DNA of 64,000 nucleotides from Phycisphaerae bacterium. GTDB lineage: Bacteria; Planctomycetota; Phycisphaerae; UBA1845. Below, one piece after another: positions 1 to 64,000 of this stretch. Under the pieces are notes generated by a model that saw nothing but the letters and a program-made list of their open reading frames with translations, had not been told where the DNA came from and ran no database searches. The position numbers and the translations under genes are program-made. The stretch is from contig JAJDDV010000081.1 of NCBI GenBank assembly GCA_029260135.1, positions 1 to 64,000 of the forward strand. Reading direction: 5' to 3'. The stretch's first letter is position 1. Every line of letters begins with the position of its first letter.

Positions 1-45
1 ATCCGCGCTCAAGCGGATGATGTACTTCTTGTACCGAATAGCCAT
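1..45 (-). CDS. IS630-like transposase, N-terminal fragment (runs off left edge)
   Basis: Only the first 15 codons lie in the window. They read M-A-I-R-Y-K-K-Y-I-I-R-L-S-A-D on the minus strand. A strong Shine-Dalgarno (GGAGG, + strand 51-56 read in reverse) sits five bases before the ATG. This N-terminus resembles the opening of IS630-family transposases and their helix-turn-helix partner ORFs, which often begin with a short basic stretch and then RL-(S/T)-x-(E/D)-E-R. With only 15 residues the call rests on pattern memory, so it is tentative. The gene continues beyond base 1. Confidence 0.4.
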   Translation of the reverse strand, partial: MAIRYKKYIIRLSAD

Positions 46-352
46 GACGATCCTCCATGATCTGATGACTCGACATCCATACCATGGAAAGATCGGAATA
101 ACGAACCAAAAACCCGCACGTTTTCGTGTGGCGATGCACTAGTGCTCTTTGACACGTGAAATGATGGGTGGCATGGCCAAGCGAAGCGCCGCCATGTGAT
201 CGTGGTGGCGGCATGGCGGCCCCCGGACCTCGTCGGGCTTCGGCGGCCTCCACCGGATGGCATCCATCATCTGAAGTGTAACGAAGCACTAGCCTGTTTT
301 ACAGCCTCAAACGACGACGCGACGCCTTGCCGACGAGACCGGGGAGGCTAGA
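46..352. other. Intergenic stretch, no gene recognised
   Basis: This region lies between the divergent transposase-like start and the first plus-strand gene. It contains a perfect 10-bp palindrome, GCACTAGTGC, at about 135-144. A related GCACTAG occurs near 285. No convincing insertion-sequence terminal repeat or promoter could be fixed. The minus-strand ORF at 9-263 has no recognisable product. Confidence 0.4.
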
Positions 353-880
353 ATGGCACATAGGGTGCGTCAGGGGGAGCGTGTTGCGCCACAACGGGAC
401 ATTGGGGGCGACTGCCCGTCGCTGCGGAGGTCATCAGCCATCGCCGACCATGAACCAACGCCGAACACCGTGCCCCGACCCCTGCGAGCCTCGCTTCCCG
501 CCGTGCAGTGGGTCATAGCGATCGCCCTGGTCGTTATCGCGACGACACTGGTCTCCCGCTCCGACTCGCAACAGCCAGCCGGAACGGTCTTCGGCCAGGG
601 CGTCACCAGCGGAGGAGCGCGAGGCGTCTTCGCGTTTTCAGGGCAGCTTTCAAAGGGAGCCTACGGCGTTTACATGGTCGACGTTGACGCCATGACCACG
701 TGGGTCTACGAGTATCTCCCGCAGAAGGGCTGCTTGCGACTGGCTGCCGGGCGAACGTGGCGATATGATCGGTACCTGGAAAACTACAACCTTTGCGGCC
801 TGCCTCCCGGTGATGTGGAGCAAATGATCGAGGACCAGCGGAGGTTCCGACAACGGTCGAGTGAAAGCCAAATGCCCTAA
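353..880 (+). CDS. Conserved hypothetical single-span membrane protein
   Basis: 175 aa, function unknown. The ATG at 353 has a strong GGGGAGG five bases upstream, which favours it over an internal GTG at 470. About 55 polar residues are followed by one hydrophobic segment (VIAIALVVIATTLV). A globular tail rich in Tyr, Trp and Cys follows (GVYMVDVDAMTTWVYEYL, then LRLAAGRTWRYDRYLENYN). The tail has the look of a conserved family rather than a chance ORF. It lies 32 bases upstream of the helix-turn-helix protein on the same strand, so the two may be co-transcribed. No enzymatic motif is visible. Confidence 0.6.
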   Translation: MAHRVRQGERVAPQRDIGGDCPSLRRSSAIADHEPTPNTVPRPLRASLPAVQWVIAIALVVIATTLVSRSDSQQPAGTVFGQGVTSGGARGVFAFSGQLSKGAYGVYMVDVDAMTTWVYEYLPQKGCLRLAAGRTWRYDRYLENYNLCGLPPGDVEQMIEDQRRFRQRSSESQMP

Positions 881-912
881 GCGGCCCGGCCGCGCAAGTT
901 GAGCTCAGACGA

Positions 913-1857
913 ATGGCAAAGATGTTCTATACGGCGCAAGAAGCCGCCAAGAAACTCGGAAAGAGCGAAGAGAAGCTCAAGGACCTCGTGCGGCAGGGTA
1001 CGTTGCGAGAATTCCGTGACGCCGGACAAGTCAACTACAAGGTCGAAGATATCGACAGAATGGCCGGACCCAGCGTCGATGACGCCGAAACCGATCTTCC
1101 CAGTGCATCCACCAGCGGAGACATCCTCCTCGAACCCGTGGAAGATTCCGGCATCGAACTCGCGCCCTCCCCAGGCGACGTGGTCAGCCTCGAAGAGAGC
1201 GACGCCGGCAAGACCTCCTCCGGGACGACGGCCGCAGGTCGCAAGGCAAAAGAAGATACGGTCGTCCCTTCCGTCGGCGTCAACGTCTTCGACGACGACG
1301 AACTGGACGAACACGTCGACCCACTCGCACAGACCGCCGTAACCGATCTTGCCGGTTTGGGTATGGAAGGCGCGGGAAGTGGGTCCGGTATCCTCGATCT
1401 CACCCGCGAGAGTGACGACACCTCGCTGGGCCGTGAACTCCTCGAAGAAATCTACACCGGCGATGAAGATCGAGAGGGGGAAAGTGACGTTCAGGTCGGT
1501 GCCGATACACGCGCGGGTCTGGACAAAGCCGGCGACGACGAAGCCGGCGACGACGAAGTGCTCGAAGTCGAGGTCGAGGCCCAAGACGAATCCGGCGCCG
1601 CGCCGGCCAAGGTCATCGTCAAGGAAGTCGTCGAGTACGGACCCGATCCCGTGTCCGCCGGCCTTACGGCGCTCATGGCGGTTGCGGTGTTGGTCATGTG
1701 TATCGCCGGTCTGGCGGCGGCGTCGATGGTTCAGGGCATTACGCCGGCGCTGCTCGAGTTCGCCTACCAGAAACTCTGGATGTGCGCCGCGGGGGTCGTG
1801 GTGGTGGGCGGTATCGCCGCCGGTGTAACGTATATGATGGCGAAGCGGGCCCAGTAG
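913..1857 (+). CDS. Helix-turn-helix protein with acidic linker and C-terminal membrane anchor
   Basis: 314 aa. Residues 1-52 form a MerR/excisionase-type DNA-binding fold: YTAQEAAKKLGKSEEKLKDLV followed by the wing LREFRDAGQVNYKVEDIDRM. Residues about 55-235 are strongly acidic and low-complexity (runs of Asp, Glu, Gly, Ala), as in a flexible tether. The C-terminus holds two hydrophobic helices, LTALMAVAVLVMCIAGLAAA and a second ending in GVVVVGGIAAGVTYMMA. The layout is a cytosolic HTH tethered to the membrane. An OmpA-type lipoprotein follows 80 bases downstream. HTH domains of this shape are sometimes used for protein contacts rather than DNA binding, so a transcriptional role is not proven. 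Confidence 0.75.
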   Translation: MAKMFYTAQEAAKKLGKSEEKLKDLVRQGTLREFRDAGQVNYKVEDIDRMAGPSVDDAETDLPSASTSGDILLEPVEDSGIELAPSPGDVVSLEESDAGKTSSGTTAAGRKAKEDTVVPSVGVNVFDDDELDEHVDPLAQTAVTDLAGLGMEGAGSGSGILDLTRESDDTSLGRELLEEIYTGDEDREGESDVQVGADTRAGLDKAGDDEAGDDEVLEVEVEAQDESGAAPAKVIVKEVVEYGPDPVSAGLTALMAVAVLVMCIAGLAAASMVQGITPALLEFAYQKLWMCAAGVVVVGGIAAGVTYMMAKRAQ

Positions 1858-1937
1858 GGACGACTTGTTCGATTCTCATCGGGGAACCCCGGCGGCGCGC
1901 CGGGCGGATCCGGGTTGCTAAGCAAAGGAGGCATGTC

Positions 1938-2813
1938 ATGCGCGGTCGCGGAAGAATGGTCCAATGGGTGTTGGGTGGATACAGCCTGGCGGTGCTCGCC
2001 GGATGCGTGTCCATGGACGATCATCGGAAGATCAAGGCACAGAACCAGACGATGGCCGCATCGAAGGAAGGGCTTGCCCAAGACCTGTACGATGCACGTT
2101 CCGCCAATGAATCCCTTCTCGCGAGAAACGAGTCCATCGAACGCGAACTCGAAACCAATAACGCCCTCGTCGCCAACCTTCGCAAAGAAAACGAACTGCT
2201 CGAAGAGGTACGCCGAAGTGCCGAAGCCGCACTCGACGAGATGGCCGAAAAACAGACCCTCGGTGACCTGACCATCACAGGACCCAAGCTGCCCGAACCC
2301 CTGCACAACGCCCTCAAGCGATTCGCCGATGCCAACCCGACACTCGTCAGCTACAACCCAGGACGCGGTACCGTGAAGTGGAAGGCCGATCTGCTCTTCG
2401 CTCTCGGCTCCGACATCGTCAAGCAAACCTCGACGGCGTCACTGAAGTCCTTCACCGACATTCTCAAGTCCGCCGCCGCCGCGAATTTCGAGGTCATCGT
2501 CGTCGGCCACACGGACAACGTGCCGATCGTTCGTCCGGCGACCAAGGTCAAGCACCCGACGAACTGGCACCTGTCGGCACACCGCGCGATTTCCGTCGCG
2601 ACCCTCCTGCAGAAGAACGGTTACGCCCCCGAGCGGATCGGCGTGATGGGCGTCGGCGAGTATCGACCCATTGCGGACAACGGATCGCCCGAAGGAGCCG
2701 CTCAGAATCGGCGCGTCGAGGTCTACCTCGTCCCCGTCGGTGTCATCGCCCACGCCGATGCCCGAGGCGTCCAGCGCCTAGACGGCGAAGCGCTCGCATC
2801 CGTGCGCCCCTAG
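1938..2813 (+). CDS. OmpA/MotB-type peptidoglycan-binding lipoprotein
   Basis: 291 aa from the ATG at 1938. That start is preceded by AAAGGAGG at 1924-1931 and is preferred over the track's start at 1698. The N-terminus is a lipoprotein signal with a lipobox (LAVLAGC), so Cys is probably lipidated. Residues about 30-100 form a coiled coil (ESIERELETNNALVANLRKE). The C-terminal 150 residues are an OmpA-like domain with the conserved VVGHTDNVP, LSAHRAISVATLLQ and AAQNRRVEVYLVP segments, which binds meso-diaminopimelate-type peptidoglycan. It likely links the outer membrane to the wall. A perfect intrinsic terminator follows, marking the end of this transcription unit. Confidence 0.88.
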   Translation: MRGRGRMVQWVLGGYSLAVLAGCVSMDDHRKIKAQNQTMAASKEGLAQDLYDARSANESLLARNESIERELETNNALVANLRKENELLEEVRRSAEAALDEMAEKQTLGDLTITGPKLPEPLHNALKRFADANPTLVSYNPGRGTVKWKADLLFALGSDIVKQTSTASLKSFTDILKSAAAANFEVIVVGHTDNVPIVRPATKVKHPTNWHLSAHRAISVATLLQKNGYAPERIGVMGVGEYRPIADNGSPEGAAQNRRVEVYLVPVGVIAHADARGVQRLDGEALASVRP

Positions 2814-2866
2814 CCGCAACTGGCGCGTGCTGCCTCCCGCGCTGCGCCATACAGGCTGACATTGCG

Positions 2867-2897
2867 AAACCGCCGCACGCCGACCGTGCGGCGGTTT
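2867..2897 (+). terminator. Rho-independent terminator after the OmpA-type lipoprotein gene
   Basis: A 13-bp perfect stem (AAACCGCCGCACG / CGTGCGGCGGTTT) encloses the 5-base loop CCGAC and is followed by CTT. The A-tract and T-tract flank a GC-rich core, so it could work in both directions. It lies 54 bases after the stop codon. The following 285 bases hold no recognised gene. Confidence 0.85.
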
Positions 2898-3182
2898 CTT
2901 GCGCGAACCAAAATCTCAAACACCGGAATCGTCCTGAACCATCCGACGACTACACCTTTCCGACGTTTTCTTGCGCCGACGCCTCCACAGGATCGAAACG
3001 ATGCGTATAATTCTGCCGGGCTGACCGATATGGCGTATGAAACTCAGGTGTAGCAGGGAAAGGGACGTGAGAGTACCGCGTACCCTGTCGTTCAAGACGC
3101 TAGATTTGAATAGCGCTTGCTCCACGCATACCAACGAGGTAGGTTCCGCGCGTAAACCAACGGTCCTGCTCTGAGTCGACAA

Positions 3183-5561
3183 ATGGAAACAACCCCTAGC
3201 GCGGGCGAAGCGAAACGCCGCCCATCGCCGTCCGGAATCCCCGGCGCGATCCTCAACCTCTTCAGCAGTGTTTGGCTAGGCATCGCTTGGGCCGCCCTGC
3301 TGTTCGTCTATTGCTCCGTCGGAAGTGCCATGCCCGCGGTCCGTCAGATACCCGCGCTCGAGATGACCGAGTTCGAGTGGTTCCACTGGTGGCCGTTCAA
3401 CGTGTTGATGCTGCTGCTCTGCGCCAATCTGATCGTCGTCACGGTGCGTCGGATCCCGTTCCGAAGCGTGAACCTGGGCGTCTGGGCGATTCACGCCGGC
3501 ATCATCATTCTCTGCATCGGAAGCTACTACTACTTCGGAACAAAAGTCGAAGGCGACACCCCGGTCTTCCGCCGGCAGGTCCGCATCACGCTGCCCAACC
3601 TCGCCGAGCCGGCGTCCTTGGTTGCCTTGCCCGGAAGCCAGACCAGCGTTGTCGCCGACGGCGAGCTGTGGCGTTTTTCGATCCAGAGCACCAATCGGCA
3701 ATGGCCGATCCTCTCCGAGGAACATAAGGGTGAGACCGCCTACGCCGTCAACGTCCACGTCACGCCACCAAACGCCGAGCCCTTCATCCGACAACTGCTC
3801 GACGGATATGCGCAATACACCGAGGATGTCATCCCCGGCCGAGGCCGCGCCATCAAATCGCTGGGACGCAAGCTGATCCACGAAGACCTCACACTGACCC
3901 TCGAGCCCCACCCGCAGGAGTGGTTCCACGTGATGGACTCCGCTGCGTTGTTCGTCCGGCGCGTGGGCGATACCGATTGGATCCAGCGTCCGATCGAAGG
4001 CCTCCCCCGCTACAACGACCGCATCGGCTCGCGCGAGCAGGTCTTCACGGATCCGGGGGTCGCCGTCCCGCTACGTGCGATCGATCTATCCGTTCCACCC
4101 GCCGGAGACGGCGTCGGTGCAACGACGCCGATACGTGTGACGGGCTTCCTTCGCTACGCCCACATGAAGCAGCGCTGGCGCGAGGGTGGCGATCGCCTTA
4201 ACCCCGTCGCCCAAGTGAGCCTGCACGCCCCGAACGCCCAACCACGATCCCACGAACTGATGGCGCTCGATCGTCGACACCGCGTCAGTTCCGACGGTAT
4301 GGTCGAGCTTCGCTGGTTCGACGACGTCGCCATGATCCAAGACCTCCCGACCGACGCGAACGCCGTGTTGCACATCGCCGTGCCCGGTTCGGAGGTTGCG
4401 GTCGATCTGTCCATCACGCCGGACAAACTCGTTGGGCATGAAGGTCCCTTTACGCCGCTCGCCGAAACCGGTTTCAGCTATCGACTGCTCAACGTCCAGG
4501 ACAACCTCGTTCTCTCCGGCGGGCGCGGAACCGTCTCCGTGGCCATGGTCGAGATCAAGACGTCTGACGGTCAGTTCACCCGTATGGTGGCCGACCAACC
4601 CGCCATGACACGAGACATGCGTGGCGAACACGCTGACCCCCACGCACCCGCCGGCCAAGACCAACGCGAAGCCGCCCAACCGGACGATCGGATCCGTATG
4701 ACCTATCAGCCGCAGTCAGCTCCGATCATTCTGGCCATGTACCCGCGAGGCCTGCACCTCGTCGCCAACGGCCCCCAGGGCAGACTGCTCGGGCGGGACG
4801 TCGCCGTCGGGGACGTCGTCGAGATCCTCCCCGGACTGCACCTTCGAACTGATGCCACCTGGGCTCGCGCCGTCGCAGACGTCAAACCCCTCGTCGTCGC
4901 GCCATCCTCACGCCAACGCAACGCGGGCGTCTCCTTTTCCATGATTCGTCTCGAAGTCGACGCCGGCCATCAGGTCGAGTCCAAGTGGGTCCGCTACCAC
5001 CCGTACGCTCTGCCCAGCGAACAGTATGCCTACGCAGGACGCTTCGCCTTCCTTCCCGAGCGATTCCGCCTGTCCGACGGAAGCGTCGTCGAAGTCCTCT
5101 TCTCGCGCGAACGCCGCAGACTGCCCAACCCCGTCGCACTCGATCACTTCGCGCTCGACACCCACGTCGGCGGATACACGGGACAGGCCCTGACCATCCG
5201 CAACTACGTCAGTCATCTCTCCTTTCTCGTCGACAACCGCTGGACCGACGCGACGTCGATTCAGGTCAATGCGCCGACCGATGAGGGAGGCTACTGGTTC
5301 TTTCAGTCCACCTGGGATCCGCCCTCCAATCGCGACCCGTCCGGCGGCATGAACTACACAGGCCTCGGTGTCGGAAACCGAAACGGCGTCTACATCCAAC
5401 TGCTGGGATGCTGTCTCTCCGTCGCCGGAATGATCTTCGCGTTCTATGTCAAGCCCGTGCTCAAGCGACGTCGGCAGCAGCAATCGCGAGCCAAAGTGTC
5501 CGGTGATCGGCAGAGTCCTACTCAGCAAACAGAGCCCGTAGCCACGCAGGTGATGTCATGA
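3183..5561 (+). CDS. resB: Cytochrome c biogenesis protein ResB/Ccs1-like
   Basis: 792 aa membrane protein of System II cytochrome c maturation, which works with CcsA to deliver haem to apocytochromes on the outer face of the inner membrane. Three hydrophobic segments lie near the N-terminus (about residues 27-50, 70-90 and 97-118), then a very long extracytoplasmic region, then a last span near residue 740 followed by a basic tail (KRRRQQQ). ResB proteins are usually 400-600 aa, so this one has an enlarged soluble domain. The stop overlaps the start of ccsA by four bases (ATGA), which implies translational coupling. No clear Shine-Dalgarno was seen at the ATG. Confidence 0.78.
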   Translation: METTPSAGEAKRRPSPSGIPGAILNLFSSVWLGIAWAALLFVYCSVGSAMPAVRQIPALEMTEFEWFHWWPFNVLMLLLCANLIVVTVRRIPFRSVNLGVWAIHAGIIILCIGSYYYFGTKVEGDTPVFRRQVRITLPNLAEPASLVALPGSQTSVVADGELWRFSIQSTNRQWPILSEEHKGETAYAVNVHVTPPNAEPFIRQLLDGYAQYTEDVIPGRGRAIKSLGRKLIHEDLTLTLEPHPQEWFHVMDSAALFVRRVGDTDWIQRPIEGLPRYNDRIGSREQVFTDPGVAVPLRAIDLSVPPAGDGVGATTPIRVTGFLRYAHMKQRWREGGDRLNPVAQVSLHAPNAQPRSHELMALDRRHRVSSDGMVELRWFDDVAMIQDLPTDANAVLHIAVPGSEVAVDLSITPDKLVGHEGPFTPLAETGFSYRLLNVQDNLVLSGGRGTVSVAMVEIKTSDGQFTRMVADQPAMTRDMRGEHADPHAPAGQDQREAAQPDDRIRMTYQPQSAPIILAMYPRGLHLVANGPQGRLLGRDVAVGDVVEILPGLHLRTDATWARAVADVKPLVVAPSSRQRNAGVSFSMIRLEVDAGHQVESKWVRYHPYALPSEQYAYAGRFAFLPERFRLSDGSVVEVLFSRERRRLPNPVALDHFALDTHVGGYTGQALTIRNYVSHLSFLVDNRWTDATSIQVNAPTDEGGYWFFQSTWDPPSNRDPSGGMNYTGLGVGNRNGVYIQLLGCCLSVAGMIFAFYVKPVLKRRRQQQSRAKVSGDRQSPTQQTEPVATQVMS

Positions 5562-7579
5562 TGCAAGAACCGACGAAACCGTCCTTCCGAATTCGCGCCA
5601 TCGACGTCATGGTCGTCCTGGCCATCGTCGGATACGCCGCCTATGCCGGACTGACGCGACCGCCCAGACCACAGGTCGACCGCGTCGACTTCGCACATCA
5701 GGTGAAACTTGACGCATTGAACGGCATCGCCGTCCAGGCCGACGGTCGACTGCGATCGTTCGAATCCCACGCGAAATCCTTCATGGACTACGTCAGCGGA
5801 CCGCGCGCCATCAACGACCAGTCCCACGGCTTCACCTATCTCGACCTGATCTTCCGACCCGAGCGATATGCCGACGCCGACATTCTCTACGTCAAGAACA
5901 AGAACGTCCGCGCCTCCATCCTCGATGTGCTTCGCAAACACGGTGCGATTGAGGGACCCCGCGCCGCCGCTATCCAATCGAGCGGGCTCTTCTCGCGTGC
6001 CCTGCTCAACCACACGCAGGTCGCCGCGCTGCTCCAGCGACTTGGCCAAGACCTGATCCGAACGTCGAAACAGGTCGATGCCATCCGCTCGGCGCTCGCC
6101 GTCTCAGATGCCCGCCTCCTGCTGGATAACCTCCGCGTCGTCGCTCCGCCCGACGGTACCCCAAACGCACCCTGGGTCTCGATCGCTGCGCTCAGCGCCG
6201 CATCAGCCCCACGCGACGACGTCCACGCGGGTCTGACCACCGCACCCACGATCGAAGGTCTCGACCCCGCCTTTCAGACGAACATCACCAACGACTGGAT
6301 CGCCCTGCAAGCCGCCTGGCAAACCGGAGACGCCGCCGCCGTCAACGAGAGCATCGGACGATTGGCCGCCGCCTTCCCCACGATCTCGCCGCAGCTCTAC
6401 CCGGCCGCCAAGCGTCTCGCCATGGAAAGCTGGTACTTCCGCAGCAAGAGCATGACCTGGGTCTGGCTGATCTACCTCGCCTCCGTCGCCTTCCTGCTGA
6501 TGTCCGTCATCTACAAATGGAACGGCGCTCGAACGGTCGGCCTGGGCGTCTTTATCATCGCCATGACGCTCCACACCGCGTCGATCCTCATCCGATGGTA
6601 CATTTCAGGCCGCTGGCCCAATGCCAACATGTTCGAGGCCGTCACCACCGCCGCGTGGTTCGGCGGCGTCGGCGCCGTTATCCTCGAGTGGATCGTCCGC
6701 CGCACCGCGTTCCGAAACGTCTTCGCACTCGGTTCCGCCGTCATGTCGATGTTCGCGCTGATGGCTGCCTACTACCTCCCGGCCGAGCTCGACTCCACCA
6801 TCCGCAACAAAATGGCCGCGCTCAACGACGTCTGGCTCTACATCCACACCAACATGATCATCTGGGGTTACGCCGTCATCGGTCTCGCCTGCGTCCCGGC
6901 GCTGCTGCTGCTCCGCGATCGCTGGTGCACGCTCTGGGACGAGCGCCAGGTTCCCCGGTTCAGGCTCCTCCTCCTCCCGATCGCCGCGACCGTCCTGAAC
7001 TACACCGCGTATCGCCTGCTGATGCACACGCTCGACGACCCCGCAAGAGAACTCAACTTCAATCAGTTCCTCGCGACCACCGGCGCGTTTTGGGGCTCGC
7101 TGACCCTCATCGCCCTCGAACTCAACGCCGCCCACGCACGGCGCAAAGCAAGCGGCAAAGTCGAGCGCGGCGCTCCCGGCGGCGCCGGCGCGCTGATCCT
7201 CACCCGTGATCTCCACGACGAACCACAACCGGGCGCGGCCGCCGCCACGTTCCTGACGCCCGCGAAACCCACGGCTTCCCAGGTCTTTGACGGCGCCACC
7301 ATGGTCCTCGTCGAGATTTCCTTCATCATGCTCTGGGCGGGCATCGTCATGGGTGCGATCTGGGCCGATCATTCGTGGGGAAGGCCTTGGGGCTGGGACC
7401 CCAAAGAGGTCTTCGCCCTCAACACCTTCATCATCTTCCTCGTGCTCATCCACATTCGCCTCAAAGTCCGCGACAAGGCCTTCTGGACCGCGGTCTTGGC
7501 CATCGTCGGATTCGAGGTCATGATGTTCAACTGGATCGTCGTGAACTTCGTCATCACCGGCCTGCACAGCTACGCGTAA
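5558..7579 (+). CDS. ccsA: Cytochrome c assembly protein CcsA/CcmF-type (WWD haem handler)
   Basis: 673 aa. One N-terminal span is followed by about 280 extracytoplasmic residues, then a multi-span C-terminal half. The tryptophan-rich WWD signature is clear near residue 605 (WADHSWGRPWGWDPKEVF), and conserved His residues occur in IHTNMIIWGY and at the C-terminus (GLHSYA). This is the haem-binding module of System II/CcsA proteins. The long N-terminal soluble extension is not typical of minimal CcsA. It starts inside the resB stop codon, so the two form an operon. A twin palindromic element follows the stop. Confidence 0.88.
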   Translation: MMQEPTKPSFRIRAIDVMVVLAIVGYAAYAGLTRPPRPQVDRVDFAHQVKLDALNGIAVQADGRLRSFESHAKSFMDYVSGPRAINDQSHGFTYLDLIFRPERYADADILYVKNKNVRASILDVLRKHGAIEGPRAAAIQSSGLFSRALLNHTQVAALLQRLGQDLIRTSKQVDAIRSALAVSDARLLLDNLRVVAPPDGTPNAPWVSIAALSAASAPRDDVHAGLTTAPTIEGLDPAFQTNITNDWIALQAAWQTGDAAAVNESIGRLAAAFPTISPQLYPAAKRLAMESWYFRSKSMTWVWLIYLASVAFLLMSVIYKWNGARTVGLGVFIIAMTLHTASILIRWYISGRWPNANMFEAVTTAAWFGGVGAVILEWIVRRTAFRNVFALGSAVMSMFALMAAYYLPAELDSTIRNKMAALNDVWLYIHTNMIIWGYAVIGLACVPALLLLRDRWCTLWDERQVPRFRLLLLPIAATVLNYTAYRLLMHTLDDPARELNFNQFLATTGAFWGSLTLIALELNAAHARRKASGKVERGAPGGAGALILTRDLHDEPQPGAAAATFLTPAKPTASQVFDGATMVLVEISFIMLWAGIVMGAIWADHSWGRPWGWDPKEVFALNTFIIFLVLIHIRLKVRDKAFWTAVLAIVGFEVMMFNWIVVNFVITGLHSYA

Positions 7580-7591
7580 CACGGCAATCAC

Positions 7592-7642
7592 GTAGGGTCC
7601 GCTGTGCGGACCTCTGGCGCGTAGGGCGCATCTTGATGCACC
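7592..7642 (+). repeat. Tandem pair of REP-like palindromic elements
   Basis: Two units begin with GTAGGG. The first, 7592-7612, folds as GGTCCG-CTGTG-CGGACC. The second, 7621-7642, folds as GGCGCATC-TT-GATGCACC with one wobble or mismatch. An 8-base spacer separates them. Such GTAGGG-initiated hairpins look like dispersed bacterial REP units. They supply a spurious in-frame ATG at 7636 ahead of the cupin gene. Confidence 0.6.
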
Positions 7643-7662
7643 ACATGGCATCGGAGCAACGC

Positions 7663-8025
7663 ATGATCAAGGTCATCAATCTCGCACAGAAGTTTGACGC
7701 GTTCACCGAGCACTGGACTCCCAAGATCATCGGTGACGTCAACGACTTCCACGTCAAGCTTGCCAAGCTCCAGGGCGAGTTCCTCTGGCATCAGCACGAC
7801 GACGAAGACGAACTCTTCCTTGTTGTGAAGGGATGCTTGCGATTGGAAATGCGCGACAGGACCGTCGACGTGAGCGAAGGCGAAGTCATCATCATCCCAC
7901 GCGGCGTGGAACACCGCCCCTCCGCCGCCGCAGAGACCCACGTACTACTCTTCGAACGCAAAACGACGCGCCATACCGGCAACGTGCAAGACGAACGAAC
8001 CGTCAACAACCCGCAGCGAATCTGA
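7663..8025 (+). CDS. Small cupin-domain protein
   Basis: 120 aa from the ATG at 7663, chosen because GGAG lies six bases upstream (7653-7656). The ATGs at 7636 and 7645 lie in or next to the REP element. It is a single-domain cupin: the first metal-binding motif is visible as WHQHDDEDELFLVVKG (H-x-H-x5-E-type) and the second as IIIPRGVEHRP. The fold usually binds a divalent metal and acts as a sugar isomerase, a dioxygenase or a sensor. The substrate cannot be told from sequence. It lies between ccsA and mqnE on the same strand, 15 bases before mqnE. Confidence 0.8.
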   Translation: MIKVINLAQKFDAFTEHWTPKIIGDVNDFHVKLAKLQGEFLWHQHDDEDELFLVVKGCLRLEMRDRTVDVSEGEVIIIPRGVEHRPSAAAETHVLLFERKTTRHTGNVQDERTVNNPQRI

Positions 8026-8040
8026 ACATCGAGAAGCAAC

Positions 8041-9351
8041 ATGCCCGCCCAAACATTGACAGATGTCGATCGCGTTCGAGCCAAGCTCGACGCCGACGAA
8101 CCGCTATCCGCCGTCGACGGACTCTGGCTCTACAATACCTGCGACATCCACACGCTAGGCGAACTCGCCAACGCCGTTCGCGAACGTCTCCACGGCCGCA
8201 GCGCCTTCTATAACATCAACCGACACATCAACTACACGAATTACTGCGTCCTCCGCTGTAAGTTCTGCTCGTTCTACCGACCCTATAAACCCCGAGCCGC
8301 GGGCGGAATGGAATCCCGACCTGTCGGGAGCCCGCGCGAACATTCCGGTGCAGAGCCAGACACGGCCGAGTCAACGTCCGAACCCATCGTGGACGCGACC
8401 GCCTCCGACGCCTACGAACTCACGATCGACGAAATCGTCGCAAGAGCCAATGACGCCTACTCCCAAGGCGCAACCGAGGTCCACATCGTCGGCGGCCTGC
8501 ACCCCAAGCTCCCGTTCGACTACTACACCGACATGTGCGCCGCCATTCACGACGCCTGCCCCCACATCCACATCAAAGCCTTCACCGCCATCGAGATCAT
8601 CCACTTCTCGCGCATCGCTAAACCGCGTCTCTCGATCGAAGAGGTCCTCATCAAGCTCCGCGAGGCAGGCCTGGGCAGCATGCCCGGCGGCGGCGCAGAG
8701 ATTTTCGACGACCGCGTCCACGACGAAGCCTTCCAGAACAAAGTCGGCGAGCAGGAGTGGTTCGACGTCCACCGCACCGCCCACGACCTTGGCATCTTCA
8801 CCAACGCCACCATGCTCTATGGCCACGTCGAAACCCGCGCCGAGCGCATCAACCATCTGATCAAACTTCGCGATCACCAGACCCAAAGCCTCGCGTCGAG
8901 CCAAGCCCACTTCAACTGCGTCGTCCCGCTCTCTTTCATTCCCGACGGCAGCGACCTCGCCCACCTCCCGGGCCCCAGCGGCCTCGACGACCTCAAGACC
9001 CTGGCGATCGCCCGCCTGATGTGCCCCAACATCCCCCACATCAAGGCCTTCTGGATCATGCAAACGCCCAAGCTCGCTCAGATCTCGCTCAACTGGGGCG
9101 TCGACGACATCGACGGGACCGTCATCTACTACGACATCACCAAGGCAGAGGGCGGCGGCAACACCACCGACCAGCAGCTCACCGTCGACAAGCTCCAACG
9201 CCTGATCGTCGAAGCCGGCTGCACCCCCGTCGAACGCGACACCCTCTACCGACCCGTAAACCGCACCGCGAGCACCTGGTCCGTCGAGGGTGAAACGTGG
9301 TCTGTTGTCTACCAGCCCAACACCTGCCCGCTGAACAACGTTGATGGATAG
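8041..9351 (+). CDS. mqnE: Aminofutalosine synthase MqnE (radical SAM)
   Basis: 436 aa. Catalyses the radical addition that joins adenosylmethionine to the chorismate-derived enol ether in the futalosine route to menaquinone. The radical SAM CX3CX2C cluster is visible as CVLRCKFC near residue 63. The C-terminal region (FWIMQTPKLAQISLNWG, DDIDGTV, then ERDTLYRPV) matches MqnE better than MqnC. Between CSFYRPY and YELTIDEIV there is an extra segment of roughly 40 residues, part of it encoded by a palindromic element (8299-8346). The frame is intact. Other mqn genes are not in the window. Its position next to ccsA and resB makes a respiratory neighbourhood. Confidence 0.88.
   Translation: MPAQTLTDVDRVRAKLDADEPLSAVDGLWLYNTCDIHTLGELANAVRERLHGRSAFYNINRHINYTNYCVLRCKFCSFYRPYKPRAAGGMESRPVGSPREHSGAEPDTAESTSEPIVDATASDAYELTIDEIVARANDAYSQGATEVHIVGGLHPKLPFDYYTDMCAAIHDACPHIHIKAFTAIEIIHFSRIAKPRLSIEEVLIKLREAGLGSMPGGGAEIFDDRVHDEAFQNKVGEQEWFDVHRTAHDLGIFTNATMLYGHVETRAERINHLIKLRDHQTQSLASSQAHFNCVVPLSFIPDGSDLAHLPGPSGLDDLKTLAIARLMCPNIPHIKAFWIMQTPKLAQISLNWGVDDIDGTVIYYDITKAEGGGNTTDQQLTVDKLQRLIVEAGCTPVERDTLYRPVNRTASTWSVEGETWSVVYQPNTCPLNNVDG
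8299..8346 (+). repeat. Palindromic element inside the mqnE reading frame
   Basis: Nested inverted repeats: inner TCCCGAC-CT-GTCGGGA (8314-8329), outer GCGGGC (8299-8304) with GCCCGC (8330-8335), and GGAATG (8305-8310) with CATTCC (8341-8346) as a competing arm. It encodes part of the unusual segment right after the radical SAM cluster and keeps the frame open. Confidence 0.65.
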
Positions 9352-9412
9352 TTTTCTCAGTGTTACTGAAACGCAGACTTATATAAATGGCACGTTTTCT
9401 TATGTAACGCAC

Positions 9413-9441
9413 TTGAATACTTATAGTTTATACGCTATTAC
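9413..9441 (+). promoter_or_regulatory. Sigma70-like promoter of the AAA ATPase gene, abutting the start codon
   Basis: TTGAAT (9413-9418), a 17-bp spacer and TATTAC (9436-9441) lie in an AT-rich island of about 90 bases. The ATG at 9448 is exactly where transcription would be expected to begin. No Shine-Dalgarno is visible, so the mRNA is probably leaderless. Confidence 0.5.
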
Positions 9442-9447
9442 GCGCAT

Positions 9448-10764
9448 ATGAACACGGGCGATCAACAGTTCGCGTCAAAGGAAGACGCCCAACGCGCGTC
9501 CTACCAGGCTGGCAAGGTCTTTTTGCCGAACACGGCCGTCAGCACGCACGAGTTGTTCTCAGGGCGCAAACGGCAAATCACTCTGCTGCTCGATGCGATC
9601 AACCAAACAGGCCTGCACGCCGTAGTCTTCGGCGAACGAGGTGTTGGCAAGACGTCGCTCGCAAACGTCATAAAACCGCTTCTTGCCTTCCTGGAACAGG
9701 AGCTAGAAGAAGGAGACAGAAAGGTAGCGGTGAGAATCAACTCACACGCCGCTGACACCTTTTCTGAAGCTTGGCGACGGGCACTCGATGAACTGCGCGT
9801 TCAGGGGCCGCAGATCGGATTCAAGCCAAGTGGGTCCGGGCACAAATCCCTTGCAGACGCGTACTTCGCCGATGCCGAGATCTCTATCGACGACATCCGG
9901 AGGCTCCTGCCGACGCTTGGTGATTCTGTTTTCGTCTTTGACGAGTTTGACCGGATGCAGCATGCAGAGGCCAAGGCATTTACCGACCTGATCAAGACCC
10001 TGTCTGATTATGCGATCTCGACGACGATTGTTCTCGTTGGTGTCGCTGCGACTGTGGACGCACTCGTGGCGGATCACGAATCAGTGCATCGGGCGATTTC
10101 AGAGGTGTCGATGCCGCGAATGCACCCGGAAGAACTCCGGGCGATCCTGGCAAAGGGCGAGGAGCGCCTGGGGATGAAGTTTGAACCCGACGCGGCGGAG
10201 TTCATCGTCAAGATGTCTCAAGGTCTCCCCCATTATACGCACCTCATCGGCCAACATGCGACTCGACAAGCTTGCAGCCGAGGGTCGCGCGTGATTACTC
10301 TCAACGATGTTTCCGAGTCATTCAGAGAGGCGACATCGCGTGCTCAGCAGACTATCGTAAAGCAGTTTACTCTTGCGACCCGCAGCGCGCACAAGGATGC
10401 TCTTTATGGAAGTGTTCTGCTGGCCTGTGCAATCACCGCATCTAGATCGATCGACGATCTTGGCTTCTTTCAGCCCGCGAGCGTCGTAGAGCCACTGAAA
10501 GAAGTAATGCCTGATCGAGAGATACAGATCGCGACTTTTAGGAATCACCTTGCGGAGTTTTGCGAAGAGAAGAGAGGGCCGATCCTGGAGCGAACCGGGC
10601 AGCAGAGGAACTACCGCTACCGTTTTAGAAACCCACTGATGCCGCCCTTTGTCATCATGAACGGCCTGTCAAACGACTTGATAAGAGTCGATACCGTGAC
10701 CAGACTCGTCAAGACAAGTCGCCAGGATCTCTCTTCTCCCAACGGTCAATTGCCTCTCTTCTAG
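9448..10764 (+). CDS. AAA-family ATPase, orphan
   Basis: 438 aa. Walker A is GERGVGKTS near residues 60-68, and Walker B is VFVFDEFDRM near 155-165. A sensor-like stretch follows (TTIVLVGVAATVDALV), and the region after it (MPRMHPEELRAILAKGEERLGM) resembles the lid of Orc1/Cdc6- or TniB/ExeA-like ATPases. The last 130 residues look like a winged-helix or adaptor region. Such proteins power DNA or protein remodelling, and several belong to transposition or anti-phage systems, but no partner gene lies beside it here. The upstream island is AT-rich and codon choice looks less C-ending than in neighbours, which may indicate acquisition by transfer. Confidence 0.72.
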   Translation: MNTGDQQFASKEDAQRASYQAGKVFLPNTAVSTHELFSGRKRQITLLLDAINQTGLHAVVFGERGVGKTSLANVIKPLLAFLEQELEEGDRKVAVRINSHAADTFSEAWRRALDELRVQGPQIGFKPSGSGHKSLADAYFADAEISIDDIRRLLPTLGDSVFVFDEFDRMQHAEAKAFTDLIKTLSDYAISTTIVLVGVAATVDALVADHESVHRAISEVSMPRMHPEELRAILAKGEERLGMKFEPDAAEFIVKMSQGLPHYTHLIGQHATRQACSRGSRVITLNDVSESFREATSRAQQTIVKQFTLATRSAHKDALYGSVLLACAITASRSIDDLGFFQPASVVEPLKEVMPDREIQIATFRNHLAEFCEEKRGPILERTGQQRNYRYRFRNPLMPPFVIMNGLSNDLIRVDTVTRLVKTSRQDLSSPNGQLPLF

Positions 10765-10902
10765 TGATGTCGCGCGCGTCGGTGACCCCCAGCCTTCGTT
10801 TCGGAGGCGATTCGGCATGCCAGTTCCCAAAGCCTGAGCCCGCCGCCTCCGTCCGATAGCGTCCTCTCGCCCACGAATCCGCAAAAAAAATCCCCTGACG
10901 CC

Positions 10903-10935
10903 TTGACATATCGAAAACTGGTGATATATTAATAT
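10903..10935 (+). promoter_or_regulatory. Promoter and candidate ArsR-type operator
   Basis: TTGACA (10903-10908) is a perfect -35. With a 16-bp spacer the -10 is TATATT (10925-10930). A perfect palindrome, ATATTAATAT (10926-10935), overlaps the -10 and lies only four bases from the ATG at 10940, a usual place for an autoregulatory ArsR operator. Transcription would begin about 10937-10940, giving a leaderless or nearly leaderless mRNA. Confidence 0.6.
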
Positions 10936-10939
10936 TGAG

Positions 10940-11251
10940 ATGTCACGAGGTACGAAGACAAAACGAACGCCCGTCGCCACGCTGGAGCGCGTCGCCGCCG
11001 CCCTGCGCGTCCTCGCGCACGCGCATCGGCTCCAAATCGTCGAACGACTCCTCGAACGCGAGCACACCGTCGGCGAGCTGGCTTTGGCCCTCGACCTGCC
11101 CCCCAGCGCCTGCTCTCAGCATCTCAGCCTCATGCGGGCACACGGATTGCTCCAATCCCGGCGCGACGGGCGCACCGTCTACTACGAAGTCGTCGAGCCT
11201 GCCGCCGTCACGATCGTTCAATGTATCCACAGACACCACAGCGAAGCATGA
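10940..11251 (+). CDS. ArsR/SmtB-family transcriptional regulator
   Basis: 103 aa winged-helix repressor. The fold runs from residue 14 to 90: LRVLAHAHRLQIVERLLE, then the helix-turn-helix ELALALDLPPSACSQHLSLMRAHGLL and the wing SRRDGRTVYYEV. There is one Cys in the recognition helix (SACSQ) and one near the C-terminus (VQCIHRHH), with His residues nearby. These could form a metal or thiol sensor, but the canonical ELCVC metal motif of ArsR is absent. It is followed by an AhpD-like CxxC protein, which suggests a redox or small-molecule response rather than arsenic resistance. It probably represses its own promoter. Confidence 0.85.
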   Translation: MSRGTKTKRTPVATLERVAAALRVLAHAHRLQIVERLLEREHTVGELALALDLPPSACSQHLSLMRAHGLLQSRRDGRTVYYEVVEPAAVTIVQCIHRHHSEA

Positions 11252-11411
11252 ACCCATGATGAACAGAAACCATGACGAGAGGCGTCCAACAGAACCGAGC
11301 CGCGACCGTAAGGAAGCGGGATGATTAATTCTCTGTCCGGATTCGTGAACGGCCGGACGGGATGAAGTGAGAAGAGAAACGCAGAACAGTCGACTCTACA
11401 AGGAGAACGAA

Positions 11412-11753
11412 ATGTCCGGCAATTCAGCAGCCTTCTTCGAGAAGTGGGAAAAAGACCAGGGTAAAATGAAGGAAATGACGCCCGACATCCTCAAGGGCAT
11501 GGGCGCCATGTTCCAGTCCGTCATGAAGGAAGGGGCCCTCAGCGTCAAAGAGAAGGAATTCGTCGCCCTCGGCGTCGCCCTGGCCGAACGATGTGCCCCC
11601 TGCATCAACCTCCACGTGCAGAAATGCCTTGGTGCAGGCGCCACGAAGGAACAGATCCTCGAAGCCGCCGGCGTCACCGTCATGATGCGGGGTGGGCCCG
11701 CTTTCACGCACATTCCGGAGATTATCGACGCGCTCGAACACCTCGGCGCCTGA
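11412..11753 (+). CDS. Carboxymuconolactone decarboxylase/AhpD-like protein
   Basis: 113 aa from the ATG at 11412, preceded by AGGAG (11401-11405). The start at 11367 in the ORF track lacks such a site. The AhpD-like fold is shown by LSVKEKEFVALGVALAERCAPCI with the redox pair CAPC, a His eight residues later (CINLHVQKCL) and the helix ATKEQILEAAGVTVMMRGG. AhpD enzymes use CxxC plus His as a peroxidase or disulfide reductase centre. The exact substrate is unknown. It lies 160 bases downstream of the ArsR-type regulator, which may control it. Confidence 0.82.
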   Translation: MSGNSAAFFEKWEKDQGKMKEMTPDILKGMGAMFQSVMKEGALSVKEKEFVALGVALAERCAPCINLHVQKCLGAGATKEQILEAAGVTVMMRGGPAFTHIPEIIDALEHLGA

Positions 11754-11886
11754 CCGTGCCGACGCCGACGCCAACCAGCCGGGGTGGAATTCGACAATTC
11801 GGTGCCTAGAATCTCTCGGAACGGGTAACACCAGGTCGCCGTTCGGCGCGGCCGCACCTGACCTACCCTGCATCGGAGACACCACC

Positions 11887-14547
11887 GTGCTGCGAATCCC
11901 CCCCTCCGGCTGGACCGGCGTATCGACCCTCCTTGTCATCCTGACCTGCAATCTCCACCCCACAACCGCATCCGCACAGCCACGCTCCAGCGACGGCAAG
12001 CCCGAGAGCACCGTCCTGCGCATCGCATATTCCGGCGACGGCCTCGAATTCTCCGACGAGAACAAGGTCTTCCTCCGCCACGCCGCTGCGCCAGACATCA
12101 CTACGCTCCCCGGCGGCGACCTGCTCGCCATTGTCGACCTCGCCGATCCGGAGGATGCCGACGCCATCGTGATGGCCGTTACGCGTTCCGCCGACGACGG
12201 CAAGACCTGGCTTCCCGCCAGACCCCTGCGACTCAATACCGGCTCCAAGAAGATCGCGCCCCCGCGCCACGCCGACCTCGTCCAATTGCCGGACGGGCGT
12301 TTTCGGCTCTACTTCGCCAGCCCCATGGCGCGCCGCGCAGCCGACAAGAAGCGATCCGACAAGAGCCCGGCCATCATCCGTTCCGCCATCACGAACAACG
12401 GGCTCGACTACCGACTCGATCCCCAAACCAGACTTGCCGTTCCTGCGCTGCGCGCCGCGCATCCCCTCGCCGCGTCACTTGGTGGACACGTTCATCTTTA
12501 CTACTCCGTCGACGCCCGACGTTCCGCCACGAAAGGCAGACACCGCATCGGCGCCCACCACCTCATCTCGCGCGGCGGTAGACGCTTCGCCAGAATGCGA
12601 CCCTCCCGCACCCCCGACGTCACCTTCGTCGGGAGCATCGTGACCACGGAAAAGGGTTTCACGGCCTACGTCTCGAAACGTGACAACATCCTGGCACTCG
12701 CCTCGAAGAACGGCCGCGACTGGTCTCCGATCGAACGTGGCAAATTCCCCGAAGGGTGGGACCCCGCCGTTACGCGCCTGGCGGACGGCTCCTGCGTAAT
12801 GATCTACGCCACAGCTCTCGTCGACAAAGCCGGCGGCCAGGAAGCCCAAACCGCACTCGTCGATGCATACTATGATGACCAGTCCCTGGGCGACGAAGAG
12901 TGGCTCGCCTTCGACCTCGCCGCCCTCGACGACGAGCAGTTCGCGCAGCTCGACGGCGACGAGCTTGAGGGCGACGCGCAACGCGACGAGCAGGACACGG
13001 ACTTCGACGCCGGAAGCGACACGTTCGACCCGGACGCGATGCCCGAGGATTCCGATATCGTCGCCCTGGCCGAGGACGGGGAAACGCCCGACGACGCGGA
13101 ATACGCCGGCGAGACTCCGCTCGAAGGCGATCGCGTCGCCTCAGGCACCGCCCAGATCGACGAACAGCCCCCCGTCGATTGGAAGGACAACTGGGACCCG
13201 ATCGAATCCGGCGGCTTTGCGCCGCTCCCGAATTTCAAACACAACGTCGACTACCTCGAGTGGTACCGCGAGTACCTGCTCGATCACACCGACGACAACG
13301 CCCACGATGCTTACGCCGAGTTCATCCCCACCGAGGGATTTCCTGAGGACGACCCGCGATTCAAAGACGCCATCAACAGCGGTGAGCTCACCGGACCCCC
13401 CGCGCCGTGGGACCCGGCCGACCATCCTCAGTGGGAGCAGTCCTACCAGGAGGTTAAAGGTCTTCTCGACCGGTACCGTCAAGCCAGCTATCACGAGGGC
13501 TACGCCTCGCCGCCCGGCGACGTCCAGCTGCTCTTTGGCATCTTGCTCCCCTCGTTGCGCCCCCATCGGACAATCGCCAAGGCAGCCATGGCCAATTCCT
13601 GGCGCAAGGAGAACGGAAAAGTCTCCCCCGAGCGGATGCTCGACGCCTGGGAGTCGACGTTGCGAGCCGCTGGTCACCTCGAGCGCGGCGCCACACTGAT
13701 CGAGGACCTCGTTGCCAGCGCCGACCGAAAACTCGTCCAGGACAACGCGCGCTGGGCGCTCAAGCACGAGGTCTTCTCAGGCGACGAGCTCGAAGCCGCA
13801 CTCGATACCCTCCGAGAATACGACCGTAGCGATGAAGATCCCGTACAGTCCGTACGCGGCGAACACGCCTTCGCACTGGACACCGTCCAACATGTCTTCT
13901 CCCCACCCACGCCCGACGGTCAGCCGCGGTTCAACCCGACTCGCTTTCAAGAGATCTTCGACATTGCAGGACCCGTCGACGGAGTCGCCCATCCGTTGAT
14001 GGAAATGAGACCCAACGACGCGCACGCCAGCATCGAAGCCTTCGATACCCACTACCGCGAACTCGCCGAGAAAATGACCACCGGCTATCCCCAAGTGCGC
14101 GCCGCCGACATCGCCGAACTGGAAGAACGACGCAAGCACGCGAGCCCACTCACCGAGTTCCTCCTCCCCGCACTCGGACGCGTCCATCAATTGCGCACAC
14201 GCGAGGAGGCCTCACGCCGCGCCACGCAGCTCGCCTACGCTACGCACCTCTTCAAAGCGCGCAACGGCCGATTCCCACAGTCATTGGATGAACTCCCCGA
14301 CGCGTATGGCACCGATATGAAAGTCGATCCGTTCTCAGGCCATCACTTCGGCTATCGACTCACCGGAGAGGGACCCCGCATCTACTCCGCCTCCGAAAAC
14401 GGCATCGACGACGGCGGCGTCCACTCTCCCCGATGGTCCGACAAACCCGAGAAGAATATCGTCGGCAACGCCGTCAACGACACAGGCGACCCCCCCCCCG
14501 GAAACACCAAAAGCGACGACTACGTCTTCTACCCCCCTCAGCGCTAA
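11887..14547 (+). CDS. Large secreted protein: sialidase-like N-domain, acidic linker, conserved C-terminal tail
   Basis: About 886 aa if it begins at GTG 11887. That codon has GGAG eight bases upstream and gives a credible signal peptide (WTGVSTLLVILTCNLHPTTASA). The ORF track's start at 11692 overlaps the preceding gene. Residues about 35-330 carry BNR-like exposed segments (SADDGKTWLPA, SKNGRDWSPI), typical of a sialidase-type beta-propeller. Then come about 100 strongly acidic residues and a helical region of 400 residues. The C-terminal 80 residues (TQLAYATHLFKARNGRFPQS, then VDPFSGHHFGYRL) resemble the exported tail seen on many pseudopilin-related planctomycete proteins. The substrate is unknown. 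Sialidase activity itself is not shown. Confidence 0.65.
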   Translation: MLRIPPSGWTGVSTLLVILTCNLHPTTASAQPRSSDGKPESTVLRIAYSGDGLEFSDENKVFLRHAAAPDITTLPGGDLLAIVDLADPEDADAIVMAVTRSADDGKTWLPARPLRLNTGSKKIAPPRHADLVQLPDGRFRLYFASPMARRAADKKRSDKSPAIIRSAITNNGLDYRLDPQTRLAVPALRAAHPLAASLGGHVHLYYSVDARRSATKGRHRIGAHHLISRGGRRFARMRPSRTPDVTFVGSIVTTEKGFTAYVSKRDNILALASKNGRDWSPIERGKFPEGWDPAVTRLADGSCVMIYATALVDKAGGQEAQTALVDAYYDDQSLGDEEWLAFDLAALDDEQFAQLDGDELEGDAQRDEQDTDFDAGSDTFDPDAMPEDSDIVALAEDGETPDDAEYAGETPLEGDRVASGTAQIDEQPPVDWKDNWDPIESGGFAPLPNFKHNVDYLEWYREYLLDHTDDNAHDAYAEFIPTEGFPEDDPRFKDAINSGELTGPPAPWDPADHPQWEQSYQEVKGLLDRYRQASYHEGYASPPGDVQLLFGILLPSLRPHRTIAKAAMANSWRKENGKVSPERMLDAWESTLRAAGHLERGATLIEDLVASADRKLVQDNARWALKHEVFSGDELEAALDTLREYDRSDEDPVQSVRGEHAFALDTVQHVFSPPTPDGQPRFNPTRFQEIFDIAGPVDGVAHPLMEMRPNDAHASIEAFDTHYRELAEKMTTGYPQVRAADIAELEERRKHASPLTEFLLPALGRVHQLRTREEASRRATQLAYATHLFKARNGRFPQSLDELPDAYGTDMKVDPFSGHHFGYRLTGEGPRIYSASENGIDDGGVHSPRWSDKPEKNIVGNAVNDTGDPPPGNTKSDDYVFYPPQR

Positions 14548-14676
14548 CGCCGCTCTCCACACCCGGCAGCGCTTTCACCCCTACGGTCTGTCGCAGTACT
14601 GTCCGTTGGGCGCGATCATCGTGTTCCCCACCTACCCAAGGAGGTGGGCCATCCGGCCGTACGATTTGGAGAAAGA

Positions 14677-14728
14677 CACTGGCGGGCAAGCCGCCAGTGG
14701 TATCCACCGCACTGCTCACAGAGCAGTG
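14677..14728 (+). repeat. Two adjacent hairpin repeats, intergenic
   Basis: CACTGGCGG-GCAAG-CCGCCAGTG (14677-14699) is followed after 10 bases by CACTGCTC-ACA-GAGCAGTG (14710-14728). Both are perfect palindromes ending near GTGG(C/T)A. They belong by eye to the same family as the elements at 14848, 15751-15848 and 56678. The 463-base gap 14548-15010 holds no gene that can be recognised. Confidence 0.65.
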
Positions 14729-14847
14729 GCACGGCGGTTAGCCATCCGCAACAAAAACACCCCCCCCTGAATCCCCCGTGGCAAGTAGGGAGGTCAGAGG
14801 TCCGCTCGCGGTCAGAACGTGATCGCGCATGCGGGCTGATGTTCCGC

Positions 14848-14873
14848 CCACCGGTTGAAAACCTGTGCCACAT
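14848..14873 (+). repeat. CCACCGGTTGAAAACCTGTGCCACA-type palindromic repeat
   Basis: An imperfect palindrome, CACCGGTT-GAA-AACCTGTG followed by CCACA. It matches the consensus of three copies found 0.9 kb downstream inside the fusion gene, and it is the intergenic copy of that set. Confidence 0.6.
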
Positions 14874-15010
14874 GGTCAGACCGTGTCGGTGCCGGCTTGG
14901 TGGCGCGACGGCACATGCGGCGGCGGGGCGCTGCGGCGGGGCGGCTGGCTCAGGGGCGATGACGGAGGTATGCTGCGTGTGATTGAGTTTGCGGTGTCGG
15001 TGGATGAACC

Positions 15011-17092
15011 GTGTTTACGACATCGATGATCGAATCGTGCCGGCGATATCGGTTGTCGGATCGAGCGGCGGGGCGTTGGAGCCATAGCGTGGATTGGAAA
15101 AGCCAGTATCAGTCGAGTGAGCACGCGCAGTTCTACGCGGACAAGCGCGACGCGACGTTCATGCGGCGCATGTCGAATCGATCCGAGCAGCGAATGATCT
15201 ATCGCGCGCTGGAACGGCTGCACCGGAAGGCTGCGTTTTCGACGGTGCTGGACTGCGCGTCGGGCACGGGGCGGATGTTGCCGGTGCTGGCGAAGTTCGA
15301 CGTTTCGGTGGTTGCGCTGGACTCCGCGGCGGCGATGCTGATGGAAGGTCGCCGCGTTCACCATCTGTTCGGCGCGGCGCCGGGGATGGTGGTGGGTTCG
15401 GCGCTGGAGCTTCCGCTGGCGGACAAGTGCGTGGATGTGGTGTTCTGCTCTCGGTTGCTGCACCACTTCGAAGACTCGGCGTCGCGCATTCAGATTCTGC
15501 GAGAGTTCGCGAGGATCGCGCGGGTCGGTGTTGTGGTTTCGTTTTTCGACTCGCTGTCGTATCGGGGGTGGCGGCGAGCGAAGAAGAACCGCAAGCGACA
15601 TCGGGAGCACGGGCGGTTTGCGGTTCGCCGTGATACGTTTCGGCAGGAGGGCGAGGCGGCGGGGCTCGATCTGCTGGGGATGAATGCGCTGTTTCGGTTT
15701 CATGCGGAAGTGACGGCAGCCACGTTTCTTGTGGGGCAAAAGAATGCTGCTCACCGATTGAAGACCGGTGCCACACGGGAATCTCCTCACCGGCTGGAAA
15801 ACGGTACCACACAGTGCGGTGCTGATCGGTTGGAAGCCGCGGTTGCACAACAGGCGAGCGGCGGTTCGTGCGCCGAGTGGTTGAAGGCGTCGGGGCTGGG
15901 ATCGGTGCAGGGGTTGATGGACTTCCGTCCGACGAGTGTGGCTGCGCAGTCGGCGTCGTCGGATACGTTTCGCGTGGAATGCGCCGGTGCGGCGGAGGGA
16001 GAATCGGCGCGAGAGATCTACGTCAAGCGGTATCGCTATGGGGGTATTGGACGTCAACTCGGCGGGGCGTTTCGTGGGACGCTGCTGGGGAAGAGCCGCG
16101 CGCGGCTGGAGTTTGAACGGCTCACTGAGATGCGGCGCCGCGGTGTTCCTGCGGTGGCACCGATCTCGTACGTTGAGGATCGGCGGTGGCGGTTGCTTCG
16201 CTCTTGCGCGCTGGTGACGGAGGGTGAGCCGAACGCTGAACCGTTGAGTACGTACTTTTCGCGTCGGGAAGTCGAGTGGGATCTGCCTACGCGACGCCGA
16301 TTCGTTGTGGCGATCGGCGGGAGCATTGCGGGCCTGCACGAAGCGGGCGTTCTGCACGGTGGGCTATTCTGGCGGAACATATTGGTCCGCGAAGTCGAGG
16401 GGGAAGACGGGTGGCGGTTTACGTACCTCGATCCGAGTCGGGGGTGTCGGTTCTATTCGGGTGCGGCTCCGCTGAGTGCCCGAGTCTCCGATCTTTCGGA
16501 CTTTGCGGCTTCGGGGAATACCGCGGCGTGGCGGACGGACTTCGCTCGGTTTCTGCGGAGTTATTGTGGGGTGCGCTCAACGCGAGAGCAGCGGAAGTCG
16601 CTGGCGCGGGCGATCTTGGAGGCGGCGCGCGGTAAGGTTGCGGGAGAGGGAAATCGGATTGGGACGGGTGCGGCGCTGGCGTGGCTGGAGCGGCGTGTGG
16701 AGCGTAGGGCTGCACCTGGTGGGGCGGATCGCTTTGAAACCGTCGAGGCCTTTTTCGAGATGCTGGGGCGGGCACGTCCGCGGTCGGCAGCGCTGGGGCC
16801 GTGGAAGGTTCGTTTTGAATTGGGCCTCAACGACGACGTGGGCGGCGCACGTACGTTCACGGTTTCGATGGGGCGTGACGGTATCGTCGTCGACGAGGAA
16901 CGGGGTGGTCGGGCTGACCTGACCGTGCGAACGGACGCCGAGGCCTGGTTGGCCATTGTGAATGCCGATGGCGAAGCGCTGGATATGATTCGCACAGGCC
17001 GGTTCGCCCTTGACGGTGACACGCAGCCGTTGGCTGTTCTCGTGCAGTGTCTTGACGAGTCTCTTGTGGCGACGTTGAGCGACGCCCGATAA
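15011..17092 (+). CDS. Three-domain fusion: class I SAM methyltransferase, lipopolysaccharide-kinase-like domain, SCP2 lipid-binding domain
   Basis: 693 aa. Residues about 65-240 are a class I methyltransferase: motif I VLDCASGTGRMLPVLA, then VVALDSAAAML, and DVVFCSRLLHHFED. Residues about 247-280 are a linker encoded by three palindromic repeats. Residues about 325-545 resemble the WaaP/InaA/KdkA lipopolysaccharide-kinase fold: a YVKRYRYGG strand, LHEAGVLHGGLFWRNILV as the catalytic loop (449-456) and YLDPSRG as the metal loop. The usual catalytic Asp of HxD is Gly here. Residues about 595-690 match an SCP2 sterol/lipid carrier (FELGLNDD, then MIRTGRFALDGDTQPLAVLVQ). Together this suggests modification of a bound lipid, perhaps an outer-membrane glycolipid. 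The reaction is unknown. No partner gene is obvious. Confidence 0.72.
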   Translation: MFTTSMIESCRRYRLSDRAAGRWSHSVDWKSQYQSSEHAQFYADKRDATFMRRMSNRSEQRMIYRALERLHRKAAFSTVLDCASGTGRMLPVLAKFDVSVVALDSAAAMLMEGRRVHHLFGAAPGMVVGSALELPLADKCVDVVFCSRLLHHFEDSASRIQILREFARIARVGVVVSFFDSLSYRGWRRAKKNRKRHREHGRFAVRRDTFRQEGEAAGLDLLGMNALFRFHAEVTAATFLVGQKNAAHRLKTGATRESPHRLENGTTQCGADRLEAAVAQQASGGSCAEWLKASGLGSVQGLMDFRPTSVAAQSASSDTFRVECAGAAEGESAREIYVKRYRYGGIGRQLGGAFRGTLLGKSRARLEFERLTEMRRRGVPAVAPISYVEDRRWRLLRSCALVTEGEPNAEPLSTYFSRREVEWDLPTRRRFVVAIGGSIAGLHEAGVLHGGLFWRNILVREVEGEDGWRFTYLDPSRGCRFYSGAAPLSARVSDLSDFAASGNTAAWRTDFARFLRSYCGVRSTREQRKSLARAILEAARGKVAGEGNRIGTGAALAWLERRVERRAAPGGADRFETVEAFFEMLGRARPRSAALGPWKVRFELGLNDDVGGARTFTVSMGRDGIVVDEERGGRADLTVRTDAEAWLAIVNADGEALDMIRTGRFALDGDTQPLAVLVQCLDESLVATLSDAR
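15751..15848 (+). repeat. Three tandem palindromic repeats inside the fusion gene
   Basis: Copies at 15751-15775 (TCACCGATTGAAGACCGGTGCC...), 15787-15811 (TCACCGGCTGGAAAACGGTACC...) and about 15821-15848 (CTGATCGGTTGGAAGCCGCGG...). Each has a CACCGGTT-like left arm, a central GAA and a AACCGGTG-like right arm followed by CCACA or TGCAC. Spacing is 36 then about 34 bases. The set encodes the linker HRLKTGATRES / HRLENGTTQCG / DRLEAAVAQ without breaking the frame. Confidence 0.7.
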
Positions 17093-17358
17093 GACACCTG
17101 CTTTCTGTTTGATCAACTCTCCTTCTCGCGGTGGTGCAGAATATGCACCCTCGCGGACCTCGAGGGGTGAAAGGCGGCCGCAGGCGTCGCCGATCAACAA
17201 GGCAGGGCGTTGCACGGGCACGGAGGCAGGGGACGGGGACGATATCGGGCTCTCCGCTGAGTCTCACCGGCATCTTCGCCACGCCGCGGTCTCCGTGCGA
17301 GAAGTGAACCGCGCAGCGACCTCGACGAGGGCGTGCTCATGCATGGAGTGATGTCTGA

Positions 17359-19071
17359 ATGAAAGGCCTTCTGCGTCGCTGGCGAGAGCACGAACTGCAC
17401 TCGGACGATGCGGATACCCGTCTGCGCACCATCGAGAAGCTCGCGGGATCGAAGGACCCACAAGCGATCGAGCTGCTGATGGTCGGGTTGGAAGACCCCG
17501 AGCCGGCGATCCGGACTGTGGCGGCGGAGGCGCTCGGCCGGCGGCGTGACGCTCGCGCGATTCGACCTCTTGTCCGTGTCGTCCTCTTCGAGCGTGAGCG
17601 CGCGGTGCTAGAGGTAGCGACGGAGGCGCTTCGGCACATCGGCGGGTCCGCGACGGCAACGGTGCTGGTGACCGCGTTGGATGAGGATGAGATCAGCGTG
17701 CGCCAGGCTGCGGCTCGCGCGCTGCGCCGCGTGGGTTGGGCGAATCTTCGCGATCGCGACCGTGCGCGCGTTGCGATTCTCCAGGATGAGTGGCAGGAGG
17801 CGGGAGGGTATGGATCGGCGGCGATTGAACCGCTAAGGGAAGCACTTTGCGGCGGAACGCAGCTCGCGAGGCGGAGGGCGGCGGAGGCGCTGGGGGGAAT
17901 CGGCAGTGATGCATCGGCGGTCGCGTTGATCGAGACGTTGAAGGCCGGTGACCTGGAGTCGGGCATTCGGGAGACGGCGGCGTGGGGCATTCGGCGGGTG
18001 TGCTGGGAGAACGTCAACGAGAGCGATCTTGCGTTGGCGGCGGTCGTTCTTGGAGACTGGTCGGGGGCGGCCGGGCTGGGCGGTGCAGCCGTCGCAGCGC
18101 TCTCTCGCTGCCTGTATCACGACGATACGGATGTACGAAGGCGTGCGGCTGAGACGCTCTATACGATCGGCGGAGAAGAGGCGACCTCTGCACTGATCGA
18201 AACGCTGTGCAACGCCGGTCAGGATGTCGAGGTTCGCGAGCACGTCGCTTCGCTTTTTGCCCAACGAAGCGACGCGCCTACGGAAGGTGCGTTGGTGTCG
18301 GCGCTCTCGGACGAATCGTGGTCGGTTCGTGTTGCAGGGGCAAACGCATTGGAGGAGCGGGAGTGGACCGGGGTGGAGGAACGGGATCGCGTCCAGTTCG
18401 CGATTGCACGGAAGGACTGGGAGGGAATTCGCGGTGTGGGTCCGGCGGCTATTGATGCGCTGGTCGGCGCGCTGAGCTTTCATGCGGTCGGGGGCGACGC
18501 GGCGCGGACATTGGTCGCGCTGGGTCAGCCGGGGCAAGACGCGCTGGTCGACGTTCTTCATCGTGAAGGCGAGAACAGCTCGGTTCGGGAGGTGGCGTCG
18601 ATCGCGCTGGCGGAATCAGGTGATGTGCGGGCGGTGGATCCGGTTCGGGCGATGCTCAAGGAACCGGATAGCGCGGTTCAGCAGTTTGCCGTTTGGACGC
18701 TGGAGCGATTGGGGTGGACGCCTTCGACCGCGGCGGAGCGCGCCATCGCGGCGATCGCCCACGGTGACTGGGAAGAGGTCAAGGGGCTGGGCGCGCCGGC
18801 GGTCGATCCGTTGCTTAGATTGATGGCTGAGGCGATGGCACCTGAAGAGGCGGCGGACTCGCTCGAGCACATCCTCGATGCCGTTCCCGGTCGTCTTTCG
18901 ATCGATCATCTGCGAAAGCTCGCAAGTCTGGATGCGCCTCGAAAGGGCGGGGCGAAATCTGTGCCAGAGCTTGCGGGGTGGGGATCCGGCGGCGGCGTGC
19001 GCAAGGCGGATTGCTCGAAGATCCGTCACCTTGCGAAATACGAGTTACTGCGTCGTGGGATCATGACGTAG
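17359..19071 (+). CDS. HEAT/PBS-lyase repeat protein with recurring Trp-containing module
   Basis: 570 aa, all-helical solenoid with no signal peptide. Many repeats follow the HEAT or PBS-lyase pattern (DPQAIELLMVGLEDPEPAIR, then AVLEVATEALRHIGG). A longer module recurs about four times: a Trp-containing turn, a helix with E-R-D-R or similar, then W-x-x-(A/V)-x-G-x-G-x-x-A-(I/V)-x-x-L (for example DEWQEAGGYGSAAIEPL, GDWSGAAGLGGAAVAAL, KDWEGIRGVGPAAIDAL, GDWEEVKGLGAPAVDPL). Such repeats bind proteins or other macromolecules and have no enzymatic activity on their own. It lies 266 bases downstream of the three-domain fusion on the same strand. Partner unknown. Confidence 0.8.
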   Translation: MKGLLRRWREHELHSDDADTRLRTIEKLAGSKDPQAIELLMVGLEDPEPAIRTVAAEALGRRRDARAIRPLVRVVLFERERAVLEVATEALRHIGGSATATVLVTALDEDEISVRQAAARALRRVGWANLRDRDRARVAILQDEWQEAGGYGSAAIEPLREALCGGTQLARRRAAEALGGIGSDASAVALIETLKAGDLESGIRETAAWGIRRVCWENVNESDLALAAVVLGDWSGAAGLGGAAVAALSRCLYHDDTDVRRRAAETLYTIGGEEATSALIETLCNAGQDVEVREHVASLFAQRSDAPTEGALVSALSDESWSVRVAGANALEEREWTGVEERDRVQFAIARKDWEGIRGVGPAAIDALVGALSFHAVGGDAARTLVALGQPGQDALVDVLHREGENSSVREVASIALAESGDVRAVDPVRAMLKEPDSAVQQFAVWTLERLGWTPSTAAERAIAAIAHGDWEEVKGLGAPAVDPLLRLMAEAMAPEEAADSLEHILDAVPGRLSIDHLRKLASLDAPRKGGAKSVPELAGWGSGGGVRKADCSKIRHLAKYELLRRGIMT

Positions 19072-19130
19072 ATCGAAGCAGACAGCGACTCTCCTTCCCC
19101 GCTGCGTAGCGAAGCGTCCATCGGTGATCC

Positions 19131-19328
19131 CTACGATGGCTTCTTGCCCGCGCCGATGCCGAACGCCGCCCAGAATAGACCGCTGAGCAGGAAGCACGCG
19201 ATGCCTACGTACTTTGCGGTACTTTCAGGGAGCATTTCAAAGCGCGGTTGCCCCGCGATGAAGCATAGCGTGCCCGCGAGTGCTGCGCCCATGGCCAACA
19301 TGAATCTCGTCGTCTGGTTCATCGTCAT
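19131..19328 (-). CDS. Small two-span membrane protein
   Basis: 65 aa, or 63 if it starts at the second ATG. The start region reads AGAGGAGATGACGATGAACC on the minus strand, so the Shine-Dalgarno GGAG sits about eight bases before the second ATG, which may be the real start. Two hydrophobic helices are visible: FMLAMGAALAGTLCFIAG and YVGIACFLLSGLFWAAFGI. It ends with a basic tail. The function is unknown. It is convergent with the HEAT protein and divided from the D-glutamate locus by 173 bases. Confidence 0.55.
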   Translation of the reverse strand: MTMNQTTRFMLAMGAALAGTLCFIAGQPRFEMLPESTAKYVGIACFLLSGLFWAAFGIGAGKKPS

Positions 19329-19501
19329 CTCCTCTGTTCAGGACTGGCTCGATCGGTTCTTCCGTCGGTCCATCGAATCCGGCACCTGTGCCTTAGTTCG
19401 CCTTATTGGAGATGATATTTCGTCGATTCCGGTTGTCTGGCGCGGGCGATGACCAAGCGGTGGAGCGCTCGATACTCCCTCTGCCCCAGACAGGTGAACG
19501 A

Positions 19502-20311
19502 CTATTGTGCCTGCGGCGGTTCGCGCAGGGACTGATCGTGGAGATCGGCGACAAACATGTGGCCTGGTTCGTGGGTGACCGCGAGGGCGAGTTCGGCGCG
19601 GATGATGGCTTCCATCGGCGTGACGCCGCAGGCCCAGAAGACGGGGATTTCATCGGGGTGGATGGTTACGGCGTCGCCGTAGTCCGGGAGGGAGAGGTCG
19701 ACGATGCCGATGGCGGCGGGATCACCGATGTGCATGGGATCCCCGTGAACGCGCGGATACTCGGCGGTGATGCGCGCAGCCTCGCCCGCGTGTGCGGGGG
19801 TCATGGGTCTCATGGATACGACGAGTGGCGCCGTGAATCGGCCGGCGGATCGACACTCGATGTTGGTTCGATACATGGGGACGTTTCGGTTTTCGTCGAT
19901 GTGCCGGACGGGGAGCCCTGCTCGCAGAAGTGCGGACTCGAACGTGAACGAACAGCCGATGAGGAATGCAACCGAGTCGTCCGTCCAGAACGGTTCGATG
20001 GATGCTGTGCGCTCGGTGCACTGGCCTTGTCGATAGACGCGGTAGCGGGGGAGGTCAGCTCGCACGTCGCCGCACGGTGCGATGCTTCGGGTCTCGTAGT
20101 CGCCGGGTGATGTCACTTCCAGAAGCGGACAGGGTTTGGGATTGAGTCGACAGAAGGTGCGGAATTCCTCGGCGGTGTCGGCGGTCAGAACAACCAGGTT
20201 GGCCTGCACGAAGCCTCTTGCGACGCCGGCGGTTGGGCCGGTGAACTCACCGCTACGACAGAGTGCTCGAAACTGTCGCCCTGTCATGGCGGCGCGGTCT
20301 TGTTGGCTCAC
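19502..20311 (-). CDS. D-glutamate cyclase family protein, DUF1445/YcsI-type domain
   Basis: 269 aa, a full-length DUF1445 protein. Diagnostic stretches are TGPTAGVARGFVQANLVVL, RLNPKPCPLLEVTSPGD, DLPRYRVYRQG, VAFLIGCSFTFESALLRAG, GDPAAIGIVDLSLPDYGDAV, PVFWACGVTPM and THEPGHMFV. In mammals this domain is the N-terminal half of D-glutamate cyclase (DGLUCY), which makes 5-oxo-D-proline from D-glutamate. In many bacteria the domain stands alone. Here it starts in the 4-nt overlap (20308-20311) with the gene carrying the matching C-terminal domain, so it is translationally coupled. That pairing is the best clue to function. Its activity here has not been shown. Confidence 0.85.
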   Translation of the reverse strand: MSQQDRAAMTGRQFRALCRSGEFTGPTAGVARGFVQANLVVLTADTAEEFRTFCRLNPKPCPLLEVTSPGDYETRSIAPCGDVRADLPRYRVYRQGQCTERTASIEPFWTDDSVAFLIGCSFTFESALLRAGLPVRHIDENRNVPMYRTNIECRSAGRFTAPLVVSMRPMTPAHAGEAARITAEYPRVHGDPMHIGDPAAIGIVDLSLPDYGDAVTIHPDEIPVFWACGVTPMEAIIRAELALAVTHEPGHMFVADLHDQSLREPPQAQ

Positions 20312-22092
20312 GAGCTGCCCCTTGACAAGGGTGACGCTGCGATGGCCGACGAAATGGCGTCGCTGCTGAGCCCGTAGAGTCTGGCCGCGAGGACGGCAGA
20401 GAGAAGGGTTTCGGCGAAGGGAGGCTGCACGGGGCCGAGTCGCTCGACCTTTCCGGCGATGTTGAGATGGAGTCGTCCTTCGGCGAGCCAGGCTCCGCGA
20501 TCAACGGCTTGGCGAGAGGAGACGAACAAGGTTCGCCCCTGGTGTTTGCGTGCGAGTGTTCTTAGTCGCGGGTCGTCATAGGGGAGGATCAAGACGTCGT
20601 CGGGGCGTTGGTTCATGAAGATGCGGCTTTTGACGCGTACATATTCCGCGATGGAACGGTGTCGATCGAGATGTTCATCGTCGATGTTGAGCAGGATGGC
20701 GACGTGCGGACGAAAGTGAACGACGGTTTCCAACTGGAAGCTCGAGACGGCCAGCCCGATCGGGTCTGACCCGGTTTGCTGGAGTAGCAGGTCGCAGAGC
20801 GGCCGGCCACGATTTCCTCCGATGGTCAGCGATCGACCGGCGGCGCGGAAGAGTCGTTCGAGGAGTTCGACGGTGGACCGTTTTCCGATCGTACCTGTGA
20901 CCGCGATGAGCGACGCTTCAGGGATCGCATCTTTGTCGGCGCTGAGCTGAAAAGCGAGTTCGAGCTCACTCATGACGTAGATGCCGCGGCGGTGGAGGTC
21001 GTCGACGATGGGGCTGTCGACGCGAACGCCGGGGCTTGCGACGACGAGGTCGCAGGGGTCGAAGAACTCGATGGTATGCCCGCCGGATTCGACGCCGTCG
21101 GCGACCATCCCGGGCTGGAGGGTGACGGGCTGCTGGTCGGAGATTCTGACGCGGTGTCCGTGTTGTCTCAGAAAAGCGGCGGCGGCGTTTCCCGCTTCAC
21201 CGTATCCGAGCACTCCAACGAGAAGCGGTTCACTTCGTTCGATGGGTGAGGGTGCAATGTGTCGACGGATCTGCTCGAGCATGCGAACGACGGCGGTTTG
21301 GTCCTGTCCGTCGCAGGTGGGTTCGGCGCGAAAGGTCACGCCATCGACGGCTCCGCCTCTCTCGACGAGTTGGTGGAGGTCTTTCAGGATCGAATTCGCG
21401 GATGGGAGGAGGTCTCTGTTTTCAAGGACGGAGAGGGCACCAGCGAGTCCGAAGGCTCCCCAGTTGGAGACGCCCGCCACGATGCAGAAGTCGGTCGGGA
21501 CGACGCAGCGCGCGGCGAGCTTGAGGTTTTGCGGCGCGTGCCTCGGATCGGTATCGACGGTCTCGGCGCTGGCGAAGACTTTGCCCATGCCGATTTCGTT
21601 TCCTCCGTCGCCCACGCCAATGGTGGTGAGGCCGCGGAGTGCGGCATCGAGGAAGAGCTGATCGAGCGGTGCGGTAACGTGGGTGATGTCGTCGCCGTGC
21701 ATGTTTCGGTAGCGGCCGTCGGGTCCGCGCCCGACCCGTTCTATGGAGACGAGGTGGGTGGGTCTTGCTGCATCGAGATAGGCGTCGTTGTCGACGACGG
21801 GCTCAACGCCCAGCGCTTGGAACAGCGGCGCATTGGGCTCGTCGGTCAGGTAATCCACTTCAACGCCAAGGCGCTGGAGCGCTTGGCCAAGGACTTTGGC
21901 GCCGGGCGGACCATCCGTTTCACCTGCGCCTGCACGGGCGATGAAGAAACCGCTGACGATGCCGACGCGCCTGGCGAGCCGAAGCGACTGTGCGGCAAGG
22001 CGAAGCTGATCGGGCAGTGCGAGCGCGAAGACGTTTCGGCCGCCGGGGTCGGTTGCGATGAGGTTTTCAATCGATGTGATTCGTGGATTCAT
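20308..22092 (-). CDS. Fusion of D-glutamate cyclase C-domain (DUF4392) with a MurD-like ligase module
   Basis: 594 aa. Residues 1-285 match DUF4392, the C-terminal half of mammalian D-glutamate cyclase: GFFIARAGAGETDGPPGA, LGQALQRLGVEVDYLTD, IGVGDGGNEIGMGKV, GVSNWGAFGLAGAL. Residues about 290-594 resemble MurD domains 1 and 2: GYGEAGNAAAAFLRQHGHRV, VVASPGVRVDSPIVDDL, SSFQLETVVHFRPHVAIL, HLDRHRSIAEYVRVKSRIF. The nucleotide loop reads GTIGKRST. In MurD it is GTNGKST, so Arg stands where the phosphate-binding Ser/Thr should be. The usual third (glutamate-binding) Mur domain is missing. It sits between 5-oxoprolinase and the DUF1445 gene. MurD uses D-glutamate, so the fusion is biochemically coherent. 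Whether the Mur part is a ligase or a sensor is open. Confidence 0.82.
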   Translation of the reverse strand: MNPRITSIENLIATDPGGRNVFALALPDQLRLAAQSLRLARRVGIVSGFFIARAGAGETDGPPGAKVLGQALQRLGVEVDYLTDEPNAPLFQALGVEPVVDNDAYLDAARPTHLVSIERVGRGPDGRYRNMHGDDITHVTAPLDQLFLDAALRGLTTIGVGDGGNEIGMGKVFASAETVDTDPRHAPQNLKLAARCVVPTDFCIVAGVSNWGAFGLAGALSVLENRDLLPSANSILKDLHQLVERGGAVDGVTFRAEPTCDGQDQTAVVRMLEQIRRHIAPSPIERSEPLLVGVLGYGEAGNAAAAFLRQHGHRVRISDQQPVTLQPGMVADGVESGGHTIEFFDPCDLVVASPGVRVDSPIVDDLHRRGIYVMSELELAFQLSADKDAIPEASLIAVTGTIGKRSTVELLERLFRAAGRSLTIGGNRGRPLCDLLLQQTGSDPIGLAVSSFQLETVVHFRPHVAILLNIDDEHLDRHRSIAEYVRVKSRIFMNQRPDDVLILPYDDPRLRTLARKHQGRTLFVSSRQAVDRGAWLAEGRLHLNIAGKVERLGPVQPPFAETLLSAVLAARLYGLSSDAISSAIAASPLSRGSS

Positions 22093-22098
22093 GGCAAG

Positions 22099-25000
22099 TC
22101 AGTCTGTCTTCACCGGCTTCTTACCCCAACCCCCACCGCCGGGTGTTTCAATGGTGAGTCGATCACCGGTGCGCGCCGTCAGTTGTGCGATGGAGGGTAG
22201 CTCCTCTTGTTGTTGAGCGCCGCGCCGCCGCAGGTGATTGCGTCCGGGCTTTCCAGCCTGACCTCCGTGCCGTCCGTAAGGTCTGGTCGTTCGCCGCTGG
22301 CTGAGCATGGACACTTCGAGCGTATCGAGGAACTCGATTTCGCGAATCACACCGCATCCGCCGGAGAAGGTTCCGGATCCACCCGACTGCTGCCGAATCG
22401 CGAAGCGGATCAGGCGGACGGGCACGCGCGATTCGAGGACCTCTGGATCGGTCAATCGCGTGTTGGTCATGTGCGTGTGAACGGCATCTGTACCGTGGAA
22501 CGAAGGGCCTGCACCGGATCCGCCGCAAATCGTCTCGTAGTAACCGAATTGATCGTTTCCCATCAGCAGATTGTTCATCGTGCCCTGGCTTGCTGCGACA
22601 GTACCAAGTGCTCCGAAGATAGCATCGACAATTCGCTGGGATGTCTCCACGTTGCCGCCGACCACGGCGGCACATAGCTCAGCGTCAGCGGCGGATGGTG
22701 GATTTAGGAAGCACTCGGGAAGCCGGAGTTCGATCGGTGCGAGGACGCCGGCGTTGAGTGGGATGTCTTCATCGATGAGGCAACGAAGGCAATAGAGTGT
22801 TGCGCTGGTCACGATGGCACGGTTGGCGTTGAGGTTACCTGCGAGCACGGGGCCGGTTCCTGCAAAGTCGAACGTAGCGCGATCACCCGCGATGGTGATC
22901 GCAAGACGAATGGGCGAGCCGTCGTCGAGCTGATCTTCGAACGGATAGGTGCCATCCGGTAGGTCGGCAAGTGCTTGGCGCATTTTTGATTCGGCGGCGG
23001 CCTGAAGATGGTTCATATAGCTGTGAACCACGTCGACGCCGTAACGGGCGATCATGGCGGTCAGCTCGCGCACGCCGGTTTGGTTGGCTGCGATCTGCGC
23101 GGCGACATCGGCGAGATTGTCGTCCGGCATTCGTGAGGGGTAGGGCGCCTCTATCAGAAGGCCTCTGAATCGCTCTTGTTGAGGTTTCCCCTCGGACATC
23201 CAAGGGAACGCGCGAATGAGCACGCCCTCTTCTGCCAGCGACGTAGAATCGGGCGGCATGGATCCCGGTCGCGTGCCACCGATCTCGGCGTGGTGGGCTC
23301 GGCTTGCGACGACAAAGAGAAGGCGCTCTCCGGATTCATCGTGAACGGGGGTCACGACCGTGATGTCGTTGAGGTGTGATCCACCGCGATAGGGGTCGTT
23401 GGTGATGTAGACATCGCCAGGTGCAAAGCCCGAGACATCCTGCATGAGCATTCTGACGCACTCGCTCATTCCGCCGAGATGGACAGGGATGTGCGGCGCG
23501 TTGACGACCAGGTCGCCGGTGGGTGTGAAGATGGCGCAGGAGAAGTCGAGTCGTTCCTTGACGTTCACGGAAAGGGCGGTCCGGCGCAGCGTGGTTCCCA
23601 TCTGCTCGGCGGCTGCGGCGAACTGGTTGGTGAAGAGCTCGAGCTGGACCGGGTCGGCGATGGTCGAAACCGTCTCGTGCGCCGGAAGCGCCTTCCGGTC
23701 GGTCATGAGGATGTCACCGCTTGCGGTCACGAAGGCTTCCCAGCCGGTCTCGACAACGATCGTGCTCGTATCCTCGATGACGACGGCGGGGCCGTCGATT
23801 CGGCGTCCGGGTGCGAGGTCGCCGCGGAGAACAATCGGAACGGAAACTCGACGACTGTCGGCGACCATTTTGGTGGTGCGCTCCGTGGCGACTGCCGCAG
23901 ATTTCTCCATCCTGCATTCACTTTCGGCGACTGTCGCATCAACATGGTCGGACCGAGCGGTCTGCTCGACGCGCACGACGCGGACCTCGATCGGGCGCCC
24001 GCCGTGGACGTAACCATAGAGTTGCCGATGCAGTTCCTCGAAGCGCTCTTGCGTTTGCTCGAAGGGCTGGGCGTCGACCGTGATGAAGGTCGACTGGTCT
24101 TTGTAGCAGAGGTCGATGGTTCGGGCTGGTGGACGCAAATGATCGGGATTCACTTTCTCTTCGCGCATGGACCGGCGCAGGTCGCCGGTGATGGCGTCGA
24201 AGACCGGCTCGAGTGTTTGGGGAGCCCGGGCGTCCAGCGGAACGTTGACGCTTTGTTGTCCGATTCGCTTGATGTCGGCCACGCCGATGCCCAGCGCACT
24301 GAGAACGCCCGCCAAGGGGCTACAGAGCACACGCGATATTCCTAGCGTGCGCGCTATGGCACAGGCGTGCTGCGCGCCCGCACCGCCGAAAGACGTCAGT
24401 GCATAGTCTCGAACGTCGATACCACGAGCAAGCGAGATGCGCTTGACGGCGGCTGCCATCTTGGCGTTGGCGATCTTGACAAACCCTTCGGCAAGTTCGA
24501 CGGGTCCGAAGGCGGTCGGGGTGTCGACCTCTTGGCTGCGTGCCTCGTTGATCCGTGCGCTCAGCGAAACGAGTTGTTTCTCGACGGCGGGGAGGTCGAG
24601 CGGGAATGGGAAGAACTCCGGGACGAGTCGGCCGAGATAGAGATTCATATCGGTGACGGTGAGCGGCCCGCCACGACCGTAAGAGGCGGGTCCGGGATCC
24701 GCACCGGCGCTGTGGGGACCGACGGTGAGTTTTTGGCCATCAAACCCGCAGATGCTGCCGCCGCCTGCGGCGACCGTCTCCACGCCGAGCATGGGTGTCA
24801 TGATTCTGACACCGTCTTTGACCGTTTCGTATGTGTATTGGAAGGGATGAGGCGGCGGATCGATGCGCGAAACGTCGGTGCTGGTGCCGCCCATGTCGAA
24901 GGCGATGGTCTTTTCGAGACCGGCTTGCTGCGCGACATGCGCGCAGCCGACCACGCCGCCTGCGGGACCGCTGAGGATCGTGTCCTTCCCCGCTACGGCG

Positions 25001-25989
25001 TTGGCGTCGATGAGGCCACCGTTACTCGTCATCAGGTGCAGCTTCGCTTCGGCCATGGAGCGGCGGAGTCGTGAGACGTAGTCGCGCAGGATGGGGGCCA
25101 GATAGGCATCCACGACGGTTGTGTCGGCGCGTGGAACGATGCGCTGTATGCGGCAGATGCGAGAGGACACGGACAGGTGCTCGAATCCTGCGTCGACGGC
25201 ACGGGCGGCGATGAGCTCTTCGTGCCGAGGGTTTACGTGCGCGTGAAGCAGGCAGATCGCCAGCGTTTCGATGCCCGCGTCTTTGAGTACCGCGAGTTGC
25301 TCGCTTACCGTATCGAGGTCGGGTGGGCGGAGCACGTCGCCCGTCGCGGAGATGCGTTCGTCGATCTCGATGACGGTTTCGGTCAGCTCCGCTCGTTTTC
25401 GAATGTCGAGCTTGAAGAGGTGTGGGCGATCCTGGTAGCCGATCTTCAGGATGTCGGCGAAACCTTTGGTCGTGACCAATGCGACGCGCGCGCCTTTGCG
25501 CTCGAGCAGCGCATTGGTCGCTCGGGTGGTTCCGAGGCGTACCTCGACGGGGCCGATCGGATCGGTCAACCGAAGGCGCATCAAGCGGCGGATGGCCAGG
25601 ATCGGTGCCTCTTCTCCGCTGCGGAGTTCGTACGCGAGACTCGCAGGTGATGACCAGGCGGACGGTGCGGTCGAAACGCCATCGACAAACGTTCGTGGAT
25701 CAGTGAATGAGAAGGTGCCGGTCGTACCATCAAACGCGGCGATGTTCGAGACCAGTGGTGGTGCGTCGGGTGAAGTTGCGATCGATAGTCGGTAGCCGGT
25801 CCAGAAGTCGTCGGGGTCACCGATGCGACGGCGATCGCGAACGGTCAGGGTTGTCGAGCCGGCCTCGGCTACGCCCCGGACGACGCCGGAACTGAGGAGC
25901 TTGTGTGTGATGATGGTGCCGTCGGGCGTTCGCGCTACGGTATCGGTGAAGGTGCCGCCGACGTCGATGAAGAACTTCCAGGTCCGCAT
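22099..25989 (-). CDS. 5-oxoprolinase, fused HyuA-HyuB type
   Basis: 1296 aa ATP-dependent hydantoinase/oxoprolinase that opens 5-oxoproline to glutamate. The HyuA half holds the N-terminal phosphate loop (FFIDVGGTFTDTV), a second ATP motif (FDMGGTSTDVSRI) and GGGSICGFDGQKLTVGPHSAGADPG, cut here to its core idea. The HyuB half starts near residue 785 (VQLELFTNQFAAAAEQMG) and includes VYITNDPYRGGSHLND. The total length fits the fused OPLAH type (about 1290 aa). AAGG lies just before the ATG at 25989. Stereospecificity is not visible. Six bases separate its stop from the next start. It would supply the second step after a D-glutamate cyclase. Confidence 0.9.
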   Translation of the reverse strand: MRTWKFFIDVGGTFTDTVARTPDGTIITHKLLSSGVVRGVAEAGSTTLTVRDRRRIGDPDDFWTGYRLSIATSPDAPPLVSNIAAFDGTTGTFSFTDPRTFVDGVSTAPSAWSSPASLAYELRSGEEAPILAIRRLMRLRLTDPIGPVEVRLGTTRATNALLERKGARVALVTTKGFADILKIGYQDRPHLFKLDIRKRAELTETVIEIDERISATGDVLRPPDLDTVSEQLAVLKDAGIETLAICLLHAHVNPRHEELIAARAVDAGFEHLSVSSRICRIQRIVPRADTTVVDAYLAPILRDYVSRLRRSMAEAKLHLMTSNGGLIDANAVAGKDTILSGPAGGVVGCAHVAQQAGLEKTIAFDMGGTSTDVSRIDPPPHPFQYTYETVKDGVRIMTPMLGVETVAAGGGSICGFDGQKLTVGPHSAGADPGPASYGRGGPLTVTDMNLYLGRLVPEFFPFPLDLPAVEKQLVSLSARINEARSQEVDTPTAFGPVELAEGFVKIANAKMAAAVKRISLARGIDVRDYALTSFGGAGAQHACAIARTLGISRVLCSPLAGVLSALGIGVADIKRIGQQSVNVPLDARAPQTLEPVFDAITGDLRRSMREEKVNPDHLRPPARTIDLCYKDQSTFITVDAQPFEQTQERFEELHRQLYGYVHGGRPIEVRVVRVEQTARSDHVDATVAESECRMEKSAAVATERTTKMVADSRRVSVPIVLRGDLAPGRRIDGPAVVIEDTSTIVVETGWEAFVTASGDILMTDRKALPAHETVSTIADPVQLELFTNQFAAAAEQMGTTLRRTALSVNVKERLDFSCAIFTPTGDLVVNAPHIPVHLGGMSECVRMLMQDVSGFAPGDVYITNDPYRGGSHLNDITVVTPVHDESGERLLFVVASRAHHAEIGGTRPGSMPPDSTSLAEEGVLIRAFPWMSEGKPQQERFRGLLIEAPYPSRMPDDNLADVAAQIAANQTGVRELTAMIARYGVDVVHSYMNHLQAAAESKMRQALADLPDGTYPFEDQLDDGSPIRLAITIAGDRATFDFAGTGPVLAGNLNANRAIVTSATLYCLRCLIDEDIPLNAGVLAPIELRLPECFLNPPSAADAELCAAVVGGNVETSQRIVDAIFGALGTVAASQGTMNNLLMGNDQFGYYETICGGSGAGPSFHGTDAVHTHMTNTRLTDPEVLESRVPVRLIRFAIRQQSGGSGTFSGGCGVIREIEFLDTLEVSMLSQRRTTRPYGRHGGQAGKPGRNHLRRRGAQQQEELPSIAQLTARTGDRLTIETPGGGGWGKKPVKTD

Positions 25990-26002
25990 TCGCCTTCAGA
26001 AT

Positions 26003-26032
26003 AGCGAATCGTGACAGGTCTCGCCATTCGCT
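26003..26032 (-). other. Intercistronic hairpin between secA and the 5-oxoprolinase gene
   Basis: AGCGAAT (26003-26009) pairs with ATTCGCT (26026-26032) around a 16-base loop. There is no T-tract, so it is not a convincing terminator. It may instead stabilise or separate the secA transcript from the downstream D-glutamate genes. Confidence 0.3.
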
Positions 26033-26041
26033 TTTCAGCGA

Positions 26042-29000
26042 CTACTGCTTGCCGTGACACTGCTTGAATTTCTTCCCGCTTCCACAAGGGCAGGGATCGT
26101 TTCGACCGACCTTGGGTGTCTCGCGTCGAATGGTCTCGACTTTTCCGTCGGTGTTCTGCGCACGCATGGCGGCTTCCTCGTCTCGGCTGACGGCGGTGAA
26201 ACCCGCGCCGGTGGCATCCGCGTGTGATGTCGAAAGCGTTCTCTGTGTGGGCGTCTGGGGTGTATCCGAGCGGGCGGCGATCTTCACTTTGAAGACCACA
26301 TCGGTCACGCGTTCGGCGATTCTGGCCCACATCTGCGCGAACAGGTCGCGCCCTTCGATGGCGAACTGGCTTTGGGGGTGGGTCTGATCGCCGCCGAGCG
26401 GGCGCTGCATGATGGCGTTCTTGAGGTGGTCCATCTCGAGCAGGTGGTCTTTCCAGGCCTGGTCGTAGAGTCGCAGGAGTATGAACTGCTCGAGGCGGGT
26501 GAGTTCATAGCGCAGCATCTCGCGCCCCTGCGCGAAGATGGCCTCCTTGAACTCGTCGTCTGAGGGTCCCGCTCCGATCGCATGGTCGAAGCGATCCTGG
26601 TTCCATGCCCGGCCAAAGCGCTGCTTCGCCCATTCGACGGCCTTGTCGCGGTCGTGCCCGACGACGTGCTCATCGACTTCTCGCCCGAGGCAATGGTCGA
26701 AGAACTCCTCGCTCAGTTTGATCAGGGATTCGCGAATCTCTTCAATCGGTCTGCCCTGCACCTGATCGATGTCCCAGCCTGCGTCGTACTTTTCGTTGGT
26801 CCACTCGACGAGGCGATGGACGGCGGCGGCTTGGTCGGTTCCTTCGCCGCCGAAGCTCCAGTCGAGGCACCACTCGACGGGAAAAGTGATTTCGCGGAGT
26901 CGATAGGCTGCTTGAACGCGCTCGTGGATGAGTTCGCCGACATCGTCTTTGCCGACCTCGATGAGTTCGTCGGCGTCGAGCTTGATGTTGAATTTGACGC
27001 GTGCCCACTCGGCCATCGCGCGCTGGGGATGATGGCGTTCGAGGAAGACGCGAATGCCACCGAGGTCGACGCTGTCGTAGTGGGTCTTGGCGGCCTCGCA
27101 GAGTACGTCCTCGATCTCCTGGGGGTCCATTTTTCGCATCTGGTTTTGCGTCATGGAGACGCGGTACACTTTGCGGGCCCACTGGAGCAGTCCACCGACG
27201 TCCCATTTGTTCGAGGGTTCCTCGGGATCGATGTATTCCCCGATCGACGTGCGAATCTGGTCGAGCGCTTCGTCCTTGGCTCTTCTGCGGATGCTGTCCT
27301 GGGCCGAGTCGAGGTCTTCGTCGTTGATGCTATCTTCGGCGATGACCAGATCGAGTTGGGTGCGGCACCATTCGACGATGCACGTACGGTGGTAGGTGCC
27401 GCTCAGGTAGAGATCGACGGCGGCGGCGACGGCGTTATCGATGGTTCCAAAGATCAGGCCTGGGAGGTCGCGTTCTTCGAGAATGCGCTGCCGTGCGGCG
27501 TAGAACTCCTTGCGCTGGAAGTCCATCGGCTCGTCCCACTCGAGCAGGTGTTTTCGGGTCGAGAAGTTGCGCTCTTCGACCTTTCGCTGCGCGCGCTCGA
27601 TGCCTTTGGTGAGGCGTTTGTCCTCGAGACTGCTCCCTTCGGTGAAGCCCAGGCGCTCCATCATTTTGAGCATCCAGTCGGGCATGAAGAGCTTGAGGAG
27701 ATCGTCCTGCAGCGAGAGTGAGAAACGGGAGGACCCCGGATCGCCTTGTCGTCCGGCTCGGCCGCGGAGCTGGTTGTCGATGCGGCGTGCCTCGTGGCGT
27801 TCGGTGCCGATGATGTGCAATCCGCAGGGAACGCTGAGCGGGCAGACGCGGCGCCCCAGCTCGGGGAATCGCGGATCGAGCTTTGGCTTGAAGCAGTGCG
27901 CACAGTTAGTCGCGGCGTCGTAGTCATCACATCGAATACAGCACTTGGTGATGCCCGTCGGATAGAGGGGGCTGGACTGGACACCTTCGGGCAATGACTC
28001 GGGCACGCGGCAGGTGGCGAAGACCACGCCTTCGCCGAGCTTGATGTCGGTACCGCGGCCGGCCATGTTCGTGGCGATCGTGACGTTTCCGAGCGGGGCC
28101 TTGTCGCGACCTTTTTCAGGAATGGAGCAGTATCCGGCTTTGGCCACGATTTCGGCTTCGCGTGCGTGGTTCTTGGCGTTGAGGACTTCGTGATCGATGC
28201 CGTACTTCCGGGTAAGGAGCTTGGAGAGTTTCTCCGAGTTTTCGACGCTGGTGGTTCCGACGAGAACGGGTCGACCGCGCGCCAGGTCCGCCATGGCTTC
28301 GTCATAGGTCTCGAGCATGAATCGGATGACGTTTCGATCGCCCAGCTCGGCGCTGTTGAACTGGCGTATCGCTTCATCGATCTTGCTCGTGTCTTCGCCC
28401 AGTTTCGTCTTGACCGGCTTGAGCGAAGCGAGGACATCGGCCAGGACGAACGGGTCGGCGGTTCGACCGCGGCGACGGACTTCGTGAATCTCTTCGACGA
28501 TGGCATCGTACTTCTGTTCGGCGTCGCGATACATCTTGTCGTTGTGGTCGAGGCGATTAACGGGGCGGTTGGTGGGGATCTCGATAACGTCGAGTTTGTA
28601 GATCTTGTCGAATTCGTTCGCCTCGGTCAGTGCGGTACCGGTCATGCCGGCGCGGAGGAGATAGAGCTTGATGAAGTTCTGGATCGTGATCGTCGCGAGC
28701 GTTTGCGTTTCCTCCTTGACTTGGACGCGCTCCTTCGCTTCGCAGGCCTGGTGAAGGCCATCCGACCACTGTCGACCGTGCATGAGGCGACCAGTGAACG
28801 GATCGACGATGATGATCTGTCCGTCCTGCACGACGTAATCCTTGTCGCGCTGGTAGACCTTGTGCGCGCGGAGGGCGTTCTCGATCAGGTGAGGCCACTC
28901 CATGTTGGATCCGCTGTAAAGACTTCCGAGATCGAGCAGTTCCTGGGCGATGGTCACGCCTTCATGCGTGAGGGCGGCCTGTTTTCGTTCGGTCTGCACG

Positions 29001-30304
29001 ATGAAGTACCGCCGGTACTGTTCGGACGGCGGAACCTTGAGGAACTCGTTCTCGAAAACCTGGATGGCCTCGACCTGGTCATCGGTGAGGAAGTCGGGGC
29101 CGAGCGTGGCGGCGCCGCGTGCATCGACGGCCTCGGACTCGCTAGGCGCCGCATCGACAGGTTCGACGCCCGGCTCGTCGCCGGCGGATGGGTCCTTCCG
29201 CTCGCGGAATCCGAGAATGTTCATGGCGTCGAGCAGCTTGGGGATGTTTCTCGCGTTTCCATCGAAGCGATCGACGGTGTTTCGGACCTTTCGATCCCAC
29301 ACCGCCTGCCGCCGCACCAAGTCTTCGGCAACGCTGTTGGCTCGCGGGTAGCGCGTCACGTCATCATCCGCCGGGCCGGAAATGATGAGCGGTGTGCGGG
29401 CTTCGTCGATCAGGATGGAGTCGACCTCGTCGACGATGACGTAATCGAGCCTCCCCTGGACCTGTTCGGCGAGGTGGGACTTCATGTTGTCGCGGAGGTA
29501 GTCGAAGCCGAATTCGCTATTGGTGCCGTAGGTGATGTCGCAACCATAGGCGTGGTGGCGAATCCCCTCTCGTCCGCCGGGATCGACCATGGCCTGGATG
29601 TATCCGACGGAGGCGCCGAGGAGCGCGAAGATCGGTTCGGCGAACTGTGCGTCGCGCTGAACGAGGTAGTCGTTGACGGTGATGATGTGGACCTTTCGGC
29701 CACAGAGGAAGTTCACGAACGCGGCGAGGTGGCAGACGATCGTCTTTCCCTCTCCGGTCTTCATCTCTGCGATCGTGCCCTCGAACAGGACGCGTCCGCC
29801 GATCAACTGGCAATCGAAGTGGCGGTGGTTTTGCGCCCGGCGCGACGCCTCGCGCAGTAGTGCAAACGCCTCGGGAAGGACGCCCTCGCGATCGAGGTCC
29901 TCGGTCATCTTGGCGTTTCGCTTGCGATACTCACCGCGATAATGCTCTTCGAGGCGTTGCGGCGGTTCGAGCCCGTACCACCATTCGTGAAGGGGGTTCG
30001 CGATGTCGGCGGCGTGCTGCTTGAGCGTTCCAGCGCGTTCGAGCAGATCGCGGCCGAGTTCGAGGTGGAGGTCGCGAAGCGTGGATTCGCGTTGTTCTTC
30101 CGGGAGATCCTCGATGGGCTGATCGGCGAGACGTCGCTGGAGGCGATCGTCGTAGTCCCCGCGAAGGTCCTGCTCCAGGTTGTTGACCGGTGCGACTTGG
30201 CGCCGATAGCCCTTGAGCAATCGGTCGTTACGTGTGCCGAATATCTTTCGCGGCAGCCCTTTGACACTCCGGTAGGCGCCGGAAGCAACTTCAATCACGG
30301 ACAT
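26042..30304 (-). CDS. secA: Preprotein translocase ATPase SecA, extended form with Cys-rich insert
   Basis: 1420 aa; typical SecA is 830-950. It drives proteins through SecYEG using ATP. Walker A is MKTGEGKT near residue 180, the DEAD-like motif is [14 protein letters not shown] near 295, motif VI is [13 protein letters not shown] near 850, and a SEC-C zinc tail ends the protein ([17 protein letters not shown]). Between [11 protein letters not shown] and [14 protein letters not shown], where E. coli SecA has a short linker, there is an insert with CIRC and CAHC (Cx2C-x8-Cx2C) and two more Cys residues (VCPLSVPCG). This looks like a second zinc site. Additional length lies in the N-terminal lead and the helical C-terminal half. 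Downstream genes on the same strand follow after 52 bases. Confidence 0.95.
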
Positions 30305-30379
30305 GACAAGACCTCGGTGCGGTTTTCGTAGATCAACAGCTTTTTCGAAACGAACTCAGAGACGGAGCGAGCGGTACCG

Positions 30380-30715
30380 CTAGGGTCCGTACAGACCTCC
30401 GATGCGCACCACGGTAATCTCGGTCATGCGGTCGATCTTCGCTTGGGTGGCGAGTGTGGGGCAAGTTCGGACAGGAACGGTCGGTTCGCCATTCGCAAAG
30501 CAGGCGGCACGCAACGCAGCGGTCGAGGCGACATCGACAATGGGCGCCCATTGCGTGACATTGGATGCGGTGCGCCCGAGCCCGGCTTTGAGTTTCCCAG
30601 GATGTGTTCGCAGCCCCGTAACCGTCGGGAGCACAAGGGCGGCGAGCCCGAGCTGCGCGGCAAAGGCGGCGGCGCAAGCGCGCCCGAACGGACTGGCAAC
30701 GTTCTCAAGGTGCAT
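30380..30715 (-). CDS. Conserved hypothetical protein with hydrophobic N-terminus
   Basis: 111 aa from the ATG at 30715. The ORF track extends to 30787, but a TATAAT -10 box lies just seven bases ahead of 30715, so the extension cannot be transcribed from it. The N-terminus has a hydrophobic helix, AAAFAAQLGLAALVLPTVTG. The rest is polar with three Cys residues (ACFANGEP and TCPTL). It ends in VVRIGGLYGP. No family is recognised. It lies upstream of secA on the same strand, 75 bases away. Function unknown. Confidence 0.55.
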   Translation of the reverse strand: MHLENVASPFGRACAAAFAAQLGLAALVLPTVTGLRTHPGKLKAGLGRTASNVTQWAPIVDVASTAALRAACFANGEPTVPVRTCPTLATQAKIDRMTEITVVRIGGLYGP

Positions 30716-30722
30716 GCGAGGG

Positions 30723-30728
30723 ATTATA
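30723..30728 (-). promoter_or_regulatory. TATAAT -10 box abutting the start of the hypothetical gene
   Basis: Read on the minus strand, TATAAT ends seven bases before the ATG at 30715. Transcription would start at about the A of the ATG. No good -35 is seen, only weak CTTTCG-like sequence at the right distance. No Shine-Dalgarno is visible. Candidate leaderless promoter. Confidence 0.4.
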
Positions 30729-30869
30729 CAGACTGGCGGCCGCGACGAAAGTGGTGATGCCCACCCGGCGCAGGCGGGAACGGTCATGACCGTTTCCCAG
30801 CCCCGCGCAGCGGCGCCGCCGCAACGGACGGCGCCCCACTTTCCACCCCTGGTTGAGCGCTCCGGCAGG

Positions 30870-33800
30870 CTAGAGTCCGATGCGCCGCCGTGCGACGGCC
30901 ATCGCCGCCAAACCGAAGAACGAGCCGAACAAGCTCATGATCATGCCCAGGCCACAAAGCGCCGGCGTGGGGCGCTGGGCTGCACTGTCGGGAATCGGCT
31001 GCCCCGGCGTTGGATCGGTGGGGACGCCACCGTCCGGCGGAAGTATCGTCCCCGCCGGCACCACGAGAATCCTCACGGGGCCCGCGGTGTCACTTTCGCC
31101 CTCACCCGCACCGGGCGCCTCGGTCACCGTCAGCGAGACCAGGAAGGTTCCGACCTCGGTGAAACTCTTGATCGGAGCCACCGTGTCATTGATCGTCTCG
31201 GTTCCGCCCTGAGCGTTTTCGATCGTCCATTCGAATTCCAGCGCGTCATCGTTGGGATCGAAAGAGAGCGAACCATCCAGCGTCAGCGTACATGGCACCG
31301 CACAGGCGGCCGGTAGTGTCGCAATATGAGCGACGGGCGCGACGTTACCGGGGTCGAGCTTCACCTTGACCAGTAGGGTAGCGGTGTCATTCGCGCCACG
31401 ATCGTCGGTTACGGTCAACGTGACGATAAAGCCGGTGGCACCGCTGGGCTTGGTGAACGTATGCGTGACGACTTCGCCGGTCTCATTCCGGCTCCCGTCG
31501 CCGAAGTTCCAGACATAGGTGACAATCTCGCCATCGAAATCGCCCGACTTCGACGCATCAAACGTGAACTCGGTGAAGTTCTGGATTCCCTCGTCCGGAT
31601 CGACCTCGAACACCGCCGAGGGATTGATGTTCCCCGTAACGACGACCTTCTCGCCCGTCCATGCCGTGGTCGCGCCGTGCTCATCCTTCAGAACAGCCGT
31701 CGGCTGATACGTACCGGGCACATTGTAGGTATGGGTCGTCGCACCGGCCTTGTTGACACCACCGACCGGAAGGTTGAGGCTGGTTGCTCCGTCGCCCCAG
31801 GTCCAATCGATCGTCATCGTGTTTTCGTCGGCATCGGTAGAGCCGCTCGCGTCGAACTGGACCGCCAACGGCGCCGGCCCGGTCAACGGCTTGACCTCGA
31901 CCAATGGGACCGGGCGGGTGTTCCCGACGAGAATCTCGACGGTGGTCTGTCCGACCGCCCCGCCGCTATCCGTCACCGTCAACTCCGCGACAAAGGTACA
32001 AGGATTCGCCGGCGTGCATTCGGTATCGTCCGCGCGCTTCGAGTAAAAGTGCTCGGTCTCGATCAACACGCCGGGCGTCGCGGCGTCATTGGCAGTCTTT
32101 CCGTCGCCGAAAGCCCACTGGTAGATCAAATCTTCGGTGTCCGTTTCCTTGTCGGCGGAGTCCTTGCCGCTGAACTTGACCGTCAACGGCGGTGGCCCGC
32201 TGTTGGGAATCGCACGAATCTTCGCTGTCGGCGAGTTGTTCACCACGATGATGTCTTGCGACACCTCGTCAAAGCGCGTCGTACGCGGATTGGTCGCACG
32301 GAGTACAACCGTAAACGTCGCCGCATCGTCGAACGTGTGCGTGACCTGTGCACCGACCACCTTGGGACTACCGTCACCGAAGTCCCACTCGTACTGGAGC
32401 GGTTCGTTGTTCGGATCGGTCGAACGGCGCGCGTCAAACTCCACCTCGAGCGGCGGAGGACCCGAGAACACCGACGCGTCGATGCGTGCGGTCGGCCCCT
32501 CCGAAATCCGTTCATCCGTCAGAACGACACCCTGGCTCTTCGCCGTCAGACCGGTCGTCGTGAAGGTAAAGGTATCGCCCTGGGCAAACGCCACAGCGCC
32601 CTTGGTGATCTCGAATTCCACCTCGCCGCCCGGCGATTTGTACACCGTGTCGGTTTTGGCGACCCACGTCGCGGGGACCGTCTCGCCGACCCGTTCGGGC
32701 TGTGACAGCGTGCTGTTGACCTGCCACTCGATGCCGTTGGGATCGGTGCACTTGACCTTCCAGGTCTCAGAACGAGCCTTATCGTCCGTATGACTCGCGT
32801 CCGCGTCGATCGCAACCTTCTGAACCGCTAGCGATCCGTCGCCCTTGTTGCCCGGACTGGGCTGCGCCGAAGTGGCGTACGACTCCACCCCGTCCGCACC
32901 GGGACCGGGAACCAGCTTCGCGAAGAAGAAATAGCGCCCGTCTGCGAAACCCCTGGTGTCCCAGTCAAGGCTCATCATGGCCGTGCCGGACGATCTCTTG
33001 TTGATCTCGCCGATCTTCTTGGCGCCACCCGTACCGAAGGAAATATCATCCTCCGAACGCGGCGTAACGAAGAGTTCGACCGTCGTACCGCCGTAGACAT
33101 CCGTCACGTCAAACCGAACCTGATACTTCGAGCCGACCGTCTCGCCGCCCGGCGGCTGCACAAAACGCAAACTCGGAATGTTGGTGGGAACCCAGGTCAA
33201 CGTCACACGCACGGAACCATCGCCGTCCGGTTCGATGTTGCTGATGTCGAGCCCGGTCCACTGATCCTGGCCATACCAGGTCGCCGACGGGTTCGTCCGG
33301 AAGTTGAACTCCGTCGTCCCGGTCGACCCAGGCCACACATCGCCGGTGTCGCCGCCGTTTCCGTTGGACGTACACGCCTCGAGCTGATTGAGTCCGTCAG
33401 CCTGGACGATCGTGTAGCTCCAAGGGGGTGTACGCTGCTGGAGCGGAAGGCCTTCGGGATTGGCCTGCACATCTGTATGGAGGATGAGTAGACCCTCGCC
33501 GGGCAATCCGCCATCGACACGAGGTTCATCGAATCCACTTCCGGCCGACCAGAGCCAATAGCGCTCGCGCGATCGCTCCGGGTTCTGCAGATAGTAATAG
33601 CTATCGTCGCGAACGAACTCCGCCGGAGGAAGCGTCAATGTGGACTCGACACCGGGCGTCAAGATGGTCGTCAGATCGACGGGTTCGACCCAGGACGTAC
33701 ACCTCTGCGCCTTGAGAATCGGAATCGAGTGGACAAGACCACCACCTTCGCTGCCGCCGGCCATCAAATCCCAGCGACCGATCGGACAGTTCTCTTCGTC

Positions 33801-36773
33801 AAGACCGAAAGTGAAATAATCGTAGTCGTAGAGATCCGGAAAGCCCTCCCACGTGTGGCCGTACTCGTGCGCGGCGTAAACAACCTCTGAAGGCGGAAGA
33901 TTCTCACACCCCGCACAGGTTACCAGGTCGTGGAAGAACAGGTTGTTGCTCAGGTGCACCTCGCTCGCATCGAACGAACCTCCACCCCAGTCGGGATACA
34001 TGAACGCCGAATCATCGTTGTCTTCGTTGTGTACCGGGTAGTAACGCGGGGCCAGCGGGAACAACTGGCCGTCTTCCACGTCCGTATAGGATCCAGGTGG
34101 TACGATGACTATTCCCGACACAAATCCCTCGGCTTCGATGGCCTTGGATTCTCCCGTTTTCGGGTCGCTTCGAGTCACGTTGTTGGCGCCGCTGCCGGCC
34201 CAGCACATGTGCGCTTCCATTGAGGCCGTGTCGCGGAAGTCGTCCCAGTCGACGGAGGGATCGAGCGCCTCGATGACATCCTCCAACAAGCGCTGCCGGT
34301 TGAACGGATAGGTCGAGTTAGTCCCATCGTTCGGCGTAAATGCGAGTCCATCGTTGGTATAGTTCTCGGATTGGACAGGACGAACCGCCCCCTGATCGAT
34401 CATGCCGTTGAGGTTGTAATCGCGAAAGCCCAATCCCAGACCGCCCTCGGTACAGAATTGCCCCGACCCGCAGTCGGCGTCGGTGGCACATTTCGCGCTA
34501 CCGGTCCCCGTGCAACGCCTGGGGCTGGCATAGGGGTGCAGACGGTGATTCTCCCTCTCCCACTGGTGCGCAACCGTCGGGCTGCCTCCGTCCGTCCGCC
34601 AGGTCAGCCACTCCGTGATCAGTGCATTGCCTGCGTCGAAACCCTTCTCGCCGTGAATGTTGACGGCGTAGGGGCCCGCGGCCACTTTCCAACCGTCGGG
34701 CGAGTGTAGCGAGTTCGGCGTGTGAGGCCCAAGATCCAGACCGGAGATGGCCAGATAGGGCTCCGGCACACCCGCTCTCAGAACTGCGAAGTTGGCAAAA
34801 TCTGAACTCGGTGACGTAATCTCGCCGAGGCGCTTGTCTCCAGCGTGGTGATACTTCGACGAGGCCAGATCATCATGCTCGACCCACCCGTCGAAAAACC
34901 CGAACCGCTCTTCCGGAAGAATCGGTTCGGGGAAGCCCGTACCTCCACCCGAGAAAAAGCGCGTTGGGTCCGCCGTCGTTCCGTTTCCACGACCATCCCA
35001 CCCACCTGCACTCGCAGCAAAGGTGATTCTCGCAGGATCGCCACCTGCGGAAGGGCCGGAATCCTCCGGATTAAATGGGACCATAATGGGACAGTTTGCA
35101 CTTGGACTTCGGCCGCTTCCGCCCGGCCATGGCGGCGGGGCGGACCCGTAGCGGTCATCCCACCATTGGTCGAACCAATTCCTTTCATCGACCGGTGCAA
35201 AACCGTATCGCGCGCCGGGCTTGGGCGTGGGGCGCGACTCCAGCCCGCGTTGCCACATCTTCGTATCGAAGCTATTGACGAACACATCCGGAGGATCATA
35301 GAAACCGTTTCCGGTCCTTCGAATGAGCGCTTCCACGTCACCGGGATAGTTGTCGCGAATATACTCTTCGGTGACCGCGACCCATCCGGCACCTGTCAGG
35401 CGCCAACGGACCATGAAATCCTCGAATGGCTCCACGGCATTGCAGCTTCCGTCGTCATCCGCGTCGAAATATTCACAGCACTCGTCCGCCGTTCCGCAAG
35501 AGACGCCATCGACCCCCCAGATGCATCCTGCCGGCTCGTCCACACCGGTGTTGTCATTGGTACCGGTACAACATTCCGGTAGAACCAGGGCGGGAACGTC
35601 GTCGGACAGCAGCGGGACACAGTTGCTCGGCCGGCAAAAACCGGAGAGGCAAACCCCCACGGAGGTGGGAGCACCGCTCGTATCGACGGGACCGCAGTCA
35701 GTGTCCATGACGCAGGGAACGCGCACGGGACGTGGGCAACGTCCATTGTTGGTGCAGACATTGTCTCCGTTCCAGTCAATGCACTCCTGGGGCAGGTCGC
35801 CGCAGCCGGGCCTGCTGCAACCACGCGGACCACTCCCCGGCGGATCGCCACAGACCATCTTGTCCGAGCAATCATCATCGGTCGCGCACGACACCTCGCT
35901 GCCCACCACATCGCAGTACCTATACGAACTGCGATCGGCGCAGTCGGCATCCGACAAGCAGCCCGTGGTCGCGCCTGCCGCCGTGGGATCGTACGCTCCC
36001 GAGTAGTCTCGACATCGTCCGCCGCGAATCTGCTTTCCGTCGGGACAGGTCTGGCGATACTTGAGATCGTTGTCGCAGACCTGGAACACACAAATCCCCA
36101 CGCAGCCGTTCGGCCCACTGCAGATCCTGTCGTTCTTTTCGTCCAGCCCGTCCCATCGACCATCCCCATCCAGGTCGACGAATCGTTCGCCGGGCGTCCA
36201 GACGTCATCGCCGACGGCGGCGGTATCATCCAGCCCCACCTGACGGAGCGACGGAAACGCCGTGCGCGAGTTTCCCACGAAGTCATGGATGATCAGAGAA
36301 CCACATCGTAAGATCGTGAAGTCCACATCAGCATCGCTGTCCGTTCCTACGCCACAAGACTCCTCCCCTGTGCCATAGGAACGCGAGTCCGACGGATTTG
36401 GCGGCAGACGATTCGGCGCGCTCGGACCGCTCGGTTCGAACACCCAGGGCAGCGTCACCCAGCCGAACGTCTGGCCGGAAACCGTCACGTCGCCGTAGCT
36501 GACCTCCTCCCAGTATTCGGCGAACGAGTTGATGGAGGGATCGATCCTGTCGAAGTACTCGCGATTGATCAGTGAGACGTTGGGCAACCCTCCCGGAGGA
36601 AGACCGGGGGTGCCATCGTTCGCGAACGCCTTCGGCGAGTGCGCGAGCATGACCGCGAACTTGCGCTCCTCGGCACCGGCTCGCTCGACGCTGACCAGCG
36701 AAGCGGTCAAGGCCGTCAGCGCGACCAATGCAAAGAGACGGGTTGTTACGTTCCAGTTCCGACGCAGTTTCAT
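30870..36773 (-). CDS. Giant secreted M6-like metalloprotease with Cys-rich inserts and five PKD domains
   Basis: 1967 aa. A signal peptide (RLFALVALTALTASLVSVERAGA) is followed by an M6/immune-inhibitor-A-like catalytic region. The zinc motif HExxH is HEYGH at residues 969-973, followed by GFPDLYD, as in the M6 pattern. Residues about 205-450 are rich in Cys with the recurring D-x-D-C / S-D-A-D-C pattern seen in extracellular Cys-rich repeats. The C-terminal third contains about five PKD-like beta domains (EYEWDFGDG-type turns: YEWDFGDG, YQWAFGDG, IDWTWGDG, YVWNFGDG and a last weaker one). It ends with CGLGMIMSLFGSFFGLAAMAVARRRIGL, a hydrophobic span plus arginines, as in a cell-surface sorting or anchor signal. 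It probably degrades extracellular protein. The substrate is unknown. Confidence 0.8.
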   Translation of the reverse strand: MKLRRNWNVTTRLFALVALTALTASLVSVERAGAEERKFAVMLAHSPKAFANDGTPGLPPGGLPNVSLINREYFDRIDPSINSFAEYWEEVSYGDVTVSGQTFGWVTLPWVFEPSGPSAPNRLPPNPSDSRSYGTGEESCGVGTDSDADVDFTILRCGSLIIHDFVGNSRTAFPSLRQVGLDDTAAVGDDVWTPGERFVDLDGDGRWDGLDEKNDRICSGPNGCVGICVFQVCDNDLKYRQTCPDGKQIRGGRCRDYSGAYDPTAAGATTGCLSDADCADRSSYRYCDVVGSEVSCATDDDCSDKMVCGDPPGSGPRGCSRPGCGDLPQECIDWNGDNVCTNNGRCPRPVRVPCVMDTDCGPVDTSGAPTSVGVCLSGFCRPSNCVPLLSDDVPALVLPECCTGTNDNTGVDEPAGCIWGVDGVSCGTADECCEYFDADDDGSCNAVEPFEDFMVRWRLTGAGWVAVTEEYIRDNYPGDVEALIRRTGNGFYDPPDVFVNSFDTKMWQRGLESRPTPKPGARYGFAPVDERNWFDQWWDDRYGSAPPPWPGGSGRSPSANCPIMVPFNPEDSGPSAGGDPARITFAASAGGWDGRGNGTTADPTRFFSGGGTGFPEPILPEERFGFFDGWVEHDDLASSKYHHAGDKRLGEITSPSSDFANFAVLRAGVPEPYLAISGLDLGPHTPNSLHSPDGWKVAAGPYAVNIHGEKGFDAGNALITEWLTWRTDGGSPTVAHQWERENHRLHPYASPRRCTGTGSAKCATDADCGSGQFCTEGGLGLGFRDYNLNGMIDQGAVRPVQSENYTNDGLAFTPNDGTNSTYPFNRQRLLEDVIEALDPSVDWDDFRDTASMEAHMCWAGSGANNVTRSDPKTGESKAIEAEGFVSGIVIVPPGSYTDVEDGQLFPLAPRYYPVHNEDNDDSAFMYPDWGGGSFDASEVHLSNNLFFHDLVTCAGCENLPPSEVVYAAHEYGHTWEGFPDLYDYDYFTFGLDEENCPIGRWDLMAGGSEGGGLVHSIPILKAQRCTSWVEPVDLTTILTPGVESTLTLPPAEFVRDDSYYYLQNPERSRERYWLWSAGSGFDEPRVDGGLPGEGLLILHTDVQANPEGLPLQQRTPPWSYTIVQADGLNQLEACTSNGNGGDTGDVWPGSTGTTEFNFRTNPSATWYGQDQWTGLDISNIEPDGDGSVRVTLTWVPTNIPSLRFVQPPGGETVGSKYQVRFDVTDVYGGTTVELFVTPRSEDDISFGTGGAKKIGEINKRSSGTAMMSLDWDTRGFADGRYFFFAKLVPGPGADGVESYATSAQPSPGNKGDGSLAVQKVAIDADASHTDDKARSETWKVKCTDPNGIEWQVNSTLSQPERVGETVPATWVAKTDTVYKSPGGEVEFEITKGAVAFAQGDTFTFTTTGLTAKSQGVVLTDERISEGPTARIDASVFSGPPPLEVEFDARRSTDPNNEPLQYEWDFGDGSPKVVGAQVTHTFDDAATFTVVLRATNPRTTRFDEVSQDIIVVNNSPTAKIRAIPNSGPPPLTVKFSGKDSADKETDTEDLIYQWAFGDGKTANDAATPGVLIETEHFYSKRADDTECTPANPCTFVAELTVTDSGGAVGQTTVEILVGNTRPVPLVEVKPLTGPAPLAVQFDASGSTDADENTMTIDWTWGDGATSLNLPVGGVNKAGATTHTYNVPGTYQPTAVLKDEHGATTAWTGEKVVVTGNINPSAVFEVDPDEGIQNFTEFTFDASKSGDFDGEIVTYVWNFGDGSRNETGEVVTHTFTKPSGATGFIVTLTVTDDRGANDTATLLVKVKLDPGNVAPVAHIATLPAACAVPCTLTLDGSLSFDPNDDALEFEWTIENAQGGTETINDTVAPIKSFTEVGTFLVSLTVTEAPGAGEGESDTAGPVRILVVPAGTILPPDGGVPTDPTPGQPIPDSAAQRPTPALCGLGMIMSLFGSFFGLAAMAVARRRIGL

Positions 36774-37251
36774 GGGTTTGCCGCTCCCTTCGGGTGCCTG
36801 CTCAGACAGCCGCTACCACGCGACCATGAGCGATCCCGGTCCAATCAGTCAAGCACGGGCAAAACGCTCTTGCGGGGGTGGGTGTGGCTCCGTCGGTCTC
36901 GCTCACCCCAACGATGAAGACCGCGCAAGGAATCCCACACCAATAGGGATGGGCGATGATCTAACCGATCGCCGCAGGTGACTCGGCGCTGGCCACCGCC
37001 TTCCCCAACATCCCAGCATATCCGTTGCGGGAAGGCGAACGGACTCGTATGGGTGCCGTCCTCCCGCGGTCAATCGTATCGCTGAAAACAGGTGTCTGTC
37101 AACCGAAGAAGGGTCGGTAAACCGCAGCGCAGGCGCCAGGAAGGGCATTATCGGGTCCGCCGACAGGACCGATCGAAATGACCGGCGATATCGCGACAAA
37201 CCCGGGCGACAAAACCACCGCAAGACGCGACGGCGTCGCAACACGATCAGG
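36774..37251. other. Intergenic stretch, no gene recognised
   Basis: 478 bases between two minus-strand secreted-protein genes. The ORFs there (36639-36917, 36903-37331) have no recognisable products and unlikely composition. On the minus strand, GGCAAACCC lies just before the protease ATG. It resembles part of a cyclic-di-GMP-I riboswitch core, but the rest of the motif was not found. No clear terminator or promoter could be placed. Confidence 0.4.
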
Positions 37252-38115
37252 CTAAGGCGCGTCGACCACCTGAATCTTGGGGCTGGACACCGTGTCGCTG
37301 GGAAGCGTGATAATCCGGTCGAGTTGTCCAAAGAGGACCGTGTCCTCTATGGATAGCCCCGAGTCGGTCACCGACACGCCAATCTCATATTCCCCCGCGG
37401 GGAGTCCGTCCGAAAGGAAGAAGCCGGCGCCGGTTGTACCATCGCCGGTGTCTATCGTGGTGCCCAGCAGCTCGGGCGAATCAGACCGCGAATCGCCCGG
37501 CGAGAAGTAGAACAGTCGCCAGTGAATGTCGCCGACCGGCACCCCGGTATCGAACGTGACCACGACGGGTGCCCCGGCTACCACCTCTGTCACGGCCTCG
37601 GCGGGCTGAACAAAGGAGGGCACCGGCAGGCTTTGAACCTCGATAACCCCGGTACTCTGGGTCGTCTGCACCTGGCCGTTGACTGTCAGCGAGAGTCCGA
37701 CCCGGAAGAATCCACCGCCCGACGCCGTCGGATCAAACTGGAACTGAAGGCTCTCTCCGGAAACGCGAAGATCCGTCGAGACGGCGACGCGATCGCCGAT
37801 CTCGATGGCATCCGGGCTGCTATTCTCGACCGGAACGAAGAAGCCCGAAAGCGACTCCGGCGTTCCCGTGACCGAGTACAGCACCGAAATGGGTGGATCC
37901 CCCGCGGACAGGGAAACGTTGCTCGTGTATCCGATGATCTGTGCGGAGACCGTCTCCGAGCCGTCAGGCGGCGTCGTGCCATTGTCGTCAGGGTCGGGAT
38001 CTGGGGTCGTGGTCGGGCAACCCGCCAGGAACACCGGAAAAACCGCTCCAAGAAGCAGGGCCAAGCGACGCCGACCCAATGCCGATTCAGAATCCAAGCG
38101 CTTTGTCACATTCAT
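37252..38115 (-). CDS. Hypothetical lipoprotein, beta-rich
   Basis: 287 aa. Lipoprotein signal with lipobox (LLLGAVFPVFLAGC), then a Thr/Pro/Asp-rich tether (TTTPDPDPDDNG). The remaining 230 residues look all-beta, with repeating valine-rich strands (AGAPVVVTFDTGVPVGDIHW, YEIGVSVTDSGLSIED), like a surface Ig-like or CARDB-type domain. No catalytic motif. AAGGAG lies about 40 bases before the ATG. It lies downstream of the murD promoter region on the opposite strand. Function unknown. Confidence 0.75.
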   Translation of the reverse strand: MNVTKRLDSESALGRRRLALLLGAVFPVFLAGCPTTTPDPDPDDNGTTPPDGSETVSAQIIGYTSNVSLSAGDPPISVLYSVTGTPESLSGFFVPVENSSPDAIEIGDRVAVSTDLRVSGESLQFQFDPTASGGGFFRVGLSLTVNGQVQTTQSTGVIEVQSLPVPSFVQPAEAVTEVVAGAPVVVTFDTGVPVGDIHWRLFYFSPGDSRSDSPELLGTTIDTGDGTTGAGFFLSDGLPAGEYEIGVSVTDSGLSIEDTVLFGQLDRIITLPSDTVSSPKIQVVDAP

Positions 38116-38369
38116 CGTGCTGACGACTCCAAAGTCCGGGTTTGCCTATCTCCTTATACCGACGAACCAAGCGACCGGTCAACCGAGCCGCCACCAAGGA
38201 TCGCCCCAGGTACTTCCGCCGCCCACCCTCCGGCCTCCGGCGTTAAGCATTGCCCGAACCGCATCGCCGGACCTAGAATGCGACTCGGCTCTCCGGCAGA
38301 TATCGACGCGACCGAAGTCGCGATGCCGTGACATGGTCCTTGCCCCCATACGACAACGCAGCCTGCCCG

Positions 38370-39719
38370 ATGTCCCCTGACGCAAAAGTGCCTGTGACCG
38401 GTCGAAACGTGCTCGTCGTGGGTCTGGGTCGCTTCGGCGGCGGGGTCGGCGTGACCCGATGGCTCGCCGCCGCCGGCGCATCCGTCACCGTAACGGACCA
38501 GGCCGACGCCGAGTCGCTGGCGGCATCGATCGATGCCGTGTCCGATGTCGATGTCACGCTCGAGCTGGGTGGGCATGATCTCCGCCTGCTCGATCACGCC
38601 GACCTCGTGGTCATCAATCCCGCTGTCGACAAACGACATTCTGAGCTATTTCAAACGATTCAACGCCGCGGCATCGAATGGACCACCGAGGCGAACCTCT
38701 TCTGCGAGCGATGCCCCGCCCCGGTCATCGCGGTCACGGGATCCTATGGTAAGAGCACGACAGCGGTCATGCTCGCCGGCGCGTTGGAACGCTGTCACCA
38801 GACAGCGGCCTACACCGGCGTATACCTCGGCGGCAATATCGGTCGATCGCTTCTCCCCGAGCTCGAGTCCATCGAGCCAACCGCCGTGGTCGTCATGGAA
38901 TTGTCCAGCGCGCAGCTCGAGGACATGCCTCGCATCAACTGGCATCCTTCGATCGCGGTCATCACGAGCCTGGCCCCGCACCATCTGGACCGATATGGCG
39001 CGTACGCCGACTACATCAACACCAAGCTCAACGTGCTCGGAACCGCGCCCGGTGCCCAGACCGTCATCGCCGGTCACCTCGAACCCGCGGCGGAACAGTT
39101 CCTTCAAGAACGCGCAGCCGATCGTGCGATTGCGCTCGTCCGCGCCGGGCAACCCCAGCCCCCCATCCAACTTCGCGTACCCGGTGCGCATAACCAAGCC
39201 AACGCCGACTGTGTGATGAGGGTCTGCCGACACCTGAACCTGGAGGAGTCGTCGGTTCGTGAGGCACTGGGCTCCTTCAGCGGCTTACCTCACCGCATGG
39301 AGCACGTACGCACACTCGACGGCGTCCGGTACTTTGACGACTCGAAATCCACGTCGCCCGCCAACACGATCACGGCCCTCGAATCCTGCGACGGCCCGGT
39401 TATCGCCATTGTCGGCGGACAGGACAAAAGCGAAGACCTCAGCGAGTGTGCAGTTGCACTGGCGCGGTCCTGTCGAACGATGATGACCGTCGGTGAATCG
39501 GGGCCGCGCTTGGCCGAATCCGTTCGGAGCCATTCTGTGAGGCACCCAGGCCTCGTGATTCAAGAGGCTGCCAGCGTGACGGCAGCTGTAAACCGAGTCC
39601 ATGAGATGGCAGCCCCCGGCGACATCGTTCTCCTCTCACCCGGTGCGCCGAGCTACGATGCTTACCCCAACTTCGTTGCGCGAGGGGAAGACTTCGCGCG
39701 CGCGGTTCGTGCGTTGTAG
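38370..39719 (+). CDS. murD: UDP-N-acetylmuramoyl-L-alanine:D-glutamate ligase MurD
   Basis: 449 aa from the ATG at 38370; the track's GTG at 38328 would extend it by 14 residues. It adds D-glutamate to UDP-MurNAc-L-Ala in cytoplasmic peptidoglycan synthesis. The Rossmann domain begins NVLVVGLGRFGGGVGV, ATP binding is VTGSYGKSTTAVML, and the HHLDRYGAYADYI motif and the third domain (VPGAHNQANADCVMRVC, then RMEHVRTLDGVRYFDDSKST) are all present. This contrasts with the MurD-like part of the fusion at 20308-22092, which lacks the third domain. Its neighbours are not other mur genes, so it is outside the usual dcw cluster. Confidence 0.93.
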   Translation: MSPDAKVPVTGRNVLVVGLGRFGGGVGVTRWLAAAGASVTVTDQADAESLAASIDAVSDVDVTLELGGHDLRLLDHADLVVINPAVDKRHSELFQTIQRRGIEWTTEANLFCERCPAPVIAVTGSYGKSTTAVMLAGALERCHQTAAYTGVYLGGNIGRSLLPELESIEPTAVVVMELSSAQLEDMPRINWHPSIAVITSLAPHHLDRYGAYADYINTKLNVLGTAPGAQTVIAGHLEPAAEQFLQERAADRAIALVRAGQPQPPIQLRVPGAHNQANADCVMRVCRHLNLEESSVREALGSFSGLPHRMEHVRTLDGVRYFDDSKSTSPANTITALESCDGPVIAIVGGQDKSEDLSECAVALARSCRTMMTVGESGPRLAESVRSHSVRHPGLVIQEAASVTAAVNRVHEMAAPGDIVLLSPGAPSYDAYPNFVARGEDFARAVRAL

Positions 39720-39747
39720 CAACAATCTCCCTGCCCACCGCGCCGGC

Positions 39748-41508
39748 TCATTTCTGATCGGCAAAGTCAATCGCGTCATTACAGAACCGGTCACGGCGCA
39801 GAAACGCCCGAAGGGCTTCGATGATGATACCACCCGCCGTTACGAGCAGCGCCGTTCCCACCACAAACAGCAGAATCCGATTCTGATTCCAGAATCCTAC
39901 CAGGTTTTGGATGAGCGCCGTCAACGTACTGACGAGCATGAAGACCATGGGAATGCCGGTGTACAACGGGTTGCGACCACGCTGATGGAGATAGAGCGAG
40001 GCAACGAGCAACGCCAGCCCGGCCAGAAGTTGATTCGTCGTGCCAAAGAGCGACCACAGAATCAGGCCCGCCGGCTTCATCTTTCCGGTTGCGGCGTCTG
40101 GAATCTCGTAGAACGCGAAGAACCCAATGGCCGCCACCGCAATTCCCGTCGCAAGAAATCGATTCTCCAGTAGCTTCAAGCGAACCGACGCCCCGATTTC
40201 CGATACGTTGAACCGCAGCAAGCGCGTGGCGGAATCAAGCGTCGTCAACGCAAACGAAACCACGACCACCGCGATAAACGCCGTCGCCAGATCGCGATCG
40301 ACACCCAGCGCACCGATAAACCGACTGCTTCCCTGAATGAACGCACCGAGCTTGGTGGCCAGGCTCGCCTGAATCGTCGCCCAGTCGGCATACGCGCTGT
40401 ACCAGGCGTCGCCGCTCTCGAACCCTGCGGTACACGCAAGGACCGCCAGAAGACCCAGGAGCGACTCTCCGATCATCCCGCCGAACGCCACGAACCGCGC
40501 GTCGGTTTCGCGGTCGATCTGTTTCGCCGTCGTTCCCGACGAGACCAGTGAGTGAAACCCGCTGGCGGCACCGCACGCAATAATGATGAAAACGAACGGG
40601 AACATCGACGGCGCACCGGTCGGATGAGGATTGATCGCCGGGGCAACAAACGTCGGCCCGAGAACGAAGAACCCGCCGTACGTCGCCAGCAAACCCAAGT
40701 AGAGCAGCAGCGAATTCAGAAAGTCGCGTGCCTGAAGAAGACTCCACACCGGAAGTACCGACGCCAGGAACGCGTAGCCGAGCAGGATCCACGTCCAACC
40801 GGTCGGGTGGGGCCACTGCGCCGGATCGAGCCCCAGTGTCGGCCATCGTGTGCCCAACCATACAAACAACAGCATCAGCACGAACCCGACCAACGTGGTA
40901 CGACCCAGCGGGAAACTCCGCTTGTACAGCAGGTATCCCATGATCATCGCCAGAATCATGAGCGACCCCGACGGCAGAACCGCCGAGGGAAACGACGTCG
41001 TCGCCGCCGCCAGATTGTTCGGATCAAAGTCGGGACCGACCTGAAACAACCGCGCGATGATGTAAACGAACACGCCCATCGCCAGTGCGACGCCGAAGAA
41101 AATGAGCGCCAGAAACAGCAGCTTGGCACGAGGACCGATGACACCCTCGGCCACCTTGCCGATCGACAGACCCTTGGCTCGCATGGACACGACCAAGGCG
41201 CTGAAGTCGTGTACGCACCCGACGAGCACAGCCCCCAAAACCACCCACAGCATGGCCGGAACCCACCCCCAAATCACCGCCACCGCAGGACCCAGCATCG
41301 GCGCCAGCCCCGTGATGGAGGCGTAATGGTGCCCGAACAAGACGAAACGGTTCGTCGGGAGGTAGTCGATACCGTCGCGCAACGTGTGAGCCGGCGTCAC
41401 CCGATTCGCGTCCAGCCGAAACAACCTTGTCGCAAGGAACCGCCCGTAGAGCAGATAGCCCAGCGCGTAGAGAATGAAACAACCAACGACCGCCACCAGT
41501 GGATTCAT
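39748..41508 (-). CDS. cstA: Carbon starvation protein CstA, pyruvate/peptide transporter
   Basis: 586 aa from the ATG at 41508 (MNPLVAVVGCF). The track's start at 41529 uses a TTG. About 15 membrane spans are visible. The conserved CstA signatures are YLLYGRFLATRLF, FGHHYASITGLAPMLGPAVAVIWGW, LVGCVHDFSALVVSMRAKG and GFHSLVSSGTTAKQI. CstA in E. coli is about 700 aa, so this form is shorter. It imports pyruvate, or peptides, under carbon limitation. It converges with murD (28 bases apart). Confidence 0.92.
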   Translation of the reverse strand: MNPLVAVVGCFILYALGYLLYGRFLATRLFRLDANRVTPAHTLRDGIDYLPTNRFVLFGHHYASITGLAPMLGPAVAVIWGWVPAMLWVVLGAVLVGCVHDFSALVVSMRAKGLSIGKVAEGVIGPRAKLLFLALIFFGVALAMGVFVYIIARLFQVGPDFDPNNLAAATTSFPSAVLPSGSLMILAMIMGYLLYKRSFPLGRTTLVGFVLMLLFVWLGTRWPTLGLDPAQWPHPTGWTWILLGYAFLASVLPVWSLLQARDFLNSLLLYLGLLATYGGFFVLGPTFVAPAINPHPTGAPSMFPFVFIIIACGAASGFHSLVSSGTTAKQIDRETDARFVAFGGMIGESLLGLLAVLACTAGFESGDAWYSAYADWATIQASLATKLGAFIQGSSRFIGALGVDRDLATAFIAVVVVSFALTTLDSATRLLRFNVSEIGASVRLKLLENRFLATGIAVAAIGFFAFYEIPDAATGKMKPAGLILWSLFGTTNQLLAGLALLVASLYLHQRGRNPLYTGIPMVFMLVSTLTALIQNLVGFWNQNRILLFVVGTALLVTAGGIIIEALRAFLRRDRFCNDAIDFADQK

Positions 41509-41700
41509 CGCGGAGAATTGTAGAGCCAAGACCGGCGATTGTCAGCGCACTCGCAATGACCCAATCGCTTGGGCGTTGTCGCTGTGCTCCGGCGGGTGCG
41601 CTTGTCAACGGGACGTCTTTCGGGTATTGGCACCGTCCGGAACACAACGCCGTCGCCGATGCGGATTGATGAGCTTGACGCTATCCACCCGCCGGTTCGC

Positions 41701-41774
41701 GCGCTCGTAGCTCAGTCGGATAGAGCACCGGTTTCCTAAACCGGGGGTCGCAGGTTCGAATCCTGCCGGGCGCA
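41701..41774 (+). tRNA. tRNA-Arg, anticodon CCU
   Basis: 74-nt cloverleaf. The acceptor stem GCGCTCG pairs with CGGGCGC (one T-G), and discriminator A follows. D-stem GCTC/GAGC, anticodon stem CCGGT/ACCGG with loop TTCCTAA (anticodon CCT), variable GGGTC, T-stem GCAGG/CCTGC with loop TTCGAAT. It reads AGG codons. The CCA end is not encoded. Confidence 0.97.
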
Positions 41775-41948
41775 TTCACTTCTCACGCCAGAAAAATGAA
41801 GACCCTGCAACGTAGCGCCGCAGCTACACAATCTGACAACATCATCGATCCACACGTCCAAGACACATCTCGATGGCTCGTGCCGCGGTCCAGTTTGCAT
41901 CGCCGACAAACACACCCTACCTTTCAGAAAACTGTGGAGACCAAGCCC

Positions 41949-43451
41949 ATGCGACGATCCTCTCGCTTCCTGACCGCGGCCGCCCTCGTCACAGCCTGCC
42001 ATCCCATGGGGGCGGTGGCATCCGACCTTTGGCACGACCTTCAACAAGGCCCCCACGGCGTCGGCTTCCAATGGATTCAGACGGAAGATCCATCGAGGAC
42101 GTTTCAAGGAAATGGACGCCCCATCAAGATCTACCTCTGGTATCCGACCGCCCAAAGCGACCGCCCGTCCATGCGCTTCCGAGACTACGTCGGCGTCACG
42201 GCGTTGGACTACGGCCCCGATTCCAGGGTGAAGATCGGTTCCGAGCGAATGGAACCGTCACTGCCCATCGCCGCTGCACTCTCTGAGCAAGGCGTCGCGC
42301 GCGTGATGGACATGACCCTGCGCGCCGTTCGCGAGGCGACACCCACCGACCAGAAATCTCCGCTCATCGTCTTTGGTCAGGGCATCGATTTCGAGTCGCC
42401 CGTCACGCACGTCGTTCTTTGCGAGTACCTCGCCAGCCACGGATTCGTCGTGGCGACCAACCCTTTGCTCGGCGTTCACTCGCGCCTGTCCGGGGTGGAT
42501 GTCCTCGGTATCGAGGCGCAGGTCCGGGACCTGGAGTTCACCTGGGGATGGGCTCGCCAACGGCCCTTCGTCGACGGAGCCCGAACCGGACTGGCTGGTT
42601 TCGATCTCGGCGGAATGTCCACGCTTCTCATGCAAATGAGAAACCCCCAGGTCAAAGCCCTGGCCACACTCGATTCCGGAATTCTGTTCGGAGCCAGTCC
42701 GGGCGTTCCCCATGCATCACCGGACTACGATCCCAGCCGCTTGCGCGTACCGTGGCTTCACATGATCTCGGCCAGCTATATCCGCCGAGACCTGCCCGAC
42801 CTGGACACCCGATCCCTCTTCGCCAAAGCGAAATACTCCGATTCCTACCTCGTCTGGATCGATGACGTCGAACATCCTAACTTTACCGGCTACTCGATGA
42901 TGGACCTCGACCGACCGCTCCGTCATTGGCGACCGTTCAGCAAGAACGCCAAACCGGCCTACGAAACCGTCTGCCGCTATGTCCGAAACTTCTTCGACGC
43001 CCACCTCAAATCAGATCCGTCCGCGCGGACCTTTCTCGAAAAAGACCCCAAGGACCATGCGCCACCCGGCGTCACACTCTATCTGAAGAAGAAGAAAGGC
43101 GCCTCGTCCGTTCCGCCCACCGTCGACGACCTGCTCAACACCTTCTTCGAGAATGGGCTGCAGGCGGCGCTCATCCACGCGAAGTCCCACCCGGCCGATG
43201 AAGGGATCATCAACCTGGCCGCGTACAAACTCCTCCGCTGGGGAGACCTGGCCTCGGCACTGGAACTGTTTAAGCTCAACGCCAGCCTCTATCCCGAATC
43301 GTCCAACGTCCACGACAGCCTCGGCGACGGCCACGCCGAAAGAGGCGAAATCGATGCCGCGATGCAAGCCTACAAGAAGGCCGTGGTGCTAGACCCCAAG
43401 GCCCAACATTCCAAGCGGAAACTCGACCGGCTCGAAGGCCGCCTAAGGTAG
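41949..43451 (+). CDS. Secreted alpha/beta-hydrolase (PAF-acetylhydrolase-like) with C-terminal TPR
   Basis: 500 aa from the ATG at 41949, which has GGAG eight bases upstream. The track start at 41796 adds an unlikely 51-residue lead. A signal peptide (LTAAALVTACHPMGAVAS) is followed by an alpha/beta-hydrolase of the dienelactone/PAF-acetylhydrolase group. The nucleophile elbow reads GFDLGGMST with Asp at residue 219, where Ser or Cys is usual. The C-terminal 130 residues are TPR-like (ALELFKLNASLYPESSNVHD, then GDGHAERGEIDAAMQAYKKAV). It follows the tRNA. The substrate is unknown. The Asp makes it either a haloalkane-dehalogenase-like enzyme or a non-catalytic relative. Confidence 0.72.
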   Translation: MRRSSRFLTAAALVTACHPMGAVASDLWHDLQQGPHGVGFQWIQTEDPSRTFQGNGRPIKIYLWYPTAQSDRPSMRFRDYVGVTALDYGPDSRVKIGSERMEPSLPIAAALSEQGVARVMDMTLRAVREATPTDQKSPLIVFGQGIDFESPVTHVVLCEYLASHGFVVATNPLLGVHSRLSGVDVLGIEAQVRDLEFTWGWARQRPFVDGARTGLAGFDLGGMSTLLMQMRNPQVKALATLDSGILFGASPGVPHASPDYDPSRLRVPWLHMISASYIRRDLPDLDTRSLFAKAKYSDSYLVWIDDVEHPNFTGYSMMDLDRPLRHWRPFSKNAKPAYETVCRYVRNFFDAHLKSDPSARTFLEKDPKDHAPPGVTLYLKKKKGASSVPPTVDDLLNTFFENGLQAALIHAKSHPADEGIINLAAYKLLRWGDLASALELFKLNASLYPESSNVHDSLGDGHAERGEIDAAMQAYKKAVVLDPKAQHSKRKLDRLEGRLR

Positions 43452-43509
43452 TCGCCCGATTCGCGACGTGCTTGTCAACGCGGCCCCAACGCCCAACTGG
43501 CGTCGACCA

Positions 43510-44031
43510 CTACCCATTGACCCTGGATTGTGCCACGAGCGGTGAATCACGGTCGCTCCGCCGCCGCTGATACGCCGCCAGCGTTTCCGTCACCAAAGCT
43601 GCGTTCCGCCCGATGATCCCGAACTCCAACCAGAGGACGGCGAAATGAGCGATCAGCGTCGCGCACGTGGCCAACAAATGCCAGGTATGACCCTCACCGC
43701 TGCGGAACACCTCCGCCCCCGTAGCGATCACCGTCACCATCAAAACGATCAGCATTCCCAGGCAACGCATCCACGCTTTCTTGAGCGACTTGGACCTCTC
43801 AATCGGCTCCATCTCCATCCGCCCCAGATGCACGGCCTGTACGATCATCTTCCCCGTTACGGTCAGATACGTGAAGCAGACGACCTGAATCAGGCAGCTC
43901 AGAAGAAGCGTGAGAACCGCGAGCAGAACGTGACGATCCGGCCCCAACGCCACCGCGAACAACCCCGCGGCAGCACTTCCCAGCAGGAGGAGCAATTGGG
44001 AAACAGCCAAACTGACGAAGATGCGGGGCAT
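43510..44031 (-). CDS. Four-span membrane protein, unknown function
   Basis: 173 aa. Four hydrophobic segments are visible: IFVSLAVSQLLLLLGSAAAGLFAVAL, VLLAVLTLLLSCLIQVVCF, MLIVLMVTVIATGA and ATLIAHFAVLWLEFGIIG. A charged loop (RMEMEPIERSKSLKKAWM) separates spans 2 and 3. No family is recognised. It lies convergent to the hydrolase-TPR gene and 66 bases after the lipoprotein gene on the same strand, so it could be the last gene of the PIN-TRAM operon. Confidence 0.65.
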   Translation of the reverse strand: MPRIFVSLAVSQLLLLLGSAAAGLFAVALGPDRHVLLAVLTLLLSCLIQVVCFTYLTVTGKMIVQAVHLGRMEMEPIERSKSLKKAWMRCLGMLIVLMVTVIATGAEVFRSGEGHTWHLLATCATLIAHFAVLWLEFGIIGRNAALVTETLAAYQRRRSDRDSPLVAQSRVNG

Positions 44032-44096
44032 GGATTCGCATGAACGGACCGACGACGAAGTCGGGTGCGAGGCTTGAGACGGACCCCGCGGCGCCC

Positions 44097-44930
44097 CTAT
44101 CCGCCCGTGCTCGATCCGGGTGCCCTTCCCGCGCTGCTCAACTCACGTACGCGCCGAGCCGCGTGTCGAACATTGCTCGGGTGATCCGTCTCGTGCTCGA
44201 TGACCTTCTGATACAGCTCCAAGGAGCGCGCCCGGTCGTGCAAACGCTCGTCATATACCACGGCCGCCTGAAACCGCGCCGGGTGGGGCGTGCTGGGATC
44301 CCATGTAAACGCCCGCTCGTACCATCGCACAGCGAGCTGCTCCTGACCCTTCAGATAGGCGCTGTGGATTTCCCCCAAGTAAAACGCCGCGTCATCGACC
44401 TTGTCGCTCGTGCCGTACTGGTCGATCAACTGGCGAAACACACGCCCGGCTTCGACCATCCGATCCGTTCGGTAGACCGCCGGAACGCCATGACCGCCGC
44501 GGCGCATCAAGTCCAGCCCCTTCAAATACAGCGCATCCGCCTCCGGAACCGACGCGTCCGATCGAATCGCCTCGGTCGGAACTTCCGCGTCAAGGAGATA
44601 CAGAAACTGCTTGACTCTCCCCAGACCGCCCAGTTCAAACGACGCCCATTCCGCCTTCGCCGCATAGCCCTTTGTGACGTAATAGTCCCGAAGCTGATGG
44701 AGCAACCGGTGATACTGGCTCCGATGCGAGACCAGCGCCTCCACGAGGTCCACCTCGCCCGCGTCAAGCTGGATCAGGTCGATCCCCGTCAGCGTCTCAG
44801 GATAGACCACCGTCGGCCCATCGGGCCCGCCCAGTTTCGCCACGCGACCGCTCGAGTCGCATCCGGCGGCCGACAGACCGAAGACCAAACATCCGACCGC
44901 AACACCGCCGCCTATCGTTATGCGCACCAT
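44097..44930 (-). CDS. TPR-containing lipoprotein
   Basis: 277 aa from the ATG at 44930; the track's extra 28 residues overlap the 3' end of ispD and are very basic. The signal ends in a lipobox-like LSAAGC. A mainly helical body includes TPR-like segments (ADALYLKGLDLMRRG, DKVDDAAFYLGEIHSAYLKG, ERAFTWDPSTPHPARFQAA). It is probably an inner-face outer-membrane lipoprotein with a scaffolding role. It begins 13 bases after ispD stops, in the same operon. No enzymatic motif. Confidence 0.75.
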   Translation of the reverse strand: MVRITIGGGVAVGCLVFGLSAAGCDSSGRVAKLGGPDGPTVVYPETLTGIDLIQLDAGEVDLVEALVSHRSQYHRLLHQLRDYYVTKGYAAKAEWASFELGGLGRVKQFLYLLDAEVPTEAIRSDASVPEADALYLKGLDLMRRGGHGVPAVYRTDRMVEAGRVFRQLIDQYGTSDKVDDAAFYLGEIHSAYLKGQEQLAVRWYERAFTWDPSTPHPARFQAAVVYDERLHDRARSLELYQKVIEHETDHPSNVRHAARRVRELSSAGRAPGSSTGG

Positions 44931-44943
44931 GACATCCCCTTGC

Positions 44944-45678
44944 CTACCACTGCGCCTCTTCAAACGCACCCAACCGCGGCGCAGCCTTTGCCGGTCGGGC
45001 TTTGAGAATCGCATTCGCCAACACCATATCCGACTTCATCGTGACTTTCAGGTTTGTGCGGTCGGATTTCACAATGGAGACGGCGTGTCCCGACATCTCA
45101 ACCACCTGAGCATCGTCGGTCGTCTCACCCGCCCCGTCACCGAGGCGTTTGTACGCATCGACCAGAACATCCTTCCGAAACACCTGCGGGGTCTGTGCCT
45201 CATACAATCCGGCTCTGGACGCTGTCGTCTCAATCACGCCCGCGTCACTCACGCGCTTGATCGTACCCGTAAGGGGCGACGCGAGAATGGCCGCACCCGT
45301 CTTCACCGCCTCGGCAAAAACGCGATCGATCATCTCCGCGGTCACGCACGGGCGTGCGGCGTCGTGAACGGCGACATAGGACGCATCGTCCGACACCACC
45401 TTCAGCGCCGCCGCCACCGTATCGCTGCGCCGCGCGCCACCCTCCACCAGTTTGACGCCCATAAACCCGAGATTCGCACCGTAGGACGACTTCATCTCGC
45501 CCATATCCTCCGGCGCCACCGCGAGAATGGTCTGACACACATCCTTCCGGCCGATGAAGTGCTCGACCGATCGCAGAAAGACAGGACGACCGTCAAGCTT
45601 CGCGAACGTCTTCTTCTCCGCGCCGCCGAACCGTTCCGCCTTCCCCGCCGCCGGAATCACCACTGCAAACTTCGACAT
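44944..45678 (-). CDS. ispD: 2-C-methyl-D-erythritol 4-phosphate cytidylyltransferase IspD
   Basis: 244 aa from the ATG at 45678 (MSKFAVVIPAAGKAERFG). The track's longer start lacks support. It transfers CMP to MEP in non-mevalonate isoprenoid synthesis. The nucleotide-binding loop PAAGKAERFG is followed by KLDGRPVFLRSVE, ARRSDTVAAAL, VHDAARPCVT and the C-terminal IVKSDRTNLKVTMKSDMVLA. The gene order PIN-TRAM then ispD is also found in Bacillus (yacL, ispD). It lies 64 bases downstream of the PIN-TRAM gene, so the two are probably co-transcribed. Confidence 0.93.
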   Translation of the reverse strand: MSKFAVVIPAAGKAERFGGAEKKTFAKLDGRPVFLRSVEHFIGRKDVCQTILAVAPEDMGEMKSSYGANLGFMGVKLVEGGARRSDTVAAALKVVSDDASYVAVHDAARPCVTAEMIDRVFAEAVKTGAAILASPLTGTIKRVSDAGVIETTASRAGLYEAQTPQVFRKDVLVDAYKRLGDGAGETTDDAQVVEMSGHAVSIVKSDRTNLKVTMKSDMVLANAILKARPAKAAPRLGAFEEAQW

Positions 45679-45742
45679 CCTCTCGCTCTCTCCGCCCGAC
45701 GCTTTACAACGCCGTACACCGCCAAACCGACCCGATGATCGC

Positions 45743-46894
45743 TCAAACCTTCTGGTGCCGGCGACGCTCGTTGGAAGCCGCACCCTCCGCCCGCCCGAAG
45801 ATCATCCGACCGGCCGACGTCTGAAGAACGCTCGTCACCGTGAGCGTCACAATATCGCCCACACGCTCCCGCGCTCCTTCCGCAACAACCATCGTTCCGT
45901 CATCGAGATACCCGACACCCTGGCCCGATTCCTCACCCGGCCGGATCACCTTTACCTGCAGCGGTTCACCCGGCAACACGACCGGCTTCAGCGCATTCGC
46001 AAGGTCGTTGATGTTGATCACCGTCACACCGCGAAGTTTCGCGATCTTGTTCAGGTTGTAGTCATTCGTGGCGACCTTACCGCCGAGCTGCAAAGCCAGA
46101 TCCACCAGCATCTCGTCGACGCCCGCATCCGCAGCCGCGCGGTCGGGAACAACGTCGAGGATATTGATGTCCACGTTCTCGTTGCCCTGAAGCTTGTTGA
46201 GCATATCCAGCCCGCGGCGTCCGCGACTTCGCTTCAACTTGTCCGAACTGTCCGCAATCGTCTGGAGTTCTTGGAGCACGAAGCGAGGAATGATCAACTC
46301 CGCCGCAATCAAATGTGTATTCGCGATGTCGGCGATACGACCGTCAACGATGACCGACGTATCCAGAACCAGCGGCTGGCTGCCCTTCGTCTCCTTCGAG
46401 AACTCGACATACGGAACCACGAATCGCACGTCGTCCTTCGTCTGCAAAACGAAGCTCACCGCCAGGTAGCAGCAGACGACACCAATACCTAGCTTCAGCG
46501 CACCGACCATCGAAACCTGCGTCGCCGTCAACGACCCTGGGACGTTCGTCCCACCCACCAGATCGATGATCAACGCCAGCCCGTACGCGACGACCATGCC
46601 CACCATGAGCCCGAAAAAGACGCCGGAGATCGCCGCCAGCGACTTGCGCGGCACAAAGAACACGTCCACCGCAATCACCACGACCGCCGCCACCATGAAG
46701 GCTAGCATGATCAGACTACCATGCTCGGACAAACGGCTCGCGTCCGAAAAATCAGGCGAACTCAGCTCCGACGCCAGGCTCCAGCCGACGGCACCCAGCG
46801 CCAGGATGAACACCATGCGCAAAACGGTGAGAAACAGCGTCCCGGCCAGGGCGCTTCCATGCGGTGGTGAACCTTGGATACTCATAGCCATCAT
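45743..46894 (-). CDS. PIN-TRAM domain membrane protein (YacL-type)
   Basis: 383 aa if it starts at 46894; ATGs at 46891 and 46885 are also possible. Four spans at the N-terminus are followed by a PIN nuclease domain: the first acidic motif VLDTSVIVDGRIADI, then PRFVLQELQTIADSS, DEMLVDLAL and VATNDYNLNKIA with the further catalytic Asp residues. The last 65 residues are a TRAM RNA-binding fold (VIRPGEESGQGVGYLDDGTMVVAEG). This is the YacL family, thought to act on RNA at the membrane. A promoter abuts the start. It heads the run with ispD and the lipoprotein. Confidence 0.9.
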   Translation of the reverse strand: MMAMSIQGSPPHGSALAGTLFLTVLRMVFILALGAVGWSLASELSSPDFSDASRLSEHGSLIMLAFMVAAVVVIAVDVFFVPRKSLAAISGVFFGLMVGMVVAYGLALIIDLVGGTNVPGSLTATQVSMVGALKLGIGVVCCYLAVSFVLQTKDDVRFVVPYVEFSKETKGSQPLVLDTSVIVDGRIADIANTHLIAAELIIPRFVLQELQTIADSSDKLKRSRGRRGLDMLNKLQGNENVDINILDVVPDRAAADAGVDEMLVDLALQLGGKVATNDYNLNKIAKLRGVTVININDLANALKPVVLPGEPLQVKVIRPGEESGQGVGYLDDGTMVVAEGARERVGDIVTLTVTSVLQTSAGRMIFGRAEGAASNERRRHQKV

Positions 46895-46921
46895 AGTATA
46901 CGCACGATGCAGGTCCGACAA
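46895..46921 (-). promoter_or_regulatory. Sigma70-like promoter touching the PIN-TRAM start
   Basis: On the minus strand TTGTCG (46916-46921) is followed after 15 bases by TATACT (46895-46900), and the run ATGATGGCTATGAG begins at the next base. The transcript would begin inside the ATG cluster, at about 46888, so ATG 46885 may be the functional start with no leader. Confidence 0.4.
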
Positions 46922-47181
46922 AAGACGTCTTCGCGCGGAATCGGCCTTTCCCGCATCCAAATCGGCCTTTCTGATCCACCGCCCCAACGCTATCATCGCC
47001 CTGACCCCGCGCAACGCCGCGGGGCGACGCCCATCCGACGCTTGTCGGAGGCGACGACCATCTTCGACAACGCGCTGAGCGGTCCCGCCGCAAAGAATGC
47101 AGCTTCTCGATGCGGTCGCTGCCCGCGGGGCCTTTCGCCGGCGCCACGCAGCGACGCGGGCGGTGTCCACCGGAACAGGGA

Positions 47182-48558
47182 ATGACAGAGGAATCCTCGA
47201 CACTCCAGTCCCCCCAAACACCCAATGTGACGACCGGACCGGTCGGAAAAACGCTCTTCATCCTGGCCCTGCCCGTCCTGGGCGAGCAGTTCCTCAACTC
47301 CTTCGTCGGCCTCTTCGACACCTGGCTTGCCGGGCGAATCAGCGCCGTCGCGACCTCCGCCGTCGGCGTCGCAGCCTACGTCGGCTGGCTCGCATCGATG
47401 ATCATGATGCTCATCGGAACCGGAACCACAGCCCTGGTTTCACGCCACAAGGGCAGCGGTCAAATCGACGAAGCGAATCGCGATACCAATCAATCGATGA
47501 CACTGGCCGCCATACTGGGTGTCGCCGTCTTCTGCCTGCTGTTTGCGCTCGCGCCGTGGATCGCCGGCTATCTGAAAATGTCCGGCGAGGCCTACGCCAT
47601 CACCGTAGAGTATCTGAGAATCGACGCGGGCGGGCACATGTTCATGAGCCTCACGCTGGTCGGATGCGCCGCACTTCGCGGTGTCGGTGATATGCGAACG
47701 CCGATGTTCGTCTTCGCCGTCATCAACACCGTCAACATCATCGTCTCTTGCACGCTCGTGTTCGGGTTCGATCTGGGCGTCACCGGCATCGTCGGCGGAA
47801 CCGTGACCGCGCGAATCCTCGGTGCCCTGATCATCGTGGGCGTCCTGATGAAGGGCCGATCCGGACTCGTCCTACTCCGACGCGAACTTGGCGTCGCCTG
47901 GAAACGGGCCTGGAGAATTCTCCGCATCGGCATCCCCGCCGCCGCAGACGGCGCCATCATGTGGTCAGGCCACTTCGCCTTCCTCGCCATCGTCTCGAGA
48001 CTCGCCCAGGGCGCGCACGGACAGGCCTGCTTCGCCGCGCACGTCGTCGCCATACGCGTTGAGGCGCTGACCTACCTGCCCGCCGTTGCCTGGGGAACCG
48101 CCACCGCCACCATGATCGGACAGTCCCTCGGCGCCGCCGATCCCCAGCGAGCCCGCCGAACCGGTCATGCCGCCGTCCTGCAATGCGGCATGCTCTCCAT
48201 CGTCATCACACTCCTGTTCTTCTTCGGGGCGGACTGGATCTACCGAAACATGAGCCTCGATCCGCTCGTCCGCGAGACCGGCGTCCCCCCCTTCAGAATC
48301 CTCGCCCTGCTTCAGGGAAGCCTCATCGTGTCCATCATCTACATCTGGGGACTCCGCGGCGCAGGCGACACACGTTATCCACTACTCATCACGCTGTTGG
48401 GGATCATTCTCCGACTCTCGGTGGGCTACTACTTCGGAATCGTACGCGGCGGCGGACTGATGGGCGCCTGGTTCGGCATGTTCGCCGATATGATCTGGCG
48501 AATGATCGCCGCCACCTGGCGATACTGCCGAGGACGATGGCTCAACACGCGCGTTTGA
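47182..48558 (+). CDS. MATE-family efflux transporter
   Basis: 458 aa from the ATG at 47182; the track's ATG at 47110 would add 24 unlikely residues. About twelve membrane spans form the two homologous MATE halves, which exchange drugs or metabolites for Na+ or H+. Conserved segments are LPVLGEQFLNSFVGLFDTWLAG in the first half and PAVAWGTATATMIGQSLGA in the second. It is divergent from the PIN-TRAM gene. The substrate is unknown. No regulator is adjacent. Confidence 0.9.
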   Translation: MTEESSTLQSPQTPNVTTGPVGKTLFILALPVLGEQFLNSFVGLFDTWLAGRISAVATSAVGVAAYVGWLASMIMMLIGTGTTALVSRHKGSGQIDEANRDTNQSMTLAAILGVAVFCLLFALAPWIAGYLKMSGEAYAITVEYLRIDAGGHMFMSLTLVGCAALRGVGDMRTPMFVFAVINTVNIIVSCTLVFGFDLGVTGIVGGTVTARILGALIIVGVLMKGRSGLVLLRRELGVAWKRAWRILRIGIPAAADGAIMWSGHFAFLAIVSRLAQGAHGQACFAAHVVAIRVEALTYLPAVAWGTATATMIGQSLGAADPQRARRTGHAAVLQCGMLSIVITLLFFFGADWIYRNMSLDPLVRETGVPPFRILALLQGSLIVSIIYIWGLRGAGDTRYPLLITLLGIILRLSVGYYFGIVRGGGLMGAWFGMFADMIWRMIAATWRYCRGRWLNTRV

Positions 48559-48647
48559 AACCGAAGCCGACATGCGGTTCTCTTCACCTGCGAGCGCGAA
48601 AACAACCTGCAGCAAACGGAAAGGGCCGGTCCGACTCACTGAGCCGA

Positions 48648-48659
48648 GGGCTTCAGCCC
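48648..48659 (+). repeat. Short hairpin GGGCT-TC-AGCCC in a REP-like context
   Basis: It sits in GAGCCGAGGGCTTCAGCCCGCGCGAATG, a string that resembles dispersed palindromes of planctomycete genomes. It lies between the convergent MATE and Arg/Ser-rich genes. Low confidence, since the stem is only five base pairs. Confidence 0.3.
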
Positions 48660-48740
48660 GCGCGAATGTCCCAGCGCCTGCGACAGTCCATCTTCAGACC
48701 CGAACCGCACGGAAGCGATCCGCAAACTCCGGCCGGACCC

Positions 48741-50501
48741 CTACTTCTTCCCCGCCTCCACGCCCCGAATCACGCGCACAACAGAGTCCTTGAGCATCGC
48801 AGCCACGTCATCCGTCGCGTCACCCTCAACCAGCGGCGTCAGAATGTCCAGCGCACGCTGAGGAGCGCCCGTGGCGAAATGTAGGTATCCCTGCAGCAAC
48901 CGCGCCTCCCGATCGGCGCGATGGCCTTCCGTGTAACGCGCCAGCGCATGAAGATGACTCTCAAACAGAAGGGCGTCACCGTAGAGAGCACGCACGTCGA
49001 CCGGATATTCCATCAGATCAGCCGCCGTCAGAAGCGCGCGGTGCAGCGCGCCGGCCGCCACCTCATAGTCACCCAGGGCAAAGTTCGCCACAGCGTAGAG
49101 CAGCTTCGCATACGCATCGCGCTCATCCGCCAGCGTGGCGCGAATGTACAACCGTCGCGCCTCGTCGTAGTCGCCCGCCGAAAACGCCGCGTTACCCTGC
49201 GTCACGAACGACGCGCCGCCGACTTCATGATCCTCACCAAACGGCGTGCCCTCCGGCGCCACCGCTTCGACCGCCCTCGACACATCCTCAACGACCTCAC
49301 CCGGCACGATCGCGTCGTCAATGTCGTACGTCACCCTGTCGCCGTAGACCGTCTCCGGATAATAAACGTCAATGTCCACATCCACAGGCCGATACCTCCG
49401 TGGGTAGTCGTAGTACAACGACGTGTAGGTATACCCCTGCCAAGGCTCATAGTAGGTATACCCGTAATCGATCGGCCGATACCGCGAATAATAACGTCGG
49501 TGCGGGCTGTAGTAAGGTCGTTGCGGGCCGTAGTAACGATTGCAGCTTCGGTAGCGACTGTGTCCGTGTCCGCGATCGTAAAGTCCGCCGCGCCGATGCG
49601 AACCGTCCCGTCCAAGACCAAGACGCACGAATCCGCCGTGCCCATCGTTCGAGCGGCCATACGTAAGACTCACCGCCGAGGGGCTTCGGTCTCCGAACAG
49701 TCGCCCGCCACGCCGATGGGCATCCGCTCCGCTTGAACGATGCGCATTCGATCCGTCTGTTCGCCGCGTGCGATTGCGATCCGCGGCCGAGCCGCGCGGG
49801 CGGGATTTTCGCGGCGATGTCGACGCCGCAGCCGCGCCCGACAAACGCCTCGCGGGCGTACGAAGAATCGCCAGCCCCGAATCCGACCGAGAGGCCGATC
49901 GCGTCGACCTCCGCTCGCTCCGACCCGATGCCCTTGGATTACTCGAGGACCGGCGTGATGTCGTCGCCTGTGCCCGAGATGCCTGCCGCGACCTCGTCGA
50001 GGACGCGCGATTCGTTCCTCGAGACCTCGACGGCGTGGCGCTGGAAGAAGCTGCGCTCCGTCTCGATGAACCCCGCGACGCCGATCGGCTTGACCTCGAC
50101 GGCCTAGGCTTCGACGACAGGCGAGAAGCGGTTCGTGAAGACGACCGCGTCGCCAAACGACTGGCCGATGACCGGCGCGGGCTCGACCGCCGCGCGGATG
50201 ACTGACGCGGGCTCGACCGCTTCGCCGTCGACACGCGAGGCCGGCTGCGCGATGGCGCTTTCGCCCGTACAGATCGTTTCGAGGCTACCGCCCTCGATCG
50301 GCTCGCCGAGCGCTGCGGCGATGAACGCCGCGCCTGAGGCCTGGATCGTGCGGGTGCTCGCGACTTCGACACCGCCCGAGACGAGGACCGCGTCGTTTTT
50401 CGACCTTTGCGCGGGCCCGCCAAAGCATCCCCGGCCAGCAATGCCAGGGCAGCCACGACCACCAACGCGGATCTGAAACCGAGGCTCGTAGGAACGTTCA
50501 T
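48741..50501 (-). CDS. Secreted Arg/Ser-rich low-complexity protein with Tyr-rich middle and TPR-like C-domain
   Basis: 586 aa. A signal peptide (SALVVVAALALLAGDALAG) is followed by about 200 residues dominated by RS, SR, RR and KR dipeptides (RSSPRRSSASRLATRSSSR), very basic and without hydrophobic core. Residues 290-360 are Tyr, Arg and Gly rich (RYYGPQRPYYSPHRRYYSRY). The last 180 residues are helical and TPR-like (GNAAFSAGDYDEARRLYIRAT, then YAVANFALGDYEVAAGALHRAL). An AGGAGG Shine-Dalgarno precedes the ATG. The basic domain would bind acidic polymers such as nucleic acid or surface glycans. The role is not known. Confidence 0.75.
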   Translation of the reverse strand: MNVPTSLGFRSALVVVAALALLAGDALAGPRKGRKTTRSSSRAVSKSRAPARSRPQARRSSPQRSASRSRAVASKRSVRAKAPSRSRPRVSTAKRSSPRQSSARRSSPRRSSASRLATRSSSRTASRLSSKPRPSRSSRSASRGSSRRSAASSSATPSRSRGTNRASSTRSRQASRAQATTSRRSSSNPRASGRSERRSTRSASRSDSGLAILRTPARRLSGAAAASTSPRKSRPRGSAADRNRTRRTDGSNAHRSSGADAHRRGGRLFGDRSPSAVSLTYGRSNDGHGGFVRLGLGRDGSHRRGGLYDRGHGHSRYRSCNRYYGPQRPYYSPHRRYYSRYRPIDYGYTYYEPWQGYTYTSLYYDYPRRYRPVDVDIDVYYPETVYGDRVTYDIDDAIVPGEVVEDVSRAVEAVAPEGTPFGEDHEVGGASFVTQGNAAFSAGDYDEARRLYIRATLADERDAYAKLLYAVANFALGDYEVAAGALHRALLTAADLMEYPVDVRALYGDALLFESHLHALARYTEGHRADREARLLQGYLHFATGAPQRALDILTPLVEGDATDDVAAMLKDSVVRVIRGVEAGKK

Positions 50502-50577
50502 GATTTACCTCCTATCGATCCAGAACTAATCGCCCAACACACTAATCTTCATTCGGACAATAGTTTCATCGTGTTAA

Positions 50578-50606
50578 ATAATACCACATGGACCGATAGT
50601 GGGCAA
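50578..50606 (-). promoter_or_regulatory. Promoter of the Arg/Ser-rich gene
   Basis: Read on the minus strand: TTGCCC (50601-50606), 17-bp spacer, TATTAT (50578-50583). It lies about 75 bases before the ATG, in an AT-rich strip. The 5' leader carries GGAGG just ahead of the start. Confidence 0.55.
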
Positions 50607-50644
50607 GGAAAATCGACGGATGTGACAAAGCGTGACACGGACAG

Positions 50645-51328
50645 TCAAAAAACGTCCGATAAATTCTCGATCACAGCCTCCGGCTGCACTTCATCAGCGT
50701 TTCCGATGTCGTGAATGCGGTTTTCGCGGCACAACCACACAGGCGAGACCCCGCTGGCGCGGGCACCACCAACATCGCTATGGACCGAGTCTCCGACGTG
50801 TACGGCCCGGTCAGGCCGGACGCCCAATGCTGAAAGGGCCTTCTGGAAAATGGCCGGATCCGGCTTGTAGCACCTCGCTGCCTCCGAGGTAATGACAGCA
50901 TCGAACCGAAGATCGTGACGCTCGATCGCGGCCAAGAGCGGCGCCGTGTCGGCGTTCGACACGCAGCAAACGGGTAGGTCGACCGACTTCAAGAACTCGA
51001 GCGCGTCCATGTAGATCGGCGGGTCTCTCCAATAGGCCTCGAGATCCGCCACAAAGGGAACCGGGTCTCGCGTTTCACCGAAGTCAGCCAGGATCGACGC
51101 CAAGCTGGAAATCTCACACGCGTAGAGCGTCTGAAACCGGTCGTGATTGCTGGCTGCGATCGTCGAAAAGAACCGCTCGCCCCAGCGAATGGCAAACTCC
51201 TGGGGCGTCACCGACAGGCCGCAAACCTCGACGATCCGCGTGCACGTGGCCTCAACGGCCGCGCGATCTCCAGCCGAGATGGTGCCGTAGAAATCGATCA
51301 AGACGCCATCGAAACGATCAGCGAGCAT
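50645..51328 (-). CDS. HAD-superfamily hydrolase
   Basis: 227 aa. Motif I is IDFYGT, with Asp as nucleophile and Tyr where phosphatases have the second Asp, as in L-2-haloacid dehalogenase-like members. Motif II is VCCVSNAD, the Lys motif is YKPDPAIFQKAL, and the acidic motif is HVGDSVHSDVGGARASG. The cap domain lies between residues 18 and 85. It most likely acts on a small phosphorylated or halogenated metabolite. It is divergent from aspS by 85 bases. Substrate unknown. Confidence 0.85.
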   Translation of the reverse strand: MLADRFDGVLIDFYGTISAGDRAAVEATCTRIVEVCGLSVTPQEFAIRWGERFFSTIAASNHDRFQTLYACEISSLASILADFGETRDPVPFVADLEAYWRDPPIYMDALEFLKSVDLPVCCVSNADTAPLLAAIERHDLRFDAVITSEAARCYKPDPAIFQKALSALGVRPDRAVHVGDSVHSDVGGARASGVSPVWLCRENRIHDIGNADEVQPEAVIENLSDVF

Positions 51329-51413
51329 GCTTGTGCCTCTTCAGCGATTGATTTTCCATCCCACTACCTCTACAACCGGCGCCATGTTGATTGTCTGTTA
51401 AAGGAGCCCGATC

Positions 51414-53207
51414 TTGCCCATTCCCTACCATAAACGAACGCATCGATGCGGTGAACCCAACGCCTCCGACATTGGCCAAAACGTGCGCCTGGCCGGCTGG
51501 GTTCACGCCACCCGAGACCACGGCGGCCTGGCCTTCGTCGATCTTCGAGACCACACAGGCCTCGTGCAACTTCAGTTCAACCCCGATCACTACGCCGACG
51601 GGCACAAAATCGCCCAGGCGCTACACAACGAGGACGTCATCGCCGTCGAAGGCAAAGCCGTCAGCCGCGGCGACCGCGTGAACCCCAAGCTCGCCACCGG
51701 CGAAATTGAGGTTCAGGTCGACGCCATCGAGGTGCTCAGCGAGGCCTCGCCGCTGCCATTCCAGGTGAACGACGAGTTCGACGCGAGTGAAGACGCCTGC
51801 CTGCGCTACCGGTTCCTGCACTTTCGCCGGCCCGAAGTCCAGGAAGTGTTCCGCCTTCGACACAGGGTTGGCCGAGCAATCCGAGAGTACTTCAACGCGG
51901 AAGGCTTCGTCGAAATCGAGACGCCGTTCCTCACCAAATCCACGCCGGAAGGCGCGCGCGATTACCTCGTGCCATCTCGCGTAAGACCCGGTTCGTTCTA
52001 CGCGCTGCCGCAGTCGCCGCAGATCTTCAAACAACTCTGCATGATCGGCGGATTCGACCGCTACGCGCAGATCGTCCGGTGCTTCCGGGATGAGGATCTC
52101 CGCGCCGATCGGCAACCGGAGTTCACCCAGCTCGATATGGAAATGGCATTCGTCCAGCGCGACGATGTCATGGCCGCCGTCGAAGGATGCGTGAAGCGCA
52201 TTTTCAAAGACGGACTAGACCTCGACATCAAAACGCCGCTGCCGCAGATGAGCGAGCGCGAGGCCGTCGAACGCTTCGGCATCGACCGGCCCGACACGCG
52301 ATACGGCATGGAGCTGCAAGACATCACGGAACTCGTCGGCGACGTCGAGCTCCCGATGTTCCGGGAGGCGATTCAAGCGCGTGGGGTGGTAAAATGCATG
52401 GTGGCCAAGAATGCCACAAGCCTGACACGCAAGATCCTCGACGGCCTCAACGAAGAGGTGATCGGCATCGACGGTCCGGGTCTGCCCTACACCAAGATGA
52501 CGGACGGCGAGGGCGGCGCGACCTTCTCAACGGGCATCGCCAAATTCGTAAAGCCGATTCAGTCCGCGCTCTGCGAACAGGTCGGCGCCGAGGTGGGGGA
52601 CGTGGTCTTCTTCATGCCCGGCCGCACACACACCGAGGCCGGCAAGTTCCTGCACCCGGTGCGAACGAAACTGGCTACGCTGCTCGACGTCATCCCCAAA
52701 GACCGCTGGGACCTGCTCTGGGTGGTCGACTTCCCGCTCGTCGAGTGGGACGAGGACGAGCAGCGCTGGTTCAGCATGCACCACCCGTTCACGGCTCCGC
52801 TCGATGAGGACATCCCCAAACTGGAGAGCGACCCGGGCAGTGTTCGCGCCAAGGCCTATGACCTCGTGCTCAACGGCGTCGAGATGGCCGGCGGCAGCAT
52901 TCGTATCCACCGGCACGACATACAGCAGCAGGTCTTCAAGCTTCTGGGGATCAGCGAAGAGGAAGCCAGCGCGAAGTTCCAGTTCCTTCTCGACGCCCTG
53001 CGCTTCGGCGCTCCACCCCACGGCGGAATCGCGTTCGGCTTCGACCGATGGATCATGATGCTGACAGGCGCGGAGAGCTTGCGCGAAGTGATCGCCTATC
53101 CCAAGACAGCCCGCGCCGTCTGCCCCATGACCGACGCCCCAGGCCCCGTCGCCGAAGACCAACTCGAAGAACTAGGCCTGAAACTCAACCTGCCGAAGAA
53201 GGATTGA
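51414..53207 (+). CDS. aspS: Aspartyl-tRNA synthetase, bacterial type
   Basis: 597 aa, including the GAD insertion domain typical of bacterial AspRS. The start is TTG at 51414, chosen because AAGGAG (51401-51406) lies seven bases upstream and the N-terminus PYHKRTHRCGEPNASDIG fits the family. The anticodon-binding OB-fold runs about residues 18-100 (LAGWVHATRDHGGLAFVDLRD). Class II motif 2 is FRDEDLRADRQPEFTQLDMEM and motif 3 is GGIAFGFDRWIMML. It charges tRNA-Asp, and may also charge tRNA-Asn if the organism lacks AsnRS. Confidence 0.96.
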   Translation: MPIPYHKRTHRCGEPNASDIGQNVRLAGWVHATRDHGGLAFVDLRDHTGLVQLQFNPDHYADGHKIAQALHNEDVIAVEGKAVSRGDRVNPKLATGEIEVQVDAIEVLSEASPLPFQVNDEFDASEDACLRYRFLHFRRPEVQEVFRLRHRVGRAIREYFNAEGFVEIETPFLTKSTPEGARDYLVPSRVRPGSFYALPQSPQIFKQLCMIGGFDRYAQIVRCFRDEDLRADRQPEFTQLDMEMAFVQRDDVMAAVEGCVKRIFKDGLDLDIKTPLPQMSEREAVERFGIDRPDTRYGMELQDITELVGDVELPMFREAIQARGVVKCMVAKNATSLTRKILDGLNEEVIGIDGPGLPYTKMTDGEGGATFSTGIAKFVKPIQSALCEQVGAEVGDVVFFMPGRTHTEAGKFLHPVRTKLATLLDVIPKDRWDLLWVVDFPLVEWDEDEQRWFSMHHPFTAPLDEDIPKLESDPGSVRAKAYDLVLNGVEMAGGSIRIHRHDIQQQVFKLLGISEEEASAKFQFLLDALRFGAPPHGGIAFGFDRWIMMLTGAESLREVIAYPKTARAVCPMTDAPGPVAEDQLEELGLKLNLPKKD

Positions 53208-53293
53208 GGCCAGCGACTTCTCGGCGCGGGCTGACACGCCGCATGTTCCAGCCTCGAGGAACTGCGGCCGGGAGCTGGCAAGCTGCCAATTCT

Positions 53294-53776
53294 ATGCTCC
53301 ACAGAGCCATAGTTGCAGGACTTGCGGTAGGGGCAGTTGGGATCTCGATTCTCTGGGCGGCTATACTGGGCGTATCTTTCTACTACAACGTCGGCGCTGA
53401 TCGATTCAGCATTCGCGAGAGTGCTCTTCAGATTCACTTGTCAAGTCGAATACTTCCGGATGGCTACGTATTGCCGAAGCAAGGTTGGCACACATCTAGC
53501 CCTTCCGGACAGGTAGCCTGGTGCCCGAGAATCGGCCTCTACAAGGGGCGATTGCTTTGGTTCGACCTGCCATTGTGGATTCCGCTGCTCTTGTTCGGCT
53601 CCTACCCTGCCTTCACGATTGTCCGAGGTCCGCTGCGATGCTGGCGACGGCGGCGGCAGGGACAGTGCATTAACTGCGCTTATGACCTCACAGCGAACGA
53701 GTCCGGCATCTGCCCTGAATGCGGTACCCGCATGCGGAACGTGGTTCGTGAGGACCAGGAGAAAGACTGCACGTAA
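53294..53776 (+). CDS. Small membrane protein with C-terminal zinc-ribbon tail
   Basis: 160 aa from the ATG at 53294; the ORF track extends back into aspS. One N-terminal span (VAGLAVGAVGISILWAAILG) is followed by a soluble middle with several Trp and Pro residues and a second hydrophobic stretch (LPLWIPLLLFGSYPAFTI). The C-terminus has C-I-N-C-A-Y-D-L then C-P-E-C-G, a CxxC...CxxC zinc ribbon seen on many planctomycete membrane proteins. It lies 86 bases after aspS. Function unknown. Confidence 0.7.
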   Translation: MLHRAIVAGLAVGAVGISILWAAILGVSFYYNVGADRFSIRESALQIHLSSRILPDGYVLPKQGWHTSSPSGQVAWCPRIGLYKGRLLWFDLPLWIPLLLFGSYPAFTIVRGPLRCWRRRRQGQCINCAYDLTANESGICPECGTRMRNVVREDQEKDCT

Positions 53777-53792
53777 AGGAACACTGTGCGCA

Positions 53793-54011
53793 TCAGAGCA
53801 CCCCAACCCACCAAGCGATGAGGTACGTGAAGCCCACCACGGTCACGCAGACCAGGAAGAAGCCGAGGGCGATCCCGTCTCGAAAGCTGTAATCAGGTCC
53901 GCTCGATTCCGCATTGGAGAAGCAACCATAGAGACCTGTGATCCGGAGTGCGAATCGGCCTACCCAGGTGCACACGGCAACCAACAGGTGGCCCCCAAGA
54001 AGTTCGTACAT
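53793..54011 (-). CDS. Small two-span membrane protein
   Basis: 72 aa. Hydrophobic helices LLGGHLLVAVCTWVGRFAL and ALGFFLVCVTVVGFTYLIAWWVG flank a short polar loop. It overlaps no other gene and converges with the zinc-ribbon protein. The composition looks like a genuine membrane protein, but no family is recognised. Confidence 0.5.
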   Translation of the reverse strand: MYELLGGHLLVAVCTWVGRFALRITGLYGCFSNAESSGPDYSFRDGIALGFFLVCVTVVGFTYLIAWWVGVL

Positions 54012-54865
54012 GTTCCGTTGCCGCCTTTCACGCCCTCCTTGTTTCGTTCACCGAAGAAATGAATTGTATATCCGATCCACCATCTGTCAACACTGTAGTG
54101 CGGGTCGATGCTTCGCGTCAGCGCAACGTTGACCTGCCAGAACTGTGACCCCGGAGGAGTGTTTCAACCGGGGACAAGGCGGGATACCCGGTGGCCGGAT
54201 CATCAGCGTAGCGCTGACCCTGGGGAATCGATGATAGCGCCGGCTAGAGCAAGCTCTATTCAAGTGTAGCGTCTTGAACGACCTCGCACGCGGGAAACAC
54301 GGTACTTTCCCCGCTACACTTGAGCGTTACACGCTATAACGGGGACCCCCGCGCTCGCCCCGCGCCGAAATTCAACCGATCACGCGCGAAGTTATTACTG
54401 TAGGAGAGACGCAGACGATGACCGGAGCTCGCAGCCAGGACCACACCAGCACGCCCGTACCGTCACATGCATCTCCTCCCACCCCGCGCAACCTCTGCCG
54501 GGTACCTTCCCCCCGGAGTCGGTCCGCCCGTGGCGGAGCCCTTCGCCACTCCCGCTTACCACGCCTTCCGTCCCGCGGAGATCCGAAGTGTTCATGGCCG
54601 CTCCACGGTAGTGCCACATCGTGACACCACAGGTGAGTTTTTTTGTTGCCAAACGAACCCAAACACGCCCGATAATACCGCCCGTCGGGTCCGTCGGCCG
54701 GCCTCGCACCATCGCCGCCCACGAGGGGCGGCGCTGCAACATGCCCGCGCCTTCGGCTTGGGCATGGCACCCGACGTGACAAGGCACACGGGCGGTTTGT
54801 CACGCTCTGAGATGGTCCGCCCGCGGCGCCTACAAATGTGCGGCGGCGATGATAGACTCACGAAC
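54012..54865. other. Long intergenic region, no gene recognised
   Basis: About 850 bases. ORFs on both strands here (for example 54372-54803 minus) lack credible starts and have no recognisable products. It contains a 12-bp inverted repeat (separate entry) and a nearby short stem AGCGT-TAC-ACGCT at about 54323-54335. A run of seven T residues occurs near 54636. No terminator or promoter can be placed with confidence. Confidence 0.4.
54260..54323. repeat. 12-bp perfect inverted repeat with 40-base spacer
   Basis: TCAAGTGTAGCG (54260-54271) and CGCTACACTTGA (54312-54323) form perfect 12-bp arms. The right arm continues into a second palindrome (AGCGTTACACGCT). It may be a protein-binding site, a terminator-like fold or a remnant of a mobile element. 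No ORF lies between the arms. Confidence 0.5.
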
Positions 54866-56005
54866 ATGATGAAAACCACGAAAGCCATTGCCGCCGTGAT
54901 GCCGGGGCCTGCATCACCAGGCAGACCCGGACGACCGTGCGAGGTACGCGAAATCGCGCTGCCGGACCTGGAGCCGGACTCGGCGCTGATGAAAGTCGAG
55001 TTCAGCGAGGTGTGCGGAACCGACGTACACCTTCGCGATGGTCGCCTGGCCGGCGTGCCATATCCGATTATTCCCGGCCACGTATCGGTGGGGGTGCTCG
55101 AGAAGATCCGCGGCGAGGTGCTCGACATCAACGGGAAACCTTTCGTCGAAGGCGATTGCGTCACGTTTCTCGACGTTCACAAAACATGTCATGCATGTTG
55201 GCATTGCCTGGTCGCCAAGGCATCGACGCGCTGCCCCGAGCGGAAGGTCTACGGGATCACGTACGGCATCGAAGATGGCTTGACAGGCGGATGGGCGGAG
55301 TACATCTACCTCAAACCGGGCGTGCGCGTGATTCGCATGGACGGTATCGCGAGCGAAACCTACATGGCCGGCGGCTGCTCGCTGCCGACGTCGCTTCACG
55401 CGGTGGAGCGCGCGGACATTCTGCTGGGCGACTCGGTGTTGGTGCTCGGGTCGGGGCCGGTCGGGCTCTCAGCCGTGGGGTTTGCGAGTCTGCGCGGGGC
55501 GCGGCGGGTGCTGTGTGTCGGCGCGCCGGAGGGACGGCTTGCTTCAGCCAGGAAGATGGGCGCGGTCGAGACGCTCGACTTTACGGCACACAGTGTCGAG
55601 CAGCGGGCAACCTGGGTGCGCGAGCACACCGAAGGACACGGTGCAGACGTCGTAATCGAATGTACGGGGGCGCCCAGCGCCGTCGTCGAGGCGATGCGCT
55701 TCGCGCGCGACGCGGGGCGCGTGGTGGTGGTCGGCCAGTACACCGATCATGGCGAGGTCGGGTTCAACCCGCACCTCGACTTGAACAAGAAGCATCTCGA
55801 CGTCCGAGGCTGCTGGGGCAGCGACTATTCGCATTTCCATCGGTGCGTCGACATGCTTCGCGTACCAGCGGCCGCTGCAATGTGGTCGTGCCTGGAGCTG
55901 AAGCGTTTCAACTTGTCGCAGTCCAACGAGGCGTTGGCTGCGGTGGAGGCGGGCGAGGTGGTCAAGGCGTTGATTGTGCCGGAGACTGTTGCTTTCGCGA
56001 GATGA
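54866..56005 (+). CDS. Zinc-dependent medium-chain dehydrogenase
   Basis: 379 aa from the ATG at 54866; the track's start at 54467 lies in intergenic sequence. The structural zinc loop has four Cys residues (CHACWHCLVAKASTRC), the NAD-binding fold is VLVLGSGPVGLSAVGFASLRGA, and DVVIECTGAPSAVVEA follows. The first zinc ligand is in SEVCGTDVHLRDG. The usual GHE motif of this superfamily reads GHVSVG here, so the third catalytic-zinc ligand position has changed. Substrate unknown; closest by feel to threonine or sugar-alcohol dehydrogenases. It stands alone. Confidence 0.85.
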   Translation: MMKTTKAIAAVMPGPASPGRPGRPCEVREIALPDLEPDSALMKVEFSEVCGTDVHLRDGRLAGVPYPIIPGHVSVGVLEKIRGEVLDINGKPFVEGDCVTFLDVHKTCHACWHCLVAKASTRCPERKVYGITYGIEDGLTGGWAEYIYLKPGVRVIRMDGIASETYMAGGCSLPTSLHAVERADILLGDSVLVLGSGPVGLSAVGFASLRGARRVLCVGAPEGRLASARKMGAVETLDFTAHSVEQRATWVREHTEGHGADVVIECTGAPSAVVEAMRFARDAGRVVVVGQYTDHGEVGFNPHLDLNKKHLDVRGCWGSDYSHFHRCVDMLRVPAAAAMWSCLELKRFNLSQSNEALAAVEAGEVVKALIVPETVAFAR

Positions 56006-56115
56006 GATGTGTTACCTGGCGTAGTATTGCCGTTGCACCAGGCCGCTTGGGGCGCTTGGATCATGCGGCGAGAGGATGCGTTGTTTCATGACGGGGTGGT
56101 TTGGAGGCGTATACC

Positions 56116-56619
56116 GTGACTGGTTTGCAGTGGCTTGACGGGTACTCGGGGCAAACAACCAACGAGCTGACGACCCTTGCAGCGACCTACCGAGCGGATT
56201 CCATTGTTCTCGCATTCGAGCAAGCGCTGGACCAGAAAGCTGACCGCGCGGGATTCGGAGGGTTATCCGTTGAAGAGCGCGTCGTCCTAGCCGTTGAGGC
56301 ACTCGAACGTGAGGTCAATAATGGCGGGTACGATCAGTTCTTCGTCAACGCGTACGCAGAGCATGTGCAAGCGGTTGTCGATGGGCTACATCGCATCGGC
56401 TGTGGGGAAGTCGCGAAGCTGACCCAGGACGCCATCGATGCCTTAAGGATTGATGGGCCATGCACACGCGAAGCCATCGCGTGTGTGATCTACGAAGAAG
56501 ATGAGATACGAGAAGAAAGGCTGAGCGAGTGTGACGATCGATTCTTCGAAATGGCGGGAGACCTTTCAGGCCCGCTTCTTGAGTTCATCAAGCGTAACAG
56601 CGACAGAATCACGCTGTAA
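56116..56619 (+). CDS. DUF4375/DMP19-like protein
   Basis: 167 aa from GTG 56116, which has GGAGG (56103-56107) eight bases upstream. The ORF track's TTG at 56101 would remove that site. The family signature EREVNNGGYDQFFVN is present near residue 70, followed by helices AVVDGLHRIGCGEVAKL and DDRFFEMAGDLSGPLLEFIK. The fold is acidic. One member, DMP19 of Neisseria, acts as a DNA mimic that titrates a regulator. That role is not shown here. It lies 110 bases after the dehydrogenase. Confidence 0.72.
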   Translation: MTGLQWLDGYSGQTTNELTTLAATYRADSIVLAFEQALDQKADRAGFGGLSVEERVVLAVEALEREVNNGGYDQFFVNAYAEHVQAVVDGLHRIGCGEVAKLTQDAIDALRIDGPCTREAIACVIYEEDEIREERLSECDDRFFEMAGDLSGPLLEFIKRNSDRITL

Positions 56620-56677
56620 GGTCTGCTTCCGCGCAGCGCTCGTGGCCTGCCTGTGTTCCAAGAAGGCCAGCGTACAC

Positions 56678-56695
56678 GGGCAAACAAGTTTGCCC
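56678..56695 (+). repeat. Perfect hairpin GGGCAAAC-AA-GTTTGCCC
   Basis: An 8-bp perfect stem with a 2-base loop, followed by ATGCCACCC. By eye it belongs to the palindrome group ending in GCCAC seen at 14848 and 15751-15848. It lies in the 300-base gap 56620-56920, which holds no gene that can be recognised. Confidence 0.5.
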
Positions 56696-56920
56696 ATGCC
56701 ACCCGGATTCTTGGCTGTGACCAAGCATTGGTGCTTTGTCACTGCTCAATTGATGGGTGTTCCGAGCTGTGACGCTGAAGGCGACCAAGGAGGGAGCGGT
56801 CTTGGCAACGACGAGAACGTTCTCCGCTTCCTAACGGTCGCGGCTCGGATTGGCGGTCGCGGCTTTGATCGACCCATCCAGCCCCGCGCGACGGAGCACT
56901 GGTCCACCTATGGGAGAGCG

Positions 56921-57163
56921 ATGAAGCGCGTTACGTTTTTTACGAAGCCGGATTGCACGCTGTGCGACGGAGCGATGTTCGTGATTCGGCGGGTTCGCGC
57001 ACACGTAGATTTCGAGTTGGCGTCGGTCGACATCACTGCGGCTGGCAACGAGAAGTGGTTCGAGGCCTATCGCCACGACATCCCCGTCGTACATCTCAAC
57101 GGCGAAGAGGTCTTTCGGCATCGGGTGGACGAGCGCCGACTCAGGGAGTTGCTGGAACGCTGA
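56921..57163 (+). CDS. Small glutaredoxin-like protein (DUF836)
   Basis: 80 aa. Start ATG 56921 has GGGAG about six bases upstream; the track's start at 56531 overlaps the previous gene. The glutaredoxin-like fold has the redox motif CTLC near residue 12 (TKPDCTLCDGAMF), the cis-Pro segment DIPVVHLNGEEVF and a C-terminal helix ERRLRELLER. It reduces disulfides or binds an iron-sulfur cluster. Confidence 0.8.
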   Translation: MKRVTFFTKPDCTLCDGAMFVIRRVRAHVDFELASVDITAAGNEKWFEAYRHDIPVVHLNGEEVFRHRVDERRLRELLER

Positions 57164-57329
57164 GTGCTTCGGCTCCGTTATCGGGAACGGGTGGTTCGCT
57201 GGGCACGCATCAGGGGCATCAGAGAGCACATTTTTCGACCTTCGCGCGAAATCGGGAGCGTAGCGGCGTTTATGAGGTGACCGGTCCGTAGAATGAAGGA
57301 ACCTATATCCCAGTAACGGAGATACCGTG

Positions 57330-58106
57330 ATGAATCGTAGCCCTCGTTTGGCCGTGATCCTGGCGTTCGGAATGGTCGTCGGGTTGTGCTGCCCCGCCGT
57401 GGCCACCTTGCAGACATCTGGTGGGTCACGGGCTGGTGACGCGATCGAGCTGGACTTCCCTGGGGGGACGCTGTCGACGTACATCAACGCGATTCAGGCG
57501 GCGGCGGGCGGCGTCAACATCGTGTTGATGTCGGCAGCGGCGAGCAACATTGAATTGCCGCCGCTTCAGCTCAACGCTGTCAGCGCGGGCGACGCGCTGA
57601 AACTGATCGAGGGCGAGCACCGGGTGGATCAGCTCACGGTCGTTCGGTTAAAGACGCGCAGGATCGATGCCTCGGGGCCGGGTTTGAAACCGATATTGAG
57701 AGTCTTCGCTGAATGGCCGAGTCCTTCGAATAGCGATGTCAAGGTCTGGAGCGTGCTCGATCTCTTCTGTGACGAGATGAAACCGGAAGACGTTCTGACG
57801 GCCGTAGAGACCGCGGTTGAGCTGCTCAACGATGACGAGAATAAGGTTCAGGTTCAGTTTCACGCGGCGACGGGGGTGCTGATCGCACGCGGTACACCGC
57901 GGCAGGTCAATACCATCGGCGACGTGCTGAGCGAGCTGCGGGGTCACATGGTGCTCAAGGGGGTGTTCGACGGTTTGGAGCAGGCAGCGGCGGCCGCACC
58001 GTTGGAGCCGTCCAGCGCATTGGAGCAGATGCTCGGAGAGCTGAAAGAGATAAAGTCCCGACTCAAGGTACTCGAACGTCGTGATCGCAACCGCGACAGT
58101 GAGTAG
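57330..58106 (+). CDS. Exported STN-like/secretin N-domain protein
   Basis: 258 aa from ATG 57330; GGAG is eight bases upstream and GTG 57327 is also in frame. A signal peptide (LAVILAFGMVVGLCCPAVA) precedes an STN/secretin N0-like beta-alpha-beta segment (DFPGGTLSTYINAIQAAAGGVNIVLM, LQLNAVSAGDALKLIEG) and a second N1-like segment (FHAATGVLIARGTPRQVNTIGDVLSELR). The C-terminal 35 residues form a coiled coil (LEQMLGELKEIKSRLKVLERR). It lies directly against the ECF sigma gene (stop TAG, then ATG). It may be the signal-receiving part of that sigma system. Confidence 0.7.
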   Translation: MNRSPRLAVILAFGMVVGLCCPAVATLQTSGGSRAGDAIELDFPGGTLSTYINAIQAAAGGVNIVLMSAAASNIELPPLQLNAVSAGDALKLIEGEHRVDQLTVVRLKTRRIDASGPGLKPILRVFAEWPSPSNSDVKVWSVLDLFCDEMKPEDVLTAVETAVELLNDDENKVQVQFHAATGVLIARGTPRQVNTIGDVLSELRGHMVLKGVFDGLEQAAAAAPLEPSSALEQMLGELKEIKSRLKVLERRDRNRDSE

Positions 58107-58685
58107 ATGGTCGATCCGATTCGCGAATTCCCTTGCGAGTACATGGTGTTTGAATCGATCAGCGAACTTACGTCGGCCATCGCGTCTGGGCACTCCGGTG
58201 CCCTGGCGCATTTGTACCGCAGCCGGTTCGACGAACTGTATGCCGAGGCGCGAAGGGCGACGGGTCGCGATGAGGCGTTCTGCCTGGACGTGGTTCAGGA
58301 CGCGATGATCCGGGTGATTCGGTCGATGAAGCCGATGGACACCGAGAAGCGTCTGAGGGGTTGGCTTCGCGTCGTCGTTCAGTCTTGTGCGTATGATCAG
58401 CTTCGGCGCGATGCGCGGCGCGCCCATCGGGAGCAAGTGGCGGTTGGCGCGGTTCGGTCAGCGCGGGATGGCGATGAGCTGGGCGAGCGACTTGCGTGGC
58501 TTCGCGAGGAGATCGCGAAGCAAGACGGACCTGACGCCCGACTGCTGGTGATGCGATACCGCATGGGGTGGACGTTGCAGCGGATTGCCAACGCTGTCGG
58601 GCTCCGACCCGGTGCGGTCGATGGCCGCATACGACGGTCAACGGCCGCATTGAGTCGCCGAGCGCAGGAGACATTCGATGAATGA
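58107..58685 (+). CDS. ECF-type RNA polymerase sigma factor
   Basis: 192 aa. Sigma region 2 spans about residues 35-100 (EAFCLDVVQDAMIRVIRSM, then RLRGWLRVVVQSCAYDQLRR), and region 4 spans 135-185 with the helix-turn-helix GWTLQRIANAVGLRPGAVDGRIRR. It recruits core polymerase to alternative promoters. It starts at the very base after the stop of the STN-like gene and overlaps the following gene by eight bases, so the three are one operon. The trigger is unknown. Confidence 0.9.
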   Translation: MVDPIREFPCEYMVFESISELTSAIASGHSGALAHLYRSRFDELYAEARRATGRDEAFCLDVVQDAMIRVIRSMKPMDTEKRLRGWLRVVVQSCAYDQLRRDARRAHREQVAVGAVRSARDGDELGERLAWLREEIAKQDGPDARLLVMRYRMGWTLQRIANAVGLRPGAVDGRIRRSTAALSRRAQETFDE

Positions 58686-59157
58686 TCGATCCCGTGAACC
58701 CTTGTCTTCAGCCGGCGAGTCCCGGCGCGAGGCCATGCTCGATGAGCTCGTCGAGCTGTCGGGGAAGATCCATCGACGTCGTCAAACGCGACGCCGGTAT
58801 CTGGTTGCCGGAACATCGATGTGTTTGTTCGCGGTTCTGTTGTGGGCGGCGATCCCGCGTGGAACCGAACCAGAGGGATCACCGCAGATCGTGGATCAAG
58901 AGCAACCGCCGGAGGTTGACGTTCCGGACGAACCGATCGCGAACGATGGGGAGAGCGTGGTGAAGCTCGTGCATACCCGTACGGCCGTACTGGCCCGGTT
59001 CGCAAGTGAGCCCACACGGCGGATCGAACGATTGGACGATGGGAAGCTGCTGGCCGTCTTGGCGTCACTCGGGCGACCGGCGGAGTTGATTCGTGATGGC
59101 GATCGCGTGCGGCTTAGCGCGCCGGTGACGGACAAGGAACTCCACATTGAGCGGTAG
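58678..59157 (+). CDS. Single-span protein, putative anti-sigma factor
   Basis: 159 aa. The first 40 residues are charged and cytosolic (ESRREAMLDELVELSGKIHRRRQTRRR). One span follows (YLVAGTSMCLFAVLLWAA), then about 95 extracytoplasmic residues. The layout is that of a membrane-bound anti-sigma factor, but no zinc HxxxCxxC motif is present and no FecR-like domain is obvious. The eight-base overlap with the ECF gene supports partnership. Confidence 0.65.
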   Translation: MNDRSREPLSSAGESRREAMLDELVELSGKIHRRRQTRRRYLVAGTSMCLFAVLLWAAIPRGTEPEGSPQIVDQEQPPEVDVPDEPIANDGESVVKLVHTRTAVLARFASEPTRRIERLDDGKLLAVLASLGRPAELIRDGDRVRLSAPVTDKELHIER

Positions 59158-59205
59158 GGAGTGCGCGTGCATCAAGCCCGGTCGCGAACTCGCGCACTGC
59201 ACCAT

Positions 59206-60378
59206 TCAGTTGATGTATTGGAGTTTCACGCTGGTGGTTTGCGGCTTGCTGTTGCGGATGTACGTCACTTCGACACTCGTACCGGGCTTGTGGGGTTCCA
59301 GGGCATCTTTGAGATCGTTGAGCGTTTGAACGTCGCGGCCACCGATCTTGATGATGATGTCGCCGAGCGTGTGAATCATGCCGCGGCGGTTAACGGTGGT
59401 GCCTCGCAGGCCGGCCTCGTGTGCACCGGTATCGGGGCTGACGTTGGCGATCAGAATGCCGCGAATGCCCAGTCGGCGTGTCTGCCAGTCTTCGACGGCG
59501 GTGATACCCAGACCCGCGCGGCGGAATCTTCCGTAGCGGATGATTTCCGGAACGATCTCGTTGACGGTATCGACGGGGACGGCGAAACTGATTCCGGCGC
59601 TGGCGCCGGAGGGACTGGCAATTTGCGTGTTGACGCCGATCAAACGGCCTGCACTGTCGAGCAGGGGTCCACCAGAATTCCCGGGGTTGATGGCGGCGTC
59701 GGTTTGGATCACGCCGCGGATCGCTCGCCCGGTCACCGATTCGATCTCTCGTCCCAGCGCGCTGACCACGCCTGTTGTCAACGTGTTGTCGAGCCCGAAG
59801 GGGTTTCCGATGGCCAGGACTTTTTGCCCGACCTGGAGGTCGTTGGAAGTTCCGACGGTAATCGGTTTGATGACCTCGTCCGGCGCGTCGATCTTGATAA
59901 CGGCCAGGTCTTTATCGGCATCGGCGCCGACGAAGTCAGCCGGCCAACTCGACTGATCGGCGAGTGTCACTTCGATGGCATCAGCTCCGGCGATGACATG
60001 GTAGTTGGTGACGATGTGCCCCTGATCATCCCAGATGAATCCCGAGCCGGTTCCCTGAGGGATCTCGAAGACGTTGAGGCTGAAGATCGTCCGCCGGTAT
60101 TCGACGTTTGTGATATATGCGATGGAGAGTGAGGCCTTCTTGAAAACGCTGATGGTGCCACGTTCGTCGACGGGAAGATCGACGCGTGGAGCCACCTCAC
60201 GCGGTTTGGCATGGGGATCGTGGAGCGGTGCAGGTTGCTGCGGACGGGCGAGCGCCCAGACGCCGAGAAAGACGAGTGCCCAAACACCGAGCGCGGTCGT
60301 CCACCGGGGGCCGCGCGGCAGCGAGCCTGACCGCCCACCGGGTCTCATCACGTCATGTTCCTTGTCGTCACCCAACAT
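59206..60378 (-). CDS. HtrA/DegP-like periplasmic serine protease
   Basis: 390 aa with one PDZ domain. A membrane segment near residues 27-45 (TTALGVWALVFLGVWALA) anchors it in the inner membrane. The catalytic triad is visible: His in TNYHVIAG, Asp in DKDLAVIKID, Ser in PGNSGGPLL. The PDZ region follows (GIRGILIANVSPDTGAHEAGL, then IIIKIGGRDVQTLNDLKDAL). It degrades or refolds damaged exported proteins. An alternative start at 60348 would remove ten residues. It is convergent with the anti-sigma gene. Confidence 0.93.
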   Translation of the reverse strand: MLGDDKEHDVMRPGGRSGSLPRGPRWTTALGVWALVFLGVWALARPQQPAPLHDPHAKPREVAPRVDLPVDERGTISVFKKASLSIAYITNVEYRRTIFSLNVFEIPQGTGSGFIWDDQGHIVTNYHVIAGADAIEVTLADQSSWPADFVGADADKDLAVIKIDAPDEVIKPITVGTSNDLQVGQKVLAIGNPFGLDNTLTTGVVSALGREIESVTGRAIRGVIQTDAAINPGNSGGPLLDSAGRLIGVNTQIASPSGASAGISFAVPVDTVNEIVPEIIRYGRFRRAGLGITAVEDWQTRRLGIRGILIANVSPDTGAHEAGLRGTTVNRRGMIHTLGDIIIKIGGRDVQTLNDLKDALEPHKPGTSVEVTYIRNSKPQTTSVKLQYIN

Positions 60379-60547
60379 GGTGCCCTACGACGAAATCGGA
60401 TTTCACGGAACGCCCGTCACCGGGGGATTCGCGTTCAGTCACGCCACTATTCTAGCGCGCGGCCGGAGATCGGCCAGCCTTCATGTCGGATTTCGTGTGC
60501 TCGCCGCCTTGGGCTGGGCGACGATGCGATTCTGTCTTCGGCGATGG

Positions 60548-63500
60548 CTACTCCATTTTCCACTCGGGGATACGTCCCGGAGTCCAGGGCGCACCCGCGG
60601 CTTCCAGTTGATCTTCCAGAGCCACGAGGTCGGTCTGCACAAGTTGGCGCAGTTCCGTCAGCACCTCGGTGAACGCTTCACCGGCCCAGCGGTAGGCGTC
60701 GCGTTGAGATTCGGTCGGCGGCGAGGTCACGCTCCACTGGCTGCCGACGACACTCTGCACGCGCCGATTGATCGAGGTGGGTACGGGCTCCATTTGCCGG
60801 CTGAGTGTTCGGTCGCCAGTGAGCTTCGTGACAATCCCTCTCAGTTTCGCGTCCAGACTGTGAACGTCGGCGAGCAAAGATGGTGGGGTCGCGGGTGTCT
60901 CCAGTATGGCCTTGCGCACGTGGTCTATGCGCGTTCTCGCTTCGCCCGTCACCCGGATCGCGCCGCGTACGGCTCGCTGCAGTCGCGCGACCTTCTTCTG
61001 GAAGGCCATGACCTGCTCGCGATCTTCGGCGGCGAAGGTGGCGAGTTCGAGGGGAATGACCTCGAAGGACTGCGGCTCGGCCAGTTCGGTGACCTCCGCA
61101 TCGACCTCTTTGGCCAGGGTGACGGTAAAGGTCCCGGGGAGCGCCAGAGGACCGACCGGCGACCAAGCCCACGGGGATGAGGGGCCTTTTGCTCTTAGAA
61201 CGGTCGGCGTGGACGAAGGATAGCGGAGGTCCCAGGAAACACGGTGGATTCCCTTGTTGCGAGATCCGTCTATTCTGCGGACAACGTCACCGCCCTCGTT
61301 CCGCACGATCAGAAGGACCTGCGGGGTCTTCTCTTCATCCTCGGCACGGAGTTCGTCGATGGTGGGGTACTTCGCCGACTTGCCGGCCTTCTTCTCGGCG
61401 CTCTTTCTCTTTTCTTTGCGTGTTTCGATCTTCTCTTTCAGGTAGTAGGTGAAGACCGCGCCGTAGGGCGGATTCGGTGCCGTATAGAAGGCCGCGCCCT
61501 GTGATCCTCGACCCGACCTGCCACCCAGCCGGTTTCGAGGGATGTAACGCAAGGCATTCTTGATGGGGAAGACGACGGTGTCGGCTTTGAGGGCTTCCTC
61601 GTCGACGCTACGAAGCGGTGTGTAATCGTCGAGTACGTAGAAGCTTCGCCCGAAGGTGCCCAGGACGAGATCGTTCTCCCGTTTCTGGATGACGAGATCT
61701 TTGACGGCGATCGTGGGCAGGCCGCCTTTGAGCTTGATCCACTTCTTGCCACCGTCAACGGTAAAATAAGCGCCGAACTCGGTTCCGGCGAAGAGCAGGT
61801 CGGATTTGACGTGATCTTCGGCCATGGTGTAGACGATGTCTCGCTTGGGTAGATCTCCGCTGATGAGTTCCCACGTTTGGCCGCGGTTGGTGCTCTTGAG
61901 CAGGTAGGGTGTGAAATCGCCGTTCTTGTGATTGTCGAAGGCGGCGAAGACCGTATCGGCATCGTGCTGCGAGGACAGAAGAAGGCTGACGTAAGTCATG
62001 TCGGGCACATGCGGAAAGACGGGAATGGTCCGCCAGTTTTCTCCGCCGTCTTCCGTGACGTGGATCAGTCCATCGTCGGTTCCGACGTAGATCAGTCCTT
62101 CCACGAGTGGTGATTCGCTCAGTGCGATCGTGTTGCCGAAGATCGACGTCGATCGGTTTTTCGAAACGGCATCGACGCTCTGAATCTTGCCCATCACTTC
62201 GAGCGCGTTGCGATCCAAACCGCGGGAGAGGTCGTCGCTGATGGCAGTCCAACGACTTCCGCGATCGTCGGATCGAAAGAGCTTCTGGGCGCCGAAGTAG
62301 AGGCGCTTGTGGTCGTGGGGGCTGATGATGAGCGGCGCATCCCAGTTCCAGCGGTAGGGGTCTTCGCCCGGCGGTTCGTGCGGTTTGATGTCGACGACTT
62401 CGCCGCTTCGGCGATCGTGACGCACCAGGCCGCCGTACTGCCATTGGCTGTAGACGATGTTGGGGTCCTGCGGATCCACCTGCGTTTTGAACCCGTCACC
62501 GCCGACGGTAACGAACCAGTCCTCGTTGGCGATACCCGCGCGACTCGTCGTCCGTGACGGACCGCCAAGCGTGTTGTTGTCCTGGGTCCCGCCGTAGATG
62601 TAGTAGAAGGGCGTGCTCTCGTCGACGCTGACGCGATAGAACTGGGTGACAGGAAGGTTGGCCTTGAAGTTCCAGTTCTGCCCACGGTCGTGGCTGTCGT
62701 AGACGCCGCCGTCGCAACCAACCAGGTGGTAATTGGTGTTCCGGGGATCAATCCAAAGGGCGTGGTCATCGACGTGTCGGTTTCGCCGAGGCGCACGCTT
62801 GAACGTCTTGCCGCCGTCTTCCGTAACGTGCATGAAAGTATCGAGCGTGTAGAGGCGATCGACCTTCTGTGGATCACAGACAATCTCGTTGTAGTACTGC
62901 GGGCTCGACGCCAGGTACTTGTTTCGCTTCTCCCAGCTCTCGCCCCGGTTGGTGGATCGATAGAACCCGCCTTTACTCTCAGCCGCTTCGACGATCGCGT
63001 AGACCACGTCGGGATCGGCCGGTGAGACGCACATTCCGATGCGACCCTTGTCGCCACCGGGAAGCCCGCTAGAAAGCTTCCGCCAAGTCGCACCTGCATC
63101 GGTGGACTTGTAGATCGCAGACTCGGGACCGCCGTTGATCAGTGTCCAGACGCGACGCCGCCGCTGATAGGATGAGGCGTAGAGCACGTCGGGGTCTCGC
63201 GGATCGATGTGAACTTCGTTGACACCGGTGTCGTCGCTGATGTGCAGCACACGATTCCACGTGGCGCCGCCATCGGTCGTCTTGTAGAGTCCGCGATCCC
63301 CACCGGACCGCCAGAGGGGTCCCTGGGCCGCGACGTAGACCGTGTCCGAATCGCGCGGATCAACGACGATCATCCCGATGTGCTCGGACTCTTTGAGCCC
63401 GACGTTCTTCCAACTCGCACCGCCGTCGCGCGACCGGTAAACACCGTCACCGAACGACACGCTTCGCTGGCTGTTGTTTTCACCGGTTCCGACCCAAACA

Positions 63501-63850
63501 ACGTTGGCGTTGTTGGGGTCCATGGTTACACAGCCAATGGAGTAGGACCCCTGGCTGTCAAAGACGGGCATCCACGTCGTTCCGGCGTTCTCAGTCTTCC
63601 ACAGACCGCCGGAGCAAACGGCTGCGAAGTAGTGGGCTGGGTTGTCGGAATCGACGGCAAAATCGCAGATCCTACCGGACATCAGCGCGGGCCCGACGGA
63701 GCGCAGCTTGAGTCCCGCGAAAGTTCCAGCGGACATCGGCTTGTCCTTGCCCGATCCTCGCTTCTCGTCACCCTCCGGCTCGGCGGTGGTCCGCAGAGGC
63801 GTGGAGACTAGAAAACCGATGGTCAGCAATGGCAGCACCAGACGAGTCAT
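60548..63850 (-). CDS. Secreted VPS10/BNR-type beta-propeller protein
   Basis: 1100 aa. A signal peptide (LVLPLLTIGFLVSTPLRTTA) is followed by a long beta-propeller with many Asp-box repeats (S-x-D-x-G-x-x-W): for example SRDGGASW, TTDGGATW, STDAGATW, STNRGESW, STNRGQTW. This is the sortilin/VPS10-like or photosystem stability factor-like fold, often annotated as 'glycosyl hydrolase' without activity being shown. The last 300 residues are helical with Lys/Glu-rich segments. It lies upstream of htrA on the same strand (170-base gap). Function unknown. Confidence 0.82.
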   Translation of the reverse strand: MTRLVLPLLTIGFLVSTPLRTTAEPEGDEKRGSGKDKPMSAGTFAGLKLRSVGPALMSGRICDFAVDSDNPAHYFAAVCSGGLWKTENAGTTWMPVFDSQGSYSIGCVTMDPNNANVVWVGTGENNSQRSVSFGDGVYRSRDGGASWKNVGLKESEHIGMIVVDPRDSDTVYVAAQGPLWRSGGDRGLYKTTDGGATWNRVLHISDDTGVNEVHIDPRDPDVLYASSYQRRRRVWTLINGGPESAIYKSTDAGATWRKLSSGLPGGDKGRIGMCVSPADPDVVYAIVEAAESKGGFYRSTNRGESWEKRNKYLASSPQYYNEIVCDPQKVDRLYTLDTFMHVTEDGGKTFKRAPRRNRHVDDHALWIDPRNTNYHLVGCDGGVYDSHDRGQNWNFKANLPVTQFYRVSVDESTPFYYIYGGTQDNNTLGGPSRTTSRAGIANEDWFVTVGGDGFKTQVDPQDPNIVYSQWQYGGLVRHDRRSGEVVDIKPHEPPGEDPYRWNWDAPLIISPHDHKRLYFGAQKLFRSDDRGSRWTAISDDLSRGLDRNALEVMGKIQSVDAVSKNRSTSIFGNTIALSESPLVEGLIYVGTDDGLIHVTEDGGENWRTIPVFPHVPDMTYVSLLLSSQHDADTVFAAFDNHKNGDFTPYLLKSTNRGQTWELISGDLPKRDIVYTMAEDHVKSDLLFAGTEFGAYFTVDGGKKWIKLKGGLPTIAVKDLVIQKRENDLVLGTFGRSFYVLDDYTPLRSVDEEALKADTVVFPIKNALRYIPRNRLGGRSGRGSQGAAFYTAPNPPYGAVFTYYLKEKIETRKEKRKSAEKKAGKSAKYPTIDELRAEDEEKTPQVLLIVRNEGGDVVRRIDGSRNKGIHRVSWDLRYPSSTPTVLRAKGPSSPWAWSPVGPLALPGTFTVTLAKEVDAEVTELAEPQSFEVIPLELATFAAEDREQVMAFQKKVARLQRAVRGAIRVTGEARTRIDHVRKAILETPATPPSLLADVHSLDAKLRGIVTKLTGDRTLSRQMEPVPTSINRRVQSVVGSQWSVTSPPTESQRDAYRWAGEAFTEVLTELRQLVQTDLVALEDQLEAAGAPWTPGRIPEWKME

Positions 63851-64000
63851 GCGTGTTCCTTTCTTTGGGGAGACGGTCCTCCCAGGGTCTGGGGTGGGGG
63901 CGATGCACCGTCCCTGGTGAGAATATCGGACGTCCGTGGCGGAACTTGAGGAGCAATCCCCGTCCTCTGCGTGTGGCTTCGGCGACCCCCCTGCCGCTGG

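Follow-up and report, generated by a model that had tools for sequence, protein, structure and literature searches.

The window analysed in this study, a stretch of 64,000 nucleotides from a Phycisphaerae bacterium, contains a gene for a three-domain protein that was confirmed as a real open reading frame (ORF), which begins with GTG and runs through 693 codons without an internal stop (Table 1). A later GTG start at 15089 is possible because residues 1-37 have a pLDDT below 50. In the window, the ORF is flanked by genes for a HEAT-repeat protein and a BNR-like protein and does not lie among LPS core genes. Two other genes of the window have unusual features of their own. The gene at 8041-9351 (+) encodes a radical SAM protein of the MqnE/CofH-like type in which some 45 additional residues directly follow the CxxxCxxC motif; its MqnE score of 426.8 is slightly below the cut-off of 434.55. 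The gene at 20308-22092 (-), which adjoins a D-glutamate cyclase gene, encodes a MurD-like domain at the N-terminus and a Mur ligase middle domain, both fused to a D-glutamate-cyclase-like domain.

Table 1. Coordinates of the features of the three-domain gene and of the nearby repeat copy (positions in the window).
Feature	Position	Strand	Basis
ORF, 693 aa: methyltransferase, repeat-derived linker, WaaP-like putative pseudokinase, SCP2	15011..17092	+	Pfam, AlphaFold
Class I SAM methyltransferase domain, residues about 60-245, motif I LDCASGTGR	15188..15745	+	Pfam, identity of relatives
Linker, residues about 246-285	15746..15865	+	pLDDT < 50 at 245-275, GC3
Repeat copy 1, in frame, core CACCGGTTGAAAACCGGTGCCACA	15749..15778	+	Repeat finder
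Repeat copy 2, in frame, 36 nt past copy 1	15785..15814	+	Repeat finder
Degenerate repeat copy 3, same 36-nt register	15821..15850	+	Visual inspection; missed by the repeat finder
WaaP/Kdo-like putative pseudokinase domain, residues about 286-570	15866..16720	+	Pfam, profile, Foldseek
Lys339, ATP-lysine equivalent (VKRY), counterpart of WaaP K51	16025..16027	+	Alignment; family-invariant; PMC6147952
Glu367, alpha-C glutamate candidate, counterpart of WaaP E78	16109..16111	+	Alignment; family-invariant; PMC6147952
Catalytic loop HGGLFWRN, residues 449-456; Gly451 at the place of the WaaP HRD Asp163	16355..16378	+	Alignment; PMC6147952
Asp474, DFG-aspartate equivalent (LDPS), counterpart of WaaP D188	16430..16432	+	Alignment; family-invariant
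SCP2 lipid-binding fold (predicted), residues 593-678	16787..17044	+	Pfam, profile
Intergenic repeat copy upstream of the ORF	14846..14875	+	Repeat search

The original prediction, which was made from the DNA letters and their translations, had placed a methyltransferase, a lipopolysaccharide-kinase-like fold and an SCP2 fold in this order, and this was borne out, as all three passed their Pfam cut-offs and were modelled as confident folds. When the whole protein was searched against Pfam, Methyltransf_25 (7.7e-14) and Methyltransf_11 (1.4e-13) matched residues 79-174 above the curated cut-offs, Kdo/WaaP (PF06293) matched residues 335-518 (1.4e-15; 57.8 bits against a cut-off of 21.3) and SCP2 (PF02036) matched residues 593-678 (2.3e-5; 25.1 bits against a cut-off of 21.3), which was the weakest of the three. 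The SCP2 match is not due to chance because 15 of the 17 family members matched PF02036 independently (E <= 0.01) and a family profile found solved SCP2 structures; Kdo was matched in all 17, including L071, which is cut at a contig edge. That profile, which was built from the kinase-SCP2 part of 13 relatives, matched the SCP2 structures 2nbm, 2qzt and 3bdq (E = 1.5e-3 to 2.2e-3) and the WaaP of P. aeruginosa 6dfl (E = 2.8e-14) by sequence alone. The AlphaFold model of the full chain had a mean pLDDT of 80 with a low-confidence stretch at 245-275, and kinase-SCP2 modelled alone reached a pTM of 0.83. In the Foldseek searches, WaaP was the top match of both models (E 3.1e-11 and 4.1e-11).

The key residues of WaaP are K51, E78, H161-R162-D163 and D188 (PMC6147952). 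Alignment matched K339, E367 and D474 of the window kinase to K51, E78 and D188, while HGG at residues 449-451 stands where WaaP has HRD, which leaves the window kinase without the catalytic Asp. This Asp was absent from all 20 family kinases of the kinase-SCP2 type, which come from 18 genomes (19 with HGG and one with HGR; the G018 kinase among them is cut at a contig edge ahead of SCP2), and the original claim of two modifying domains in one chain is thus unsupported. The Lys, the alpha-C Glu, the loop Asn and the DFG Asp were invariant across the same kinases. With its nucleotide-site residues kept and its catalytic Asp gone, this kinase looks like a pseudokinase, which may still bind a nucleotide, and phosphotransfer has probably been lost in the kinase-SCP2 proteins. 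Because the motif HGGL[FY]WRN is conserved across proteins of only about 30-50% identity, a retained role would fit better than decay. Among the SCP2-free orthologs, the loops read HRD, HQD, HFD or HGD in families f8 and f6, HGQ, HGN or HGR in family f4, and HGA or HGS in family f5; the Asp-bearing orthologs include L023 and L024, the latter with HFDLFWRN. In a kinase tree that was built without the catalytic-loop columns, the 20 kinase-SCP2 type proteins formed one clade (100/97) that was nested among the SCP2-free kinases, and the nearest row to the window kinase was L002 of G030. At least three changes in the Asp state are needed on this tree, so the loss of the Asp is not linked solely to SCP2 gain.

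Two arrangements around related kinases should be mentioned separately. The window's closest kinase relative, at L031:10955-12724 (-), is a single ORF of 589 aa in which the place of the methyltransferase is taken by a hydrophobic stretch at the N-terminus and a zinc-ribbon-like CxxC...CxxC motif. In family f4 (loci L054, L067, L068, L141, L142, L148, L149 and L150), a kinase with an HGQ, HGN or HGR loop adjoins a WaaP-type kinase with HRDLYLCH or HRDLYLSH, and several of these pseudokinase-kinase pairs are beside GT9/GT4 genes.

The conserved unit is kinase plus SCP2, and the methyltransferase is its partner. In samples of 397 genomes of the class and 392 of the phylum, kinase-SCP2 matches were confined to the family of the window, and the named records of the relatives are Phycisphaerae or Planctomycetota metagenome-assembled genomes. 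The partner methyltransferases of the relatives, which are 44-57% identical to the window domain, were fused in the order kinase-SCP2-methyltransferase in genomes G010, G024, G025, G030 and G038 (loci L032, L041, L044, L045 and L050), adjacent to kinase-SCP2 in G009, G020, G036 and G043 (loci L036, L037, L038 and L040), and separate and unlinked in G018, G029 and G040, while the order methyltransferase-kinase-SCP2 was found only in the window, in one assembly. The possibility raised with the original prediction, that the parts are separate ORFs in close relatives, thus holds for the methyltransferase (G009, G018, G020, G029, G036, G040 and G043) but not for kinase and SCP2, which are encoded together in a single ORF wherever a family genome has the complete locus. 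Both parts were present in 15 of the 51 family genomes, three had only kinase-SCP2, none had only the methyltransferase and 33 had neither (methyltransferase presence counted at E below 1e-40); Fisher's exact test gave 2.6e-10 for this co-occurrence, a value that ignores shared ancestry. The three genomes with kinase-SCP2 in which no methyltransferase was detected are 63-87% complete. In G055, which belongs to another family, a 42%-identical methyltransferase of the same subfamily overlaps by 4 bp with a Kdo kinase that differs from kinase-SCP2 and has the degenerate loop NPSLYSRH (both genes in L057:8659-10655). An all-vs-all comparison of the ORFs around the family relatives revealed no shared neighbour except the methyltransferase, and purD and pdxA neighbours were restricted to a few genomes. 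The best evidence for a joint function is that methyltransferase and kinase-SCP2 are fused in either order, in different branches of the kinase tree, and also occur as adjacent genes.

Thioester-reductase/SDR-like proteins with a C-terminal SCP2 also occur in the same bacterial family (L047:6749-8296 (-), L168:193-1836 and L169:1447-2946), and the one in L047 is located near a partner methyltransferase. A role in anti-phage defence was considered and rejected, as the sole PADLOC match (mad2, 34.5 bits) was in the methyltransferase region and was taken as generic methyltransferase similarity.

The linker consists of tandem copies of a short palindromic repeat with the core CACCGGTTGAAAACCGGTGCCACA, which follow one another in frame in a 36-nt register, and its GC3 is 0.53 compared to 0.70-0.77 in the domains. 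A genome search that allowed up to three mismatches gave 75 matches to the repeat and none to the reversed control; elsewhere in the genome, the repeat sometimes forms tandem pairs (L185 and L190). For insertion into genes, 48 copies were viewed, at a G+C content at which open frames are long by chance. The simplest account would be that the repeat array once lay between two genes and turned into coding sequence when they fused.

The ancestry of the kinase points to LPS. In several sister-family loci, the SCP2-free orthologous kinase adjoins GT9 (heptosyltransferase type) and/or GT4 genes. On contig 101 of the host, a GT9 gene (14972-15724) is followed by a WaaP-type kinase with HRDLYLSH (16046-16693) and then by a GT4 gene, and LpxC was found in 48 of the 51 family genomes, the host included. 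It is therefore very likely that the host produces LPS and that, in addition to the window protein, it has a normal core kinase. No LPS operon was found around the window gene. A precedent for lipid contact by the WaaP fold is the hydrophobic tunnel of WaaP, which holds an acyl chain (PMC6147952).

Based on these observations, we tentatively favour, as a possible rather than an established reading, a methyltransferase unit with a WaaP-derived pseudokinase-SCP2 that holds a lipid-anchored, probably LPS-related acceptor. A SAM-dependent methyltransferase would cooperate with a WaaP-derived pseudokinase, which has retained the nucleotide-binding residues and lost the phosphotransfer Asp and bears a C-terminal SCP2 lipid pocket. 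Pseudokinase and SCP2 would most likely grip an amphiphilic lipid-anchored acceptor and present its head group to the methyltransferase; from the ancestry, the best guess for this acceptor would be an LPS core/lipid A intermediate. Lipid binding is suggested by the SCP2 fold, the link to LPS by the kinase ancestry and methylation by the SAM-binding motifs. The lipid modification enzyme that was originally proposed thus survives in part: lipid-directed modification is still the likeliest reading, but the kinase as a modifier is not retained. Several observations count against this reading. SCP2 domains can serve a purely structural role, the window gene has no LPS operon around it, the neighbourhoods of the relatives are unshared, the methyltransferase is similar to generic small-molecule enzymes, three genomes have kinase-SCP2 with no methyltransferase detected and the forward fusion occurs in one assembly. 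A bolder version, which we consider unlikely, is that a WaaP LPS kinase with a built-in SCP2 pocket no longer phosphorylates but holds a lipid-linked glycan, and that it thus forms the half that presents the substrate in a new class of lipid A/core methyltransferases in Phycisphaerae. If true, a bacterial small-molecule (LPS) kinase would here have become a pseudokinase and taken on a new role, while its relatives show other states: HRD in one family, HGQ/HGN in the LPS-type loci of another, and HGG with SCP2 here. As the partner methyltransferase is fused on either side depending on the lineage, the proposed joint function is directly testable, and the identity of the methyl acceptor would show how the outer membrane of planctomycetes, which is poorly known, is decorated.

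Other explanations were weighed against this reading. The kinase and SCP2 parts might form a regulatory or stabilising module. In this rather unlikely reading, the pseudokinase would sense a metabolite or a nucleotide and exert allosteric control over the methyltransferase, SCP2 would just stabilise the kinase fold or mediate dimers, and the substrate could be of any kind. The predicted fixed arrangement of SCP2 with the kinase, the retained nucleotide-site residues and the stabilisation of WaaP by acyl-ACP (PMC6147952) are consistent with such a module, which on its own, however, leaves both the retention of SCP2 in every complete member and the ancestry in LPS loci unexplained. The invariance of all of the other nucleotide-site residues would also suit a kinase fold that uses ATP without the HRD Asp, e.g., for AMPylation or ATPase-driven lipid extraction. 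Kinase-like folds with non-canonical activities such as SelO and UbiB/COQ8 are known, but the kinase part matched only Kdo in Pfam, with no SelO or ABC1/UbiB match, which makes this quite improbable. A truly bifunctional lipid kinase and methyltransferase, in which a sugar is phosphorylated and the phosphate is then methylated as in WbdD, is improbable as well: the domain order agrees with WbdD and the structural alignment spans both domains, but the catalytic Asp was found in none of the 20 members, the coiled coil is missing, WbdD was absent from the sequence matches listed and the relatives have the reversed domain order.

The weakest candidates concern the assembly and quinones. That the single chain is an assembly artefact and there are two genes in reality might be suspected because the linker is made of copies of such a dispersed repeat and the forward order is confined to the window. 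This is very unlikely, as the linker is built of short, diverged copies, all three of them in one frame that is open throughout, and the same partners are fused in the opposite order in five genomes. The ubiquinone machinery of UbiE/UbiG, UbiB and UbiJ likewise combines a methyltransferase, a kinase-like protein and an SCP2 protein, UbiJ (PMC9499169), and the window methyltransferase is weakly UbiE/MenG-like (37.2 bits), which could suggest an analogous quinone-type metabolon in one chain. However, this score is far below the NCBIfam equivalog cut-off of 327, a better UbiE/MenG candidate is encoded elsewhere in the genome (C190, 149.6 bits), the kinase belongs to another family, that of the Kdo/WaaP type, and the unit is confined to part of one bacterial family. 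A quinone metabolon is therefore very unlikely, and the methylation of menaquinone was rejected on the same grounds of score and better candidate.

Returning to the reading of a pseudokinase-SCP2 that holds an acceptor for a methyltransferase, its parts can be compared with known systems. The LPS heptose kinase WaaP/RfaP (PF06293; 6dfl) was the best match of the window kinase in both sequence and fold, and its Lys, Glu and DFG-Asp equivalents are kept while the HRD Asp is replaced by Gly; unlike WaaP/RfaP, the window kinase has SCP2 and a methyltransferase attached and is not in an LPS locus. The C-terminus has the same fold as the SCP2 family (PF02036), including AeSCP2-L2 and the C-terminal domain of alkyl sulfatase, but, compared to the other members, it is fused to a kinase fold and its lipid binding is predicted. 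The whole architecture was not described in the literature searched, most subscription journals being outside its coverage. The original impression that it resembles no named family has to be qualified by WbdD, the chain terminator of the E. coli O9a O-antigen (4ax8 and 4azs), in which one chain carries a methyltransferase and, after it, an ePK-like kinase (PMC3482155), although no sequence kinship to WbdD was found. WbdD was the listed solved protein that aligned over methyltransferase and kinase in Foldseek (about 520 columns, E 9.5e-10), with an rmsd to the window model of about 21 A and the relative placement of the domains not matched; it was absent among the matches listed in the sequence and profile searches, and the similarity is one of fold only. 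Both proteins have the methyltransferase ahead of the kinase in about 700 residues (708 in WbdD and 693 here), an order that is reversed in the window protein's relatives. The WbdD kinase is active, whereas that of the window lacks the catalytic Asp, and WbdD ends in a coiled coil, whereas the window protein ends in an SCP2 fold. The window protein is not classed as a WbdD, since the residue of an active kinase, a coiled coil and sequence kinship were each looked for and were not found. A methyltransferase-kinase chain such as WbdD can act on a lipid-linked glycan, and the WbdD of E. coli O8 is without the kinase domain (PMC3482155). By analogy, the window protein may work like WbdD, and for doing so without phosphorylation, the O8 WbdD would be the precedent.
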